A stretch of DNA of 64,000 nt, from positions 124,001-188,000 of the forward strand of contig BROG01000265.1 of NCBI GenBank assembly GCA_030159075.1, given 5' to 3'. The DNA is from Atrina japonica (taxonomy: Eukaryota; Mollusca; Bivalvia; Pterioida; Pinnidae). The notes under the pieces were generated by a model. That model was not told the DNA's origin. It did no database searches and saw only the letters and a list, made by a program, of their open reading frames with translations. The position numbers and the translations under genes were made by a program. Within the stretch, counting starts at the first letter, position 1. Each line of letters opens with the position of its first letter. Shown here one piece after another: positions 1-64,000 of this stretch.

Positions 1-3
1 TAT

Positions 4-1082
4 TGACCCATACCAGTAGGAAAAATTAACCGTTTTCCAGATAACCTTTTTACGGATCTAGAAAGACTTCGCGATAACTTCCGTTGCAAATTACAACTAC
101 TGTAGTTGGATAAATTGAACACACTTACTCCTTTATAAATATTCATTAGCATTGTTTTCGGGTACATGAAACCACGGGTAGGCAAGTGCATTTACAACCG
201 TGGTTTTACAACTATGAGGGCGCCCATCTATATAAACATCTATGCACATTCGGGGGTTCTAAATTTCTTTGATTTCGAAACCAAAATCAAATCGCCAAAA
301 GCTCGAAAATTGTAACGACGCCTTTACCTTATATCCATATAAACTGGCGAGATGTAGTCTCGTGAACCATTTCTTGACCTGGACACGTTCAAATTTTAGG
401 TAATAAAGAATAGCGACATTAAATTTACACTGACAAGAATAATCGTTTTTTTTTGTTATCCTACCTACGAGTATCGAGTGGGGAATATAAAGATTGTTTT
501 CCATAAAAATTGTCATAACCAAAAACTGAGTAGAATCATCCGCAAAATAATCAAAATGTTAATCCACCTGTCACGTTTTGTGAATTGGACAATACCTCTG
601 TCAGCGAAGTACTTCTGAAGCCAATTCATTTCCACAGATAGTTGTATGTCAATTCAATACCAAACGGCATTATGGTAATAACCTTGTTGGTAAATAAATG
701 TATACCTTCATAAATAATTCTACAGTCAAACTGGCGATGGGCACGAATGAGTTAATCGATGGGCACGAGTCAGCTAAAACATGGGTTCGAGTCAACCAAT
801 TCACTTAGGTACGAGTTGTGATGGATACGAGATGACAATAACCTATATGTTGAATTTATTCATCTGAGGTTGCCATGAGTATTACGCAACTCCGTTTGTA
901 TTTATTGTCGTTACGAGTAAAAATCATTTTTTAATCTTCAATCTCAGATTACTAGAAAGCAGAGAATCACCCAGATGCGTAATTAATGGGAAGATAATAA
1001 CTTTATATAAACATTTTCCAAAGCATATTGTTATTTAAAACAAAATTAACAACCTTACTGAGCGTAAATCGCCGATCATGGG
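4..1082 (+). repeat. Dispersed direct repeat, copy 1 (partner at 9838-10432)
   Basis: Bases 4-62 and 540-1082 align by eye with 9838-9895 and 9897-10430 in the same orientation, at very roughly 85-90% identity. Copy 1 differs by about 480 extra bases (63-540) that include a family-E repeat. The shared segment has no coding frame. It contains internal repeats of GATGGGCACGAG type. It is either a dispersed element or an old local duplication; no termini with target duplications were seen. Confidence 0.7.
325..590 (+). repeat. Family-E repeat (MITE/TIR-type), plus orientation
   Basis: This is one of at least seven relatives in the window: 10537-10872 (-), 21209-21396 (-), 27365-27635 (+), 27930-28055 (-), 47430-47607 (-) and 56323-56590 (+). 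The outer end reads like CCATATAACCTGGCGAG. The inner end contains an ATCATCCGTACGATAATC-type motif and a conserved TTGTGAATTGGACAATAC-like end. The family repeatedly occurs as opposed pairs, suggesting long terminal inverted repeats of a non-autonomous DNA transposon. Confidence 0.65.
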
Positions 1083-2729
1083 CCTTTAATCGTGCGAAAC
1101 GTAACGGAGTGCTTATTGTGACTATACAGGGCGTCCATACTTCTAAAATTTGAAGGAGCGTCTGCTTCAACTTTTTTTGTCAAAATGGTTATTGATCGAC
1201 TTTTACTAATTGATATATTATATATACAAATGTGATTATGCTTGTTGTTGCCCAGACTTATAAAGTATGGGCCATAAACAATGACCTGTAACTTATATCT
1301 ATCTTTTTGTACTAAATGTAAACCTTGAAATCACCCTCATCGACGGCTCGACTCTCGAATATCAAAACGCTACAATAAAAAGTATTTAATCGATCAGTGA
1401 CGTATGATTGTTTCATGAAATTATTGAATATACCTTTAATCAATAAGATACATTAATTTAAAATATTTAATGTTAAGTCCGTGGTAGTTTGAAGTCTCTG
1501 TTTGCTTGTTTATAGAAATGACTGCTAACACGGGTTCGGATTACTTGAGATTTTGTTATCATAATTAACCCTCTTTGCCGCTTTGAACGTTATGCAATAC
1601 AACAGTTTACATTCAAATTTCAAACTGTTCCCTCAGACACGTAGATTTTTTAAAACTTTTTATATGTTATTTATTGATGTTTATTCTACTTAGAACCATC
1701 AAAATTATTTCTTTTGCTATTAGTTTAAGTTCAAACTATAAAATGACTGGACTAAATAAACTTATAAATTATTTTAACGCTTATACAATTCACCTTTGGT
1801 TGTATTCTGTATTTCAGATAAAATAGTTTGTCGATCAACATCATTCAATCTGTTCTGACCTAATTATGAAGAAAACATTATTTTTATTAACACAGTTGCC
1901 CTCAAATAAATATATCAATATACAAGATTCGCTGCGTATTATAACAGGAGTCAATTTATTTTTACACCTGCCTCCTTGTGACAGGTACGTACTCCGTCGC
2001 GTGTTTATGCAATCTGATAGTTTGATAGTTTATTAAGCTTTAAGCCATCTGGCTTATCAGCATAAATACATATACAATATCATGTAAACACAAATATAAT
2101 AAATCACATTTACAATCAATATTTAAATACTGTAAGTGGAGTGTAAGTAAGTTTGTAAGTAAGTTGGAGGCTGAACACTAATTTTGCCTCGACCTTTCCC
2201 CAAATCTACTAAGTAAATATTATTAACTGTCTACAAGTAGTGTTTACATCAACTGACCCTAAAAGCGTCGTGATAAAAAGCGCTACAGCAATTAAACCGC
2301 AAGTGAAATTGACAGAATTCATGGAATATTAGTAGTGGGAATTTTAGTATACATGTATGTCTAGTTCTGCCGAAAACTTTAAATATGCTGCGCTTAATTA
2401 TTTTAGCAAATTTTAGATGCATATCTCATGCAATATTTACCTTGTATACTCCATGTATTTGTATATCATAGAGAGATCACCTGATAGTTATAAGGGTTCC
2501 TTCTCATTTATCCAACTTTTAATGATTTAGTTCAGTACAGGTAAATTTTTAAAGTTGGATAAGTGAAACTTCGGTCTATAGGTAAGGCAAACACCAAATG
2601 ACAATTTACTTTTACCTGCAATTAGACAGAGGTTGGAAGATCAAGAGACTCAAACAATTTTAGAATCACTTGACAATTATAATAAATGTTATTTATATAA
2701 ATATATTGTTGGGGGGTTCATCTGCAATA
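1083..2729. other. No gene recognised
   Basis: AT-rich sequence with stops in all frames. No RNA gene, tandem repeat or transposon end was recognised here. Confidence 0.5.
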
Positions 2730-3020
2730 CTATTTAACAAAATATCTACCTAAATAATATCGAATTCTTATTTCACGTTTATGGTTATCTGCACATAATC
2801 TCAAAATTGAAACAGGTAGATACCAAAACACACAAAGAAATAACAGATTATGTGAAAATTGCAATCTTTCCCTAATTGAAGATGAATACCACTTTGTTTT
2901 GATTTGCCCAAAATATACAAATCTAAGAATAAAGTACATCAAAAATACTACAGAATAAGACCTTCTACTTTCAAATTTATACAATTACTAAGTGTACAAA
3001 ATCTTATAGAATTTTCTTTT
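2730..3020 (+). mobile_element. LINE remnant: C-terminal tail of a reverse transcriptase ORF
   Basis: From 2764 to 2958 the plus frame is open and shows the typical tail of non-LTR retrotransposon ORF2 proteins: RLWLSAHNLKIETGRY, then a zinc-like CxxC (LCENCN), IEDEYHFVLICPKY and a following arginine-rich stretch. The pattern of IE.GRY, C..C, DE.HF and CP.Y is what is seen downstream of the RT domain in several LINE clades. The fragment begins abruptly and a stop follows at about 2958, so it is 5'-truncated and dead. The AT-rich stretch to about 3300, ending near an AATAAAGTGAAAGTG-like tail, may be its 3' UTR. Clade assignment is not possible from this piece alone. Confidence 0.65.
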
Positions 3021-3820
3021 ATTGGGGAGATATATAAAGGAAGCAACAAAATAAAATGGTAAAAATCAAGGTAAAATATGTTAATTTGAATAAGACATGC
3101 TTTTGCAGTAATTTCATATAACCATGTATATCATAGAACAAGCAATTTTTGTTATTATTTCTTATAATTTGATATGAATTATTATTAACTTGTACCTATG
3201 TTTTTGTGAAAACTGTAAGCCTCACTGTTGCATTTTTATTATTGTTTTCTATATCTATATAACATGTACCAATAGACCTATGGTCTAAGGATTGAAATAA
3301 AGTGAAAGTGAGGTAATTATCTATGGCTTGGTTAAAGTGTGACAGGAAAAATACACCTGAAATATTGACTGGTAAAATTTGTTATATCAAAAGTCTGACA
3401 TTTGAATTTTTCTTCATTATTTTTTAATTTTTTGCCATTGGAACAGATTCTGTCTCATGGTGTGTGTTTATACATCTTTGTTCAGATATGAAAAATGTTC
3501 ACTTTCTTAAAATCAAAGAAAACAGGGAAGCTACTCATTTGTAACTTGGCTTTTGTGCTTGGATATGAAAAATGTCCTCTTTCTTAGAATAAAAGTAAAT
3601 AGATTTACTGGTATTTTTTAGCTTGGCCTCTTCACCTCATGCATATTCCCCCTTTTTTCTTCACTTAGTAAAATTTAATATTTAATGGTTATGATCCACA
3701 ATTTGTACGTAATACTCTCTCTCGCACCCCATTTCTCTCCTTCCCTCCCTCCCGGCCTGTCTCTCAACATAAGCTGTAACTGAATTATAAAAAATCAAAT
3801 TTTTTTTATCAATCATTTCA
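3021..3820. other. No gene recognised (possible LINE 3' UTR, then AT-rich DNA)
   Basis: No open frame of interest. Pyrimidine-rich stretch near 3710-3770. Confidence 0.4.
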
Positions 3821-4004
3821 GAGACAGTAAAAACCGTGGTCCCGTGTCACAGTAGGTGTCGGCACGTTAAAGAACACTCACTGCTCAATGGCCGTAAGTG
3901 CCGAGCATAGGCCAAAATTTTAAGCCCTTCACCGGCATTTGACGACGTCTCCATATGAGTGAAATATTCTTGAGTGGGACTTAAACAATAAACAAACAAA
4001 CAAT
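3821..4004 (+). mobile_element. SINE family 1, body and tail only
   Basis: The copy starts at the GAGACAGTAAAAACC motif and contains the conserved body (CCCGTGTCACAGTAGGTGTC, CACGTTAAAGAA, GTGCCGAGCATAGGCC, GAGTGGGAC). It ends in AATAAACAAACAAACAA. The tRNA-like head is missing, so it is 5'-truncated. The other copies in the window define the full unit. Confidence 0.85.
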
Positions 4005-4288
4005 CAATTATTTGAATTATACATTTTTTTCTCACTGAAACAGTTTATCTCTCTTTTAAACCTGAAATTATAAAAAGTAATATGTCCAAAATTTGTAGTT
4101 ATTTTTAGTTACAAGCCATAAGTTTTTTATCTTATAAATTTTACAAATTTACATGTGAATTATACATTTTTTCTTTCTCTCTGTCACATTGTTTATTCTC
4201 TCTATCTTAAAATTTAATTAATAAGATCCAAATTTGTGGTCTTTATATACATTATATATCCACTCTTTCAGCTTTGTTATTGAGTTTA

Positions 4289-4663
4289 TTTGTTTGTTTG
4301 TTTATTGTTGTTTAACGTCCCACTCAAGAATCTTTCACTCATATAGTTTGTTTGTTTGTTTATTGTTGTTTAACGTCCCACTCAAGAATCTTTCACTCAT
4401 ATGGAGACGTCACCAATGCCGGTGAAGGGCTTCAAATTTTTGGCCTATGCTCGACACCTATGGCCATTGAGCAGTGAGGGTTCTTTAACGTGCAGGCACT
4501 CACTGTGACACGGGACCTCGGTTTTTACTGTCTCAGTCCGAAGGACAGGGGAGCGTATCCGAGTTGGTAACCATTTCACATACTTCCCTGCCCAATCCGA
4601 GGATCGAACCCGGGTCGCATTGGTGAAAAGCGAGTGCGCTAACCACTGCGCTACCCGGACACC
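4289..4663 (-). mobile_element. SINE family 1, full copy with tRNA-like head; extra tail copy at 4289-4346
   Basis: Read on the minus strand, the head (4663 downward) has an A-box-like TAGCGCAGTGGTTAGCGC and a B-box GGGTTCGATCC. It continues into the family body and ends in the TTAAACAACAATAAACAAAC tail. A second, tail-only piece (4289-4346) lies directly downstream, as if a copy landed in the tail of another. The head variant differs from that of the next copy. Confidence 0.85.
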
Positions 4664-4664
4664 T

Positions 4665-4893
4665 CTCACACTCATATAGAGACGTCACCAAATGCCGGTG
4701 AAGGGCTTCAAATTTTGGCCTATGCTCGGCACTTACTGCCATTGAGCAGTGAGGGTTCTTTAACGTGCCGACACCTACTGTGACACGGGACCTCCAGTTT
4801 TCACTGTCTAATCCGAAAGACAGGAAACCAACCTGTTGCCGGCGGGACTCGAACTCATGATCCAGAGTCAAGCGCGCTACCGACTGAACCAGG
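4665..4893 (-). mobile_element. SINE family 1, second head variant
   Basis: The minus-strand head has a TCAGTCGGTAGCGCGC A-box region and a GAGTTCGAGTCCC B-box, joined to the same body as the neighbour at 4347-4663. The 3' tail ends at the SINE junction near 4665. The two adjacent copies therefore share a body but carry different tRNA-like heads. Confidence 0.85.
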
Positions 4894-6798
4894 TGTTATT
4901 GAGTTAAGAACCATACAAATTTTTATTTATCTCATGAATTTTACACCTTCACATGTGAATTATACAATTACATTTTTTTCTCTGTCACACTTTTTATTCT
5001 CTCTGAAAACTTAAAGACAGATAAAACATGCAAAAGCAAAACATAAATTTACAGTTAGGTGGAACAAATTTTCTAGATTTTTACAAACCTAACACCTTAG
5101 AATTACTATAAAAATAATTAACTGTGCCTAATTAGGAAAGTTGGATAAGTGAGAATAGATGAGTATTAAAAGTTAGACAAATGAGAAGACGCCACCCACA
5201 CCGTTATAAGGATGCATGTCTTATTATTAGGCTAAACTCGCCAAAAAAAAACAACAACCCATTGTGCGTGACCATCTGTGTGAATCCGCTATTGCAAAAT
5301 GTACTTCTAGTAAATATAATTCAACGAATGTAACCGAGTGTCAAGGAAACACGTGCGATTTTTCGTCAACAGACATAAATCGAAGACGGAAACCGATGCA
5401 AGTGCTTTTATTGATTTCATATTCATGCCGGAAGAATAAGCGACGTAGCTTCACCGGAGTGGCTTTCTTTCTTTTCTTTCTTTACTCAAAGCAATATAAG
5501 TGGAAATTTTAGTTGACGAAAATTTTACATGCAGATTTATTTCAATATTTTATCTCAATATATCAGAAAGAGACCATACTGTGATTAAAGGAACAATGCA
5601 TGCGTATGTATTTATTAGATTTGAATTGTCAGATAGACATGTAACCCAATGATCACGTTCATCTGAACCCTTGTGTTTTGTTTCATATTCAGAAGAAAAA
5701 TGCAGTTACTTCGGCAATGTTTGATTCACATAAAATTGATACCCCCCCCCCCCAAAAAAAAATGCCGAATGCCAGAGTTTACAGGAGATGCTCTGCGGGT
5801 GTATGTTTTAATTTTCCATTTTTTAACCCCAAAAAGGCACTTTTGTTTTTGTTTCTAGATACAGAAATTCAAATATGTGTCCCGAGGTTCTGTCCCCAGA
5901 AAAATTCCAGTTTGATTGAGACGACATATAGCTTCTAGGCATTAAATTGGGCCATTGAAAAAGTTTCAAATCGTAATTCTCCTTTTGATTCGCTATGTAT
6001 ATTTTATATCAAACGTATCAAATCTTAAACCTTTGCTGTACTTTTGATTCTAACTGACACAGCGTACAATTTCGAAAATTTACAGACATCCACCGCACAT
6101 TTATTCCTTATTAAATTCAATCTATTTATTAATCATGTATAAGTGACGGGGGCATATGTAATCTTTATTTTTCATTATTGAAAGTGAATAGAATTGTACA
6201 TATGGTGAAGGAGTGGTTCCAGATTTCAATTTTTTAAAGGCATGGGGTGAATTAAAATATTATTAAATTACAAGTGTTGTATGATATATACTTCCAAACC
6301 TATTTTTAAACGTGCTAGCTAGTGAACGTGACAAGAACCAGCTAAGAAATATGTTCCTTCTGAAAATTTTGAGATGTTTTAAAATACGCCAATTAAGGCA
6401 ATTCTAACTTTCGGAAAATAAAAATAAACTGTGCTGTTTTTGATTTTTGTCCTGAAGGTACCACATGCATAGGCGTAGTAACGGGGTGGGGGTTGGGCCG
6501 CCCCTCCTTTTCACGGTGTTAAATTGGAAATGATATACATTATTTTGAATCAAGAATCCCACGATCTAAATTTAGATTTAAAAAAAATGGGTGTTATTAT
6601 TGCGTATTCAAGTGACGAAATATAGCCTTGCTGAACGCGACATTTTCATAAAAAAGTTTGCCCCCTTTTTATTTGCTTTATTTTAAAAAGCCTCCCCAAT
6701 AAAGGGGGTTACAGAGAAAATGTCGCATGTACAGGTGACAAATGCTAGGTGATTCCGCGTAATGTTTCCCAGGATATTTTTAATTCTATAAGCTGGGT
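4894..6798. other. No gene recognised
   Basis: An orphan 82-codon frame lies at 5264-5512 (+). It has no recognisable domain and a C-terminus that is mostly low-complexity Phe/Lys, so I do not call it a gene. There is a poly-C/poly-A junction near 5743-5762. The rest is AT-rich. Confidence 0.4.
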
Positions 6799-7011
6799 GC
6801 ACAGGTACTTCTATCAAAATCTAGTCTCCGCTTGAGTTTTTTCTCGTGAATTGTTGACTAATTAAAGATTTTAAATGTTTCTCGGGTCTTCTGATTAGTA
6901 ACAAAGTCAATAAGAAGACGCGAGAACCATTTTAAATCTTTAAATCGCAAACACTTCACGAGAAAAAATTTCAATCATCAGAGACTAGATCCAGTACACA
7001 AGTACCTGTGC
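6799..7011. repeat. Foldback element with ~95-bp arms
   Basis: The left arm (6799-6893, beginning GCACAGGTACTT) pairs with the right arm (6914-7011, ending AAGTACCTGTGC). Shared internal blocks are ATCTAGTCTC, TTTTTTCTCGTGAA, AAAGATTT and TCTTCT. The arms are diverged but collinear over their length with a loop of only about 20 bases. The structure is a foldback MITE; no coding capacity. Confidence 0.75.
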
Positions 7012-7143
7012 CTGGGAGAGGTCAATATACAGCTTTAGATCAGATACAAAATTTAAACCTGTTTACCTCTATAAGTATCACGTGTCGTGGAACCGAATTG
7101 GTAAACTCGGCGAACTCAACATATACATTTCATGCTCTAATTC

Positions 7144-7548
7144 CAGGGCCTAAAGTCACCAAATTTACTCAATACTCAAGCTCAACTTTTATCTCATTAT
7201 TTTGACTATAAAATCGTTTGTAAAATATTTGGGTTTGAATGATAAGAAAGCATATTATTATATTTTTATCATTCACATATAAATTTTTGCGTCATAATTA
7301 GGATTTTCCTGTAAAAATGATTAAATATGTTGAGTATGGTACTCAAAATTTGTGTATGTACTCAAATATTATTTTAATATTTCTGAAGTTTTCTTCAAAT
7401 GAGCAATGATTTTGATCATTATTTACAATGATATGCCATCAGTATGCAAACATGTCCAGTTACAGAATAAATTTTGCGTGTTTTTACCTTAAAATCATGA
7501 AAAGTTAGTTGAGCTTGAGCACTAAGTAAATTTGGTGACTTTGGGCCC

Positions 7549-7550
<2 letters not shown>
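7144..7550. mobile_element. TIR MITE family 1, complete copy
   Basis: The termini are inverted repeats starting CAGGGCCYAAAGTCACC and continuing through AAATTTACTCA and CAAGCTCAACT for about 44 bp. A second complete copy with the same interior is at 16977-17377 and a 3' fragment is at 10437-10556. Starting with CAGGG is typical of hAT-type TIRs, but I could not show an 8-bp target duplication because the right flank is a (TA)n tract. No transposase is encoded. Confidence 0.8.

Positions 7551-7592
<42 letters not shown>
7551..7592. repeat. (TA)n microsatellite abutting the MITE
   Basis: Near-perfect TA dinucleotides directly at the right TIR of the MITE. Confidence 0.95.
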
Positions 7593-7600
<8 letters not shown>

Positions 7601-8962
7601 AAGGCCATATATATTATATCTCATATATTAAAAGGCCCAATATTCCTGTGTAATAACAATATCAGCGATTTATTAAACACTACCGGAACTTCTTGCAAAC
7701 ACATATTTTATCAAGTTTATAAACTTCAACCCCATAACCCCTCTTTAGACCCACCATGCCATACTGAACGGAGAATATATGTAGGTATCGGTGTCAACAT
7801 ATTTGAGTTTGATAAAATATTATCACAGAATCATAAACATTTTTTAAAAATAATTTCAAATAGTTTTTCTTTTTAACTAAGTATTTTATTTATCGTTGGT
7901 GTATTGGACAAAGTGTTTTCTCAGTGAAGTCGAATTATCACATCTTTCGATGTTAAAAACCACAGGTCGACCTCCAGCTCCACCGCGCAATGCATTTCAT
8001 CCCGTTTCCATTGTATACAATTATTTATTTTCAAAATGTTTTCAAGATTCTAACATTATGTTTAGGTTACAGTAGGTTTCATTCTGTACTCCAACTTATA
8101 CGGCCAGATCCTCATCAATGCATACGCGATACCAGCCTCGCATCTAGCCTACATGTTGAGAAATATGTGTACATGTACTTTTAAAAAATCAAATTGCTTT
8201 AATATCTCGTAGTATTTTTCAAAGATGTACCGTGCAAGAGCACTTTTAGCACACTAGAGGTATACAATCATTTGTGTTTACAGTATTTTATTGTTTATAG
8301 CATTATTCTTCATTGTTATAAATATTCTGAAAGGAAAAAAAAAAGAAAAAGGAACAAAAGTCTTAGTGCTAAAAAATCATTACAAATATTTGCGGGTCAC
8401 GATGTTAAGTTAAACCGTATTAGATCTTTAAAATAAATGAATATTAACGAGATCTATGATATCTATACACATTATTTTTACTAAAAATCATCTATTTTTT
8501 TACAGAAAGTCCATAAGTAGATAATTAAAAAGTTTTTAAATTTTTTCGTTGAACGTAAATTTTCAAAACATAAAATCAAGCCAACAAGATGAAGCGCTGT
8601 GTGTAAATCAATCGCCGACACATTTTTTTTGTGACATAACTTAAACCATTGTTTACGTCAAGATTCAGAAAAGTAAGACAAGACCCTCTTTTCCTGTGGG
8701 CTGACACATACAAATTTTTAATATTTCTGAAGTTTTCTTTAAAGGCCCATGACCGTTTAAATAGACCAACATGAAATATCGTAAAACGTTTTCCGAATCA
8801 CAAATTATACAATTTAAAGACATACTAATCAAAACTACACACTTGCACTTGCACTGCAATTAGTCAGAACCTATATGGCTCTGTGGAATGTTGGTAAACT
8901 CGGACCCATATCAATTCTTACCCGTCTCAACTCGAATCCTCTTTGGCTAAGTCATGCCTACT
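7593..8962. other. No gene recognised
   Basis: Open frames here are short and low in complexity. 8707-8750 resembles an internal piece of MITE family 1 (TATTTCTGAAGTTTTCTT). Confidence 0.4.
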
Positions 8963-9046
8963 ATCATGTTTCCACTTTTTGATTTACCAGGGGTTTTACC
9001 AAAAAGTGGAAACATGATAATTTACCAAAAAGTGGAAACATGATAA
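8963..9046. repeat. 19-bp perfect hairpin plus direct copy
   Basis: ATCATGTTTCCACTTTTTG (8963-8981) is followed after 18 bases by its exact reverse complement (9000-9018). A direct second copy of the right arm with its TTTACC lead is at about 9021-9046. The unit is small and has no known function. Confidence 0.85.
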
Positions 9047-9837
9047 TTCGTTTGATTGACTCGTAACTAAAAGAATATTAATTGGAAGAGCCGTATAGGT
9101 CTACCAAGGTAAAATGGCACATCCGGTTTCAGTTAATAACCAAAACAGTACAGTCTATTTTCCAAAAATAGGTTTAACAGGTAAACATATTGCCTTGCAT
9201 GGACTCAATGCATTGCTGGAGCTCTAATAGTTGTGTGTCGACAAGTAGCTTGTCACCCCTGTTATGATTTAATTAGACTCGTTGTGTTTGTAAACATGTT
9301 CCGATTTACCTGGGCAGACCTGTAGCCATCGTTTTACTGACTTGTACACTATGACATAGGAATGATGGTTACACCGATGACTTAGTTTCAAGCATATAGG
9401 AAAAAAAACGGGCTCGATCATTATTGTACGTAGGAATAATGAATAACCGTTACGCTTTTTGGATTGTTTTACTCCGTTCCATTTTCTTTTTTTATTTTGG
9501 AATATCATGTGACATCGACAGAATGTCGGGCAAGATCGCTTCCGGTTTCGTAATATTTACATTGACAACTTACAATGATTTCGTGTCTCACTTCTTCTCC
9601 TAGGATTTAATTGTTGATAGATGTTAGAATTCTTTCTTGTAAAAACTACAAGTGTCGTCACTTTCTGGTAGGCTGCTTTTAACATCTGGCATCTAGCAAT
9701 ACATGATATCTAGATTCCAGGTCATATATAAGATAAAATGTTTAACTGGAAGTGGTGCTACCCACATTTTTCTCTGAAGTTGCATACTATTATGACAAAA
9801 CTTAGCAGAAGGATAAACTCCAAACAGGTCTTTTTTA
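9047..9837. other. No gene recognised
   Basis: A 79-codon minus frame at 9269-9508 has no recognisable domain. Confidence 0.4.
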
Positions 9838-10432
9838 TCCATACCAGTAGAAAAAATAATCCGTTTTCCAGATAATTTGTTTACGGATATAGAAAAATCA
9901 AAAGGTTAATCCGCCCTGCCACGTTTTGTGAATTGGACAACAGCTCTGTCAGCGAAGTAATTCCGAAGCCAATTCATTATCAGAGATAGTTGTATGACCT
10001 TTCAATACCAAACGGCATTATGATAATTACCTAGTGGGTAAGTACACGTATACCTTCATAAATAATTCTACAATCAAACAGGCGATGGGCACGAGTGAAT
10101 TAATTGATGGGCACAAGTCAGTTAAAACATCGGTACGAATTAACCAGTTCACTTAGGTACGAGTTGTGTAAGGTACAAGATGACCATAACCCATGTGTTG
10201 AACTTATTCATCTGATGTTGCCTTGAATATTACGCAACTCCATTTGTATTTATTGTCGTTACGAGTAAAAATTATTTTTTGATCTTCGAGCTAAAATTAC
10301 TAGAAAACAGAGAATCACTTAGAAGCGTAATTAAGGGGAAGATAATAACTTTATATAAGCATTTTGCAAAGCACATTATCATTTAAAACAAAATTAACAA
10401 CCTTGCTGAGCGTAAACCGCCGGTCATGGACA
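9838..10432 (+). repeat. Dispersed direct repeat, copy 2
   Basis: Partner of 4-62 plus 540-1082. Here the ~480-bp stretch of copy 1 is absent except for the last part of the family-E repeat (about 9893-9945). A family-E copy in opposite orientation lies downstream (10537-10872), so this segment sits between opposed family-E arms, as expected for the interior of a long-TIR element. Confidence 0.7.
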
Positions 10433-10436
10433 ATAC

Positions 10437-10556
10437 CTTTCACCTTTATTTACAGTTGTATGTCATCAATAAACACTTGTCCATGTACAGAAGAAAGTTT
10501 GCGTGTTTTGCCTTAAAATCATGAAACGTTAGTAAATATGGCGACGTCGGGCCATA
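10437..10556 (+). mobile_element. MITE family 1, 3' fragment
   Basis: Matches the 3' half of the copies at 7144 and 16977 (TTTACAGTTGTATG, TTTGCGTGTTTT, CCTTAAAATCATGAAA) and ends near TCGGGCC. The 5' half is absent. Confidence 0.6.
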
Positions 10557-10872
10557 ATGCACATGACTTGCCGATGGGCGGAGTAACATTTTGATTAAGG
10601 ATAATTCTGAGTAATCGGTTACGGCAAGATACACTGAGAAAACGTTTTATTCGTCATGTTGTAAATTTTGAATTTACTGGGTGGGTGTAAATTCAAAATT
10701 AACAACGACTTATTTCTCACTAGATACTCGTAAATATGGTGACAAAAAAGAGCGACTACACTTGTAAGCGTAATTTTAACGTTGTTATGCTTTTTTTACG
10801 TAAAACTTAAATTCGTCCTGGTCAAGAAAGGTCACACTGGGCCCCATCGGGTTAAATAGAATTTGCTATATC
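10537..10872 (-). repeat. Family-E repeat, minus orientation
   Basis: Reverse complement of the family seen at 325-590. An extra ~60 bp near 10650-10710 holds a GTAAATTTTGAATTTAC-like short inverted repeat. It ends at the CCCCATCGGGTTAAATAG-type outer edge. Confidence 0.6.
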
Positions 10873-11102
10873 CACAATGAATCATATGACGCGTTTATTA
10901 TTCCGTTCAAAAATTCCTCTCCTCGACCTTATTTTTCTAACCTACATATTTATTATTTCTGAAAGAAATTTACTCACTGAACAATGTCGATGCTACATTA
11001 AACAAACTATATTATAAGAGGAAAAGTCGCGTGATATTTCCTGTTGAGACAGTTGTTGTTCTTCTTACAAAAGCTGCATAGCTAATGACTAATGTTAAAA
11101 TA

Positions 11103-11448
11103 CGTATATATATATATATATATATACAGCCTTCTGAGAAACTGTTAATTACCGCAAAAAATCGAACACATAGCATAGGCGTTGGAAGCAAATTGAAAGT
11201 GGGGGAGGGGCAAAACCAACTTAAAACACACACACACACCAGAAACGTTTGGGGGCTAAGCTCCAATTTTCAACACCTTTGTCTATCTTTGCAAAAAAGT
11301 GGGGGGCTAAGCCCCCCCCCCCCTCCCCCCGGTTCCGACGCCTATGCATAGCTTGTGTATACAACTTAGGGAGAACAAAAGGTGAGAAAGTAATTTTCCC
11401 CAGACTGGGCCCATTTTGGATAGAGAGAGAGAGAGAGAGAGAATGAGA
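11103..11448. repeat. Simple-sequence patch: (TA)n, (CA)n, poly-C and (GA)n
   Basis: (TA)n at 11103-11128, (CA)n at 11226-11238, a C-run near 11310-11330 and (GA)n at 11421-11442. The overlapping frames are low-complexity and not coding. Confidence 0.85.
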
Positions 11449-11626
11449 ATCTTATAGTGAATCGAAATTAAACTTGTTATTTGTTCTTTGCACAATATAT
11501 GTTATTATAAGATATTAATGTTAATAATCATTGAATTGAAAGTTTAGCTTGGAACTCACCATGTCGCCTTGACTGGTGAACTACTTTCGATTTCTAATTT
11601 GTATACGCATGTCATTCCGGAAAGCG

Positions 11627-11815
11627 AAAAGGCGACGTTCGGTAGGTTTTCGTGTTAAACAAGGCGAAAAGGCGACGTTCGGTGGATTTTCGCATTTAAA
11701 CAAGACGAAAAGGCGACGTTTGATGGATTTTCGCATTTAAACAAGGCGAAAAGGCGACGTTTGGCGGGTTTTCGTGTTTTACAGAAATTGAAAAGGCGAC
11801 GTTCGGTGGGTTTCG
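11627..11815. repeat. Minisatellite, ~41-bp unit, about 4.6 copies
   Basis: Each unit begins AAAAGGCGACGTTCGGTGG and occurs at 11627, 11667, 11708, 11749 and 11791 (period 40-42). The unit is CpG-rich against the AT-rich surroundings. A minus open frame through it only reflects the period and is not called. Confidence 0.9.
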
Positions 11816-12281
11816 TTTGGCGTGAGTTACATACTATAAAATAAACTTCGCACATTTCTTGTTTGACGTCACATATATTATTATATAACTTTTGACAGTT
11901 CTATTTTGTAAATAAACACATGGGTGTGAAATCATTTTTATTTTATCAAAACTGCAAATGAATAACGACAATATTAGGAAAACTTAACATTTCTGTTTGC
12001 AAGTCTTGCATGAGTCGTCACTAAAAATTAAACTAAGTCTATACAATTGTGTGTCAATACTAAATTTATATATTATATAGATATTACTGTACTGGCGGCA
12101 CCGTTACAAAAGTACTCAGCTCTATCCAATTTACCGATCCGGTTTCACTCTATATCTTAAATTTATCAATTAATCCAAGGTTTAATATTGTCATTTTTAA
12201 GAATTAATACCCAGGTGAATGCTAATCCTGCCTTTTTATACGGTAGTCAAAAACTGGAGCAAACCTTATTTCATTTCTAAA

Positions 12282-12324
<43 letters not shown>

Positions 12325-13783
12325 ATTGTGCGATTGAACCTGAAAAAGATTCAACAATTAAAATTTGAAATCAATTTGCAATGTACGACAAGAACTCGTC
12401 CAATCTGTGTGGCAATATTTATATATATATATAATATATATATATACACATATAGTTTACTTGGCTATATTGAATCAGTATGGCAGAACAAACATGAGTT
12501 CTGCTTGTTGTCTTTGCGCTTTAAACGAAAAACAATTGGACACAAATAGTATGAGTCAATATTACTGTACTGTGTCCTGTACCGTGACGTTGACGGTGTA
12601 AGAAGTTAAACCACAGCGATACGATTGATTTTAAACATGAATTTCTTTTCTCTTCTTTTATTCATTATTATAATTATTTTTAGATTACTGGGTGAATTGC
12701 GAAACAAGTTCTTTTCTGGTATTTTCACCCAATAAGCCGAAATTCTGCCACGATTTTAATGTTACCTACTTTTTAGCAGTAAAGTAAAGGCTGTTATTTT
12801 GGAATTTCATTGTGGAGTTCTCATAGTTCATTATATAGGATATTTTGAACACAAACTTTCACGCATGGACACGCGCTCAAAGCGTATGGTTGTCATTGGA
12901 GACATGATGTATTAAAATGGTTGAAAGTGTTTCTCAGTATCGGTCGGCGGATGGAAATAAAAGCAGATTTACCGTTTTAAGCGTAAAAATGGCCAACGAT
13001 AGCCAGTTTTGATTATTTATAAAATATATCCTTGGCGGATTCAGATGGCGATTATGAGCCAGGGTATCACTCACTTTAACTTTGGTAATAACAAAATGCA
13101 AGGGAAATGAAGCTAAGATAAACGGGTCGTTGAAGTTCCCCTTTACATGGAATGAAACCGATATCTGATATGGTTTCCTAGAGAAGAGAATGTAATTTGG
13201 CTGAAGTTTAGTGCTGGGAAGAAAATGGCCTCGCAAAGATTTTACATCAAGCATACTCCTTCAGCTTCTGGTGACGCTTGTAGCCTGTCCTTCTAGCGGT
13301 TCCTTGATGTATATTTACACCGCCATAGACTAACATTAGTGGCGTTAAACAAAAACAAACAAACAAAAAAACTAACATTAGTCGTTACATTGATAAATAT
13401 TGGTGTTTGCATTGCACGTAAGCAGATGTTAAACAATTAATTGTAATCAATGCATGGACACAGTCGACACTTCTTATATGCAATTTTAAGTGATGGAGTC
13501 GTGCCGTCACTCGGATTTGCTGTGCAGCAACAATAAACCCTACATTTAGCAATTAACATATCTTCCTGCGCACAGAGACAAACTAGTGTACCTACTAGTA
13601 CAGAGACTGCAGAATCTTCACATATATAACACTCTTTTTGATACATACAAATGTATATTATCAAGAATGCTATCATGTTGTTAGGCCATTTCAAGTTTTG
13701 TTTATATTTAGCGTCTAGCCTAAAATCAAAATTTCTTTTGAAACCTATAGATGTTTCTATCGGGGGAAAAACCACACAAACGA

Positions 13784-13839
<56 letters not shown>

Positions 13840-14604
13840 AACAATACAACGAAAACAGGACATTTACAAGAGAACAAATGCAATATATTGCACATTCAAA
13901 TACATCCATGACGTGTTGACAATTAAATAACAAAATTTAACTTATAAAACCCATTTCTGACACGTACTTAGCTTATAACCCATGAAATAATTATAGGTTG
14001 CACAATAATGAAAACAAATGTTCAACTGCTCATTTCTGGACTATGTTCTATATTTTTCCCGTAGATGTGTTTTTTTCTGTTTTATGATCTCAAAACCAAT
14101 ATGTCCGCGGAATTTAAAACGAGAAAACAACGTGGAATGACCTTACTTACTATTCAATTAAGCAAGTGCGTGAAATAGGTCGAAATTCTGCCACTGCTTT
14201 AAAGAAGTTAATATTGTTTACTTACCAAAATTTAGATATCTACCCATTTTGGTCGTCCGTTCCAAGAAAAGTCCAAAGTTTGTATGTTACACATAATTTG
14301 ACAGTTTTGTGAATCCGTTATTCGTTCACCCCGATATCGCTAAGCTCAATCAATTGGATTCACGCTTGCACTGTTTTATTAAAATCCACTCTGAAAATGA
14401 ATGGACGCACATGAAATGTCACGTGATCCGACCAAAATAGCGAGCCGTGACCGGATAGCATATTTGTACTATTCATTCAGTCAGATCAAATCGAAAGGGG
14501 CCGTACATAAGTATGTCTGCGAAGGCTTACAGAAGCAGACGTGTAACAACCCGCGCCGTTTACTTTAATCACTAGTTCGTCTTAATCCAAATCATAACTG
14601 GGTA
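11816..14604. other. No gene recognised; two long poly(A) tracts
   Basis: A-runs occur at 12285-12323 (39 A) and 13786-13838 (53 A), both on the plus strand and either assembly-prone or retroposon tails. No confident upstream retroposon body was seen for either. 13320-13370 has a GCGTTAAACAAAAACAAAC tail like that of SINE family 1. The minus frame at 12934-13254 (106 codons) has no recognisable domain. Confidence 0.4.
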
Positions 14605-15781
14605 ATTAAGTGACTATCCACCCGTTCATTATCTGTCACGTATTATTTATCACTCTTAACTTAGTTAATTTAGTATTTCTTTCCTCATTATGTTTTAATA
14701 TTTTCTTTTTATCTAGCCACTCTCTTCCTATTAAAACTAATGGTAAAGAGACATGTAAGATATTTACTTTACTCCGATGCTTACCTCAAAATACTTTCAC
14801 TCACTTGATCACTATATTCTTTATGTATGTATTGTATTTATGTATATATTATTTGTATACTGGGACATGTATATTGTATGCTGATTGATCAGACGGTCAA
14901 AGGCTAAATAAACAAAAATAAACAATAAACGGAATTTTAAAGATTACGTTTGACTTGGTTAAATATAGACGGTAACCATTTCACAGAGCTCTTATAACCC
15001 TATATTAAATGACGAATCCTACAGAACTCTAAAGAACATAATCATTTTTTAAATAACCAGGAAAATTGATTTTGTTTGCAAGATTATACTTAGAATAACA
15101 ATTTAACAGATTGTCGTGAATTAACAGATATCCTGATCGTTTCTCATTTACAAATTTACCTGTTACATATTAGATACATGTATATGTTATTGATTTTGTA
15201 GATATAACTGAAATTAATTGTGAATCATGTTTTGTCAAAGTATCGAAATCTATATTTATATGAATATTTAATGTTTAATGTGCCGACATTTGATACGGTT
15301 TAGTACGTGCATGTTTACGTTCGTTTGTAATGGCGTAGGTATGTATGTTGGTAATTTATTTTTATGAATTTCCCAACTTTATATATATTTATACATGTAT
15401 ATAGGTTTTACCCATTTTTTGTCAACTTCTGGGCTTTTCAGTAGGTTTTTACTGTGCATACATGTACATACCTTATCGTCGAAGGGGGGGGGGCCTTTAC
15501 GCTCCCTTGAATCCGCCACAAATAGATCAGCTAGAATCTAAAACTCTCTTTTTTATCATCTCATTTATTTCGCAAAATAGTAGGTAGATATGCCTCTGTG
15601 ATCCACTCACCGTATAGCCTATATAAATTTGTTTATGCCGATTTTATTTAGTATTCTCCATGTCCGGAAAACCTTTAAAATGTGCGGAGTCACCTCCAGA
15701 GATACCCCAAAAGCAAAACTTAATGAATCAATGTTAACCGATGTCTATCTCATATAACCGCTTAGATCAAAGCGATTATGT
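14605..15781. other. No gene recognised; possible LINE 3' UTR at 14605-14935
   Basis: The stretch to 14935 ends TAAATAAACAAAAATAAAC after AT-rich sequence, in the style of a retroposon tail, but no protein homology was seen. The remainder is featureless. Confidence 0.3.
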
Positions 15782-15880
15782 AACGACAACAGGGAATCGA
15801 ACTGGGTCTCAGTGAACAGGGTACTGATAGGGTCATAAATCACTCGTCAATAGATAAGAACTAAAGATGAGTGATTTTGT
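15782..15880 (+). repeat. Short dispersed repeat, copy 1 (partner at 18025-18115)
   Basis: Shares ACAGGGAATCGAAC-like text, GATAGGGT and GTCATAAATCACT with the piece at 18025-18115. It may be the degenerate end of a retroposon. Confidence 0.4.
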
Positions 15881-16236
15881 TAGAAAAAAGTCCGAGTACA
15901 TCTTATGGCTGGCTGACTGCTTATATGCAGTGACGGATCCGGATATTTCGAAAGAAGGGGTGACGGATAAGAAATAATATTTAATTAATATTCCTCTCAA
16001 TAAAAGTTTTAGGAAACATAACCCATGATAATTAGTAATCTGAGGAAAAAATAATTTTAAAAACAAATCAAAAGTATCATATAAAGGGATTTATTAACCC
16101 CGAATGATGGAAAACCAGCCGATTTGAGCTGATTTCTAGGGAGTTCGGGTGTATACTCCCCAGAACGAAATATATATATTTTTTGTCGTTGTATCTCAAA
16201 AATAATTTGATACAGGCTTCTATAAACTAGTACATG

Positions 16237-16248
16237 TATATATATATA

Positions 16249-16331
<83 letters not shown>
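16237..16331. repeat. (TA)n microsatellite
   Basis: About 95 bp of TA dinucleotides with one TATTATA interruption. Confidence 0.95.
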
Positions 16332-16334
<3 letters not shown>

Positions 16335-16779
16335 AGATTTGCAAATTGTATATGTATGGGGTACGTTTGTGAAGCGTATACAACCAGTGATTATATATCG
16401 CTTATACCATAAATGTGTTGAAAGGATATTAAATTTTTTAAGTGATTTTTGTCCACATTTTTAAAAATTTGACGGCTCTGATTATTGTCTTCCGACACTC
16501 TCATAGTGTTTGTGTGTGTGTGTGTGTGTGTGTGTTGGATCCATAGTTGAAGATTATTACAAGAAGTCTTTATTACTGGTCTGGCATTTACATTTCAAAC
16601 GATGTATCTATTACTAACTAATATATTATTATAAATAGTTATTTTACACATTAATTATTTTTTGAAAGATACATGTTTAAAGTATCTGTTCAAATGTGGT
16701 ATCGGGCCCTGATAAAAAAATGTCATGTTTTAAATTTATATCACGGAATACCTGGTCCAGACATATTCTGATCGCTTTA

Positions 16780-18842
16780 AAAGCAATACCTTAAAAAGCC
16801 GAATTTGTCCAGCGTGTAGGTGTGATATTGAAAGATAATTTTATATAACGAGAAAAAAAATAATTCAAATTACTTATTGAATATATGGATGTGTTCAGAC
16901 CGGAGTAAATTTCGGTCAGATTTGTCTAGTAATAGGCTATCCCTCGACTGGAAATTTTTCAATTTAAAAAAGCCCCCAGGACCCGAAGTCAGCAAATTTA
17001 CTCAATACTCAAGCTCAACTTTTATTTTATTATTTTGACTACAGAATTGTTTATAAAACTTCAAATTAGAATGAATAGTGAACATGGTATAATTTTACAT
17101 AAGTCACATATAAATTTTTGTGTCACACTTATGATATTCCTGTAAAAATGAATAAATTCGTTGAGTACGGTACTCAAAATTTGAGTACGCAAACAATTTT
17201 TTGATATATCTGAAGTTTTCTTCAAATGAGCAATAACTTCCACCATTATTTACAGTTGTATGCCATCAATATACAAACATGCCCAGTTACAGAATGAATT
17301 TTGCTTGTTTTTTCCTTAAAATCAAGAAAAGTTAGTTGAGCTTGAGTACTGAGTAAATTTGGTGACTTCGGGCCCAGAAGTTTTAAACTTATTTGTAATT
17401 CCAAAACAGCAATAGATAGAATATGATATGAAGTTTCTTGTGGTATGAAAGATAATCTTATACTATGAGTAGAAATAATTCAAATTACTTGCTGGAAATA
17501 TACATCTAGTCCAGTTAGGAGGAAATTTCGGACATGTTTGTCTAGTACGTCGATCGACAGGAAATTTTCAAGTTAAAATTGCCCCAAAATGTTTTAAACT
17601 TATTCTTAATTTTAAAACATCAAAAGAAAAGATATGGTTTGAACTTTTTTTTGTAGAATGAAAGATAAATTATATAACAGAGAAAATAATTCAAATTGTT
17701 AACTGAATTTACTCATCATGTTCAGACAGGAGAAAATTTTGGATATCTTTGTCCAAATATTTTCCTCTATTCTAGATTTTCTGTTGAGCTTTAGTTTGTT
17801 TATATTTTAAAATTTTCCATTTTCATGAAAAGCGGTATTTTTAATAGTATTTAATTTCTGCTCATTAAAATCATATTTCGTGTGTTCGAAAGAAAATTCT
17901 ATTGCTGCCCCCGAAGATCCACCTTCGCCAATTGGAATCATGTTGCCCGCACAGTTTGAAATACGAACGGCCTTTGAAATACCAACACACATGTAAGGCC
18001 TCAGTTCAAAACAATTATGTAACAGGGATACAACACTAAATCCGAGCGAACGGGGTATCGATAGGGTATACGACCGGGTCATAAATCACTGTCAAAAGAT
18101 GAAAACAAAAGACTAGTGTTAGTGTATTCCAGGACGTGTGTGTGTCTTTATACGATACTGGGCATTATCACTCGGCCATTTCGAAAATTATGCATAGTTT
18201 ATCGTTCGACAAGACATGTTCAAGTTGAAAAAGCCCAAAAAAGTTTTAACTTTCAATTACAAAACATCAATTGAAAGGATATGATTTGAATTTTCTTGTA
18301 GTATGAAAGATAATTTTATATTATAAGAAAAAACAAATCATATTACTTATTAAACTATACATCTAATCCAGACAGGAGTAAAATATCGACCATCTTTGTA
18401 TAGTATATTGATCGGCAGGAAATTTTCAAGTTTAAAAAGCCCCCAAAAGTTTTAAACTTATTTTTTATTTCAAAACATCAAAAGAATGGATATGATTTGA
18501 ACTTTCTTGTAGTATAAAAGATAATTTCATATTGTGAAAAAAATTCAAATTACGTATTGAATATATGCTTCAGACAAAAGTCTAGTATATCGATCGACAG
18601 GAAATTTTCAAGTTAAAAAAGCCCCCAAAAGTTTTAAACTTATTTTTAGTTTTAAAACATAAGTTTAAACATCAAAAGAAAGGATATAATTTGAGCTTTC
18701 TTGCAGTATGAAAGATTATTTTATACTATGACAAAAAGTATTCTAATTATTTTATTAAAAAATAGACATCGTGCTCAGACAAGAGTAAATCTCGGCCATC
18801 TTTGTTTAGTATCTCGCTCGACTGGAAATTTTCAAATTAAAC
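16780..18842 (+). repeat. Diverged tandem array, ~200-bp unit, interrupted by a MITE
   Basis: The unit anchor is GGAAATTTTCAAGTT...AAAAAGCCCCC, found near 16950, 17560, 18205, 18415, 18600 and 18825. It is followed each time by AAAAGTTTTAAACTTATT, a GATATGATTTGAA motif, AGTATGAAAGATAAT and a CAGACAGGAGTAAA-type motif. Units vary in length through insertions, including the MITE at 16977-17377 and a ~400-bp segment at 17730-18180. The array ends exactly where the next family begins (18838). No coding function. Confidence 0.8.
16977..17377. mobile_element. TIR MITE family 1, second complete copy
   Basis: The left end, beginning CAGGACCCGAAGTCAGC, pairs with the right end, the reverse complement of which starts CTGGGCCCGAAGTCACC. 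The interior matches 7144-7550. The host unit reads AAGCCCCC then AGAAGTTTTAAACTT across the insertion, which fixes the insertion point. No clear 8-bp duplication is visible. Confidence 0.8.
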
Positions 18843-19940
18843 AAGAGGCCCAAAGGGCCTTAAAGGTCACCTGAGCGAAATGTATCATTGAAATAGAGGG
18901 TCCTTTTCAAAAGCGACTGTGTCAAATAATTAGCATTTTCTGTTTATTGAAACTGTGTCAAATATGGGTCTTTGTGGTTTTTACTCACAATTCAATTATA
19001 CTTTCAACTGCTTCATTTGTGACACTATATGTTAAACTTTTCAAGATAATGGGCCAAAACTATCTAAAACGTGAGAAATCCACTAAAAAGGGGAAATAAC
19101 TCCCATAATGGTCGACCCGGCACTTTCTGCCCTGTTGTCTTTTTTTGAAGATCTTTGCGTGCTGAACATTTTCCCTTCTTTCACTTTCTCTCTATTTATT
19201 ATACTTTTAAAGATAATAGGACAAAATAGTCCAAAACATAAAAAATCAACTTAAAATGTGAAATAACTCCCATAATGATCGACCTTGCAGTGTCGGTCCT
19301 GTTGACTTTTTTGTAGATCTTTGCGTGCTGATCATTTTTTTTTTTTCACTTTTACCCTAGCTATTATACTTTTCAAGATAATGTCAAAAACATCCAAAAA
19401 CATGAAAAATCTACTTAAAAGGGGAAATAACTCCAATATGGGGGTGACCTGACAATTTCGACCATATTAACTGTTTTCTAGAGCTTTGCGTACTGAACAT
19501 TTTTGCTGCTTTCACTTTTACTCTATCTGTTATACTTTTCAAGATAATGAAAAGTATAACAGATAGAGTAAAAGTGAAAGCAGCAAAAACATGAAAAATA
19601 TACTTAAAAGGGGAAATAACTCCCATAAGGGGTGACCTAACAATTTCGGCCCTATTGACTGTTTTGTAGATCTTTCCATGCAGAACACGTTTGCTTCCTT
19701 TAATTTTACTCTATCTGTTATACTTTTCAAGATAATGTCAGAAACATCCAAAAATATGAAGAATCTACTTAAAAGGGGAAGTGACTCCCATAAGGGGCAA
19801 CCTGACAATTTCGGCCCTATAAACTGTTTTGTAGATCTTTGCGTACTGAACATTTTTGCTTCTTCCACTTATACTCTATCTATTTTCAAGATAATGTCAA
19901 AAACATCCAAAAAACATGAAAAAACTACTTAAAAGGGTGT
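18838..19940 (+). repeat. Family-C dispersed repeat with internal ~170-bp tandem units, plus orientation
   Basis: It begins AACAAGAGGCCCAAAGGGCC and runs into five to six units anchored on ACTTAAAAGGGGAAATAACTCC, GACCTGACAATTTCGGCC, GATCTTTGCGTACTGAAC and ACTCTATCTGTTATACTTTTC. The same family lies in the opposite orientation at 48180-49276, ending GGGCCTCTTGTTT. No protein is encoded; frames through it are repeats in translation. Confidence 0.8.
19500..19589. repeat. Perfect 41-bp-arm palindrome inside family C
   Basis: The left arm 19500-19540 and right arm 19549-19589 are exact reverse complements, separated by 8 bases (AAGATAAT). Sister units of the array read straight on from AAGATAATG into TCAAAAACATCC. 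The right arm is therefore an inverted copy of the unit's own preceding 41 bases. Confidence 0.95.
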
Positions 19941-20229
19941 GTTGAAACAGCCACCATAAAACTAAAATATTATTGTGTGGCGTAAAACACAATTTAAAAG
20001 AAACAAACAAAATACAGAAAAGACCATGTCAGCATTCTGCACGCATCTGTATACACGGCTCGGAACTGATTTCCACTGTTTTGCAACTTATGGGAGTTAT
20101 CTCCCTTAAAATATAATATTTAGAAGAATGCTAACATGGCTTAATATATGATTATGTATCCACACGGGTGTGAAACGTAGTTTGTAATGTTACCTTTAGT
20201 CGGGCATATATAAAGGCCCAGCAGGCTTT

Positions 20230-20232
<3 letters not shown>

Positions 20233-20286
<54 letters not shown>

Positions 20287-20300
20287 TATATATATATATG

Positions 20301-20391
<91 letters not shown>
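20233..20391. repeat. (CA)n-(TA)n-(TG)n microsatellite palindrome
   Basis: CA repeats (20233-20286), TA repeats (about 20287-20342) and TG repeats (20345-20391) form one ~160-bp self-complementary tract capable of cruciform or Z-DNA structure. Confidence 0.95.
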
Positions 20392-20392
<1 letters not shown>

Positions 20393-20764
20393 CACTGATT
20401 TAGTGAATAAATTGTTTACTATTCTATTTTCCCATGTTACATTTTTAATGTTACATTTATCGGGGATACTGAACAGGCTTTATATTTATATATCATTGAT
20501 TTAGGGAATAGATTGTTTAAGATACAGCTAACAACCATTCTATTTTCCCATGATGGTAAGGACAACGATAATGAATTCGTTTGATAAATGCGAATGTGGC
20601 ATTAGACCTATTTCGATACATTTCAGAGAGCAGAATTTTGAATACCATTTTACACCAGACTCAACAATTTTTCAGTTATATGGTGGTGGTCAGTTTTTAA
20701 TGGTGAAAGAGAACCACGAAGCTCCCACAAGTTAACTGGCAAACTTTCTCACAAAATAAATGTA

Positions 20765-20855
20765 GGTTCCAGCGGGACTCGAACCTGTGCTGACCAGAAA
20801 TTAGAGTCTACATGGTTCAAAGCGCAATACTCTAACCACTCGGACACGGGATGCC
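20765..20855 (-). mobile_element. tRNA-like SINE head (family 2)
   Basis: On the minus strand it has GTGTCCGAGTGGTTAGAGTA (A-box region), GCGCTTTGAACCATG and CAGGTTCGAGTCCCGC (B-box). It resembles the head at 44528-44615. It is too diverged and unpaired in the acceptor stem to be a functional tRNA. Confidence 0.6.
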
Positions 20856-21165
20856 TCTCAAGACTGCAAAGGCTCACTGATGGGCCACGGAAACCTCTCC
20901 AGACTGCAAGGGCTCACTAATTGGCCACAGAGACCTATCCAGATTGCAAAGGCTCACTGATGGGCAACGGAGGCCTCTAAGACTGCAAGGGCTCACTGAT
21001 GGGTCACAGAGACCTCTCCAAACTGCAAAGGCTCACTGATGGGTCACGGAGACCTCTCCAGACTGCAAGGGCTCACTGATGGGTCACGGAGACCTCTCCA
21101 GACTGCAGAGGCTCACTGGTGGGGCACGGAGGCTTCTCCAGACTACCAATGCTGACATGGCAACG
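20851..21165 (+). repeat. Minisatellite, ~45-bp unit, about 7 copies
   Basis: The unit is close to GACTGCAAGGGCTCACTG, then ATGGGTCACGGAGACCTCTC. It begins within the SINE head and ends near 21165. Confidence 0.9.
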
Positions 21166-21208
21166 ACAAGATGTAGGCCTACGGCTGCGCAGTCACAGAT
21201 GTATTGTC

Positions 21209-21396
21209 CGATTCACATAAGATGGCGTGGCGGAGTAACCTTTTGATTATCATACGGATGATTCTACTCACTTTTCGGTTATGACAAACTGCACGGGAAA
21301 AGCGTTTTATTCTTCACTGGATACTCTCCTATGTATGGTGACAAGTAGGAACGATTACTCTAGCCAGTGTAATTTTAATATTATGCTTTATCAGTA
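21209..21396 (-). repeat. Family-E repeat, minus orientation
   Basis: Contains GTATTGTCCGATTCACAT, AAGATGGCGTGGCGGAGTAA and GGTGACAAGTAGGAACGAT, reverse complements of the motifs in the plus copies. Confidence 0.65.
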
Positions 21397-21410
21397 GTTA
21401 TAGGCAGTTC

Positions 21411-21730
21411 CCTGGCGTGCAGAATCGAATTTGTCCGCTAGGGGGCGCCACTAGTGGCGCTGTTGATGACGTCATCAGAATGCTGGGTTCTGATTGGTCA
21501 ATTTGAATCTGCACGCCAGAGAGCCGCCTGTGACGTCATAACGGAAGTGCTTCATACCGGAAGTGAGGTCATACCGGAAGTGAGGTCATGTCGTCGTGGC
21601 AATAAGGAGAAAGAGCCAGTCGTTGAGCTTGGAGGTGTGTCTATGACCGGAAGTAGATGACTGTGGGGCGGCCATCTTGGATAACGAGCCAATGAGAGCC
21701 TTCGTTACAAGGGTTTGGGGTCACGTGAGT
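21411..21730 (+). promoter_or_regulatory. GC-richer block with dense promoter-type motifs
   Basis: Visible motifs: a CTCF-type match CCGCTAGGGGGCGCCA (21435-21450), CRE TGACGTCA at 21467-21474 and 21531-21538, CCAAT boxes (21491-21496 reverse, 21689-21693 forward), four ETS sites of CGGAAGT type (21543, 21557-21565, 21573-21581, 21647-21655), a YY1-type GCGGCCATCTTGG (21668-21680) and an E-box CACGTG (21722-21727). No TATA is seen. A 26-bp inverted repeat (CCTGGCGTGCAGA..., 21411-21436 and 21503-21528) frames the first part. The density suggests a TATA-less promoter or a mobile-element LTR-like regulator. Activity is inference; motif matches alone do not prove it. Confidence 0.45.
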
Positions 21731-22690
21731 TCACGAGAAGTCAACGACTTAAACTAGAAGTTGGGTTTTTCCAGTTTTGGATTGAGAGTGAATCTATTTT
21801 TAGAGCCGAAACTTTCCAGGTTTGTGAAACTAATAGTAGGTGTCGACACAGTCGAAGTGGTTAACGATCCTGTATGAAGTGCGCAAGCGCGGGAAGCGGT
21901 AGGCCGAGCTTGTAAACGTGAGTCAAGCTTGAACATGTTATCCTTGTACTAAGACTTCTAGAGTTACGAGTATGTACAAAGGGATATCACTCTGTATAGA
22001 CTGTAATGATAGGACAAAGGGAGATCACTCTTTATATACTGTATGAGTAGGACAAAAGGGAAATTACTCTGTATAGACTGTATGGGTGGAACAAAGGGGA
22101 GATCACTGTGTATAGACTCTATAGGTGAAACATCACTCTGTATAGACTGTAGAACAAAGGGAGATTACTCTGTATAGACTATAGGGATGGAACAAAAGGG
22201 GAGATTACTCTACATGGACTGTATGCACTACACCAGAGAGGGAGGGTGGGTAGTGAAACAGGAAGTACAGGGAGGATAGCCATCTTGGCTATGGAATCAT
22301 GGGATATTTAGTTTTTTTTTTTTTGCAGAGACCGACTAATCTCACGGCAGGACAGAGATACATAGAACATGAAAGTGTGTAATGTTCTCAAAGTTTGCAA
22401 AGTGATCAAGTGTGTGCCGTTCTAAAAGTTTGCCAAAGTGATCAAGTGTGTGTCGTTCTCATATTTCAAAGTTTGCAACGTGTGCAACGTTCTAACTTAT
22501 GAAGTTTCAAAGTGACACAAGTGACAAAGTGACACAAGTGAAAAAGTGACAAAAGTTGTGAAGTATGAAGTTGTTCACTTACGTCGTTTCAACAAGTATC
22601 AAAGTTCAGACAGTGAAAACAGTATCTGTATTATTTTATAGCGTTTTGTACTTCTGTATATAAAATAAAACATTAAACACTCACCCAGAA
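21731..22690 (+). ncRNA. Candidate noncoding transcription unit with minisatellites and poly(A) signal
   Basis: Downstream of the motif block there is no coding frame but two tandem series: ~38-bp units with ATCACTCTGTATAGACTGTA at about 21979-22225, and units with GTTCTCAAAGTTTGCAAAGT at about 22370-22570. An AATAAA lies at 22664-22669. Promoter-like block, noncoding body and poly(A) signal together would fit a short noncoding transcript or a solo LTR-like element. Nothing shows transcription. Confidence 0.25.
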
Positions 22691-22936
22691 GATTTTTTCT
22701 GACGATGTTGACTCTTCGTGCTTCGGATGCCAAATGAGCTCTCAGAGGTCTAACTGAACTTATTCTCTAGTTTTTTAAAGTTACTATTTTTAGAATTGAC
22801 TAGTTTGAATTTCTATTTTATAAAATTGTATCGATCAAGAAAAAGAACTAGTGAATGTTCACATTCACTTGCTATAGGTTAGACTTACCACTACAATATA
22901 ACAGAACACATACAAAAACTGCATACTTTCAGTTTA

Positions 22937-22976
22937 GGTCTCTTTTCGTGTAAGTTGGGTGACCCTTAAAAGGGCC
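22937..22976 (-). terminator. Histone-type 3' stem-loop and downstream purine element, minus strand
   Basis: On the minus strand, 22976-22961 reads GGCCCTTTTAAGGGTC: a 6-bp stem (one G-U pair) with a UUUA loop, followed by ACCCA and, about 15 bases on, GAAAAGAGA. This matches the replication-dependent histone mRNA 3' end (stem-loop, ACCCA, HDE bound by U7 snRNA). The stem starts 27 bases after the stop of the 72-codon gene, the usual spacing. Its partner in opposite orientation is at 27036-27079. Confidence 0.75.
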
Positions 22977-23002
22977 GTTTGTTTTGGGGTTTTAAAAAAC
23001 CC

Positions 23003-23221
23003 TTAAAGGCACCGGCAGCACACGATCTTCTTCGGCCTTCTGGCTGCTGCCGCACGGGCCGCAGCAAAACGACAAAACTTCTCCATCCCGGCCTTCTGCC
23101 TCTCGAAATAATCCCATTCCTGGGCTGCCGTCTCCAACTTGGCAATGATGTATTGGGGCTTACTCGCCCAAAACTTCTCACTATCTAGAAACATATTGGT
23201 TGTGCTAGTTGGCTGCACCAT
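23003..23221 (-). CDS. Small basic-tailed protein of the viral block, 72 aa, unknown function
   Basis: The start at 23221 is chosen because a TATA box (TATAAAAA, 23282-23275 on the minus strand) lies about 54 bases upstream. The longer in-frame start at 23299 would lie upstream of the TATA. The N-terminal half is mixed and probably helical (EKFWASKPQYIIAKLE). The C-terminus is Ala/Arg-rich (RFAAARAAAARRPKK) and ends in a CCRC motif. A histone-type stem-loop follows 27 bases after the stop. The protein is not a histone: no histone fold is visible. A basic tail would suit a nucleic-acid- or virion-core-binding protein, but that is inference. The frame is intact, compact and GC-richer than its surroundings. 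Confidence 0.6.
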   Translation of the reverse strand: MVQPTSTTNMFLDSEKFWASKPQYIIAKLETAAQEWDYFERQKAGMEKFCRFAAARAAAARRPKKIVCCRCL

Positions 23222-23274
23222 TTTCTCTGTTGTGTCTTCTGAATTGAAGCGCAGTGAAAAGAGACGCACACGGC

Positions 23275-23282
23275 TTTTTATA
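23275..23282 (-). promoter_or_regulatory. TATA box for the 72-aa gene
   Basis: TATAAAAA on the minus strand, about 54 bases before the ATG at 23221. Confidence 0.6.
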
Positions 23283-23680
23283 TGAGCAGTACAGCGCACG
23301 CGACGTACTCCGTCTCGTCAACTTTGACCTCTTTGATGATTGGTCTATGCGTCGTTGGCAACATGATTCCACTAATGAAAAAGCAAAGAGTGATAGACGC
23401 CTATGAGAAATCAATCAGTCTAAGAGTGATAAAAATAAATGGAAAAAAAGTCAATAAAAACCATGGATCAATAGAATGTGACTATGCCGATAAAAAAATG
23501 AGACTACTCTGGAAACCCAGAGGTGGGATCATATGGACCGGTCACACCCAAGAAAACAGAACCTCACAATTTCTAATCGAACGAAAAGTGGCTCAACATT
23601 TCACTATGAAACAGATACCAAATCAGATTATTCGTGATACTAAAGAGAAGCTACGAAAGATTAATGTGAACTTTCTTTAG
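23282..23680 (+). CDS. Basic protein of unknown function, up to 132 aa
   Basis: The frame is intact and ends at TAG 23678-23680. The first ATG (23282) overlaps the divergent TATA and gene, so internal starts at 23336, 23363 or 23375 are likelier; the part beginning LMKKQRVIDAYEKS is well-composed protein sequence. The C-terminal two thirds is Lys/Arg/Ile-rich, with a WKPRGGIIWTGH segment and a helical QIIRDTKEKLRKI end. No family recognised. The same frame remains open after the TAG (from 23681 through about 23830, rich in Lys/Arg), so a stop mutation or a readthrough extension is possible. It converges on the zinc-knuckle gene (23824-24393, minus). Confidence 0.45.
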   Translation: MSSTAHATYSVSSTLTSLMIGLCVVGNMIPLMKKQRVIDAYEKSISLRVIKINGKKVNKNHGSIECDYADKKMRLLWKPRGGIIWTGHTQENRTSQFLIERKVAQHFTMKQIPNQIIRDTKEKLRKINVNFL

Positions 23681-23823
23681 GGAAAAGACGATGTTCACCT
23701 GAGACGGATTGTGCTTCTCAATTCTGTTTTGCGGTTTGGTAGAGAAAAGAGAAAACGTAAGCAGATGGACGAGAAGTGTTTGCCGAAACAGAAAACGTAT
23801 TTACATGATAACAGTACAAAAAA

Positions 23824-24393
23824 TCACTTCTGTTCGGTTTCCACTTTCACTTTCTTGGTGGATTTTCCTCCCTTCTTGAGCATCAAGTTGAGTTTACGTT
23901 TGACTCCTGTTGAAGTCTGTTCGGGACATTCATAAGCCAAATGACCTGACTGATGACATTTATAACATTGGTCCGATTGACGAGATTGATTTGCTACTTT
24001 GTTCTCAGGTTCTACTCTTACTGATGTTGTTGCCGACTCGTTATTCTTAGGACATCTAGGAGACCAATGTCCAATTTCACCACAAATGAAACAAGGATGA
24101 GTCTGTGGGGAAGCCTTATATTCGTAACCCATATACGATGTTCTGACTTCTGGCTGTAGTTTATCATTCAATTCTTTCAGACTAGCTGTAATGGTCGTGA
24201 GTTCTTCCCTCATTTTCTGTAATGTGGATAGGAAGGCATCACGTAACATTCCCTTGGCCGCATCATTTTCTTGTTTTTCATCCAACTGGTCTAAAGTTTT
24301 GAGAACTTCATCAAAATCATCAGCCCCTTCTATGTACGGTGTACAATTAGGTGAATAATTCGGGTGCGTCTGAGACAATCCTTGAAAACTCAT
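23824..24393 (-). CDS. Double zinc-knuckle (CCHC) protein with coiled coil, 189 aa
   Basis: Start at 24393 (MSFQGLSQTHP): a TATA box (TATAAA, 24446-24441, minus) lies about 48 bases upstream. The longer ATG at 24435 is only six bases from the TATA and so is unlikely. About residues 30-85 are charged and helical (DEVLKTLDQLDEKQEND, KMREELTTITASLKEL), a probable coiled coil. Two perfect C-x2-C-x4-H-x4-C knuckles follow (CFICGEIGHWSPRC and CYKCHQSGHLAYEC), with a Lys-rich tail (GVKRKLN, KKGGKSTKKVKVE) that could be a nuclear localisation signal. Zinc knuckles bind single-stranded nucleic acid; the combination suggests a nucleic-acid-binding accessory or packaging protein. A retroelement Gag is an alternative, but no Gag or Pol partner lies alongside. 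The frame is intact. Confidence 0.6.
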   Translation of the reverse strand: MSFQGLSQTHPNYSPNCTPYIEGADDFDEVLKTLDQLDEKQENDAAKGMLRDAFLSTLQKMREELTTITASLKELNDKLQPEVRTSYMGYEYKASPQTHPCFICGEIGHWSPRCPKNNESATTSVRVEPENKVANQSRQSDQCYKCHQSGHLAYECPEQTSTGVKRKLNLMLKKGGKSTKKVKVETEQK

Positions 24394-24440
24394 GTTGATG
24401 ACTGATTGAAATGATGTTCGGTGACTACACTTCACTTTAC

Positions 24441-24446
24441 TTTATA
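24441..24446 (-). promoter_or_regulatory. TATA box for the zinc-knuckle gene
   Basis: TATAAA on the minus strand in context GGGTATAAAGT. It decides the start at 24393. Confidence 0.55.
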
Positions 24447-24536
24447 CCCGTTCTTCTTATTCTATATTTAGACTCGTTCACGTCAGAAACTTGTTTACCC
24501 CAGAATAGAGGCTCCACACAGGGTGTTTTTTTATTT

Positions 24537-24914
24537 TTATATCACCAGTTGACTGAAAGCACAATCTTGAGACCAACGTCGATGTCCTGTATAAGCATTA
24601 CCGGACCATTCCAAATCTTTTAAACAGGCGCCACAACAAAAACACTGAACGTGGTCACTGTTCCCTAAATACACAAATCCTGCTCTGGCTAATTCTGTCT
24701 GTTTAGGTCCCGGTAGATATTTTGGCCAATGATCTTTAAACGTCAGGTACCTGGATCCATACGTACAAAAATTAGGTAAGGCTAAAGTTATTCTTAATTC
24801 CTGATGAAACGATAACCCTCTGACGGTAGCAGGTCTTAGTTTAAAAGTTGTCACACCTGTCTCCTTTCTGTAGGTGGACTCCTTGTCACTTCTATTAGGT
24901 TTGCTCTCAGTACA
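24537..24914 (-). pseudogene. BIR-domain (IAP-type) fragment without its own ATG
   Basis: The frame is open from a TAG near 24917 to the stop at 24537, but the first candidate start is a GTG at 24854, not an ATG. The domain is a complete single BIR: a LTFKDHWP-type core, AGFVYLGNSDHVQCFCC, and the zinc ligands in the exact spacing C-x2-C-x16-H-x6-C (CFCC, then GHRRWSQDC). BIR domains of IAP proteins bind caspases or adaptors and block apoptosis, and invertebrate DNA viruses carry them as host-derived genes. No RING follows. The upstream repeat ORF (24851-25039) ends at the same place in another frame, so either a frameshift separated the two halves or the start lies in a spliced exon. A host IAP fragment cannot be excluded. 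Confidence 0.6.
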
Positions 24915-25039
24915 CTATCCACTTCTACCCGATGTGTTTGTGGTACACTATCCACTTCTACCCGATGGGTTCGTGGTACACTATCCATCATGTCTCGGTT
25001 CATGGGAACACTATCTATGACGGTCTGACCTACATCCAT
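24851..25039 (-). CDS. Short repeat-rich ORF abutting the BIR frame
   Basis: The ATG at 25039 opens a 62-codon frame whose middle is three near-copies of an 11-residue unit, DSVPRTHRVEV, encoded by 33-bp repeats (about 24885-25015). It ends in TGA where the BIR frame runs open in another phase. It may be the N-terminal part of the BIR protein separated by an indel in the repeats. Alone it has no recognisable function. Confidence 0.3.
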   Translation of the reverse strand: MDVGQTVIDSVPMNRDMMDSVPRTHRVEVDSVPQTHRVEVDSVLRANLIEVTRSPPTERRQV

Positions 25040-25126
25040 CGACGATTAAAATAAAGTATCCATACTTGATGTTCTTTCCATCGTGTCTGAGAGTAAATTG
25101 TACCTGATGTGGATTCCCATCGATAA

Positions 25127-25696
25127 CTAATACCCAGTGGGACATCGAGTCATTAGCTGACATGGAGTCTTGGTCTTATTACTACTATAAGGTTTTAAAT
25201 GATTCTCGTAACACTGAGTCGATATGAATGTCCCCTGGCAATGTGTACACTCTATAGGTGTTATCCTGTTGTCGGGAACACAGGACCACGGTGCAAAACA
25301 ACGAAAGCAGCATTGAGGGCATCGGTGATCTTCTACATGATTATAACCCACATCGCAACGGTCACAATAGTAATTATATTCCAAGAGTCCAGACATAGAT
25401 ACTATACAGTTGTAATGGTGATCATCGTATAAGACGTGAATGTGGGCCCCGGATCCTACACCACTATACAGTACATTTAATGTCAATCGTTTTGCGTTGG
25501 TATTCAGTTCGTAGATTTTCAAACGGTAGTGTGGCAACAACGCCATAAATCAAAGTTTTCCAATATTGTTGCCAATTTTTGTACTTGTCTCCATCTCCAA
25601 GTCCAGGTTTCTAGCAAAGAAAATGTCCAACTACAATAGCTCGAGCTAAACAGGTCTTGTGTTTATTCTTGATCTGTATGAAACTTTTTTTCTTGT
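25127..25696 (-). pseudogene. Polinton/adintovirus-type PolB N-terminal region, zinc-binding part, broken
   Basis: The intact frame (25546-25127, 139 codons) contains a VLYDDHHYNCIVSMSGLL segment, then a Cys/His-rich module (YYCDRCDVGYNHVEDHRC, CCFRCF, ECTHCQGTFISTQCY). From memory of the family, this pattern follows the first ~250 residues of PolB-like proteins of Polinton/Maverick and adintovirus type in many invertebrates. An in-frame TGA sits two codons before its ATG. The interval 25547-25696 carries a further conserved-looking stretch (KKKSFIQIKNKH, LARAIVVG) in a different frame, so at least two frame breaks occur. The exonuclease and polymerase motifs expected downstream are absent; the next sequence is the repeat/BIR ORF. 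It is non-functional as a polymerase. Confidence 0.55.
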
Positions 25697-26236
25697 TCAG
25701 AAAGACTTTTTTATCAAAACTGAGATGATATTTTCGTTTTCCACCCCGCTACCTACAGGTTGTATGACATGGATCACTGACAGGATGGTAGACCCATCTT
25801 CGATTCTAAAATTTTCATTACTCTGTTGTACTTTCTCAATTTTCTCCATGAGTAGATCAGCATTCAGGTCTTTGGCATCCGTAAATTCTACCCACACTTC
25901 ACTTTTTAAAGATGGATGATGTATATTGACTTTCATCTTATCCCGATCTTCACACTGTAGTTTGTTCTTGATAGAAGTCAACATCTCAGATACCAAGTGT
26001 ATGGCATCTTTAGAAAAATGTTTAAACTTGACTTGGTACACATTCGAGGCCGTTTTAAATTTGCGTGATTTACGTTCACTCAGGGTGTCTACTTCATAGT
26101 AATCACTGTAATCGGTGAGTTGTCTGTTTGCATTAAATCCATCACCCCATTGATCTCTCTGGTGAGCCTGTCTTTGACTTCTCGCCTGCTCTTGTCTTTC
26201 ATTTAACAATAAATCAAAGTTGGGTAAATTAGCCAT
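25697..26236 (-). pseudogene. PolB-like N-terminal region, first part, 179 codons
   Basis: The start at 26236 (MANLPNFDLL) opens a frame with a Gln/Arg-rich leader (NERQEQARSQRQAHQRDQ), then DYYEVDTLSERKSRKFKT, HHPSLKSEVWVEF, IEKVQQSNENFRIEDG and VIHVIQPVGSG. These blocks resemble the conserved N-terminal domain that precedes the zinc-binding part in Polinton/adintovirus PolB-like proteins (recognised from memory, not searched). The frame ends at 25697 just as related sequence continues in another phase, so the stop reflects an indel. As no catalytic domain remains, it is a relic or at best a short accessory protein. Confidence 0.5.
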
Positions 26237-26454
26237 TCCGTGTGTATGCTTCCGTTGTCAAATCTAAAATGAAGTACGGTAACTGTATACATGTATTTAT
26301 AATAAAAAGGAAATAACTGTATAGATACTCAAACGAAGTATCATCACACATATATATTCATAACGCTATGTTTTATTCTAGTTTTATGTTTACAGGTTCA
26401 TAAAACTGAATTTATTTTATTTCGTTTTATTTTCATATAGAAATACTAGTGACA

Positions 26455-26605
26455 GTATTTGTCTAAAAAACAGGTGGCCAGATGTCAAAAACAGCTGGTC
26501 AGATGCCAAATGTCAAGATGTCAAAAACAGGTGGCCAGATGTCAAAAACAGGTGGCAAGATGCCAAGTGTCAAGATGTCAAAAACAGGTGGCCAAATGTC
26601 TAGAC
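26455..26605 (+). repeat. ~21-bp direct repeats with E-boxes, upstream of the 101-aa gene
   Basis: About five copies of GATGTCAAAAACAGGTGGCC. Each has a CAGGTG (once CAGCTG) E-box. They lie 40-190 bases upstream of a TATA box and have the layout of an enhancer repeat. The overlapping 63-codon frame is only the repeat in translation. Confidence 0.8.
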
Positions 26606-26619
26606 GGGGAAAAATCAAT

Positions 26620-26651
26620 GCGTCATGCGCACGTCATAAACTCTATATAAA
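26620..26651 (+). promoter_or_regulatory. Core promoter of the 101-aa gene: CRE-like elements and TATA box
   Basis: TGCGTCATGCGCACGTCATA (CRE-like halves) is followed by TATATAAA (26644-26651), 36 bases before the ATG at 26688. Confidence 0.65.
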
Positions 26652-26687
26652 CTAGTACTGTCTGAGTCTCGGTATTAGTTCATCATC

Positions 26688-26993
26688 ATGGATAACTCAT
26701 CCGACATGGAGATGCAACCTGAAGAGAGAAACATGAGAATCATTCTTACACGGAGGACACGTATTGTAGTAAGGCAACGCAGCCCGATAAATTCTGGTAG
26801 GACCCCTGCGACAATTACTACACAACAGGAGGAACCACCTAGACCCGACCTTTCACTCCCAGTACCTGTGCAATACGTACTAGCTCAGGAAGCATTAGCA
26901 AATCTTCGACAACATAAGACAGAGATAAATCGACTGATGATAGAGAAAGAAGGAGAAGTTCGTCATTGGCGACGTCTACTCGACAGATATTAG
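26688..26993 (+). CDS. Small basic protein of the viral block, 101 aa, unknown function
   Basis: The frame is intact, preceded by a TATA box and enhancer-like repeats and followed 43 bases after the stop by a histone-type stem-loop. The N-terminus is acidic (DNSSDMEMQPEE), then comes a strongly basic segment (ILTRRTRIVVRQRSP), a Pro-rich linker (EEPPRPDLSLPVPV) and a charged C-terminal helix (LANLRQHKTEINRLMIEKEG, HWRRLLDRY). No family recognised; no histone fold. Together with the 72-aa gene at the other end it forms a symmetrical outward-facing pair with the same type of 3' end, suggesting common S-phase-linked, non-polyadenylated expression. Confidence 0.6.
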   Translation: MDNSSDMEMQPEERNMRIILTRRTRIVVRQRSPINSGRTPATITTQQEEPPRPDLSLPVPVQYVLAQEALANLRQHKTEINRLMIEKEGEVRHWRRLLDRY

Positions 26994-27035
26994 AGTCTCT
27001 CTCTCTCTCTTATTCAGCTTTTCTGAGCAATCAAT

Positions 27036-27079
27036 GGCCCTTTTAAGGGCCACCAACTTATTCGAAAAGAAACCAAGAG
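27036..27079 (+). terminator. Histone-type 3' stem-loop and HDE-like purine element, plus strand
   Basis: GGCCCTTTTAAGGGCC (27036-27051): a perfect 6-bp stem with a UUUA loop, followed by ACCAACTTA and AAAAGAAACCAAGAG (27065-27079), the position and composition of a histone downstream element. It aligns with 22937-22976 in inverted orientation over about 40 bp. Confidence 0.8.
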
Positions 27080-27361
27080 GGGTTCTTTTCATTAATACTA
27101 CCAAAACAACGAAATAAATCTCATATTAAAGATATATTTTGTAGTCATATCTATGAAACAGAACCAAAAGGGGGTCCTGTATATATGCACACAAATAAAT
27201 TAAAATCATCTAAGAATATTAGATCTATTAAAATGAAACCTAATGGTGAAGCTGAGCATTGCCTGCACATCTATGCATGTCATTTGAAAGGGTTTCCTTC
27301 CTTCAGATAACAAAACAAGCATTGTAAGAGAACATTGCACAAAACATCAGACAGTGACATA

Positions 27362-28058
27362 GTTAAATCTCTATAACTTGGCGGGTTGGCGTCTTGTGAA
27401 CCCTTTCTTGACCTGAACGAGTTTAAAGTTTAGGCAATAAAGCATAACATTAGAAGTACAGTGACTAGAGTAATCATTCCTACTTGTCATCATACATAAG
27501 AGGGTATCCAATGAGAAATAAAACGTTTTTCTCGTGCAGCTTGTCATAATAACCGAAAGGTGCGTAAATCATCCGTACGATAATCAAAAGGTAACTCCGC
27601 CCGCCATCTTATGTTAATCGGACAATACTTCACATGGTGCACAGAGAAAGATCCATATTCGCTCAAAATCAGGATAATTTGTTGATTTGTTTAAAACATA
27701 TCTCGATGACATAAAGACAAAAGAAAAGGAAGAGAGGGGGAAAATGCACAAGGAAAAAATTCAAACCATGAATAGTTTCATACACGCTATATCATCATCT
27801 GCCTGAGCTCTGCACCTTCATCCAGTACAGGTGGTACCAGTAGGGGATCATGAACCTTGAATCCCTCGCAGTCAAAAGCAATAATTTTAAAAATATTGTG
27901 TTCTTCTCTTTGTCTGTATATTGTCAGATCCACATAACGTGGCATGGTGTAATTATTATCATTGAATTACCTAAGCTTTAAACTCGTCCAGGTCAAGAAG
28001 GGTTCACACGACTTCACCTCGCCAGGTTATATGGATTTTACTATACAGTTGGTATTTT
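27362..28058. repeat. Family-E pair in opposed orientation (long-TIR element)
   Basis: A plus copy (27365-27635) and a truncated minus copy (27930-28055) face each other; the outer ends (TATAACTTGGCGGGTTGG and its inverted partner CGCCAGGTTATATGG) match. The ~300-bp interior has no gene. Confidence 0.6.
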
Positions 28059-28247
28059 TGTCTTTGCATGTATACACATAAATCAATTTCAGTTTTTTCT
28101 CTCATTATCATGATATACTGCAAAAATTTTGATATTCTAAAGAGTATTTTTTTCATATGGGAATGATCATTTTGTTAAATTACAAGTTTTTTCTTTGTTT
28201 TGGGGAGAGAGGGTTATGGAGAAAGAGGACTTTACATTTCAGATCAA

Positions 28248-28470
28248 CTACAGCACCTTAGTATTTCGGGCACCACATAAAATAACATTGATTTGGTTCC
28301 CTAATGTATAACAACAATAGTCACCTGCATGTGTCATGTCTATCAGCTGGCACAGTTTCTCTTTAAGCTTGTCAACTACCAGTATTTGGCCTGCACACCT
28401 GGTCAAAAGGAGATCAATTTTGCATCTTGTTGTATTACATGCTGTCTGAATTTTATCTGGACCTTTAATT
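28248..28470 (-). pseudogene. Terminal-exon-like coding fragment of an unrecognised gene
   Basis: The minus frame is open from about 28470 to TAG 28250-28248, with well-composed protein (KIDLLLTRCAGQILVVDKLK, LCQLIDMTHAGDYCCYTLGN). A SINE (28476-28627) starts within a few bases upstream, removing any splice acceptor. It is probably the 3' part of the same gene as 28831-29295. No family recognised. Confidence 0.35.
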
Positions 28471-28475
28471 TTGCA

Positions 28476-28627
28476 GTGAAAGTTTTTTAACGTACCGACA
28501 TCTACTGTGACACGGGAGCTCGGTGTTTACTGTCTCGTCCGAAGGACAGGAACCCGACATGACACCGTCTGGACTCGAACTCACGATCAAGACTTGAGCG
28601 CGCTACCGACTGAGCCTGGCCGGCTCC
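28476..28627 (-). mobile_element. SINE family 1, head and partial body
   Basis: The minus-strand head has a CAGTCGGTAGCGCGC-type A-box and a GAGTTCGAG B-box. The body is cut off at CACTGC next to the coding fragment, so it is 3'-truncated. It lies between two pieces of a degenerate minus-strand coding sequence. Confidence 0.8.
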
Positions 28628-28830
28628 CATTATTAGATAAATCGTATCAACTGAATAGTGATTGTATGTCGAATGATACAGTTTTTATGCAAATCCGTAA
28701 TAGATACATATACTGACATTGATTAACATAACAACCTGTACAGAAAAAAATATAAAATTTATTCACCTTCTGAAACAAGTCTTAAATACTTTAATGGCAC
28801 AGTATAACACATACATGTATTTAAAGTATA

Positions 28831-29295
28831 CCTTCTGTTCAGCATAGTCCTTCCTGTAGTATGTTTTGATCAGCTTTTCGTTCTCCTTTTTGATTTACAA
28901 ACGAAATCTGCCATGTGAATCTGACTAAGGGCTAGGCGCCGTGCATTAACCTTTGCCACCTAATCTTTCTTTGGGAAACACTCTTTGACAATAAGATTGC
29001 ACAGGTCAAACAGTACATGAGAGTCCAGTAATTTCACAACACAACTATCATTGTTAGCGGTAAAAGTGTAATTTTCTTTTTTGCATTCTTCAGTAGAAGA
29101 AATTGCTTTGCTTTCAAAATCTAAACTTCATCTTTCACATTTTAAATTCTGACTCCTTCTCCTTTAAATTCTTATCATATTCATCAATCTGTATCTCTAA
29201 CTGTCCAAATTTTTCTTGAGCTCCTGTCTTAGACCTCTGTAGTTTCTGTTTAAATTTTCTACTTTATACTTTTCTACTCTGTATTTCACTTCAAT
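28831..29295 (-). pseudogene. Degenerate coiled-coil coding sequence, frames broken
   Basis: Minus-strand translation gives a charged helical stretch (EKFGQLEIQIDEYDKN) in one frame. In another comes a long stretch containing NYTFTANNDSCVVKLLDS, HVLFDLCNLIVKECFPKK, a TAG, then VAKVNARRLALSQIHMADF. A third frame carries KENEKLIKTYYRKDYAEQK, which ends at a possible donor (AAG|GTATAC) near 28831. At least two frameshifts and one stop are needed to read through, so I call it a pseudogene or decayed exon. No family recognised. Confidence 0.4.
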
Positions 29296-29313
29296 TTTTT
29301 TTGTTTTTTTCCG

Positions 29314-29316
<3 letters not shown>

Positions 29317-29407
<91 letters not shown>
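29317..29407. repeat. (TA)n microsatellite
   Basis: About 90 bp of TA dinucleotides at the 3' edge of a family-2 SINE piece. Confidence 0.95.
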
Positions 29408-29409
<2 letters not shown>

Positions 29410-29604
29410 AAACTAGTGAATATCGGACAAACACGGTCCCCTGGAAACCTAGAAGTGGTATCAGGTGCCATGGAGGAGGTTGTTGACCGGTCATACACGC
29501 CGTGAGTCCACAGTCAAATCCAAATGGAATAAGTGAGTAACGAATCCTCGTCACAATTGGTACAGGCGTCTCAACAATTGCTATCGCACAGGCAACTCAA
29601 CAGT
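29408..29604 (-). mobile_element. SINE family 2, body only
   Basis: Contains the reverse complement of motifs in 44700-44890 (ACCGGTCA, ACCTGATCCCACCTC-like, TTTGTCC, GACGAGGATTCGTT-like). The tRNA-like head is absent. Confidence 0.7.
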
Positions 29605-29744
29605 ATATAAGTGAATACTAGATATATCGATACGAAACAAAAGTACATACCTATGTGGCATTTCTAGCTTTAAAGCTTTCGTGTAGAATTTGAACACTTT
29701 AGTCTTCTCCGCCTCATGAATTTTGAATTAATTCAAACGGATAT

Positions 29745-30240
29745 AAAGTATTGTTACAGGGTGTACGAGGACAGCCCAATGTGTCTGCTGTTAGAAAGAA
29801 AGTCAACAGTGAAATATTAGTATCCGAACTGACCAATGAGTATTTACAAGATCAGATAGACTCTTAATCATCTACAGTTAAGTCATAACAGTTGAAAAGG
29901 CCTGATACCCCGGCTACACAAAAGTCAAATTTTTCTGGAATGTAAAGGTCAGCTTGCTATTCATGCAAAGGTGAAGGTCATCATCGCAGAAACTGTAATT
30001 CGACAGGTCTAGAGGACCCTCACAACTATCACATGTCAGCTTTGTTTTCGAAATGGTCACCAGAAATTGTCATGTAAAGGTCTTACTCCGTATGACACCA
30101 CCTGCATCCAATGCGGTAAATCCTGTGTTTGACATGGGAAATGGGATGTTTCTCCGGGGATCACCAAGGACACCAGCCACGGGGAGGACCAGTTCAATAG
30201 GTGAAATGACTTGTGCTCTAGAATGTAATGATAATGTTTA
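29745..30240 (+). pseudogene. Degenerate zinc-knuckle (CCHC) coding sequence
   Basis: An N-terminal frame (QPNVSAVRKKVNSEILV, ELTNEYLQDQIDS) reaches a stop. Beyond it lies a perfect C-x2-C-x4-H-x4-C knuckle, CYSCKGEGHHRRNC (29955-29996). About 40 bases on, in the next frame, is a second perfect knuckle, CQLCFRNGHQKLSC (30034-30075), then TTCIQCGKSC. Stops and one frameshift break the gene. Possible origins are a retroelement Gag or a cellular nucleic-acid-binding protein; context does not decide. Confidence 0.45.
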
Positions 30241-30244
30241 ATGG

Positions 30245-31020
30245 CTGGAGATGTACACATTTTTCATTTTGTACTCATCCTGTAATTTTAGATACAAATT
30301 ATATTTTTTCAAACAAGATTGTATTAAACTTTGACAAACTCTTACTTCAAGTAATGTGAAAGTGAAAAATAGAAGATCATTTGAGATGCCACCTGAGTGA
30401 GATATTATTGTTTGGGATAAAGTACCCATTTTGTACACAGGGTATAAGTGTGTTGTATTAGTGCATCACATGATAAATCCAATAAATTTCATTGGATAAC
30501 GTCATCGATACTAAAAGTGTTATGCCGAGCGCCGGGATTATTCAATTTTGCCTTTAAAAAACTAAAAAAAAAATCATTCTGTTACAGCTTTATCGTATAG
30601 TCAGATGATACTGGTAGAGCCATTTGTGTGGTTTTGTATTTATTGCATGCCCCTTATTCATTTAATTGTGTTCTCAAATTTAAATTCATTCTTATTTAAG
30701 CGTCCACATCACATCATTTAGAAAAAGAAATTCCAGTGGAATTCCTGTATCCAACTATCGTGTAATACAGCTTTGCGCACTGCATGGGCATCGTGTGATG
30801 CACTAGACCTTTTACTGACTGTTTAAAATATCTTTGCACAGTATATAGCTCAAAAACGTTTGAATCCCAGCAAATACACTATTTCATTTCAAAAGGGAAA
30901 TGTTTTTGTTCTTTTGAACAGTTTTATAACATACATGTCTCATTTACCACAATGCTCTGTAAGGCATCTGTATATAATATTCAGGTATGATACTTTCTTT
31001 TTATTTCGGAAATATACATT
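30245..31020. other. No gene recognised
   Basis: AT-rich; short frames only. Confidence 0.4.
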
Positions 31021-31028
31021 TATATTAA

Positions 31029-31110
31029 CCCTTTCACCCCTATGTATCTTGATGGTATGCTCTTTTCTATTCTTTAGACCGGTGTATCATGGTCTGTAGG
31101 GTTGACAGGG
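31029..31110. mobile_element. piggyBac-like MITE with TTAA on both sides
   Basis: An 82-bp unit starts CCCTTTCACCCCT and ends GTAGGGTTGACAGGG, which are imperfect inverted repeats. It is flanked by TTAA at 31025-31028 and 31111-31114, the target duplication of piggyBac elements. A sister copy lies at 51631-51713 with the same interior (ATGGTATGCTCTTTTCTATT). Confidence 0.8.
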
Positions 31111-31114
31111 TTAA

Positions 31115-32040
31115 ATTCAAGCTCAACTGAGGTCGGTTTTTTGACAGAAACGATCGTCGTCAGCATTGGTTTTTCATCACTTGTAAAATTGTAACTTTGG
31201 TAGTGTTAATAATATTAACTATGATATATTTGTTAGGAAGTTAAAAAGACAAATTCCCGTCGATGGCGATGCATTGTTATTAACGGTGTACCCAACTGTA
31301 TCAACATCAAGTTAAAACTATTTGGTAAGATCATAATCCTTGAATGAAAGGAACTGAATTTGACGTGTTTTGTGTTAGAATTACCCGAAAGTATGCCAGC
31401 AAAAATCAAGAATACAGTAAAGTAAATTTATAAATTGTGTTAACAATAACCAAATATAAACATAATCTAAATGATGGTTTACAATAATAAAAGTCACAAC
31501 TCACAATATCAATGTCTCCCTTGGTCTTAAATGTTCTGAACTTGGTCTTAACCGGTCCGAATAGAGACTGACCATCTGCCGATATATATCCTATTACAGT
31601 TTCAGAAAACGCCAGATCAAGAACATTCAAGAAATGAAATTTTAAGTACATTCATGTGTTTCCATAGAAATTCCCTATGGCTAAATATAGTAGCAAAATA
31701 AGATAATTAAAAAAGTATGGAAACAAAACAATAACAGCTAATATTCCAAACAGGTCTAGATGTACTTAGTTCAACAAGTACTAATAATACGTAAATAAGC
31801 ACCCATCAACCCTCATAACAGACGTTATATACATGTATTTTTTTAAATTTGACGTTATTCCGTGGATTTAGTCCCTCTAAGTTCAGACGGACATATTCGG
31901 AATGAATGTCTATCGATGCAGATACAAAAAAAACAAAAAAACGAGCTGTAATGGTTTTTGATATCTGCATCAGTTCACATAAGAAAATTGATATTTGACG
32001 TGTAACCACTGCACTTTGTTACATAAATCTAAACTTAACT
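31115..32040. other. No gene recognised
   Basis: A piece near 31138-31175 (TTGACAGAAACGATCGTC) is shared with 43220, 54750 and 55090 (repeat families F/G). Confidence 0.4.
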
Positions 32041-32729
32041 CCGACATCAAAGAGTGGTATCAGGAAATCAACGTACCATATCCTCTTATCAAACTATATG
32101 CATTGTAATATGCTTTAGACGATTAAACTTATCTCACACACAAAAGAGTGGAATCAGGAAATCAACGCACCACATCCTGTTATCAAACTATACCCACTGT
32201 AATATGCTTTAGACGATTAAATTTATTTCCCACACAAAAGAGTGGAATCAGGAAATCAACGTACCACATCCTGTTATCAAACTATATCCACTGTAATATG
32301 CTTTAGACAATTAAACTTAACTCCACCACAAAAGAGTGGAATCGGGAAATCAACGTACCACATCCTGTTTTCAAACTATACCCACTGTAATATGCTTTAG
32401 ACGATTAAACGTATCTCCCACACAAAAGAGTGGAATCAGGAAATCAATGTACCGCATCCTGTTATCAAAATATACCAACTGTAATATGATTTAGATGACT
32501 AAACTTATCTCCCACACAAAAGAGAGGAATCAGAAAAACAACGTACCACATCCTGTTTTCAAACTATACCCACTGTAATGTGCTTTAGACGACTAAACTT
32601 ATCTCCCACACAAAAGAGAGGAATCAGAAAAACCACGTACCACATCCTGTTTTCAAACTATACCCACTGTAATGTGCTTTAGACGATTAAACGTATCTCC
32701 AACACAAAAGAGTGTAATCAGGAAATCAG
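32041..32729. repeat. Tandem array, ~92-bp unit, about 7.4 copies
   Basis: The unit starts AAAAGAGTGGAATCAGGAAA and contains CGTACCACATCCTGTTATCA and CACTGTAATATGCTTTAGAC. Starts fall near 32048, 32143, 32236, 32331, 32425, 32518, 32613 and 32706. The period is regular and the units are contiguous, with no spacers. Confidence 0.9.
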
Positions 32730-33799
32730 CTTTTTATGTTTAATAGGTTCACATTAATTTGATAATTTATCAACAATCCATTGCAATTACATTATACATC
32801 ACATAATTCATTCAAAACATTTTAGAGAGATATTATAAGGAACAATTGCAGACGACGCTTTCGGGCACATACCCACTCCAAATAACATGTATGCCCTTAT
32901 AGATGACGTCATATATGTTTAATTTATGTAAAAACGTGATGCTGTATAAATTTCAAATGCCATTTATATTGTTTGTCTTAAATCGAATGTGTTGTGATTA
33001 CAAATGATATCTTTAAATGCTAATATAGATATGACAGGAAACTGACAAGTATAAAAAGGTTTTGAATTTATTTATATTTAATAACATGGGTTCAAACATA
33101 AATATACATAAAAACATCATGTATCTTGCACTTCTTGGTATGGATTCCTAGCTATCTGGGTCCATTTGTCTCAAATTTGAACGTTGAGTCTGTTAATGTA
33201 AGAAGACGCTTAATACAAGAACGCCTACCATAATGTTCAGTTTTTCTTTTTATGGATCCCATTATCCGTCAGCTTGCGTTGCTTAGGGTTTGGGTTCAGA
33301 TTTTCGTATTAGGTTTCCTTTAATAAATTCCTGATTTCAACAAAATTCTAGATGTTGCTTTATTACCATAAGATCATTTACTATGAGTCAACAACTAACT
33401 AAGCACGCATGACTATTCACTATGTGAAACATTCAACCAAAGAACTATTACCCGTAATTACCTGTACCGTAACCAATGTAAACAAAATTGCTTAGTAACG
33501 CCAATAAATACATTCCATGTAGGTCTTAAAGCCCAACATTAGCATTGTATATGTCGGATACAAATAATATATACAAATCCATAAAGGTCTACGGGCTTCA
33601 AAATTATCTGTATGAAAATACTTGTGAATACCACACTCAAAGCCATTTAGGTATACATACTGGTTTCTACGTTGTCAATATGAGGAAATATAGACATCAA
33701 CGAAACAAATGGTTAAATTGGTCATTGAACTTTGATATATAAGATGTCAAGAATTTAAAGAACTACAAAAATACCGAAACAAAAACATAACAACCATAC
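32730..33799. other. No gene recognised (intron-side sequence)
   Basis: Lies just beyond the donor of the exon at 33800-34432. A 65-codon frame at 33545-33742 has no recognisable domain. Confidence 0.35.
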
Positions 33800-34432
33800 A
33801 TTCAAGTCATAGACTGACACCTCATTATCACAATAAAATTGCAATGGCTTATAGGTTTTGCCATTGACGTCTACTGAATTCTCTACTGAGAGGTTAAGAT
33901 GAATTCTGGTACATCTGTTCATCAACAGAAAAGAGGTGCCGTATCGTAATAAGGATGCAAACATGTCATTTTTGTCGTCCGTGAAATGATATATACTTTG
34001 CTTGTCATAGAGAGAGAAATTTCCGCATGGCTGAAAAACTCTGTTAAGTGTGATACTTTCTCCATTAGTGTCGATTTCTGTATATGAAAACTGTACAGAA
34101 TCTATCCATTTTTGTACTTTCAAAATTTTATCCAGGGTTGCTGGTGGAGAATATCGCAAAAATGCACCAATTTTTGTGATTACACATGCACCTTTGTATT
34201 CAGTTCGCGAAAGGAAATAATTCGCTACCGTTATTATGTCATTAATATTTAATATGTAGAGAATAGTTGTTATAAATCGCTGCAAGGATATTTTATTAGG
34301 GTCTTTGTCTGAAACATAAAACCAATTAAATTTCAATTTCTGTTTCCTATACATAAGTTGGTAAGTCTTACATCCTTCCTCCGATTCCAGTGTTTCTTGG
34401 CTCTGAAGACAGTGAAATCGAATACATTTATC
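33800..34432 (-). CDS. Exon 2 of somatomedin-B-type receptor/secreted protein gene
   Basis: The acceptor on the minus strand is TTATATTTGCAG|GAT (exon begins 34432). The likely donor is AAT|GTATGG (exon ends 33800), giving 211 codons in phase 0 at both ends. Phase and strand match the donor of exon 1 (46308), with an intron of about 11.9 kb. The sequence begins DKCIRFHCLQSQETLESEEG and has scattered cysteines, N-glycosylation sites (NFS, NLS) and no transmembrane segment; hydrophobic residues after the donor are intronic. It looks like the continuing extracellular region of a molluscan orphan receptor (adhesion/Methuselah-like GPCRs have such N-termini), but no GPS or seven-helix exon was found in the window. 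Confidence 0.6.
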
Positions 34433-34671
34433 CTGCAAATATAACAATATTAAAATCAAATTAAATAAACAAACATTAAAACAAATCGTCAAAATAAATA
34501 CATTTTTACTTATATCAGTGAAATGAAATTCTATATCCTACAAAATAGACTTTGTACGAGAATTCTTTGTTAATTTTTTGGTGTAAACATTTCTATTACT
34601 TGCCAATTCAAAATGCAAAATTAAAAGAGCAACAGAAAATATAACAGGATATCATTTACAATGTGAGCATT

Positions 34672-34920
34672 TCAGCCGTCGTGGCTCCGCGGTAGAGTGC
34701 TCGATTCGCAACCGGAGGATCGCAGGTTCGAGCCTCAACGGCTTGCTTCTCCTGTCCTTCTGATGAGACAGTAATATCCAAGGTCTCGTGAACAGTAGGT
34801 GTCGGCACGTTAAAGAACCCTCCTTGCTCAATGACCTTATGTGCCGAGTATACGCCATAATTTGAAGCCCTTCACTGTCATTTGGTGACGTCTCCATACG
34901 AGCAGAAAACAACAACAATA
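34672..34920 (+). mobile_element. SINE family 1, complete copy
   Basis: The head is a third tRNA-like variant (GTGGCTCCGCGGTAGAGTGC A-box, GGTTCGAGCC B-box). The shared body follows (GTAGGTGTCGGCACGTTAAA, TTGGTGACGTCTCCATA), with a degenerate ACAACAACAATAATC tail. It lies in the intron near exon 2. Confidence 0.85.
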
Positions 34921-35394
34921 ATCCAATACAGTAAGTATGCAGAAGACGCTACCACTGGATCAATACATGTAATACCTGGAGTAATCACCAGACCTGTAGT
35001 CATTTTTACTTTCAATAAAATCTCAATGGTTTTTTATTTGTTTTTTTTAAAGTTCAAATATTTCTTATGTTTGTTATTCAACTGGCGAATTTTATATAAT
35101 CAGTCAGTCATAAACGAGCTTTTGTTAACATTTTATTTGACTTTGATATAAACAAGTTAATATATATTTTCCTACAACTTTTCAAACTTTTCTATGAAAA
35201 CTCTATTAAAACCAACAAGCTACTGTCAGTTTTGCATGCAATACTTGTTCCCTGCCTCTCATCACAGTTTTAAGTAACCAAGACCTGGATATTTGAACTA
35301 GTGACCCAATATATATTTCCATTTATGTATAGGAAACAGAAATCGAAATTTAATTGGTTTTATCTTGATGAACTATGTTCATATTAAATATGAA

Positions 35395-36517
35395 GTCCCC
35401 CTCTCAGGAATGTTAGATACTTTCCCACGCTCCCTCCCTTTCGCCAATCAGATCTGAAACTAATGACATTTCCACCGAGCTTGACCTTTTCACCGATCTC
35501 GATAGGTTTCATGTGACGGTTGTGGCATTATAACAGGGGACGTTGACTTAATCCGGACACCTGGTCCCATCCCGTTTATAATTTGCAATTGTTCTTCTTG
35601 TTGAGACCATTAATTTTGTATATCTAATTTGCCGTTTTCTAATGGACCTTGGGTTTCGATTATCCTTTGGTACCTCTTCATTTCTACTTTCATTGTTGAC
35701 CGGTGTTGGTCACATCCTCATTTCCACACTAGATATCCTTGAAGGTTAACATTGCTTCAAACTTCAATAAAGTCGATAATCCCTTACTCAGTTATATAAG
35801 TTATAATCTGTAAATTACCAGCAGGAAACCAATTCCGTCTTTCAGTTAGTCAGAGTTATCTCCCATGTCAGCAGGTATCGATGGTGACGTCATGTCTTTA
35901 TGTGAGAAAACAAAACCGTTTTCGCACAAACATATGATGTCACAATTGATAACTTTTCTCATTTTACACACAAACAAATGACATCACAATCGATAACTGC
36001 TACAAGGGATGGTAACTCTGGATAATAAAAATACCTAATATATTTTGATAAACATGTATTTTGAGCAAATGATTTTGATACTACCCTACCATAAATGATC
36101 CCACTAGATTACGTTTTTAGGTAAACATAGTATCCAGTTCCATTCTTATCTGGCATCTGTAACTCAAGTAAGGTCTGTAACTCATCTGTAAAACCAAAAT
36201 ATAATTGTCTATTTTGAACATCAGTAACCTTCATATTTGACCTTTTTATCCACACTAGACCTCGTAAGCTAGCATAATATCAATATAAACAACCCATACT
36301 AGAGTACTTCATACGGTAACATAGAATCAAGTTTTCATCTGGAAATAAGCTATGGCTATATCTCTATAAATCTTTAGTAACCATGACCTTCCTGATTGAC
36401 CTTTTGACTACATAGACAACCCCATATTAGACCCCTCATGACCTAATATAGTATCATGTTTCATTCATATCTGACATCTGTGAGTAAAATTGTCATCAGA
36501 AACCAAAATACATGTAT
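35395..36517 (-). repeat. Family-F repeat, minus orientation, left part
   Basis: Contains the inverse of motifs at 42720-44400, e.g. GACACCTGGTCCCATCCCGTT (35558-35578) against AACGGGATGGGACCAGGTGTC (43420-43440), plus repeated units with CTGTAACTCA and CCTTCATATTTGACC. It continues after the inserted LTR-type unit at 38684-38790. Confidence 0.65.
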
Positions 36518-37018
36518 CACCATGCTAAATTTACATTTAAGACTAAAATTTTATTTTGTGATATTTGGACATTTTATCTAAAAGTAATTTCAATAAAGTG
36601 TATAATTACAAACGTACAAAATCTTATTTTTCCATTGTTATATTTCAAAGCGAGAAATCCCATTAACATCTATTAACATCTGTAATCTATGAAACAACAC
36701 GTTTAATATTTCCAATAGAGAGCGACCATGAGTGTCACCTGTCACCACATGTTAATACTTCCTGTGTGGACAGGTGGGAATACTGAGTTTAATTGCTCAA
36801 GAGATTAAAGAATAATTACACGCGATAATTACATAGTGATATATATATTTTGTACATTGGTATTTTAGTCAGTTAGGATTTAGGCCTTTGTATGGAAGCA
36901 CGGGTGTGATTTAGGAATTTCCTGAATCCGCCTACCATCAGTTAGAAATTAAAATCATCTTTATTTTTTAAGAAACCTTCAACGTCTTTCTTTTTATGAC
37001 CACAAATTTACCGTGGTT
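36518..37018 (+). mobile_element. 5' long terminal repeat of a retroelement-like unit
   Basis: About 500 bp, near-identical to 38180-38673 with scattered differences. The ends are inverted repeats (ACCAYG... and CGTGGTT), not TG/CA. Inside is TATATATATTTTGTAC followed by an AGTCAGTTAGGA initiator-like stretch. A PBS-like TGGTGTTAGAATCCGGGG (37024-37041) starts five bases after its end. Confidence 0.75.
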
Positions 37019-38179
37019 ATAATTGGTGTTAGAATCCGGGGTATCCACTTTTTAGCTGGATACACTTTCCTATTGGTACCTCAGACAGAAAAGCGAGTTC
37101 GAAATTCCCCACAGCATCTTTAAAACTGGAAATTACGACCAGAATGCAAAAATAACTACAACAGATATACTGGAAAACCTGTATATAGACAAACTCCGTG
37201 TTTCCGGATGTTACCGGGAATGACATTTAGGATACATTGTGACAACACTTTTTCGGGATGTTATAGGTGCGGAAAACCATTCCTACGAAATCACCTATTC
37301 TCGTATAGTGCCAAACAGTCATAATATATATATATATATATATATATGTTTCAAATGTGCAAAACTTGGACATTTTGCGAAATGTTGTTTCTCTGTGTCT
37401 AGTGCTGCCTTACCACGTCCGCATAATCATCGTCTGTGTTAGTCTGTAGCGGTTGCGGAATCGACGCAAAAGATCAAAGAACAACGTAAAAAGCCCAAGT
37501 CCAGTGCCAAAAGGAGACGGGATAAAGTAAGAATTCAAAATTTTGTTGAAAAGAAACAAGATATGCAAAATTTTCCGTTTTATGGACTAGACAGTAAAGA
37601 CCTTATCAACGTGTGCAAATCGAATTCATCTCAACAACAGACAATTACTATTCAGAAACAACTACGGAAGCTTATAATTGAAAACGAAAAATTGAAATTT
37701 GAAAATAGCTATCTTCACAGAGAATCCAAAAACTTATCAAAATCAAACCAGGGATTAATCAGAGAAACCGAAAATCTACAGACACGTTGTATTGCACTGC
37801 AAAAGGGTCTCAACAAACACGTACACAAATCAAAAGGACTATATTTATTAACATCAGAAAATTCAGTACTAAATTCTAAACTGTCACTGTGAATCTGCCA
37901 ACAGAAATCTAAAGGAACACTTTAAGCAACTTTCGGATGAAATTTCAAATCTAAAATGTGAAAAGGAAAAATAAATCAAGATTTAATTAATAACCAATCT
38001 ACGATTCAAAATTTATCCGCAGAACTTCTGACATTACGTTCAAGATTACAACAGCACCATCAACAACCACAGCAACGCAATAATAGACGGTTTCAACAAG
38101 AACCGCCGATCAGATACAACACAGGATATTTTTGATAATATCTAAGACGCGAGGACGCGTTTTACCTGACCGAGGAGGA
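37019..38179 (+). pseudogene. Internal region: zinc-knuckle plus coiled-coil ORF, stop-interrupted
   Basis: One frame runs from about 37239 to 37892 with a single TAG at 37440-37442. Before the TAG is a knuckle CFKCAKLGHFAKC (37351-37389), after an in-frame (TA)n expansion. After it come a Lys/Arg-rich stretch (SSAKRRRDKVRIQNFVEKK) and a long coiled coil (KLIIENEKLKFENSYLH, SNQGLIRETENLQT). The layout resembles a Gag-like protein, but no protease, reverse transcriptase, RNase H or integrase is present in the 1.16 kb interior. Another coding-like piece ends near 38130 (LLTLRSRLQQHHQQPQQ). A purine tract GAGGAGGAAA (38172-38181) directly precedes the 3' repeat. This is a non-autonomous or internally deleted element. 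Confidence 0.6.
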
Positions 38180-38673
38180 AACCACGCTAAATTTGCATTT
38201 TAGACTGAAAATTATATTTTATGATATTTGGACATTTTATCTAAAAGTAATTTCAATTAAGTGTATAATTACAAACGTACAAAATCTTATTTTTCCATTG
38301 TTACATTTCAAAGCGAGAAATCCTATTAACAACTGTAATCTATGAAACAATACGTTTAATATTTTCAATAGAGAGCGACCATGACTGTCACCTGTCACCA
38401 CATGTTAATACTTCCTGTGTGAACAGGTGGGAATACTTAGTTTAATTGCTGAAGAGATTAAAGAATGATTACACGCGATCATTACATGGTGCTATATATA
38501 CTTTGTACATTGGTATTTTAGTCAGTCAGGATTTAGGCCTTTGTATGGAAGCACGGGTGTGATTTAGGAATTTCCTGAATCCGCCTACCATCAGTTAGAA
38601 ATTAAAATCATCTTTATTTTTTTAAGAAACCTTCAGCGTCTTTCTTTTTTATGACCACAAATTTACCGTGGTT
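38180..38673 (+). mobile_element. 3' long terminal repeat of the retroelement-like unit
   Basis: Direct repeat of 36518-37018. The outer flanks of the whole unit share ATACATGTAT (36508-36517 and 38674-38683). Removing the unit joins family-F sequence on both sides, so the unit is a nested insertion. Confidence 0.75.
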
Positions 38674-38683
38674 ATACATGTAT

Positions 38684-38790
38684 AACCGTTAATATCTATT
38701 TTAAAGAAATGATGACCTTTATTGATAACCTTTTGACCCCATAGACAATCCCACACTAGACACCCCCTAATCAATTCGGCCAGATAGACA
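38684..38790 (-). repeat. Family-F repeat, right part after the nested insertion
   Basis: Continues with TGATGACCTTTATTGATAACC, TTTTGACCCCATAGACAATC and CCACACTAGACACCCC, matching the left part's style (CATAGACAACCCCATATTAG). Confidence 0.6.
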
Positions 38791-39344
38791 AAGACAAATA
38801 ATACAGCCCCCACCGGTTTAACTGGCAGGGGATTTATAAAGACGTCACGTTGATTCAGAAAAAAAAACCTTAAAACACTTAGCTGTTCCAATTCCAAACA
38901 TATAGACATTATGTGTAAGCCTTTCGATACAAATAAAATTGGATATGTGAGCGTTATTTATTTTGTTCTAAGTAAGTAAATTTGGTCATGTGAGTGTTTA
39001 TTATTTTTTCTAACAAAACTACGATGGTCATATACACGATTTTCAGTTACTTCCATTTTCTTTCCTATATACATCCAGAACGATAATTCCCGAAATACTC
39101 AGAGAACACGCATTTAGGAATATTAAAACTGATAAAACAAACGCTCCTATTCTTTCACTTTATATTTTGCAAGTGAAACAAAATAAAAGCCTCTTCAGAC
39201 TATGTTATGTTAAACGTTTGTTGTTTGTTATTCAAACATGTGAACATAATACACTACAAATACAATACAGACATACCTACTACATTGTTACGATAATAAC
39301 ACTCTTATTAATATAAGCGGCCATTTCAAAGAAACAACTTTGTA

Positions 39345-39959
39345 ATGATATATTTTTCGATCACAAAATGTGTCATTTTCTCAGATTCGTTGTCTTGTTT
39401 AAAATCAATTGAAAACACAAACCTTCCTAATAATATAATTTTTAAAATAACAGATACAGTACATTATTTGACATCTGTAGGTACAGATATTGTTTTCTGT
39501 TGGATTCCTGGCCACATCGGCATTAAAAGAAATACAAAAACTGATGATGTTGCAAAATTAGTAATGAAAAATTTACCGTCTGAAAATAAAATTCCTTTCA
39601 CAGATCTTAAACCATCTATTACAGATTACATAACCACAACGTTTCAACAACATTGGGATCTGCAAACTGAAAATAAATTACATGAAATTAATACAAAATT
39701 TCTTAATAATCATCCAGTCTTTACTAGAAATAGAAAAGATGAGGTTACTCTGGCCAGACTTCGTATTGGTCACAGTAACCTTACACTTAAATATTTATTA
39801 TTGAATGAAGAACCACCAGAATGTATACCGTGTGGCTCTAGGCTAACAATTAAACATATTTTAACAGAATGTACAGACTTTAAACTTACTCGTGAGAAAT
39901 ATTACTCCGAGACAGATCTTAATAGTGTTTTAATAATGTTGCTGGCGACATCATTTTAG
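39345..39959 (+). mobile_element. LINE fragment: RNase H domain and C-terminal tail of an I-type ORF2
   Basis: 204 codons. VIFSDSLSCLKSIENT carries the second RNase H acidic motif (SDS), CWIPGHIGIKRNTKTDDVAK the H/D motif (GH.G..N...D..A), here with D for the usual AD and a K-R-N change. The tail has LARLRIGHSNLTLKYLL and a zinc-like C-x2-C...H-x4-C (CIPCGSR, IKHILTECTDF). Such an RNase H after reverse transcriptase is typical of I/Jockey-superfamily LINEs with this CHC tail. The 5' part is missing; upstream frames (39060-39340) are broken. A degenerate relative is at 59100-59335. Confidence 0.75.
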
Positions 39960-40365
39960 AATATTGATTTATTTTCAAAAATTTGAACTGTATAAATAAT
40001 CTTTTTATAAATAATTTACAAACATATTTTTACAAAAATTTTGGTGTTCAAAAGTTTTATAAGGAAAATATACTCACTGTTCTTACATAGAAAAGAAACA
40101 AATTATCACGCTACGATATAATTGAGTACAATATAAGAATAAATGACTAATGTTTTCAGGTATTACAAAAGGTGCAATTTACTGTACCTGTAAGAATTTC
40201 AATAATAAACTCAAAGAGATATGTTGTTTGTTGTTAGAATGTGGTGTCAAATTCTACATTGAAAATATATACATGTATGTACATCTGTTTGCTAATTCAT
40301 AATAAAATACATATTCTTCCGCGTTTGAACCATCTAAATTGTTTTCCCATTTTTTTCCACGTATA
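39960..40365. other. LINE 3' flank, no gene
   Basis: AT-rich; probably the 3' UTR of the LINE fragment. Confidence 0.35.
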
Positions 40366-41194
40366 AAGGATAAGATAGGATAAGGGTAATTTGCCCCCCC
40401 CCCCCCCGTTTTAGAGATTTTTATCAAGTCCATAATGACACATATTTAATTTGAAATTGTATCTGCAGTGTCTTTTCTTTCATGTGATTGTTGTTTTCGT
40501 TCTTTATATTAAGTTTTTAATCACTTTCTGGGGCCTTTAACAGGGCATTATCAATGGAAAATAGTGAAAAATGACATATTTTGGTAGATTCTGTGTAGAA
40601 ATTGAACACCAGCACTAACGTAGACCACAATAATTTACTAACATATAGATAGCATTTTAAATATCCTTCTTAGTATGCATCATATGATGATGGCCTACGT
40701 TGGTGCTGATAACTAAAATTTCAAAAATATATATCATCATGCTCTGTCATGGCTGCTGAATTTTTAAACCCCGTATATGCCATTACACATATCAACACAT
40801 TTGTCCACAAAACACCAAGTTTGTCCGGATCTTAAAAGTACCTCTAACAGTGATTTTTTACGTTTGCATCAGTAATTTCCCTCTAAAGAGCCTCGTCGGT
40901 CGCATCGTTGCTAAGGAGAATGTAAACAGAAACCAAGTGGGATGCTGAAACCGATATTCATTTACAAAAACAGCATCACACGAAAGCCGACCAAATAATA
41001 AATTGTATTCAGTATAGTATATAGTATATACAATCAAAAACAGACATGTGTGTAGACAGGAACTTCAGAGAACTTCAGAAATTATCTTCTCTCAATGAAA
41101 AATAATATTATCAGGGTGTTTATTATTTTCAAAGGATTAACTTTTATGGTTAATTGTTCGGTACATTGCTTTTTCATTATTTCGATTTCTATTG

Positions 41195-41287
<93 letters not shown>

Positions 41288-41932
41288 TATTCAATATTAA
41301 TGCCATTCCAGTTTGTATAGACTATACCTGTGGATAAATATTATGGAAACAAAAACCTACAATGTGTATTATAGACAAGTCTACACATTAAGTCATAAAG
41401 TATAGTAACCAATGTTGACAATAGTGAAATCTGTAGGACAGTTTAATTCTCTTTAAAAGAGATTTATATGTAAAACAGTTGTTTAGGACACTCCTGCATA
41501 CCCTGGACCATGGAGGAAATCGGCGATTTTGTGTCTCGAGACGCTAGATAACACATCATTTGGTTTCCGCACTGGATAATTCCAAATGTATCTCGTGAGC
41601 ATACGCCAAACCCCCTAGCTGTCGCTGAACTTCACTTCAATTTCAGGTTTATGAAATATTTTTTAAGGATAAACTAGGTGGTCATAATTCTGCGTCTGAA
41701 GGCTGCCACTCCAAAATTCTGTCCCGATTTTAAATCACTTTCTTGCTGAATCAACCTTCATTTGAGAAGGATAATCAATTTGATTTATTAGCAAGGCGAC
41801 TTTTTTTAGTCTGGATGCAGAAAAATGCGTCTACGACCTACGGGCTTCCAGATTTCAAAATGTTTCTGAAAGATATGTGAAACGCAAACCCCTGACGAAA
41901 ATAACCCTTATCCTATCTGTCCTTTCTTATAA
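40366..41932. mobile_element. Candidate TIR element of about 1.57 kb
   Basis: The left end AAAGGATAAGATAGGATAAG (40366) and the right end, whose reverse complement reads AAAGGACAGATAGGATAAG (41932), form an imperfect 25-bp inverted pair extending into GGGTWATTT. The interior holds a poly-C run, a (TA)n tract (41197-41282) and no open frame of note. No target duplication could be fixed, so this could also be two copies of a short repeat. Confidence 0.45.
41197..41282. repeat. (TA)n microsatellite
   Basis: About 86 bp of TA with one TCTA interruption. Confidence 0.95.
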
Positions 41933-42719
41933 TTTTATTTTAAAAATGACATTTTTATCAAAGTTCGATTTTCATATATCAATTGGACTCTATCTTGCAC
42001 CATTTTGTGGTATTTTATGAACTATACCATAATGTTTTTAAACGTTACTATTATCTACAATAGTCTGTATTTTTTAAAAGGATTTAAGACCCATCAAGCT
42101 TTACAAAGTCATACATGATATGATTAATTTTTCTACCAACTTGGAATAAAATGTATAATCTTGCAAGGATGAAAAAAAATGCACAGTCATTTGTTACACA
42201 CTTAGCTATAGGTCAATTGTATAATAAACGAAAGTTTTTTTTAACCCACTTGATTTTCATATGAGATATGAATGATAAAATGTCTGCCATATTTGCCCAT
42301 AAGAACCAATTAAAATTCCTTTTCATTTCATATATATCATTATCAATACCAAAGTTAAGAGTTTTACAAATTTAAATTTAATATAGATTATCTATCAGAA
42401 AGAAAAATTGTTGTCAGACATCTAAATGTATTGCAAAATTCGTCTTCGAAGTTCTCGCTGTAAAAAAGAATATATTTGCTTTTCAGAAGTTTAGAAAATA
42501 AGTGGTGTTATCAGAGCGAATTATTAATTTAGTATAATATGATCGGGTTTAAATATACTTCGGGGATTCAAACTGTCCAATAAGAGGCAACGACTCAGTG
42601 GTTATAAATCATTAACAACAGAGACCAAAACCAATGATTAAGAAAATCGTTTCTGTCGATAAGAAATCTGTTGAAATCGAATTTACTATAAATGTATATA
42701 TCCAAAAAAAAGTTGCCTA
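41933..42719. other. No gene recognised
   Basis: AT-rich intronic sequence; no open frame or repeat recognised. Confidence 0.4.
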
Positions 42720-44400
42720 TAGGGGACTATAATGATTTTCTCCGTCTGTCTGTCTGTATGTCCGGACAGTTTCCAAATGATAACCCGAGTTATGGGTGTC
42801 ATATCTGAATAAACGTGATATTATGTTGGCTTATAAGGTAATATAAAGTGGGATTGCGTACCGGGTCAAAAGGTCAATTATGAAGATCACTGTTACTAAA
42901 GAAAATAAATATATATGACTATATCTTGGATTCCAGATGATAACTTGACTTGTAGATGCTAGATATTAAATTAATGAAACTTAATATTATCTTAGCTTAT
43001 GAAGTAATCTAAAGTGGGATTACGCAAAAGGTCAAAAGGTCAACTATGAGGATAACTGTTACTAAGAATAGAGATATGGCTATATTTTGGTTTTTAGATG
43101 ATAACTTGACTTTGATATGCAATCGCAAGATATGAATGAAACATGATACTATGTTAGATTACGAAGGCTCTGGTGTGGGATTGTGTGTGAGGTCAGAAGG
43201 TAAACTATTAGGGTCATCATTGCCAGAAACGATCGTCTTGAGCATTATAATTTTGGTATTAAGTTTATAATAGTGCTATCAACAGATATTTACGGTTATA
43301 TTTGGTTTCCAGATGATAATTTGACTCACAGATGTCAGATATGAAACTCAAAGTCCAAATTAGAATAGTACCACAAATCATTTAAATGGTCTCAGCATGA
43401 AGAATAATTGCGAATCCTAAACGGGATGGGACCAGGTGTCCGGAAGGAGTAAGTGTCCCCTGCTACCATGTCACATCCGTCGCAAATGTTACGTAGAAAG
43501 CACTTGAGTTCATTGAAAAGGTCAAGAACAGTGAAAATGTCATCATAGTTTACGATATGATTCACGAAAAAGAGTTATTGTATGTGATTGTGTTCCAGAA
43601 TTCCATCTAACACTCCAGTTAGGGGGACCTTATATCCCCGTATCGACCATAGCACTTCCTAAGTGACCATTTCAAACGTTCAACAACGTAACTCTGTGCG
43701 CCAAGATACTATATTAGATGGCTGCTAAAATTTATAGACATATATAGCATAGCTTATTTCCAGATGATAACTTGAGGTTGACAAATTTGATTGCAACTTG
43801 AAATTATGTTACCTTATAAGGAGTACTAGTGCAGGATTGCTTTCAGGTCAAAAGGTCAAATATGAAAGTCATTTGTTTAAAATAAGCAGTTTTGACAACA
43901 GTTTACTTTCAAGGGACGTAATATATGGATTAAATTTAATACAAGCTTAGCTTTTGACGTTATCTAGTGTGGTATTGTGTTTTGGGTCAAATGATTATCT
44001 ATGAAGGTCACTGATGCTGAAGGTCACTGATGCTGAAATGTCCTTCGGATGAGACAATAAAAACCGATGTCCCGTGTCACAGAAGGTGTCGGCACGTTAA
44101 AGAACCCTCACTGCTCAATGGCCGTAAGTGCCGAGCATAAGACAAAATTTGAAGCCCTTCACCTGCATTTGGTGACGTCTTCATATGAGTAAAAGATTGT
44201 TGAGTGGGACGTTAAACAACAATAAACAAACAGACACTGTTGCTGAAAATGGACATAACTATATTTTTATTTCCAGACAAAAAACTTGAGTTACAGATGC
44301 CAGAAGCTTGATTTTATGTTACCTTATAAAGTAAGTTATTGTGAGACTGTGTTTGGTATTTTAATTTCAGCTATCGGATATACATCATCAAGAGTATTAA
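42720..44400 (+). repeat. Family-F repeat, plus orientation, ~180-bp diverged internal units
   Basis: Begins near GGGGACTATAATGATTTTC and CTGTCTGTCTGTATGTCCGG. Units repeat CCAGATGATAACTTGACT, AGATATGAAAC, TTATAAGGTAAT, GTGGGATTG and GGTCAAAAGGTCA. The family lies inverted at 35395-38790. A SINE is inserted at 44038-44231. Confidence 0.7.
44038..44231 (+). mobile_element. SINE family 1, body and tail
   Basis: Starts TGTCCTTCGGATGAGACAAT, lacks the head and ends GACGTTAAACAACAATAAAC. Inserted in family F. Confidence 0.85.
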
Positions 44401-44527
44401 TAAAGTATATATTGAACATAGTTAAATAAACAGGTCAAAATTGTTATGACAGTAGGGGACGAGTGTAGCATGCAACAGTGGATTGTAAACTTGTTATCAA
44501 ACATAATATACACTTCGGAATATTTTA

Positions 44528-44890
44528 AGCCTTCGTGGTCGAGTGCTTAGAGCCTTGCGCTTTGAACGTGAAGACTTTCATTTCTGATCAGCGCAGGTTC
44601 GAGCCCCGCCGGAGCTTTAGCTGACAAATTAAACTGCTGTCGGTATAATAGTCTTGTTTGCGATTACTCTGTTTCACAAACTGAAATGTTGAGTGTGACT
44701 TTTCGTTGGCGGTTGTTGAGACGCCTGTACCAATTGTGACGAGGATTCGTTCCTCATGTGTTTCATTTGGACTTTACTGTAAACTCACGGCGGGTGTGAC
44801 CGGTCGACAAGGGATACTTACTCCTCCATGGCACCTGATCCCACCTCTTTGTTTCCAGAGGTCCGTGTTTGTCCAATTTTACCAGATTTG
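44528..44890 (+). mobile_element. SINE family 2, copy with tRNA-like head
   Basis: The head has GGTCGAGTGCTTAGAGCC (A-box region) and CAGGTTCGAGCCCCGC (B-box). The body has TTGTGACGAGGATTCG, GTGTGACCGGTCGACAAG and CACCTGATCCCACCTC. Related pieces: 20765-20855, 29408-29604, 52386-52606 and 58440-58692. Confidence 0.75.
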
Positions 44891-46049
44891 TATCTATATC
44901 CTGGACGTCCTAAAGATTTATACTTTTGTATCTGATATTTTTTTTATATTGTCGGTATTTATCTGATGTGAGAACGGATTTATGTTATCTAACATTATAG
45001 GCAGAGATATAGGTGAGTGTGTATGTAGGGTTTCCAGGAAGTGTGTTGAGTCCAATTTCCTCTTTTAGAATGCTGACAGCGCCTGTAGACTAATGTGAAG
45101 TTGCCATAATTAGATGAGGGACGATGATAAAATTTTCGTGTAGACGGGAAAGTTCTCTGACAACATCAGGGTCACAAAAATTAATTGTGTCTGGGGTTGA
45201 CGAATGTTTAAGTGATGATATGATAACAAAAAGACGAATACACAGACCTAAACATTCTTATATTTTCTCTGATATTGTCTCTAGAAACCCAGGTTTGGCA
45301 CTTTTTCAATTCCAATTGATTACCACACTGAACCTGACCTTCTTATCACAAAATATACAGAAATATCTGTATGCCTCTGTATAGCACATATTTGATAATG
45401 TACACCAAATACAAGTAGTAGAAACAATTGGAAAAACCTTTCAGAGTAACAACAGCTTATGCCCCTTTAAGGTACCATTTGAAAAAAAAAACATACATGC
45501 ACTTAAACTAATTGAAAACCTTCGTAGGGAATGAATAATTGTGGATATTTTAAACAAAGAGGATTTATTGTATGTGCCATTGGCATAGATGAATTACTCC
45601 AATACCCTAAACAATGATGTGTTAATATTGAAAGGTAAATCTAAGTGTCATTTTTTTATTTAATATAAACAAAATTAGTTCATTTATGTTTATGTTTCGT
45701 AAATTTGATTGTATTCGACAAAAAATCATTTCATTTCCATGGTAATTTTACAGTCCCCCTTTAGTAACATACGATACAGTATTTCATACTATATTGTGCG
45801 CACAGTTTAGTTATGCGCAGTTTAACAAATATTATATAGTGCGCATACAGGAAGTTAAGAATTTGTATGGTTGTGTATACGTTTTTATATGTCTTTTCTT
45901 TTTTTTTTTTTGGGGGGGGGGTATATCAATCAAAGTAGTAAAAAGGGGGAAACATTTTAAAAAAATACACAGCTAATGCCCCTTTAACATTCAATAAAGT
46001 TAATCCTAAAGATATGGCAACCTATTTTTATCATGATTACTACTAGGAC
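44891..46049. other. No gene recognised
   Basis: An orphan 86-codon plus frame (45124-45384) has no recognisable domain and lies inside the minus-strand intron. Confidence 0.35.
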
Positions 46050-46242
46050 GATGTCTGTCCTTCGGATGAGACGGTAGAAACCGAGGTCCCGTGTTACAGT
46101 GAGTGTCGGTACGTTAAAGAACCCTCACTGCTCAATGGCCGCAAGTGCCGAGCATAGGTCAAACTTTCATCCCTTCATCGGCCTTTGGTGACGTCTCCAT
46201 GAAAGATTCTTGAGTGGGACGTTGAACAATAATACAGCAACA
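46050..46242 (+). mobile_element. SINE family 1, body
   Basis: Starts at TGTCCTTCGGATGAGACGG, has the shared body and ends GACGTTGAACAATAATAC. It lies about 60 bases from the exon 1 donor, in opposite orientation to the gene. Confidence 0.85.
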
Positions 46243-46307
46243 AGGACGATATCAAAAGTATTCCTCAAGGCAATTTGTAAGCAAAAACCTTAATGTAGAA
46301 TTCTTAC

Positions 46308-47330
46308 CGTAAGATCAAGTCTTGAGTCATCTAGCCTGCATTGAAAATCTGACAAGTCGATCTGTAAATTAAATCTAATTTCCAAGGTCCTAGCGGTAGT
46401 CCTCCAATGTATGTAATCAAAATAGGTTTTATCCAAGCCGTCGATACATTCTATCTCCCTGCACACACGATTTCTTTGCTGTAATGCTGTACATATTCTA
46501 CTATTTTTATTGACACATTCGACGTTTTTGTAGAATGTCTCACCAATGTATACCGGTCGTTGATATCTCTTACAGTCAGTTTTGGTAGAAATGTCGGCAT
46601 TCTGTGAACCTAATCGAAGACACATTCTTGGCTTAATGAATAAAGATGGTATCGGAAATATATGATTTTTTTTATCCGGTTGATATATGAATTGTAATAT
46701 GTCATACAAATTCATCGTTTTTTGTGACGTCATTAGACTATAAGTAACTAGTCTCCATGCAAACACTTTAGTAACGCCGTTACACAAAGCACAGAAAATA
46801 TTCCTATACGTAAGTCCGTCGGAATCCGATACAGGAATGTATTCCAATGGATCGTATGTATCGTTAGATCCAATACATTTAATGGAGACTGAATTGGTGG
46901 TATAATATTTTCCACAATTTTTTATCATCCAAACGGCGAATGGAAAATATTTTACCTTTCGAATCATAGGAAATGTGTATGGAAGATCGCAAATTATTTC
47001 ACTTTTGTTCGTAAGTAGTGTATTGTTGTTTTGAGGTTCATTTGAGGTAAAACAACAGTCATTGAATATAGGGCAATTTTCATCACAGTAGCAATTAGGT
47101 ATTTCTTTAATGCATGAATACCCACAATTAAGGTTTGATCGTTTCTGTCTGTGATTTCCAGCAGAATCATTTCCCCAGTAAATGTCATCAAAGACTGCTG
47201 CTTCCACGAGTTTATTACTGTCTTCAAATGTAAATACCTCCATAAATGGAAGAAATAAAAGCAAATGATATAACATAATGGTTTTTGGTAACTGCGATAA
47301 TTGAAAAGATCCGTATATTTGCACGACCAT
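46308..47330 (-). CDS. Exon 1: signal peptide, furin-type site and somatomedin-B-like domain
   Basis: The frame opens at ATG 47330. A second ATG at 47276 (MLYHLLLFLPFMEVFT) begins directly at a hydrophobic signal peptide and may be the true start. RQKR (residues 61-64 from the first ATG) is a furin-type site. Then come cysteines C69, C73, C80, C82, C86, C92 and C93 with somatomedin-B spacing C-x3-C-x6-C-x-C-x3-C-x5-CC (CGYSC, CYCDENC, NDCCF). Later parts are Cys-rich with several NxS/T sites and a YRNIFCALCNGV motif, typical from memory of molluscan orphan receptor ectodomains. The exon ends ACG|GTAAGA at 46308, phase 0. It is a secreted or type-I/GPCR-like surface protein; the membrane part is not in the window. 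Confidence 0.7.
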
Positions 47331-47429
47331 ATACTTTCTGTCCTGTTGGCAGAATGTTAAATAACATTATGCAGATCACTGACATGCGTAATCCTATGCG
47401 TAATTAATGCTGTAAAAGTGGGTGTGTCA

Positions 47430-47607
47430 TTTTGATTATCATACGGACGTTCGCACTACTTTCGGTTATTTCAAGCTCCATGGTTGTGCAGATACGGTGA
47501 CATGTAGGAACGATAACTCTTGCTAATATTACTAAATATCGATATTCTACATTATGTAAAATTAAAGTCGCCCAGATCAAGAAATGGCTCGTGTGCCGTC
47601 ATTCATT
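47430..47607 (-). repeat. Family-E repeat, minus orientation, in the gene's 5' flank
   Basis: Contains TTTTGATTATCATACGGA, GGTGACATGTAGGAACGATAA and GTCGCCCAGATCAAGAAATGG. It starts about 100 bases upstream of the receptor gene's first ATG. Confidence 0.6.
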
Positions 47608-48179
47608 ACTTTAATTCAAATGTTTGTCCGCTTTGTTTCTTTGTGTTATAATGACTTTTCCAAAAGAAACATGCAGGTTTATGGAAATGAGACTCCTATG
47701 TATTTCTGTCAGATGAATTACAGTTTTTAGGTCAGTGGTGACCTATTCTAATCGCCTTTAGATTGCACTACAGTAATTGCCCCAAGGCTGCAACTAGGTT
47801 CACGTCAAAACATGGCGGCGCAGAAATAATTCTAGAGTTTTCCTTCCTGTTAGAGGGCTTTGCCCTGGACGTTATCAGAATTTTGTGAGTCGTAAACCAG
47901 GGTATGTACTTTTAGATCTGGTATGGGAAGTAATTCTTGAGGGATTTAGAAATTTATTAAATATTCAGAAAAAAGAGGGTTGTGATTTGGCCAAGGACCT
48001 GACTACAAAGCACCTATGTGTCTTTCTGGATGGGCAGGTATTTTCCCGTGCTAAGTTGAGTAGCGATGACAATATGTGTAAATATTAGATCTGAGAAGTT
48101 CATTTACAGAGAATAATGCTGATCTAAATGCGAGTATATTTAGTAAGTATATATAGTAGATTAAATACTGATGTGCAAC
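47608..48179. other. No gene recognised
   Basis: A plus frame at 47885-48088 (67 codons) has no recognisable domain. Confidence 0.35.
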
Positions 48180-49276
48180 CTTTAGTCCGTCGTCGTGCAC
48201 CGTGAGTCCGTAAACAATTTACATTTTCGACTTCTACTCTGAAACCACTGAAGGGATTTTTACGAAACATTACATGAAGCAAATACTCAAAGTATTTTAC
48301 CAAGTTTGTAGTTTTCAACCAAATCGACCCAGGGTAGGATCCAGGATGGGCCAAAAGAGGTCTCCGGGTATACCACTTTTTAAAATATCATCTTCTCCAG
48401 AACCACTACATTAATTGAAAAAACGGATTGTTTCTAAGTGATCAGCAAGAATGTATGATTCAAGTTTGTATTTTTCATAGATCGGAATATTAATGTTTGA
48501 CGTTTTAATTCTTTTCAGACTTTGTCATTTGCATTCATTTTTGCATGATTCCCTCGTTTATCTCCCCTTGTATACACTTTGATGCATTCATTTAGTGTGT
48601 TTACTTGTAATTAGGCAAAGAATTGTTATTGTGCAAGAAGTTTGCCAAAATTTAATTTCTAGAAGTTTTTTTGAATTTTTTAAGACTGGAAATAAGGGTG
48701 TGTATTCTTTTCACCTGGTCAGCTTCTTCTAGGAAACCATTGAAGGAATTTCGACCAAACTTTACAGGAAATAAGTACTCATGGTTCTCTACTATATTGG
48801 TTTTCTTTTGGTTAGATCAGCCGACATATTCTTCTTCTTCTTGTTTTGGGATGTTTTTGACATTATATTGAAATGTATGATAGACAGAAAAAATGAAAGG
48901 AGCAAATATGTTCAGCGCGCAAAGATCTACAAAAAAATTAACAGGGTCGAAATTGTCAGGGCGACTCTTATGAGAGTTATTTCCCCTTTTAAGTGGATTT
49001 CACAGTTTTTGACAGTTATATCATATTATCTTAAAAAGTATAATAGATAGAGAGAAAGTGAAAAAAGAAAATAGTCAACAGGGACGATATTATCAGGTTT
49101 ACCCTTATGGGAGTTATTTCTTCTTTTAAGTGAATTTCTCATGTTTTGGGATTTTTTACATTATCAAAAGTATGATAGATAGAGCGAAATTGAAAGAAGC
49201 AATTTGATCTGCATGCAAAGATCTAAAAAGATGTTAATAGGGCCGTGACCGTTAATGCCCACCGGGCCTCTTGTTT
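48180..49276 (-). repeat. Family-C repeat, minus orientation
   Basis: Ends GGGCCTCTTGTTT, the inverse of the start at 18838. Contains the inverse of AGGGGAAATAACTCC units (e.g. GAGTTATTTCCCCTTTTAAG) and a 5' extension with CACCGTGAGTCCGTAAAC and TTTCGACCAAACTTTACAGG, a segment the copy at 18838 lacks. Confidence 0.7.
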
Positions 49277-50544
49277 ACACACACAATTTCATAAATTATG
49301 ATGTAGACATTTAATATAATACATGTTCAATAAATCATAAAATCGCGCTTAGCTGTTTGCGTTGTTTAGGGGCAGCAGAGTTCACGAGACACTACCCAGC
49401 TGGATGATGTGATTTGGAGTATAAAACTCATACATCGCATGTCGAGATTTACTAGTATAATGTCAATTTACATGATTTTCTATGTAAAAGATACCATCGA
49501 AATTCGTACAAGAGTAAAGTAATTTATCAGCATAATGGAAAACAGCATGCAACACTGTCATTCTATACATGTCTAATATTTACATACCGACTGCAATTCC
49601 CTTCATTGCAAGTATATAGAGTGGAATGTTTCATATTCTAGTAAACGCAGTCACGTGCCCCGAGTATTAACCACTTTACTTTTCAGCGTAAGAATACATG
49701 AACGAATCAATAAAGAATAGAATATCACATGTTTATTTCTTATAATTTAATCTTAAAAGCCATACATAAAGCCTATCACAAAGGAAATAAAATCACTGAA
49801 AGTCGGAAACACGAGACTACATCTGTAGCACATTGTAGCCTACAGGCCCAATTATATCTAGGTCATATGACCAGAACCACAGACCATCGTCTGGCTTCAG
49901 TTACAAAAGAAAAAAGACTAATGAAACTTTGTCAAGCATCTCTTGATAAACAAGTCGATTTGTTTGCCATCAATTTCATATTTCGTCACCCGCATCGTGT
50001 GAAATTAGGTCGTGTGAAATGGGCTTTTTATGTAGGTTACGTACCAATCATCACTGTGGTTCCCAGCTGCTTGGTAAAAATGTAAATAAAAGGGTTACTT
50101 TCATCATCAATTTATTACACTTCTTGTAAGTCACACTAAATCTTTCTATAGTATATCCCATTTATAATATCAGAATTCAATCGCAAACTCGTTGTAAATA
50201 CATTTATTCAGCATACTCATGGCGCAGATTTGCAATTTCTATTCTCTTCCGACACATTTAACCTTCCGGTTACCAAGCAGACGATATTCTAAAATAATTG
50301 AAAACAATCTGACACTTACTCAAAAATTTTCCATATCAATATTTTCTTTCAAAATGGTATAAAAAGAAGCAAATAAACCTAATTCCATTTAGTTTTCCGG
50401 ACAGAAAAGGGGAACTACTTCTATGTCAAAACACTGTTGAGCGATACGTCATATGTAAACACCCCCCCGCAAATTCATATCCCGGAATGAATTTAGTATC
50501 CAGTAGACATCAGTTTCAAAAAAAATGGTAATATATATAAATAT
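49277..50544. other. No confident gene; orphan 118-codon frame at 49729-50085 (+)
   Basis: The plus frame has balanced composition (KLCQASLDKQVDLFAINF, HPHRVKLGRVKWAFYVGY) but no recognised family, no splice context and no promoter evidence. It could be a remnant. Confidence 0.3.
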
Positions 50545-50692
50545 AAGGATTGTTTTTCATTTTTTTGACTTCATTCGAATATAATGGCATGCATTATGGT
50601 TGCAGCATCACTTCGTGCTGCACATTGAATTTTTTTCCATAATGCACTGCCATTATATTCGAATGAAGTCAAAAAAATGAAAAACAATCCTT
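50545..50692. repeat. Near-perfect foldback, ~55-bp arms
   Basis: The left arm starts AAGGATTGTTTTTCATTTTT and the right arm is its near-exact inverse ending AAAAACAATCCTT. Both carry TTCATTCGAATATAATGGCA. The centre holds a smaller hairpin, GCAGCA...TGCTGC. The arms are much better matched than those of the other foldbacks in the window. Confidence 0.9.
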
Positions 50693-51575
50693 AAAACAAA
50701 CACAAATATTATCTAACAAAGGTGTGATACTCGACAGTGTACTTCAATTTTAAATTCGAGTCTTATTGCCTTTTTTTTTTTACCTTTTTGCAAATTTTTA
50801 ATTTTGATATTATATAAATAATATATAATTTTTACAGGGTCGTTGTCTCTGCCGGTGGACCGCCAGAGTCCTGGAGGCTGTACATAATGCAAGAAATTGT
50901 TATTTCGCTACTGATTGCTTTATACTTATGTTTCGTATTTATAGCACCAATAAACTATAAACTCCTCATAAGTTAATATATGCATCTTTTATAGTGATTA
51001 CTCTTAGATGGATTTGACAATGCATTTAAATGTAGCTTATTGCCTTGTATGATATCCCTTTCTCCAGTTTATATTCAAGTTCATCATATGAAGACTTATT
51101 GACATAGACGATCGTGTAGTTTGACCTTTATTGCATTAATTATACAATAATTATATTGCGGTACGTATACATTACAGTTTGGACGTACTTAAGTTTAATT
51201 ATATCTATAGTATAGATTTATAATAATACAATTTAATAGAAATAATCGTTAAATTGGTTTATTACAGCGTAAGTAAGTTATCGAACTTTGTTCATAGGAA
51301 GAGTTATCCTTCACAAAAGAACTCTTCAGAACTGAATAAAACAGGGCGCACTTAAATTTTATCATCACATTGTCTCCAGATTTCACTCACCCTCCCGTCC
51401 TTCCCAGTTAGTTTCGACCTAGTACTTTCTTTAATTTTCTAATTTCAGATAACCAAGCTGCATAATCAGAAAGAACAGATCGTCTTGACAGTGTGATAGT
51501 GAAATGGTATGGAACGAGGACATTTTTAGTGATATCTTTGGTTACAACATGCATAATATTTATTCAAGGACATTA

Positions 51576-51579
<4 letters not shown>
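50693..51579. other. No gene recognised
   Basis: 50990-51115 resembles family G (GTGATTACTCTTAGATGGAT, GACATAGACGATCGT). Confidence 0.35.
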
Positions 51580-51611
<32 letters not shown>

Positions 51612-51713
51612 CTTTTATTTTCCCTTTTATCCCTTTCACCCCTGAATATTTGAGTGGTATGCTCTTTTCTATTGTTTATGACCAGCGTATTATGGTCTGT
51701 AGGGTTGAAAGGG
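51580..51713. mobile_element. (TA)n tract followed by piggyBac-like MITE, second copy
   Basis: TA dinucleotides at 51580-51609. The MITE is 51631-51713 (CCCTTTCACCCCTGAATA to GTAGGGTTGAAAGGG), with TTAA at 51714-51717 on the right and TTAT on the left. Same interior as 31029-31110. Confidence 0.75.
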
Positions 51714-52385
51714 TTAATTGTTATGGTATACTTATGTGGCTCTCATCATCAACTCAACAACTTAAAAATTAATTTACCTAAAATCATATCTTCTATTTAA
51801 CCTTTTGACTTAAAGAGCATGTGATCCCAGGGTTCTATCTAAAGTATTATTGACTTTATTTCAGGATGCCTTTTAAGTTGCAATTGGCAACTTGCCTCCT
51901 TCATTGTAACTTTACAGTCATGACCAATTTATCTAAATATAATAAATAAAAGGGTTTTTGTTTGAAATACGGACTGTCTTTATCAGTACATGTGATAAAG
52001 TTGCATAAAGCGCTAACGAAAATGCAAAACGTTTGGACTGGCAAAATGGTATATGTTTTGTTGTGACATGCATTTGTCTGTTATAATAAAACTAAAATCA
52101 TAGAACAGTGTTGTATTACTTGAACAATATACCGGTAAATGTGCATAAATAGAAACAAGATGTCGAACAAGAGTTCAAACATGAATACATAGAACTATTC
52201 TTAAACTGTGTGAAAGAACGGTCAATAGTGGTATTAACCGATAAAACTCTTCTACGTGAATTTCTGAAAAAAATTAAATAAAGATAATGAATTTACATTT
52301 ATGCTACATCATTCAATTACTTAAATTAATGTATAAATCACAGATGCCAAATTATTAATTCTCAGGATGCCCAGGATACAATATA
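51714..52385. other. No gene recognised
   Basis: AT-rich; nothing seen. Confidence 0.4.
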
Positions 52386-52606
52386 CAAATCTGGTGAATA
52401 TTGGACAAATACGGACCTACGGGAATCTAAAGGTGGTATCAGGTGTCATGGAGGAGTATGCATCTCCTGTTGACCGGTCACACCCACCTTGATTCCACAG
52501 TCAAATTTAAATGAGATATGTGGGGGATAAATCCTTGTGACAAGTGTTACATAAACAACAACCGCTATCGAACAGGCAACTCAACATTTCATTTTGTGAA
52601 ACAGAG
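52386..52606 (-). mobile_element. SINE family 2, body only
   Basis: Minus-oriented body with TTGGACAAATACGGACC, GGTGTCATGGAGGAGTATGC and TGTTGACCGGTCACACCC. The head is absent. Confidence 0.7.
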
Positions 52607-53071
52607 AAAACGAAACAAACTTCCTATTTGGATATTTTATTTAATCTAGACACAAACAAGGTATTAACAACCAGGCTATAAGACAAACGCGACGATATCG
52701 GCTTCTCAGTCGTAAATTATTCAAAGTTATGTAATAATTCTATTTTTTTCAAAAAACGAAGGTATTTATCGTTTTTTGCTGTGTGCACTCTTAGACAAAT
52801 TTGGAACACATGGAGATTTTTTGTTTGTCTATGATTCCAATTTTTCTTTCGGAAAAGACCGTGTTTTCCATCTGAAAACATGCCTGTGTTTGTCGTCGTT
52901 CCCACAGAGGAGGGCTGGAGAACACTTATAATATACATACATAAATAAAGAAAAAAATATAATACAAATGTTTGCTAAATATTGATTTTTGCGGAGAGGT
53001 TCCTTCGCCAATTTGCACTAAATGAATCGCTCTCAAAAGGTGATAAACAGTAACTATTGCTGGTTATCATC

Positions 53072-53810
53072 CTATAGCAATGATTTCAAATAAAAAGTCA
53101 TTTTAGCATAACAACATATGTAATCCCCTTTTCGTATTTCAAAATTAACAATTCCCTGTTCGTTTCCGTCCCATGATTCAAGCTTAAGCACGTCACCAAA
53201 TACTGATTCACGTTTTACAGAAATCTCAAATGATTTCATACCGCATGCAGCTATTTTCTTGTTAACGTTGATGTAATTACCATGGCTTATTTCGTACATG
53301 CACGCATTTTGGCAGAAACGTGCATAACTTGACCAGTTTGTATGATCATTGGAGTCTATATCAGTGTAACCTACATCAAATTGAAGGGCATTTGTTTTAT
53401 TTGTTTTTTCAAACTGTTCCATTGTTAGTGGCGTCCCATTTTTCACAAAGCCTCCATACTTTTCTCTCCACCAATCTGGAAATGGTATTGGCTTTCTTGT
53501 TTCTGGGTCCAAAGTAACAGTTTGCACTGAGCACGTCAATAAATGTGATCGGTTGCCGTTACGTGGACACTCCATTACACTGGTGACACGATCAGAGGTC
53601 TAGTGATCGGATACATGGCTAACGGAACTTGGTATAAAGAACGACTAAACTCAATTTTAGCCGAAACAATGAATATCACCGCATCTGGTCTCTCTCTGTA
53701 AAAGTCTATGTACGACTCTTGGGAGGATTCAGGCAGAAGTGCTGGAGACAACGAGAAAAGGCGTGCGGATTCTATTATTGGTAAAATGCTTCCCAGTAAT
53801 GGTGTATTAT
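53072..53810 (-). CDS. 3' exon of a double-hotdog thioesterase-like protein, with a frame break
   Basis: The exon begins after a good acceptor, CTTTATTGCAG|ATAAT (53811-53813 is the AG side). From 53810 one frame reads PLLGSILPIIESARLFSL, IFIVSAKIEFSRSLYQVPLA and MYPIT, the first hotdog, to a TAA at the start of the next ATG. From about 53600 a different frame continues with LLTCSVQTVTLDPETRKP, PFPDWWREKYG, then the second hotdog (FDVGYTDIDSNDHTNWSSY, KSFEISVKRESVFGDVLK) to TAG 53072. The two parts belong together, so a one-base shift lies between about 53576 and 53610. The family (4HBT/FatA-like fold) hydrolyses acyl thioesters; this metazoan branch is uncharacterised. A sequence error, a short intron or a pseudogene could explain the break. 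Upstream exons were not found. Confidence 0.6.
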
Positions 53811-54445
<635 letters not shown>

Positions 54446-54609
54446 TTAGTGAGTTTGTACCTTATAATACATGTATTTTCTAATATTCTGCGCTATTTAT
54501 GTGGCATTCTTACAGGAGATGTTGACTCTTTCTAAGCACCTAATCCAATCCTATTTCGGATTCGCAATTGTTCTGCATGTTGAAACCTTTTTGATTTCCA
54601 ATCTGTCGT

Positions 54610-55135
54610 ATATTCATCTTTTTACAGTGGTTACTCTTAGACGGATTTCGGCTATACTTTCAGATTTATTATTTGACCTTGTATAATATCACTTTCTCGT
54701 TAGTAAATACACATACATTCGGAATTGGAGCCCAACTGATGAAGTCTAATTGACAGAAACGATCGTCTTGAGCATTAGAACTTCGGCATTATGTTATGAT
54801 ATATATATAACCACTAGGTCGTTGCCACTGCTGGTGTCCCCGAGGGTATACGTAAACCTTGTACCTGGTATTTCGGTACCAGCTGATTACACTAAAGTAA
54901 TACTTGGCACTGATAATACCATTTAAATTCCAAATTTTTCTAAAGCTAAGATATTCATCTCTGTACAGTGGTTACTCTGAGACGGATTTCGGCTATACTT
55001 TTAGATGTATTATTTGGCCTTGTATAATACCATTTTCTCTTTAGTAAATACACATACATTTGAAATTGGAGCTCAACTGATGAAGTCTAATTGACAGAAA
55101 CGATCGTCTTGAGCATTAGAACTTTGGTATAAATA
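54610..55135 (+). repeat. Family-G tandem duplication, ~345 bp period
   Basis: 54629-54792 and about 54972-55130 match closely (GTGGTTACTC...GACGGATTTCGGC, CTGATGAAGTCTAATTGACA, GAAACGATCGTCTTGAGCAT). Diverged pieces occur at 50990, 43220 and 31138. Confidence 0.75.
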
Positions 55136-55160
55136 TAATAATTATGTTTATAATATTCTA

Positions 55161-55316
55161 ATGGAGTTGGAGTTTAAAAAATTATCCATCGGTACTTCTT
55201 CATTTTTATTTTTAATCCTTGTCCTAGTTCATGGACAAAAGGAGAGTATTATTGACTCCAATTCGAATCAAACAAAAATCGACACATGGATATTTACTGT
55301 CGGGGAGGACCCACTG
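55161..55316 (+). CDS. Candidate first exon encoding a signal peptide
   Basis: The ATG opens MELEFKKLSIGTSSFLFLIL, a basic N-terminus and hydrophobic core, followed by VHGQKESIID and TKIDTWIFTVGEDPL. It reaches a donor-like CTG|GTATGT at 55316/55317, beyond which the frame soon ends. That is the form of a first coding exon of a secreted protein. No downstream exon was identified on the plus strand and no family is recognised, so the call is tentative. Confidence 0.35.
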
Positions 55317-55385
55317 GTATGTATCACGTGTGGATGCTTTTTAACTGATAAACTTATTATAATTTATCAGTGTTTTATATCATAA

Positions 55386-55929
55386 ACGGTTTGACCTAAA
55401 CATAAATTTTGTTTCTCATGGAAAGATATTAATTTTGTAAAAACAAAATAGTATGTGTTTATGCCCATTGTTTTCATAGCAACCAGACGGGTGTGAAAGT
55501 GTCAAATTTCAACATTATTTCTGTACATTGTCATTACAGTATATGTATACAACGGAACACTATACAGTTAACACTTGAAGTTGTTGTGCACTATTACAAA
55601 ATCTCTTACCTGTTTTATGGAAAGTGTCATAGTGGAGACCGCCTGGCATTGTCACTTCTATCTTGATTGCACTCGCTATTCTCAGGGTGTAATTTAGAGT
55701 TCCAGTATATCTGAAATATATATCATCGAACGACCGGTGGAAAAGTGACGATAGTGACGAGTATATACATTCTAAACTAAAACGGTTAACATTCGATGGA
55801 AGATTGGAAATAGTGGAAGAAATGTGGAATGTATACCTCGGTAGGCTTGGGGTAGTTTAAATACATTTCAATGTTCTAAGAAATAAAAAGTTGAAACTGT
55901 GTTTCTTGTAATGAGGTTATAGTGATGGA
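55386..55929. other. No gene recognised
   Basis: AT-rich; possible intron of the candidate first exon. Confidence 0.35.
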
Positions 55930-56312
55930 GTTTGTTTGTTTATTGTTGTTTAACTTCCCACTCAAGAATCTTTCACTCTTATGGAGACGTCACAAAATGC
56001 CAGTGAAGGCCTTCAAATTTTGGCCTATGCTCGGCACTTACGACCATTGAGGGTTCTTTAACGTGCCGATATCTACTGTGACACAGGACCCCGGTTTTTA
56101 CTGTCTCATCCGAAAGACAGGAAACCAACCTGCCGCCGACTGGACACGTGGGTCGACCATTGAGGGTTCTTTAACGTGTCGATACCTACTGTGACATGGG
56201 ACCCCGGTTTTTACTGTCACATCCGAAAGACAGGAAACCATCCTGCCGTCGACTGGACTCGAACTCACGATCACGAGTCGAGCGCGCTACCGACTGAACC
56301 AGGTCGGCTCAA
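55930..56312 (-). mobile_element. SINE family 1, full copy with internal duplication
   Basis: The minus-strand head (AGTCGGTAGCGCGC, GAGTTCGAGTCC) is followed by the body. A ~110-bp body segment (GGTTCTTTAACGTG to GGAAACCA) occurs twice, at about 56049-56130 and 56165-56240, after which the normal tail ends at 55930. Confidence 0.85.
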
Positions 56313-56322
56313 TATAATGATA

Positions 56323-56590
56323 GAGTAAAATCCATATAACCTGGCCGGTTGGAGTCTTGTGAACCCTTTCTTGACCTGGGCAAGTTTAAAAATTTAGGTA
56401 ATAAAGCATAACATTGAAATTACACTGACAAAAGTAATCATTCCTACTTATCACCTTACATACAAAAGTATTAGTGAGGAACAAAATGTTTTCCCGTATA
56501 GCTTTTTCATAACTGAAAAGTTAGTAGAATCATCCGTACCATACTCTAAAGGTTATTCCACCCCGCCATCTTACGTGAATCGGACAATAT
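56323..56590 (+). repeat. Family-E repeat, plus orientation
   Basis: One of the best preserved copies: ATCCATATAACCTGGCCGG to GTGAATCGGACAATATT. It is immediately downstream of a SINE. Confidence 0.7.
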
Positions 56591-56704
56591 TACTCTTAAA
56601 AGCAATAAATATAAAAACTACTTTTGTTCATATAACAAGGAAGTCTGACAAACCAATGAATTTCAATATTCATGTTGTTATCAATAGCAAATACCAAGAT
56701 CGTG

Positions 56705-56942
56705 AGCCGGCCCGGCGCGCTCTGGATCGTGAGGTCGTGAGTTCGAGTCCCGCCGACGGATGAGACAGTAAAAACTGGAGGTCCCGTGTCACAGTAGGTG
56801 TCGGCACGTTAAAGAACCCTTACTGGCCGTAAGTGCCGAGCATAGGCAAAAATTTGAAGCCCTTCACCGGCATTTGGTGACGTCTCCATATGAGTGAAAG
56901 ATTCTTGAGTGGGACGTTAAACAACAATAAACAAACAAACAA
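56705..56942 (+). mobile_element. SINE family 1, head partly degraded
   Basis: GAGTTCGAGTCCCGCCGACG (B-box) joins directly to the GATGAGACAGTAAAAACTGG body. The tail is GTTAAACAACAATAAACAAA. Confidence 0.85.
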
Positions 56943-57249
56943 ACCAAGATCGTATATAATAAATAAAAGGGGAAGATTGGCGATTTTACAGAGATAAATA
57001 CAAATTTTTATTTTTATTTTTACACAACAACCAAATACTGCATAGCATTGAAAAAAAAGATTATAATGATCAGGAAGACAGAGGAAGAAGCAGTCTTTCG
57101 CAATACATGTACATACCACCAAAGTACATCAAGTACGGAAATTTGAATGCATTATTAAATAATACGAGGACGGGAGGTTGAATATGATAGAGTACAAAAT
57201 TTACATTCATATGGGTTAGAAGAATTTTAAATACTGAAGGAATATAGCA

Positions 57250-58234
57250 AGATCTTCTCAAACAACATTTATACATATATAAAATTATTAATTTTGGTCT
57301 TGAATATATAAATTCAGTCATATCTAAACAGCCATATAAATTTTGGAAAGATGTTTTATTTGCATGGCGAGAAGTACAGAGAAAAATAAAAAATCTAACA
57401 TTAACGCCTTATTGTACAATAATGATATAAAAATAGGGAACCATTATGTAAGTTATAAACATTGACAAGAAAAAAAATATTTTTATATCAATGACATTAT
57501 TAAGCTAGATGGAAGTTTATTAATTATGGTGAATTCAAAAATGAATTTGATTTAAAAACTAAAAACTTATATCAATCAAATCACACATGAGGAAATACAG
57601 TGAATCAAAATTAGAAATATTTTATGGTACAAGTTATTAAAAAAATAATAAAAAATAAAAAATTGCCAAATATATTTACAAATACCTTAATAGTAAGAAA
57701 ATAATTATTAATTTTCAAGTAAAGTGGTCCCAAATATTCAATGATAGAGATCATCTGGTAATTCAAAGAAATTTATCAATCAATAATATGATTAAAGAAT
57801 CAAAACTCCAGTCTTTTCAATTTAGAGTAAATCTTTTTATTCTGATCAAAACATATCAACATTAAAAATAAACTTATAAGATTCTCCTCTTTGCACATTC
57901 TGTAATAAACATGAAGAGACTTATTGTGCTCTTGTTCTGGTCTTGTGTCATGGTACAAACACTTTTGACAGAAGTAACTGAATTTTAACCCTAAATTTGA
58001 ATAAGAAATATTTTCCTTAAGGGCCATTCAAGGAAAACGATTTAGCTCAAACAATAATTATATTGCATATAAAATATATTATTTATAGGTGTAAAGTTCA
58101 GAAACATAGATTATCACTTAATAGTTTACATCCAAGCCTTAAAAATATGTATTTAGTTTATCAGCAAATATACAAAAATAAAAATAAATCACAAGATCAA
58201 TTGATGCACATATATTTTTATGTTGCACTCACAA

Positions 58235-58240
<6 letters not shown>
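57250..58240 (+). mobile_element. LINE remnant, L1/Tx1-like ORF2 C-terminal region, many frame breaks
   Basis: Readable pieces on the plus strand: KQPYKFWKDVLFAWREVQRK (about 57330), later a GSLLI/EFKNEF-like stretch, FQFRVNLFILIKT (about 57815), a zinc-like SPLCTFCNKHEETYCALV (about 57885) and IKYIIYRCKVQKHRLSLNSL (about 58065). The order (FWKDV..AW, C..C..HEE, YIIYRCK) is that of the region after reverse transcriptase in L1/Tx1-type LINEs (recognised from memory). Stops and shifts throughout show age. Confidence 0.55.

Positions 58241-58272
<32 letters not shown>
58240..58272. repeat. (CT)n microsatellite
   Basis: About 16 CT dinucleotides at the 3' end of the LINE remnant. Confidence 0.95.
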
Positions 58273-58275
<3 letters not shown>

Positions 58276-58439
58276 CTTGGTGATAATTACAATTAGCAAC
58301 AAAATTTTGTGAAATCAAAAATGGTAACGCTGTAGCAAGAGTATATTCTAGTTACACAAATATACGAATAAAAGTTGAAATATATGCTAAATATAGAATC
58401 GAGTTTATTCCATATATAAACCGACGAGGATTTCTTCAT

Positions 58440-58692
58440 TACCTATTACCTATTTTGATTTGACTGTGGACTCACGTTGGATGTAACCGGTCAACAAGAG
58501 ATGTTTACTTCTCCGTGGCACCTGATCCCACCTCTTGATTTCCAGAGGTCTGTGTTTGTCCAATTTTACCAGATTTGTACATATATCGTCGACACCCTGA
58601 AGATTAATACTTAAAACAGGTGAGGTAGAAATTCTCGTCACAATTGGTACCGACAACTCAACAGTCGCTATTGAACTGGTAACTCAACATTT
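58440..58692. mobile_element. SINE family 2 pieces in opposed orientation
   Basis: 58440-58580 is plus (TGTAACCGGTCAACAAGAG, CACCTGATCCCACCTC). 58622-58692 is minus-type (TCGTCACAATTGGTACC, GGTAACTCAACA). The arrangement implies a rearrangement or two insertions. Confidence 0.6.
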
Positions 58693-59099
58693 TCAATCAT
58701 AGTAGTAAAATATTCATATCTCCACGTTACAAATTAACTAATTCTGTCCTGTTCATCTATCCATCTGCTTAATTCTAAGCACGATAATTTCATTACATAA
58801 CTACGTTTATGTACGACTCTGTTTATTATTTCTCCTCTTCCTTCTGTTTTTTCGTTCTTACAAACTAAATGTATTCTCTTCATATTTAACTCCGCAGTCT
58901 ACTCACAATATGGTTGACTTTGTCTACAAATTTAGCTTACTAAAACTCTTGGGAAAATAATTTACATAAGTTCTAAGCTTTTTTTCTGATCCCTTTTTTG
59001 TCATACGCATTGTTACTGTATTGATGTTATATGTATGTATATTTGACATAAATAAAATATGTTTAAACTAACTCAACATTTCATCCAGTGAAACAGAAT
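58693..59099. other. No gene recognised
   Basis: Ends with a retroposon-like tail (GACATAAATAAAATATG near 59045). Confidence 0.35.
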
Positions 59100-59335
59100 A
59101 TTGTTATCAAACATACTTGAAATACTTGAAACAATCCATGATTTAACATCAGTTGGCACGTGAACTGTATTTTGTTGGATTTCAGGTAACATTGGCATCA
59201 TTGGTAATACTAAGGCGGACAAAGTAGGCTAAGTCAGTCAGAAATAAAGAGAGAGCAGATTCCAAAACCCCATACACTGATATAAATCAAGAAGATTTTA
59301 GATATGTAAATACACCTTTCCAAAATCAATGAGAC
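59100..59335 (+). mobile_element. Degenerate LINE RNase H fragment
   Basis: Reads HDLTSVGT, stop, TVFCWISGNIGIIGNTKADK, matching the RNase H motif of 39345-39959, then stops and frameshifts. Confidence 0.6.
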
Positions 59336-60162
59336 ACTAAAAGGATGGCAATTTATATACCATTAACCTTAATATTAGTTTTAATTCTTGTCCTCGTTTA
59401 TGATCGAAAAAGATTATAGACCCTATAACTTTAACTGCGGTCCTGTAACATTGAGTGGCAAAACGATACAGATTCCCGCAAAATTACATAAAAAAAACAA
59501 TCAATTACTATAACGACATCTATTAGTCCGGGAGCTAGAAGGGTCAACCGTGCACCCCCCACACAAACCTCCGAACCAATATTTTTCTGAAGCCTCATGA
59601 CCCCCTGATCACGAAAATGAATGTTAACATTGCGTAAGTTGGGACGAACGTCCGGTTGTGACGTCATGAATATTGCCGCCCTAGTGAAATTTACCCAAAA
59701 TGTGAAAAAACTCATAAAATCGTCATGTGTTGACCAAAGTTAACAAATGAGGTATCAAAATGACCGTAATGGAATAACAAACATATCTATCAACAAAAGA
59801 AACTACTATAAAAAGATTTATTGCTTAAAAAATGAATTTATATCGATTTTGAGGTCAAAATTGAACATTTTCACAAAATAATTGGCATTATTTTTTAGGG
59901 TCAAATTTCTTCCATGCCTGAGAGAGGTTTTTTGAACCCCATTCAATCAACATAAAACACAGATTCATGCCAAATTTTCAGGAGCGGTCAAACACAACTT
60001 CATGAAGACGGACGCCATCATAAAACCTAAAGGAAATACAGTCTTAGCTTTCTTGTTTCATTTGGTTAGAAAAGCAGTCTATTATATATCTGTTCTAAAT
60101 ATTGCATTTTTGTATGTTACAGATCAAGCATATAGTGATAGGTTCTAATACATACAACGATA
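59336..60162. other. 5' flank of the long ORF; no gene
   Basis: Less AT-rich from about 59430. Contains TGACGTCA (59658-59665). It could be the 5' untranslated part of the mobile or multicopy unit that follows; no terminal repeat was recognised. Confidence 0.35.
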
Positions 60163-63100
60163 ATGATGCAAAGTTCCTCTGATACCCAGGATCCCCCAAA
60201 AGATGATGGCCCGCCTTCAAAGAGAAGGTGTGGTGAAAATTGTAAAGCATCAACGTCCGGTATGAAACCAATATGTGTCATCCATATTCAGGGATTAAAA
60301 TGTGGACAACTGCAGTTATTCACGAGCATGAAAGATCGCAACAAAACACTGGACAAAATCAAAGAAGTACGATCTCTTAGACTTTGCCAACCAGTCGGTT
60401 CTATACATAGAATGCAACAGGTGTGTGACCTCATTCCCGAAACTTATACAGACTCTGATGGATATCATCGTGAATGTTATCAGAGGTTCCCCATGAACCT
60501 TAATCGCCTTAAGGTTCCTCCAGACACGTCGGAAGCAACATGTTCATCTAGAACAAGTCGGCGATCTTCAAATGACAGTGATACCATTATCTTCAAGCCC
60601 AATTGTATATTCTGTAATTCCGAAGGGCGCAAGAAAATGAAGGTGAAGGGTAGCTGGACAAGTGAAGGAACCTCTAAGTTTGAGTTTGATGGTTGGAAAC
60701 GAGTTCTAGAAGTAGCAGAGAAGAAATCCGATGAACAACTCTTGACTAGAATAAGAGGACATGATTTGTTTGCATGCGAGGCGCAATTTCACAAGAGCTG
60801 TAGAGCCAAGTACATAACAGACCCAAAGCAGTGGAGAAGTACTGGTGACGAGAAGAGGACACACCAGGAAAAGCTTGAACTGGCACATAGAACATCGTAT
60901 CAGAATGTATGTGAGAAGATTAACAAAGGTGTGATATGCGACAAAAAGATTGTCACAATGTGTGAGCTTCTTCGGGTCTATATTTCGAGTCTGCAAGATA
61001 CGGAGTTCGCCAATCCTAACTATCGCAGTGAGAAACTGAAGGTCAAGCTGGCAAAGGATGTCAACTATTGTGGAAAATTATCATTCTGCCAACTTGATAA
61101 GCAGACAAAGTTTACCCCATGCATTGTATACAGCTCTGACATTGATGTAAACCGTGCTGTCAAGAGTGCATATGCACTAGGTTCCACTGACATGATTAAG
61201 GATGTCGCCACTCACCTACACCAATTGATTCTGCGTAGCTTTGAACAATCGACAGAACTGAAATGGCCACCAACATCAACAGACTTAGAAAACAGTGAGG
61301 AGATACTCCCACTGCAGCTGAAGAAGTTCTTAAGTTATGTGATCACTGGGACACCAACTGCTGACACGTCACGAGCCAACAGGCTTGTACTTTCTATTGG
61401 CCAAGACATATGCAGGGCCGCTACCAATGAAGAATGGAAATTACCAAAGCATGTGCTTATCTGTATGACAATGCGACATCTGTTCAGAAGCAAACAACTG
61501 ATAACCTTATTGAACAGAATGGGACACTCAGAGAGTTACTCCTTCTCTCTTGAACTTGAGACAGCTATTGCTCAGGCTGTAGAAGAAACATCAAGTCTTC
61601 TGTCCACCCAAATTGTTCGTGATCCTGATGCTCCATCGGTGTTCCATTCAGAATTTGACAACTTTGATCAGCTCTTGAACGATCTGACAGGCATGGGGTC
61701 TATTCACACTGCTCATGGTATTATGATGCAGGACATCGAAGGAAACCCAGAGCAACAGGAGGGTACTCGTCCTGAAATCCCGGCCGTCAGCAGAAGTGGA
61801 GCGCGTTCTCTGAAAGCAGATCAAGTCGGGAATCTTCCTGAATGCTATGTGACACAACGTAAGAGTCCATCCCTCACAATCCAACAGTTGACATGCCCTT
61901 GAGGCGAAGAAGCCCTAAAACGCGCCATGAGACGCAATTTTGTCTGGATTCTCATTCGCATGATTCGTACAGCCTCACAGGACGTACCTGGTTGGTCAGG
62001 CTTCACATCCGTAACTGGTAGGCCACCAACAAATCTCACCACCATCGACTATTACCCAGTCATCACCCAACCCATCACCGATTATAAGACCGTGCAAGAA
62101 TGTCTGAGATATGCTGAAGAGGCAACACATGAAGTAAACCAGCAGTATGTCATAACAACCTTCGACTTGGGAGTCTGCATGAAGGCATACCCATTGCTTT
62201 GGAACAACCCTAAACGGTATGAGAAGCACATTGTTTTAATTGGTACCTTCCACCTCGTGTGTGCTTATTTGAAGATGGTGGGGAAGAAGATGGATGGCTC
62301 TGGTTTATCTGACATCCTACTTGAAGCAGGGCTGATTGTCTCGGGTTCATTGCAAGGTGTGATATCCGGAAAGCACTATGACAGGGCAATGCACTGCCAT
62401 AAGCCCATGCTGGAGTGCTTGGAACGGTTGTTATTGGAACAATACATGGCTCACCAAGATGAACTGGAACTGCTCTCTTCCATCCCAGCGGACTCGATGA
62501 AGAAGTTGGATGATTTGTTACAATCACTCACAGAAACCAAATTATGGCTAGTACTCTCTCTCGTACAGGCAGTGAAGCACAATGACTTCCTTGCATATGC
62601 ACACTGTTTACATCTCATGACAGACATATTTTTTGCATTCGGTGGTCAGAACTACGCCCGATATCTCACATACTTCTCCATCTTCCTGGCTAACATTGAG
62701 GTATCTCATCCCGGAGCAACTGATTTCATCAAGCGGGGAGCCATGAGTGTCGCCCGTTCCTTCATACCCGGAAACCGCTGTGCCGTCGACAACACTATGG
62801 AGGAAACCTTTATGAGACATGCCAAATCTCATGGTGGGGCTGGTGGGGGTGGTTTTGGTGTTTCAGGGGTTCTCAGCAACCATGATGCATACCAAAGATG
62901 GGTGCGAACAACACACGCGAGATCCCAGTATGTCAACACGACAATGAACATAGCTGACATGCTAACAGCTAACAGCCAAAGTGGAACAATGCATCGTGAT
63001 ATACGACCCGCGGAGATCCTGAAAAGTGAGAAATGCGTACGAAAGGCAAAGGAGGCAGTTGAAAGCTTCATCAATCCATTTATAGTTGGCGACCAAGAGA

Positions 63101-64000
63101 AACTTATCAGTCTTTCATCTGGAGCTGCAGCCACTGAGATTATAGCAACTGATGTTCTGGGCGCAGAAAAGTTAGGAAAAGAGGCACAGAAAGCTTTCAT
63201 AAAAGACCGGCTGGAGAAGAATGAAAACTTCTTTGAACCAATAAAGCGAATGAATCTGAGAACGCTTGGTGACATGAACAAGAAGATGAAAGTAACAACG
63301 GCAAACAACAAAGTAGTCCAATATAAGCAACAAGGAAATATTGCCTTCCAACTATTTGTGAAATGCCAAAGCCAGGGCTTGCAGTTGGACATGAAGGAGC
63401 TGATGACGTACCCGCTGACCCCTGTCCCATACAGCATCGGAACAGCAGATGGATTTCTGGCAAAGACAGACAAATCGAAATCTTTCCAGTATCTGACAAA
63501 AGAATGTGAGGATGCACCGGTTCCATCGGCTGAGTCAGCACTTGTGGTCTATGATGGTAATGCCTACTTCTACTACCTCAAGGAGATACCAGCGAATTTC
63601 AGCTTGATCTGCAACAAGATTTTTGGCATGATGTCAGCGACAACAGATGCGGTGTTCAGTACAGATATGTATACTCCCAATTCTGTCAAATCCATGGAAC
63701 GTGAGAGAAGGGGCTGTAGTGAGAAGCTCATTGTAAAGTGACCAAGCACAAAGAAACCTCCTGATTGGAAGCAGTTCCTGACAAATGATGACAACAAGAC
63801 ACAATTCATCAATCTCCTCTGCAAGACGTGGAGTAATCATTCATATGCCAATAAGCTCCTTGGAAGAAAAGTCATCATCATATGTGAAGGAGCTGCATAC
63901 CAGCTGACGTCTGAAGATGGGAAAAGCACAGCGAAACTGGAGATCGAAACTCTACGCTCGTCCCAAGAAGAAACTGATTCCAGAGTAGTTCTGTACTGCA
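60163..64000 (+). pseudogene. Long intronless ORF of a multicopy invertebrate family, two in-frame TGA codons, runs off the window
   Basis: One frame runs from ATG 60163 to the window end, interrupted only by TGA at 61900-61902 and 63739-63741. Each sits where CGA (Arg) would fit (CCT-TGA-GGC, AAG-TGA-CCA), as expected of CpG decay. N-terminus: NLS-like PPSKRR, then two Cys/His modules ending in H-x2-C (GYHRECYQRF; CIFC...AQFHKSCRAKY). Middle: an acidic/Gln segment. Second part: TTFDLGVCMKAYPLLW, LIGTFHLVCAYLKMVGKK, GNRCAVDNTMEETFMRHAKS and SHGGAGGGGFGVSG; the end has SSQEETDSRVVLYC. From memory these motifs belong to a large family of uncharacterised intronless ORFs in corals, molluscs and other invertebrates that behave like transposable-element genes. 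The class is not established. The GC content is clearly higher than in the flanks. Confidence 0.6.

What the first reader, a model, noticed from the sequence alone, without database searches (positions are those of the whole stretch)
22937..27079. Compact viral-type gene block bounded by inverted histone mRNA 3' ends
Two small, outward-pointing, TATA-driven, intronless non-histone genes lie at the two ends of a virus-like block. Both end in a histone-type stem-loop (GGCCCTTTTAAGGGYC) plus ACC(C)A plus a purine element, 27 and 43 bases after their stops. The two 3' ends form an inverted pair of about 40 bp. I know of no described Polinton/adintovirus-type element that uses histone 3' processing for its terminal genes. 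It would link viral late or structural expression to S phase and give non-polyadenylated mRNAs. Alternatively the pair is simply the element's terminal inverted repeat that happens to look like a histone 3' end.
Basis: partly seen in the sequence, partly recalled or inferred. Interest (0 to 1): 0.9.

Follow-up and report, generated by a model that had tools for sequence, protein, structure and literature searches.

The report
Virus-like element imitating histone genes
A repeated virus-like DNA element in an animal genome ends five of its small non-histone genes with the special signal that animals normally reserve for histone genes, which suggests that it ties its gene expression to the host's DNA-copying phase.

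Summary
The window copy is a broken Maverick/Polinton-derived element: AGTAGT terminus at 21393, right arm lost after about 27075. Fuller copies measure 12.7-13.6 kb, with 6-bp target duplications in 4 of 4 examined. Both outer genes end in a histone stem-loop plus purine element (Rfam 37.1 and 30.5 bits, cut-off 34). A 35-nt form occurs 1,262 times in this genome, reversed control 0. Fuller copies have five such genes: A, B, C and P1 at one end, P7 at the other; the window lost A, B and the end of C. None matches a histone in Pfam. One of 13 adintovirus-like contigs from elsewhere has the same signal after a zinc-finger gene. Stem-loops are not the element's ends; 1.2-1.6 kb of arm follows. 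No AWTAAA lies within 140 nt of the stop in 59 P1/P7 copies; the window's truncated P7, not among them, has two. Most likely the host histone machinery cuts these mRNAs. Cleavage and S-phase coupling are inferred; host histone ends, U7 and transcripts could not be examined.

The parts
21393..27075 (.). Broken copy of a Maverick/Polinton-derived element; right arm missing, interior deleted
   Evidence: AGTAGTTATAGGCAG at 21393; same terminus in other copies; P7-side homology stops 37-39 nt after the stem-loop start
21393..22936 (.). Outer arm on the P1 side, no long ORF (longest ATG ORF 64 aa)
22937..22948 (-). Purine-rich downstream element (CGAAAAGAGACC) of P1
   Evidence: conserved in copies
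22961..22976 (-). Histone-type stem-loop of P1 (GGCCCTTTTAAGGGTC)
   Evidence: 30.5 bits, below the cut-off of 34; coordinates
23003..23221 (-). P1, 72 aa, intronless
   Evidence: at least 150 matches in the genome (capped); pN/pS 0.32
23275..23284 (-). TATA box of P1
   Evidence: TATAWA upstream in 28 of 30 copies
23624..23800 (+). Remnant of gene C (residues 29-87 of 89), with an in-frame stop; its stem-loop is lost
   Evidence: stop
23824..24393 (-). Protein with two zinc knuckles (CCHC)
   Evidence: Pfam zf-CCHC 8.9e-11
24537..24914 (-). BIR-domain protein, 5' part uncertain
   Evidence: Pfam BIR 5.5e-19
25127..25546 (-). Piece read as part of the PolB gene (cysteine-rich part)
   Evidence: position between the PolB N-terminal piece and the deletion; similarity recalled, Pfam weak
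25697..26236 (-). Piece read as the N-terminal part of the PolB gene
   Evidence: position; similarity recalled; a PolB core lies on the same strand in another copy
26644..26651 (+). TATA box of P7
   Evidence: TATAWA upstream in 28 of 29 other copies
26688..26993 (+). P7, 101 aa, intronless
   Evidence: at least 150 matches in the genome (capped); pN/pS 0.35
27036..27051 (+). Histone-type stem-loop of P7 (GGCCCTTTTAAGGGCC) followed by ACCA
   Evidence: 37.1 bits; coordinates
27064..27074 (+). Purine-rich downstream element (GAAAAGAAACC) of P7
   Evidence: conserved in copies

Best explanation
This is a deleted copy of an abundant Maverick/Polinton-derived element that carries a set of five small non-histone genes (A, B, C, P1 at one end, P7 at the other; P1 and P7 with TATA boxes), each ending in a histone-type 3' processing signal: stem-loop, ACC, about 12-nt spacer, purine element. 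The host's histone machinery (SLBP and U7 snRNP, from established knowledge) most likely cleaves the pre-mRNAs just after the stem-loop, giving short non-polyadenylated mRNAs that accumulate mainly while the cell replicates DNA, when the element's own DNA polymerase could use the nucleotide pool. Shown: the signals, their position after ORFs and in their sense direction, conservation, repetition, and one independent case in another element. Inferred: cleavage, SLBP/U7 use, S-phase coupling, and the role of the proteins.
For: Rfam Histone3 hits in the window; 32 hits at or above cut-off in 20 of the 60 other P7/P1 loci held: at P7 in 8 of 10 P7 loci, at P1 in 8 of 10 P1 loci, and 16 at A, B, C. 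The signal follows five different ORFs, 5 to about 45 nt after the stop. Motif 1,262 places, control 0. Pairing kept in 99% of cells of 16 stem-loops that I chose, with one C-G to U-A double change in gene C. P1 locus diversity: purine element 0.022, ACC and spacer 0.031, stem-loop 0.061, P1 coding 0.18-0.38, arm 0.05-0.14. AWTAAA within 140 nt of the stop in 0 of 29 P7 (window copy left out) and 0 of 30 P1 copies; TATAWA upstream in 28 of 29 and 28 of 30. Proteins constrained: pN/pS 0.35 P7, 0.32 P1, 0.48 A, 0.43 B. Contig L077, with PolB, rve integrase and TBP, has Histone3 at 35.8 bits, E 9.5e-7, 28 nt after a C2H2 zinc-finger ORF.
Against: No transcript data. Host histone 3' ends, U7 and SLBP were not compared. 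The window's P1 stem-loop is below the Rfam cut-off. The P1 stem-loop (0.061) is no better conserved than the arm just beyond it (0.05-0.06), and at P7 the 20 nt before the stem-loop are as conserved as it is (1.2 against 1.1%); exchange between the two similar arms may help. Some copies have broken stems or loops outside the consensus (L011, L024, L037, L038, L044, L045, L062). Covariation rests on one pair, and 19 of 500 shuffles match it. Gene C pN/pS is 0.73, and B is open over its length in only 7 of 30 loci. Only 1 of 13 related contigs had the signal; the 12.7-kb L082 did not. L077 has AATAAA 71 nt after its stem-loop and the window P7 has AWTAAA at 27113 and 27125, beyond its breakpoint, so a poly(A) fallback is possible.
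Confidence: 0.8

Rival explanations
1. The stem-loop motifs are DNA or replication elements of the arms (for example hairpins for replication or integration) that only resemble histone 3' ends.
For: P1 and P7 copies lie next to arms that are alike at both ends, and the two form an inverted pair.
Against: Three more copies of the signal sit inside the element, each just after an ORF and in its sense direction. The order stem-loop, ACC, spacer, purine element is kept at all five gene ends in nearly every copy seen. The motif follows the direction of the gene.
Confidence: 0.1
2. Captured host histone 3' UTRs: the element picked up histone gene ends (or whole histone genes that then diverged), and the signals persist as passengers without function.
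For: Signals look fully histone-like; small genes in divergent pairs recall a histone cluster.
Against: The five signals differ from each other in spacer or purine element yet each is kept between copies; coding regions of four of the five are constrained. No histone match in Pfam for any of the five; models of P1 and C are plain helices of low to middling confidence.
Confidence: 0.06
3. Dual 3' ends: the histone signal is used in dividing cells and downstream poly(A) sites otherwise, so the mRNAs are not strictly S-phase restricted.
For: L077 has AATAAA downstream of its stem-loop and the window P7 has AWTAAA beyond its breakpoint; some human histone H2B genes make polyadenylated mRNAs (start of abstract of PMC3661734 in the listing).
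Against: No AWTAAA within 140 nt of the stop in 29 other P7 and 30 P1 copies; sites further out were not examined.
Confidence: 0.25

Closest known systems
Maverick/Polinton elements
   Same: AGTAGT termini, inverted arms, 6-bp target duplications, DNA_pol_B_2 polymerase
   Different: No integrase recognised in the pieces read; five genes with histone-type 3' ends
Adintoviridae (PolB-C of Rhodactis coral adintovirus)
   Same: PolB core 43% identical to that record; a roughly 390-aa protein recalled as shared with Polinton-type elements
   Different: No capsid set recognised in the pieces read; no mention of histone-type 3' ends found in the paper searches
Replication-dependent histone genes of animals
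   Same: Stem-loop, ACC, purine element; for P1 and P7 a TATA box, for P1 a CCAAT upstream (27 of 30); small intronless ORFs; divergent pairs
   Different: The proteins match no histone family in Pfam
Hairpin 3' ends of giant viruses (recalled, mimivirus)
   Same: Viral mRNAs that end at hairpins
   Different: By recall those mRNAs are polyadenylated at the hairpin and lack the histone consensus, ACC and purine element
Adomavirus and tailtomavirus Histoid genes (passages of PMC11071296)
   Same: Link of midsize DNA viruses, one from a clam, with histones
   Different: There the protein resembles histones; here only the mRNA end does

Membership tests
Histone-type 3' end (RF00032) | 6-bp stem, 4-nt loop of the histone consensus | tested here: met
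   the window's P1 site is below the Rfam cut-off
Histone-type 3' end (RF00032) | ACC after the stem and purine element about 12 nt downstream | tested here: met
Histone-type 3' end (RF00032) | Cleavage by U7 snRNP with SLBP, no poly(A) tail | not testable with these tools
   no transcript data; U7 search unanswered
Maverick/Polinton | Termini AGTAGT in inverted repeats (recalled) and 6-bp target duplication | tested here: met
   (4 of 4 copies)
Maverick/Polinton | PolB of DNA_pol_B_2 type | tested here: met
Maverick/Polinton | Retroviral-type integrase | tested here: inconclusive
   none recognised in the pieces read of two copies; about 1.2 kb, placed inside PolB, not read
Adintoviridae | Capsid, packaging ATPase and protease genes beside PolB | tested here: inconclusive
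   none recognised in the pieces read, but Pfam also failed to name the ORFs of L077 and L082 that I read as capsid proteins; not filed as an adintovirus
Histone proteins | Histone fold or Pfam histone match | tested here: not met
   no histone family for P1, P7 or A, B, C (weak other hits only); helix lists of the P1 and C models do not show the histone fold, confidence modest, no fold search run

The most novel reading that the evidence does not exclude
A Polinton lineage has assembled a counterfeit of the animal histone gene cluster: five small, mostly basic, several cysteine-tailed proteins, four of them in divergent gene pairs, all with histone 3' processing, made as a set in S phase to coat or condense freshly replicated element DNA or to interfere with chromatin assembly, and the same trick arose or persists in other adintovirus-like elements.
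Probability: 0.3. Interest if true: 0.95.

Novelty: new variant of a known kind. Interest (0 to 1): 0.85.

Why it matters
Histone 3' processing is generally held (recalled) to be nearly private to replication-dependent histone genes. A mobile, virus-derived family that puts it on five other genes would show that a DNA element can tie its expression to S phase through the mRNA end, would give a natural test set of hundreds of variant SLBP/U7 substrates, and would explain why such mRNAs could be missed by poly(A)-selected sequencing. It also points to a histone-cluster-like gene layout outside histones.

Tried and rejected
Rejected: the 113-nt inverted pair 21279-21391/27437-27549 as the element's terminal repeat; the same repeat occurs at 56318-56589 and 329-598, and the element's terminus lies just beside it at 21393. 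Rejected: stem-loops as element ends. Rejected as relatives: five IMG/VR contigs with the bare stem-loop pattern look like phages by their ORFs (my reading), and none reached an Rfam cut-off. IMG/VR scans with a PolB N-terminal piece and the PolB core found no relatives, with the PolB alignment one weak one. P7 found no relative in the protein collection; a P1 alignment found 7, all on contigs of 1,390 bases or less. The models of P1 and C were too weak to be worth a fold search.

Left unanswered: host histone 3' ends, U7, capsid-bearing helper elements in the same genome.

Counts to read with care: matches are capped at 150 and the 30 loci taken from each are the best-scoring, so intact copies are over-represented in pN/pS and in the conservation figures; pN/pS of A, B and C uses only the 16, 7 and 11 open, gapless copies of 30 loci. 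The P7 figures and the counts leave the window copy out (29 of 30). One search lists 27 P7 loci; three of the 30 were not entered because a strict pattern did not find their stem-loop. The gene A count cross-matches the P1 signal and is not used; one search shows an A-type minus-strand signal in 18 of 30 P1 loci, others being absent or cut by the locus end.
Full report
What was checked. The two stem-loops are in the window as described. Rfam's Histone3 model scores 27031-27075 (+) at 37.1 bits, above its cut-off of 34, and 22936-22981 (-) at 30.5 bits, below it. They stand 42 nt after the stop of a 101-aa ORF (P7, 26688-26993, +) and 26 nt after the stop of a 72-aa ORF (P1, 23003-23221, -). 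The two ends form a 43-bp inverted pair, 86% alike.

What the block is. The exact 16-mer occurs 423 times in the 832-Mb genome and the reversed control 0 times. A 35-nt motif of stem-loop, ACC, spacer and start of the purine element occurs 1,262 times with up to 3 mismatches, control 0. P7 and P1 each have at least 150 matches, the cap, and in copies such as those on C283, C571, C204 and C330 they lie about 10 kb apart, pointing outward. Comparing 3' flanks shows homology running 1.2-1.4 kb past the P7 stem-loop and ending sharply at ACTACT in 22 of the 27 loci compared, the window copy being one of the five exceptions. Four copies whose left ends I fetched begin with AGTAGT and carry the same 6 bp on both sides: TTTCTC, ACTGTA, TACATC and GCTGTT, 4 of 4. 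By these coordinates the four measure about 12.7 to 13.6 kb. In the window the left terminus is at 21393 and the right arm is gone after about 27075. AGTAGT and 6-bp duplications are, by recall, the marks of Maverick/Polinton elements.

Gene content. Pieces of two copies (L069, L070) hold, all on one strand, the N-terminal part of the zinc-knuckle protein, a BIR protein (2.4e-22), an AT-hook protein (4.2e-6), a protein of roughly 390 aa that I recall from Polinton-type elements, and a PolB core (DNA_pol_B_2, 1.5e-21). The PolB core has 652 relatives at E 1e-10 or better; the top two, unnamed, are 86 and 82% identical, the nearest named are oysters and a pearl oyster at about 50-59%, and an adintovirus PolB is 43% identical. 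The host is therefore probably a bivalve, but its name is not given. No integrase, capsid, ATPase or protease was recognised; this is weak for capsids, since Pfam did not name such ORFs in L077 or L082 either, and about 1.2 kb placed inside PolB was not read. Several copies, the window copy among them, have broken genes.

Five histone-type ends, not two. In 20 of the copy loci held, Rfam found 32 Histone3 hits at or above cut-off: at P7 in 8 of 10 P7 loci, at P1 in 8 of 10 P1 loci, and 16 more at three new places next to P1. A script located the ORFs: gene A (about 64 aa, opposite to P1), gene B (about 119 aa, same direction), gene C (about 89 aa, opposite), then P1. So A and B diverge, B and C converge with their stem-loops about 230-260 nt apart, and C and P1 diverge. 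tblastn finds A, B and C in 24, 27 and 28 of 30 P1 loci, but open and gapless over 90% only in 16, 7 and 11. The 35-nt blocks of B, C and P1 are in 26, 25 and 28 of 30, and that of P7 in 27 of 30 P7 loci.

Are the signals maintained? Around P1, mean pairwise diversity is 0.022 in the purine element, 0.031 in the ACC and spacer and 0.061 in the stem-loop, against 0.18-0.38 in the P1 coding region and 0.05-0.14 in the arm; the 40 nt just after the purine element are at 0.05-0.06, so the stem-loop alone does not stand out from its near flank. Around P7 (29 copies) the stem-loop departs from the majority in 1.1% of cells, the 20 nt before it in 1.2%, the five bases of and after ACC in 8.3% because of a variable Y, the purine element in 4.3%, and the stretch beyond in 9-10%. 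In 16 chosen stem-loops 99% of pair cells are standard; gene C shows C-G replaced by U-A on both sides, but this is one pair, matched by 19 of 500 shuffles. P1 and P7 arms resemble each other, so exchange between arms may help to keep the outer two alike; that would not reach A, B and C. The proteins are constrained: pN/pS 0.35 for P7 (30 copies), 0.32 for P1 (30), 0.48 for A (16), 0.43 for B (7) and 0.73 for C (11), the last being weak. AATAAA or ATTAAA lies within 140 nt after the stop in 0 of 29 P7 copies and 0 of 30 P1 copies; the window P7, left out of that count, has such motifs at 27113 and 27125, beyond its breakpoint. A TATAWA lies upstream in 28 of 29 and 28 of 30, a CCAAT upstream of P1 in 27 of 30.

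An independent case. An alignment of 17 PolB proteins found 13 contigs, apparently mis-binned in bacterial assemblies. Rfam scanning of these and one IMG/VR locus at E up to 1 gave one Histone3 hit, in L077 at 8335-8380, 35.8 bits, E 9.5e-7. L077's PolB is 43% identical to the adintovirus PolB that headed the query; it also has an rve/chromo integrase, a TBP homologue (1.9e-27) and other ORFs that I read as viral. The stem-loop GGCCCTTATCAGGGCC, ACCCCA and a purine run follow, by 28 nt, an 89-aa C2H2 zinc-finger ORF, the last sizeable gene I see before the contig end. By eye this protein is unlike P1 and P7. An AATAAA lies 71 nt after the stem-loop. The other 12 contigs, including the 12.7-kb L082, had no such hit; many are fragments.

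How it most likely works. From established knowledge of replication-dependent histone genes, SLBP binds such a stem-loop and U7 snRNP pairs with the purine element, and cleavage after ACC leaves a non-polyadenylated mRNA that is stable in S phase. The parts needed in cis are here, in order and at normal spacing, so I think it likely that the host machine cuts these mRNAs. That would give the element a burst of small proteins when DNA is being made. A, B, C and P1 end in a basic stretch with one or more cysteines (KCFLCHGI, RRCYCQY, KRFCT, VCCRCL), which would suit DNA-bound or condensing proteins, but this is a guess. None of the five matches a histone family in Pfam; models of P1 and C are simple helices with modest confidence.

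What is known. Searches of open papers for Polinton with histone and stem-loop, histone stem-loop with virus and SLBP, adintovirus, Maverick with bivalve, and related terms listed no title or abstract on histone-type 3' ends of viral or transposon non-histone genes (listings seen; of PMC11071296 and PMC10294476 only passages). The library lacks most subscription journals, and the adintovirus description I looked for was not held, so this is a limited statement. PMC11071296 describes histone-like proteins in adomaviruses, one from a clam; that is a different link.

Verdict. A real, repeated and conserved feature. Function in vivo is untested.

Noticed in passing
P1 coding region in L039-L068: P1 is an island of high diversity (0.18-0.38; synonymous 0.57) between a conserved TATA region and conserved 3' end, although the flanks of the same copies are closer; it may be exchanged between subfamilies or be under pressure to vary.
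   Followed up: partly
L077:7189-7755 (-) and L082:11565-12140 (-): Two adintovirus-like contigs encode TATA-binding protein homologues (Pfam TBP 1.9e-27 and 1.5e-36).
   Followed up: partly
L006, L007, L008: Outward stem-loops about 5 kb apart (L006/L007) whose upstream ORFs are diverged, broken sequences, in L006 P1-like by eye: perhaps a non-autonomous derivative.
   Followed up: partly
21198-21391, 27355-27631, 56318-56589, 329-598: A dispersed repeat, into one copy of which the element may have inserted (the left flank up to 21391 matches the repeat).
   Followed up: partly
60142-63741 (+): Two long adjacent stop-to-stop frames of 586 and 612 aa, not examined.
   Followed up: no
26466-26600: 57-nt tandem repeats just upstream of the P7 TATA box; similar repeats are seen upstream of P7 in other copies.
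   Followed up: no
P1 3' UTR, shortly before the stem-loop: A second small hairpin (GGGTTTT..AAAACCC type) precedes the P1 stem-loop in the window and in several copies.
   Followed up: no
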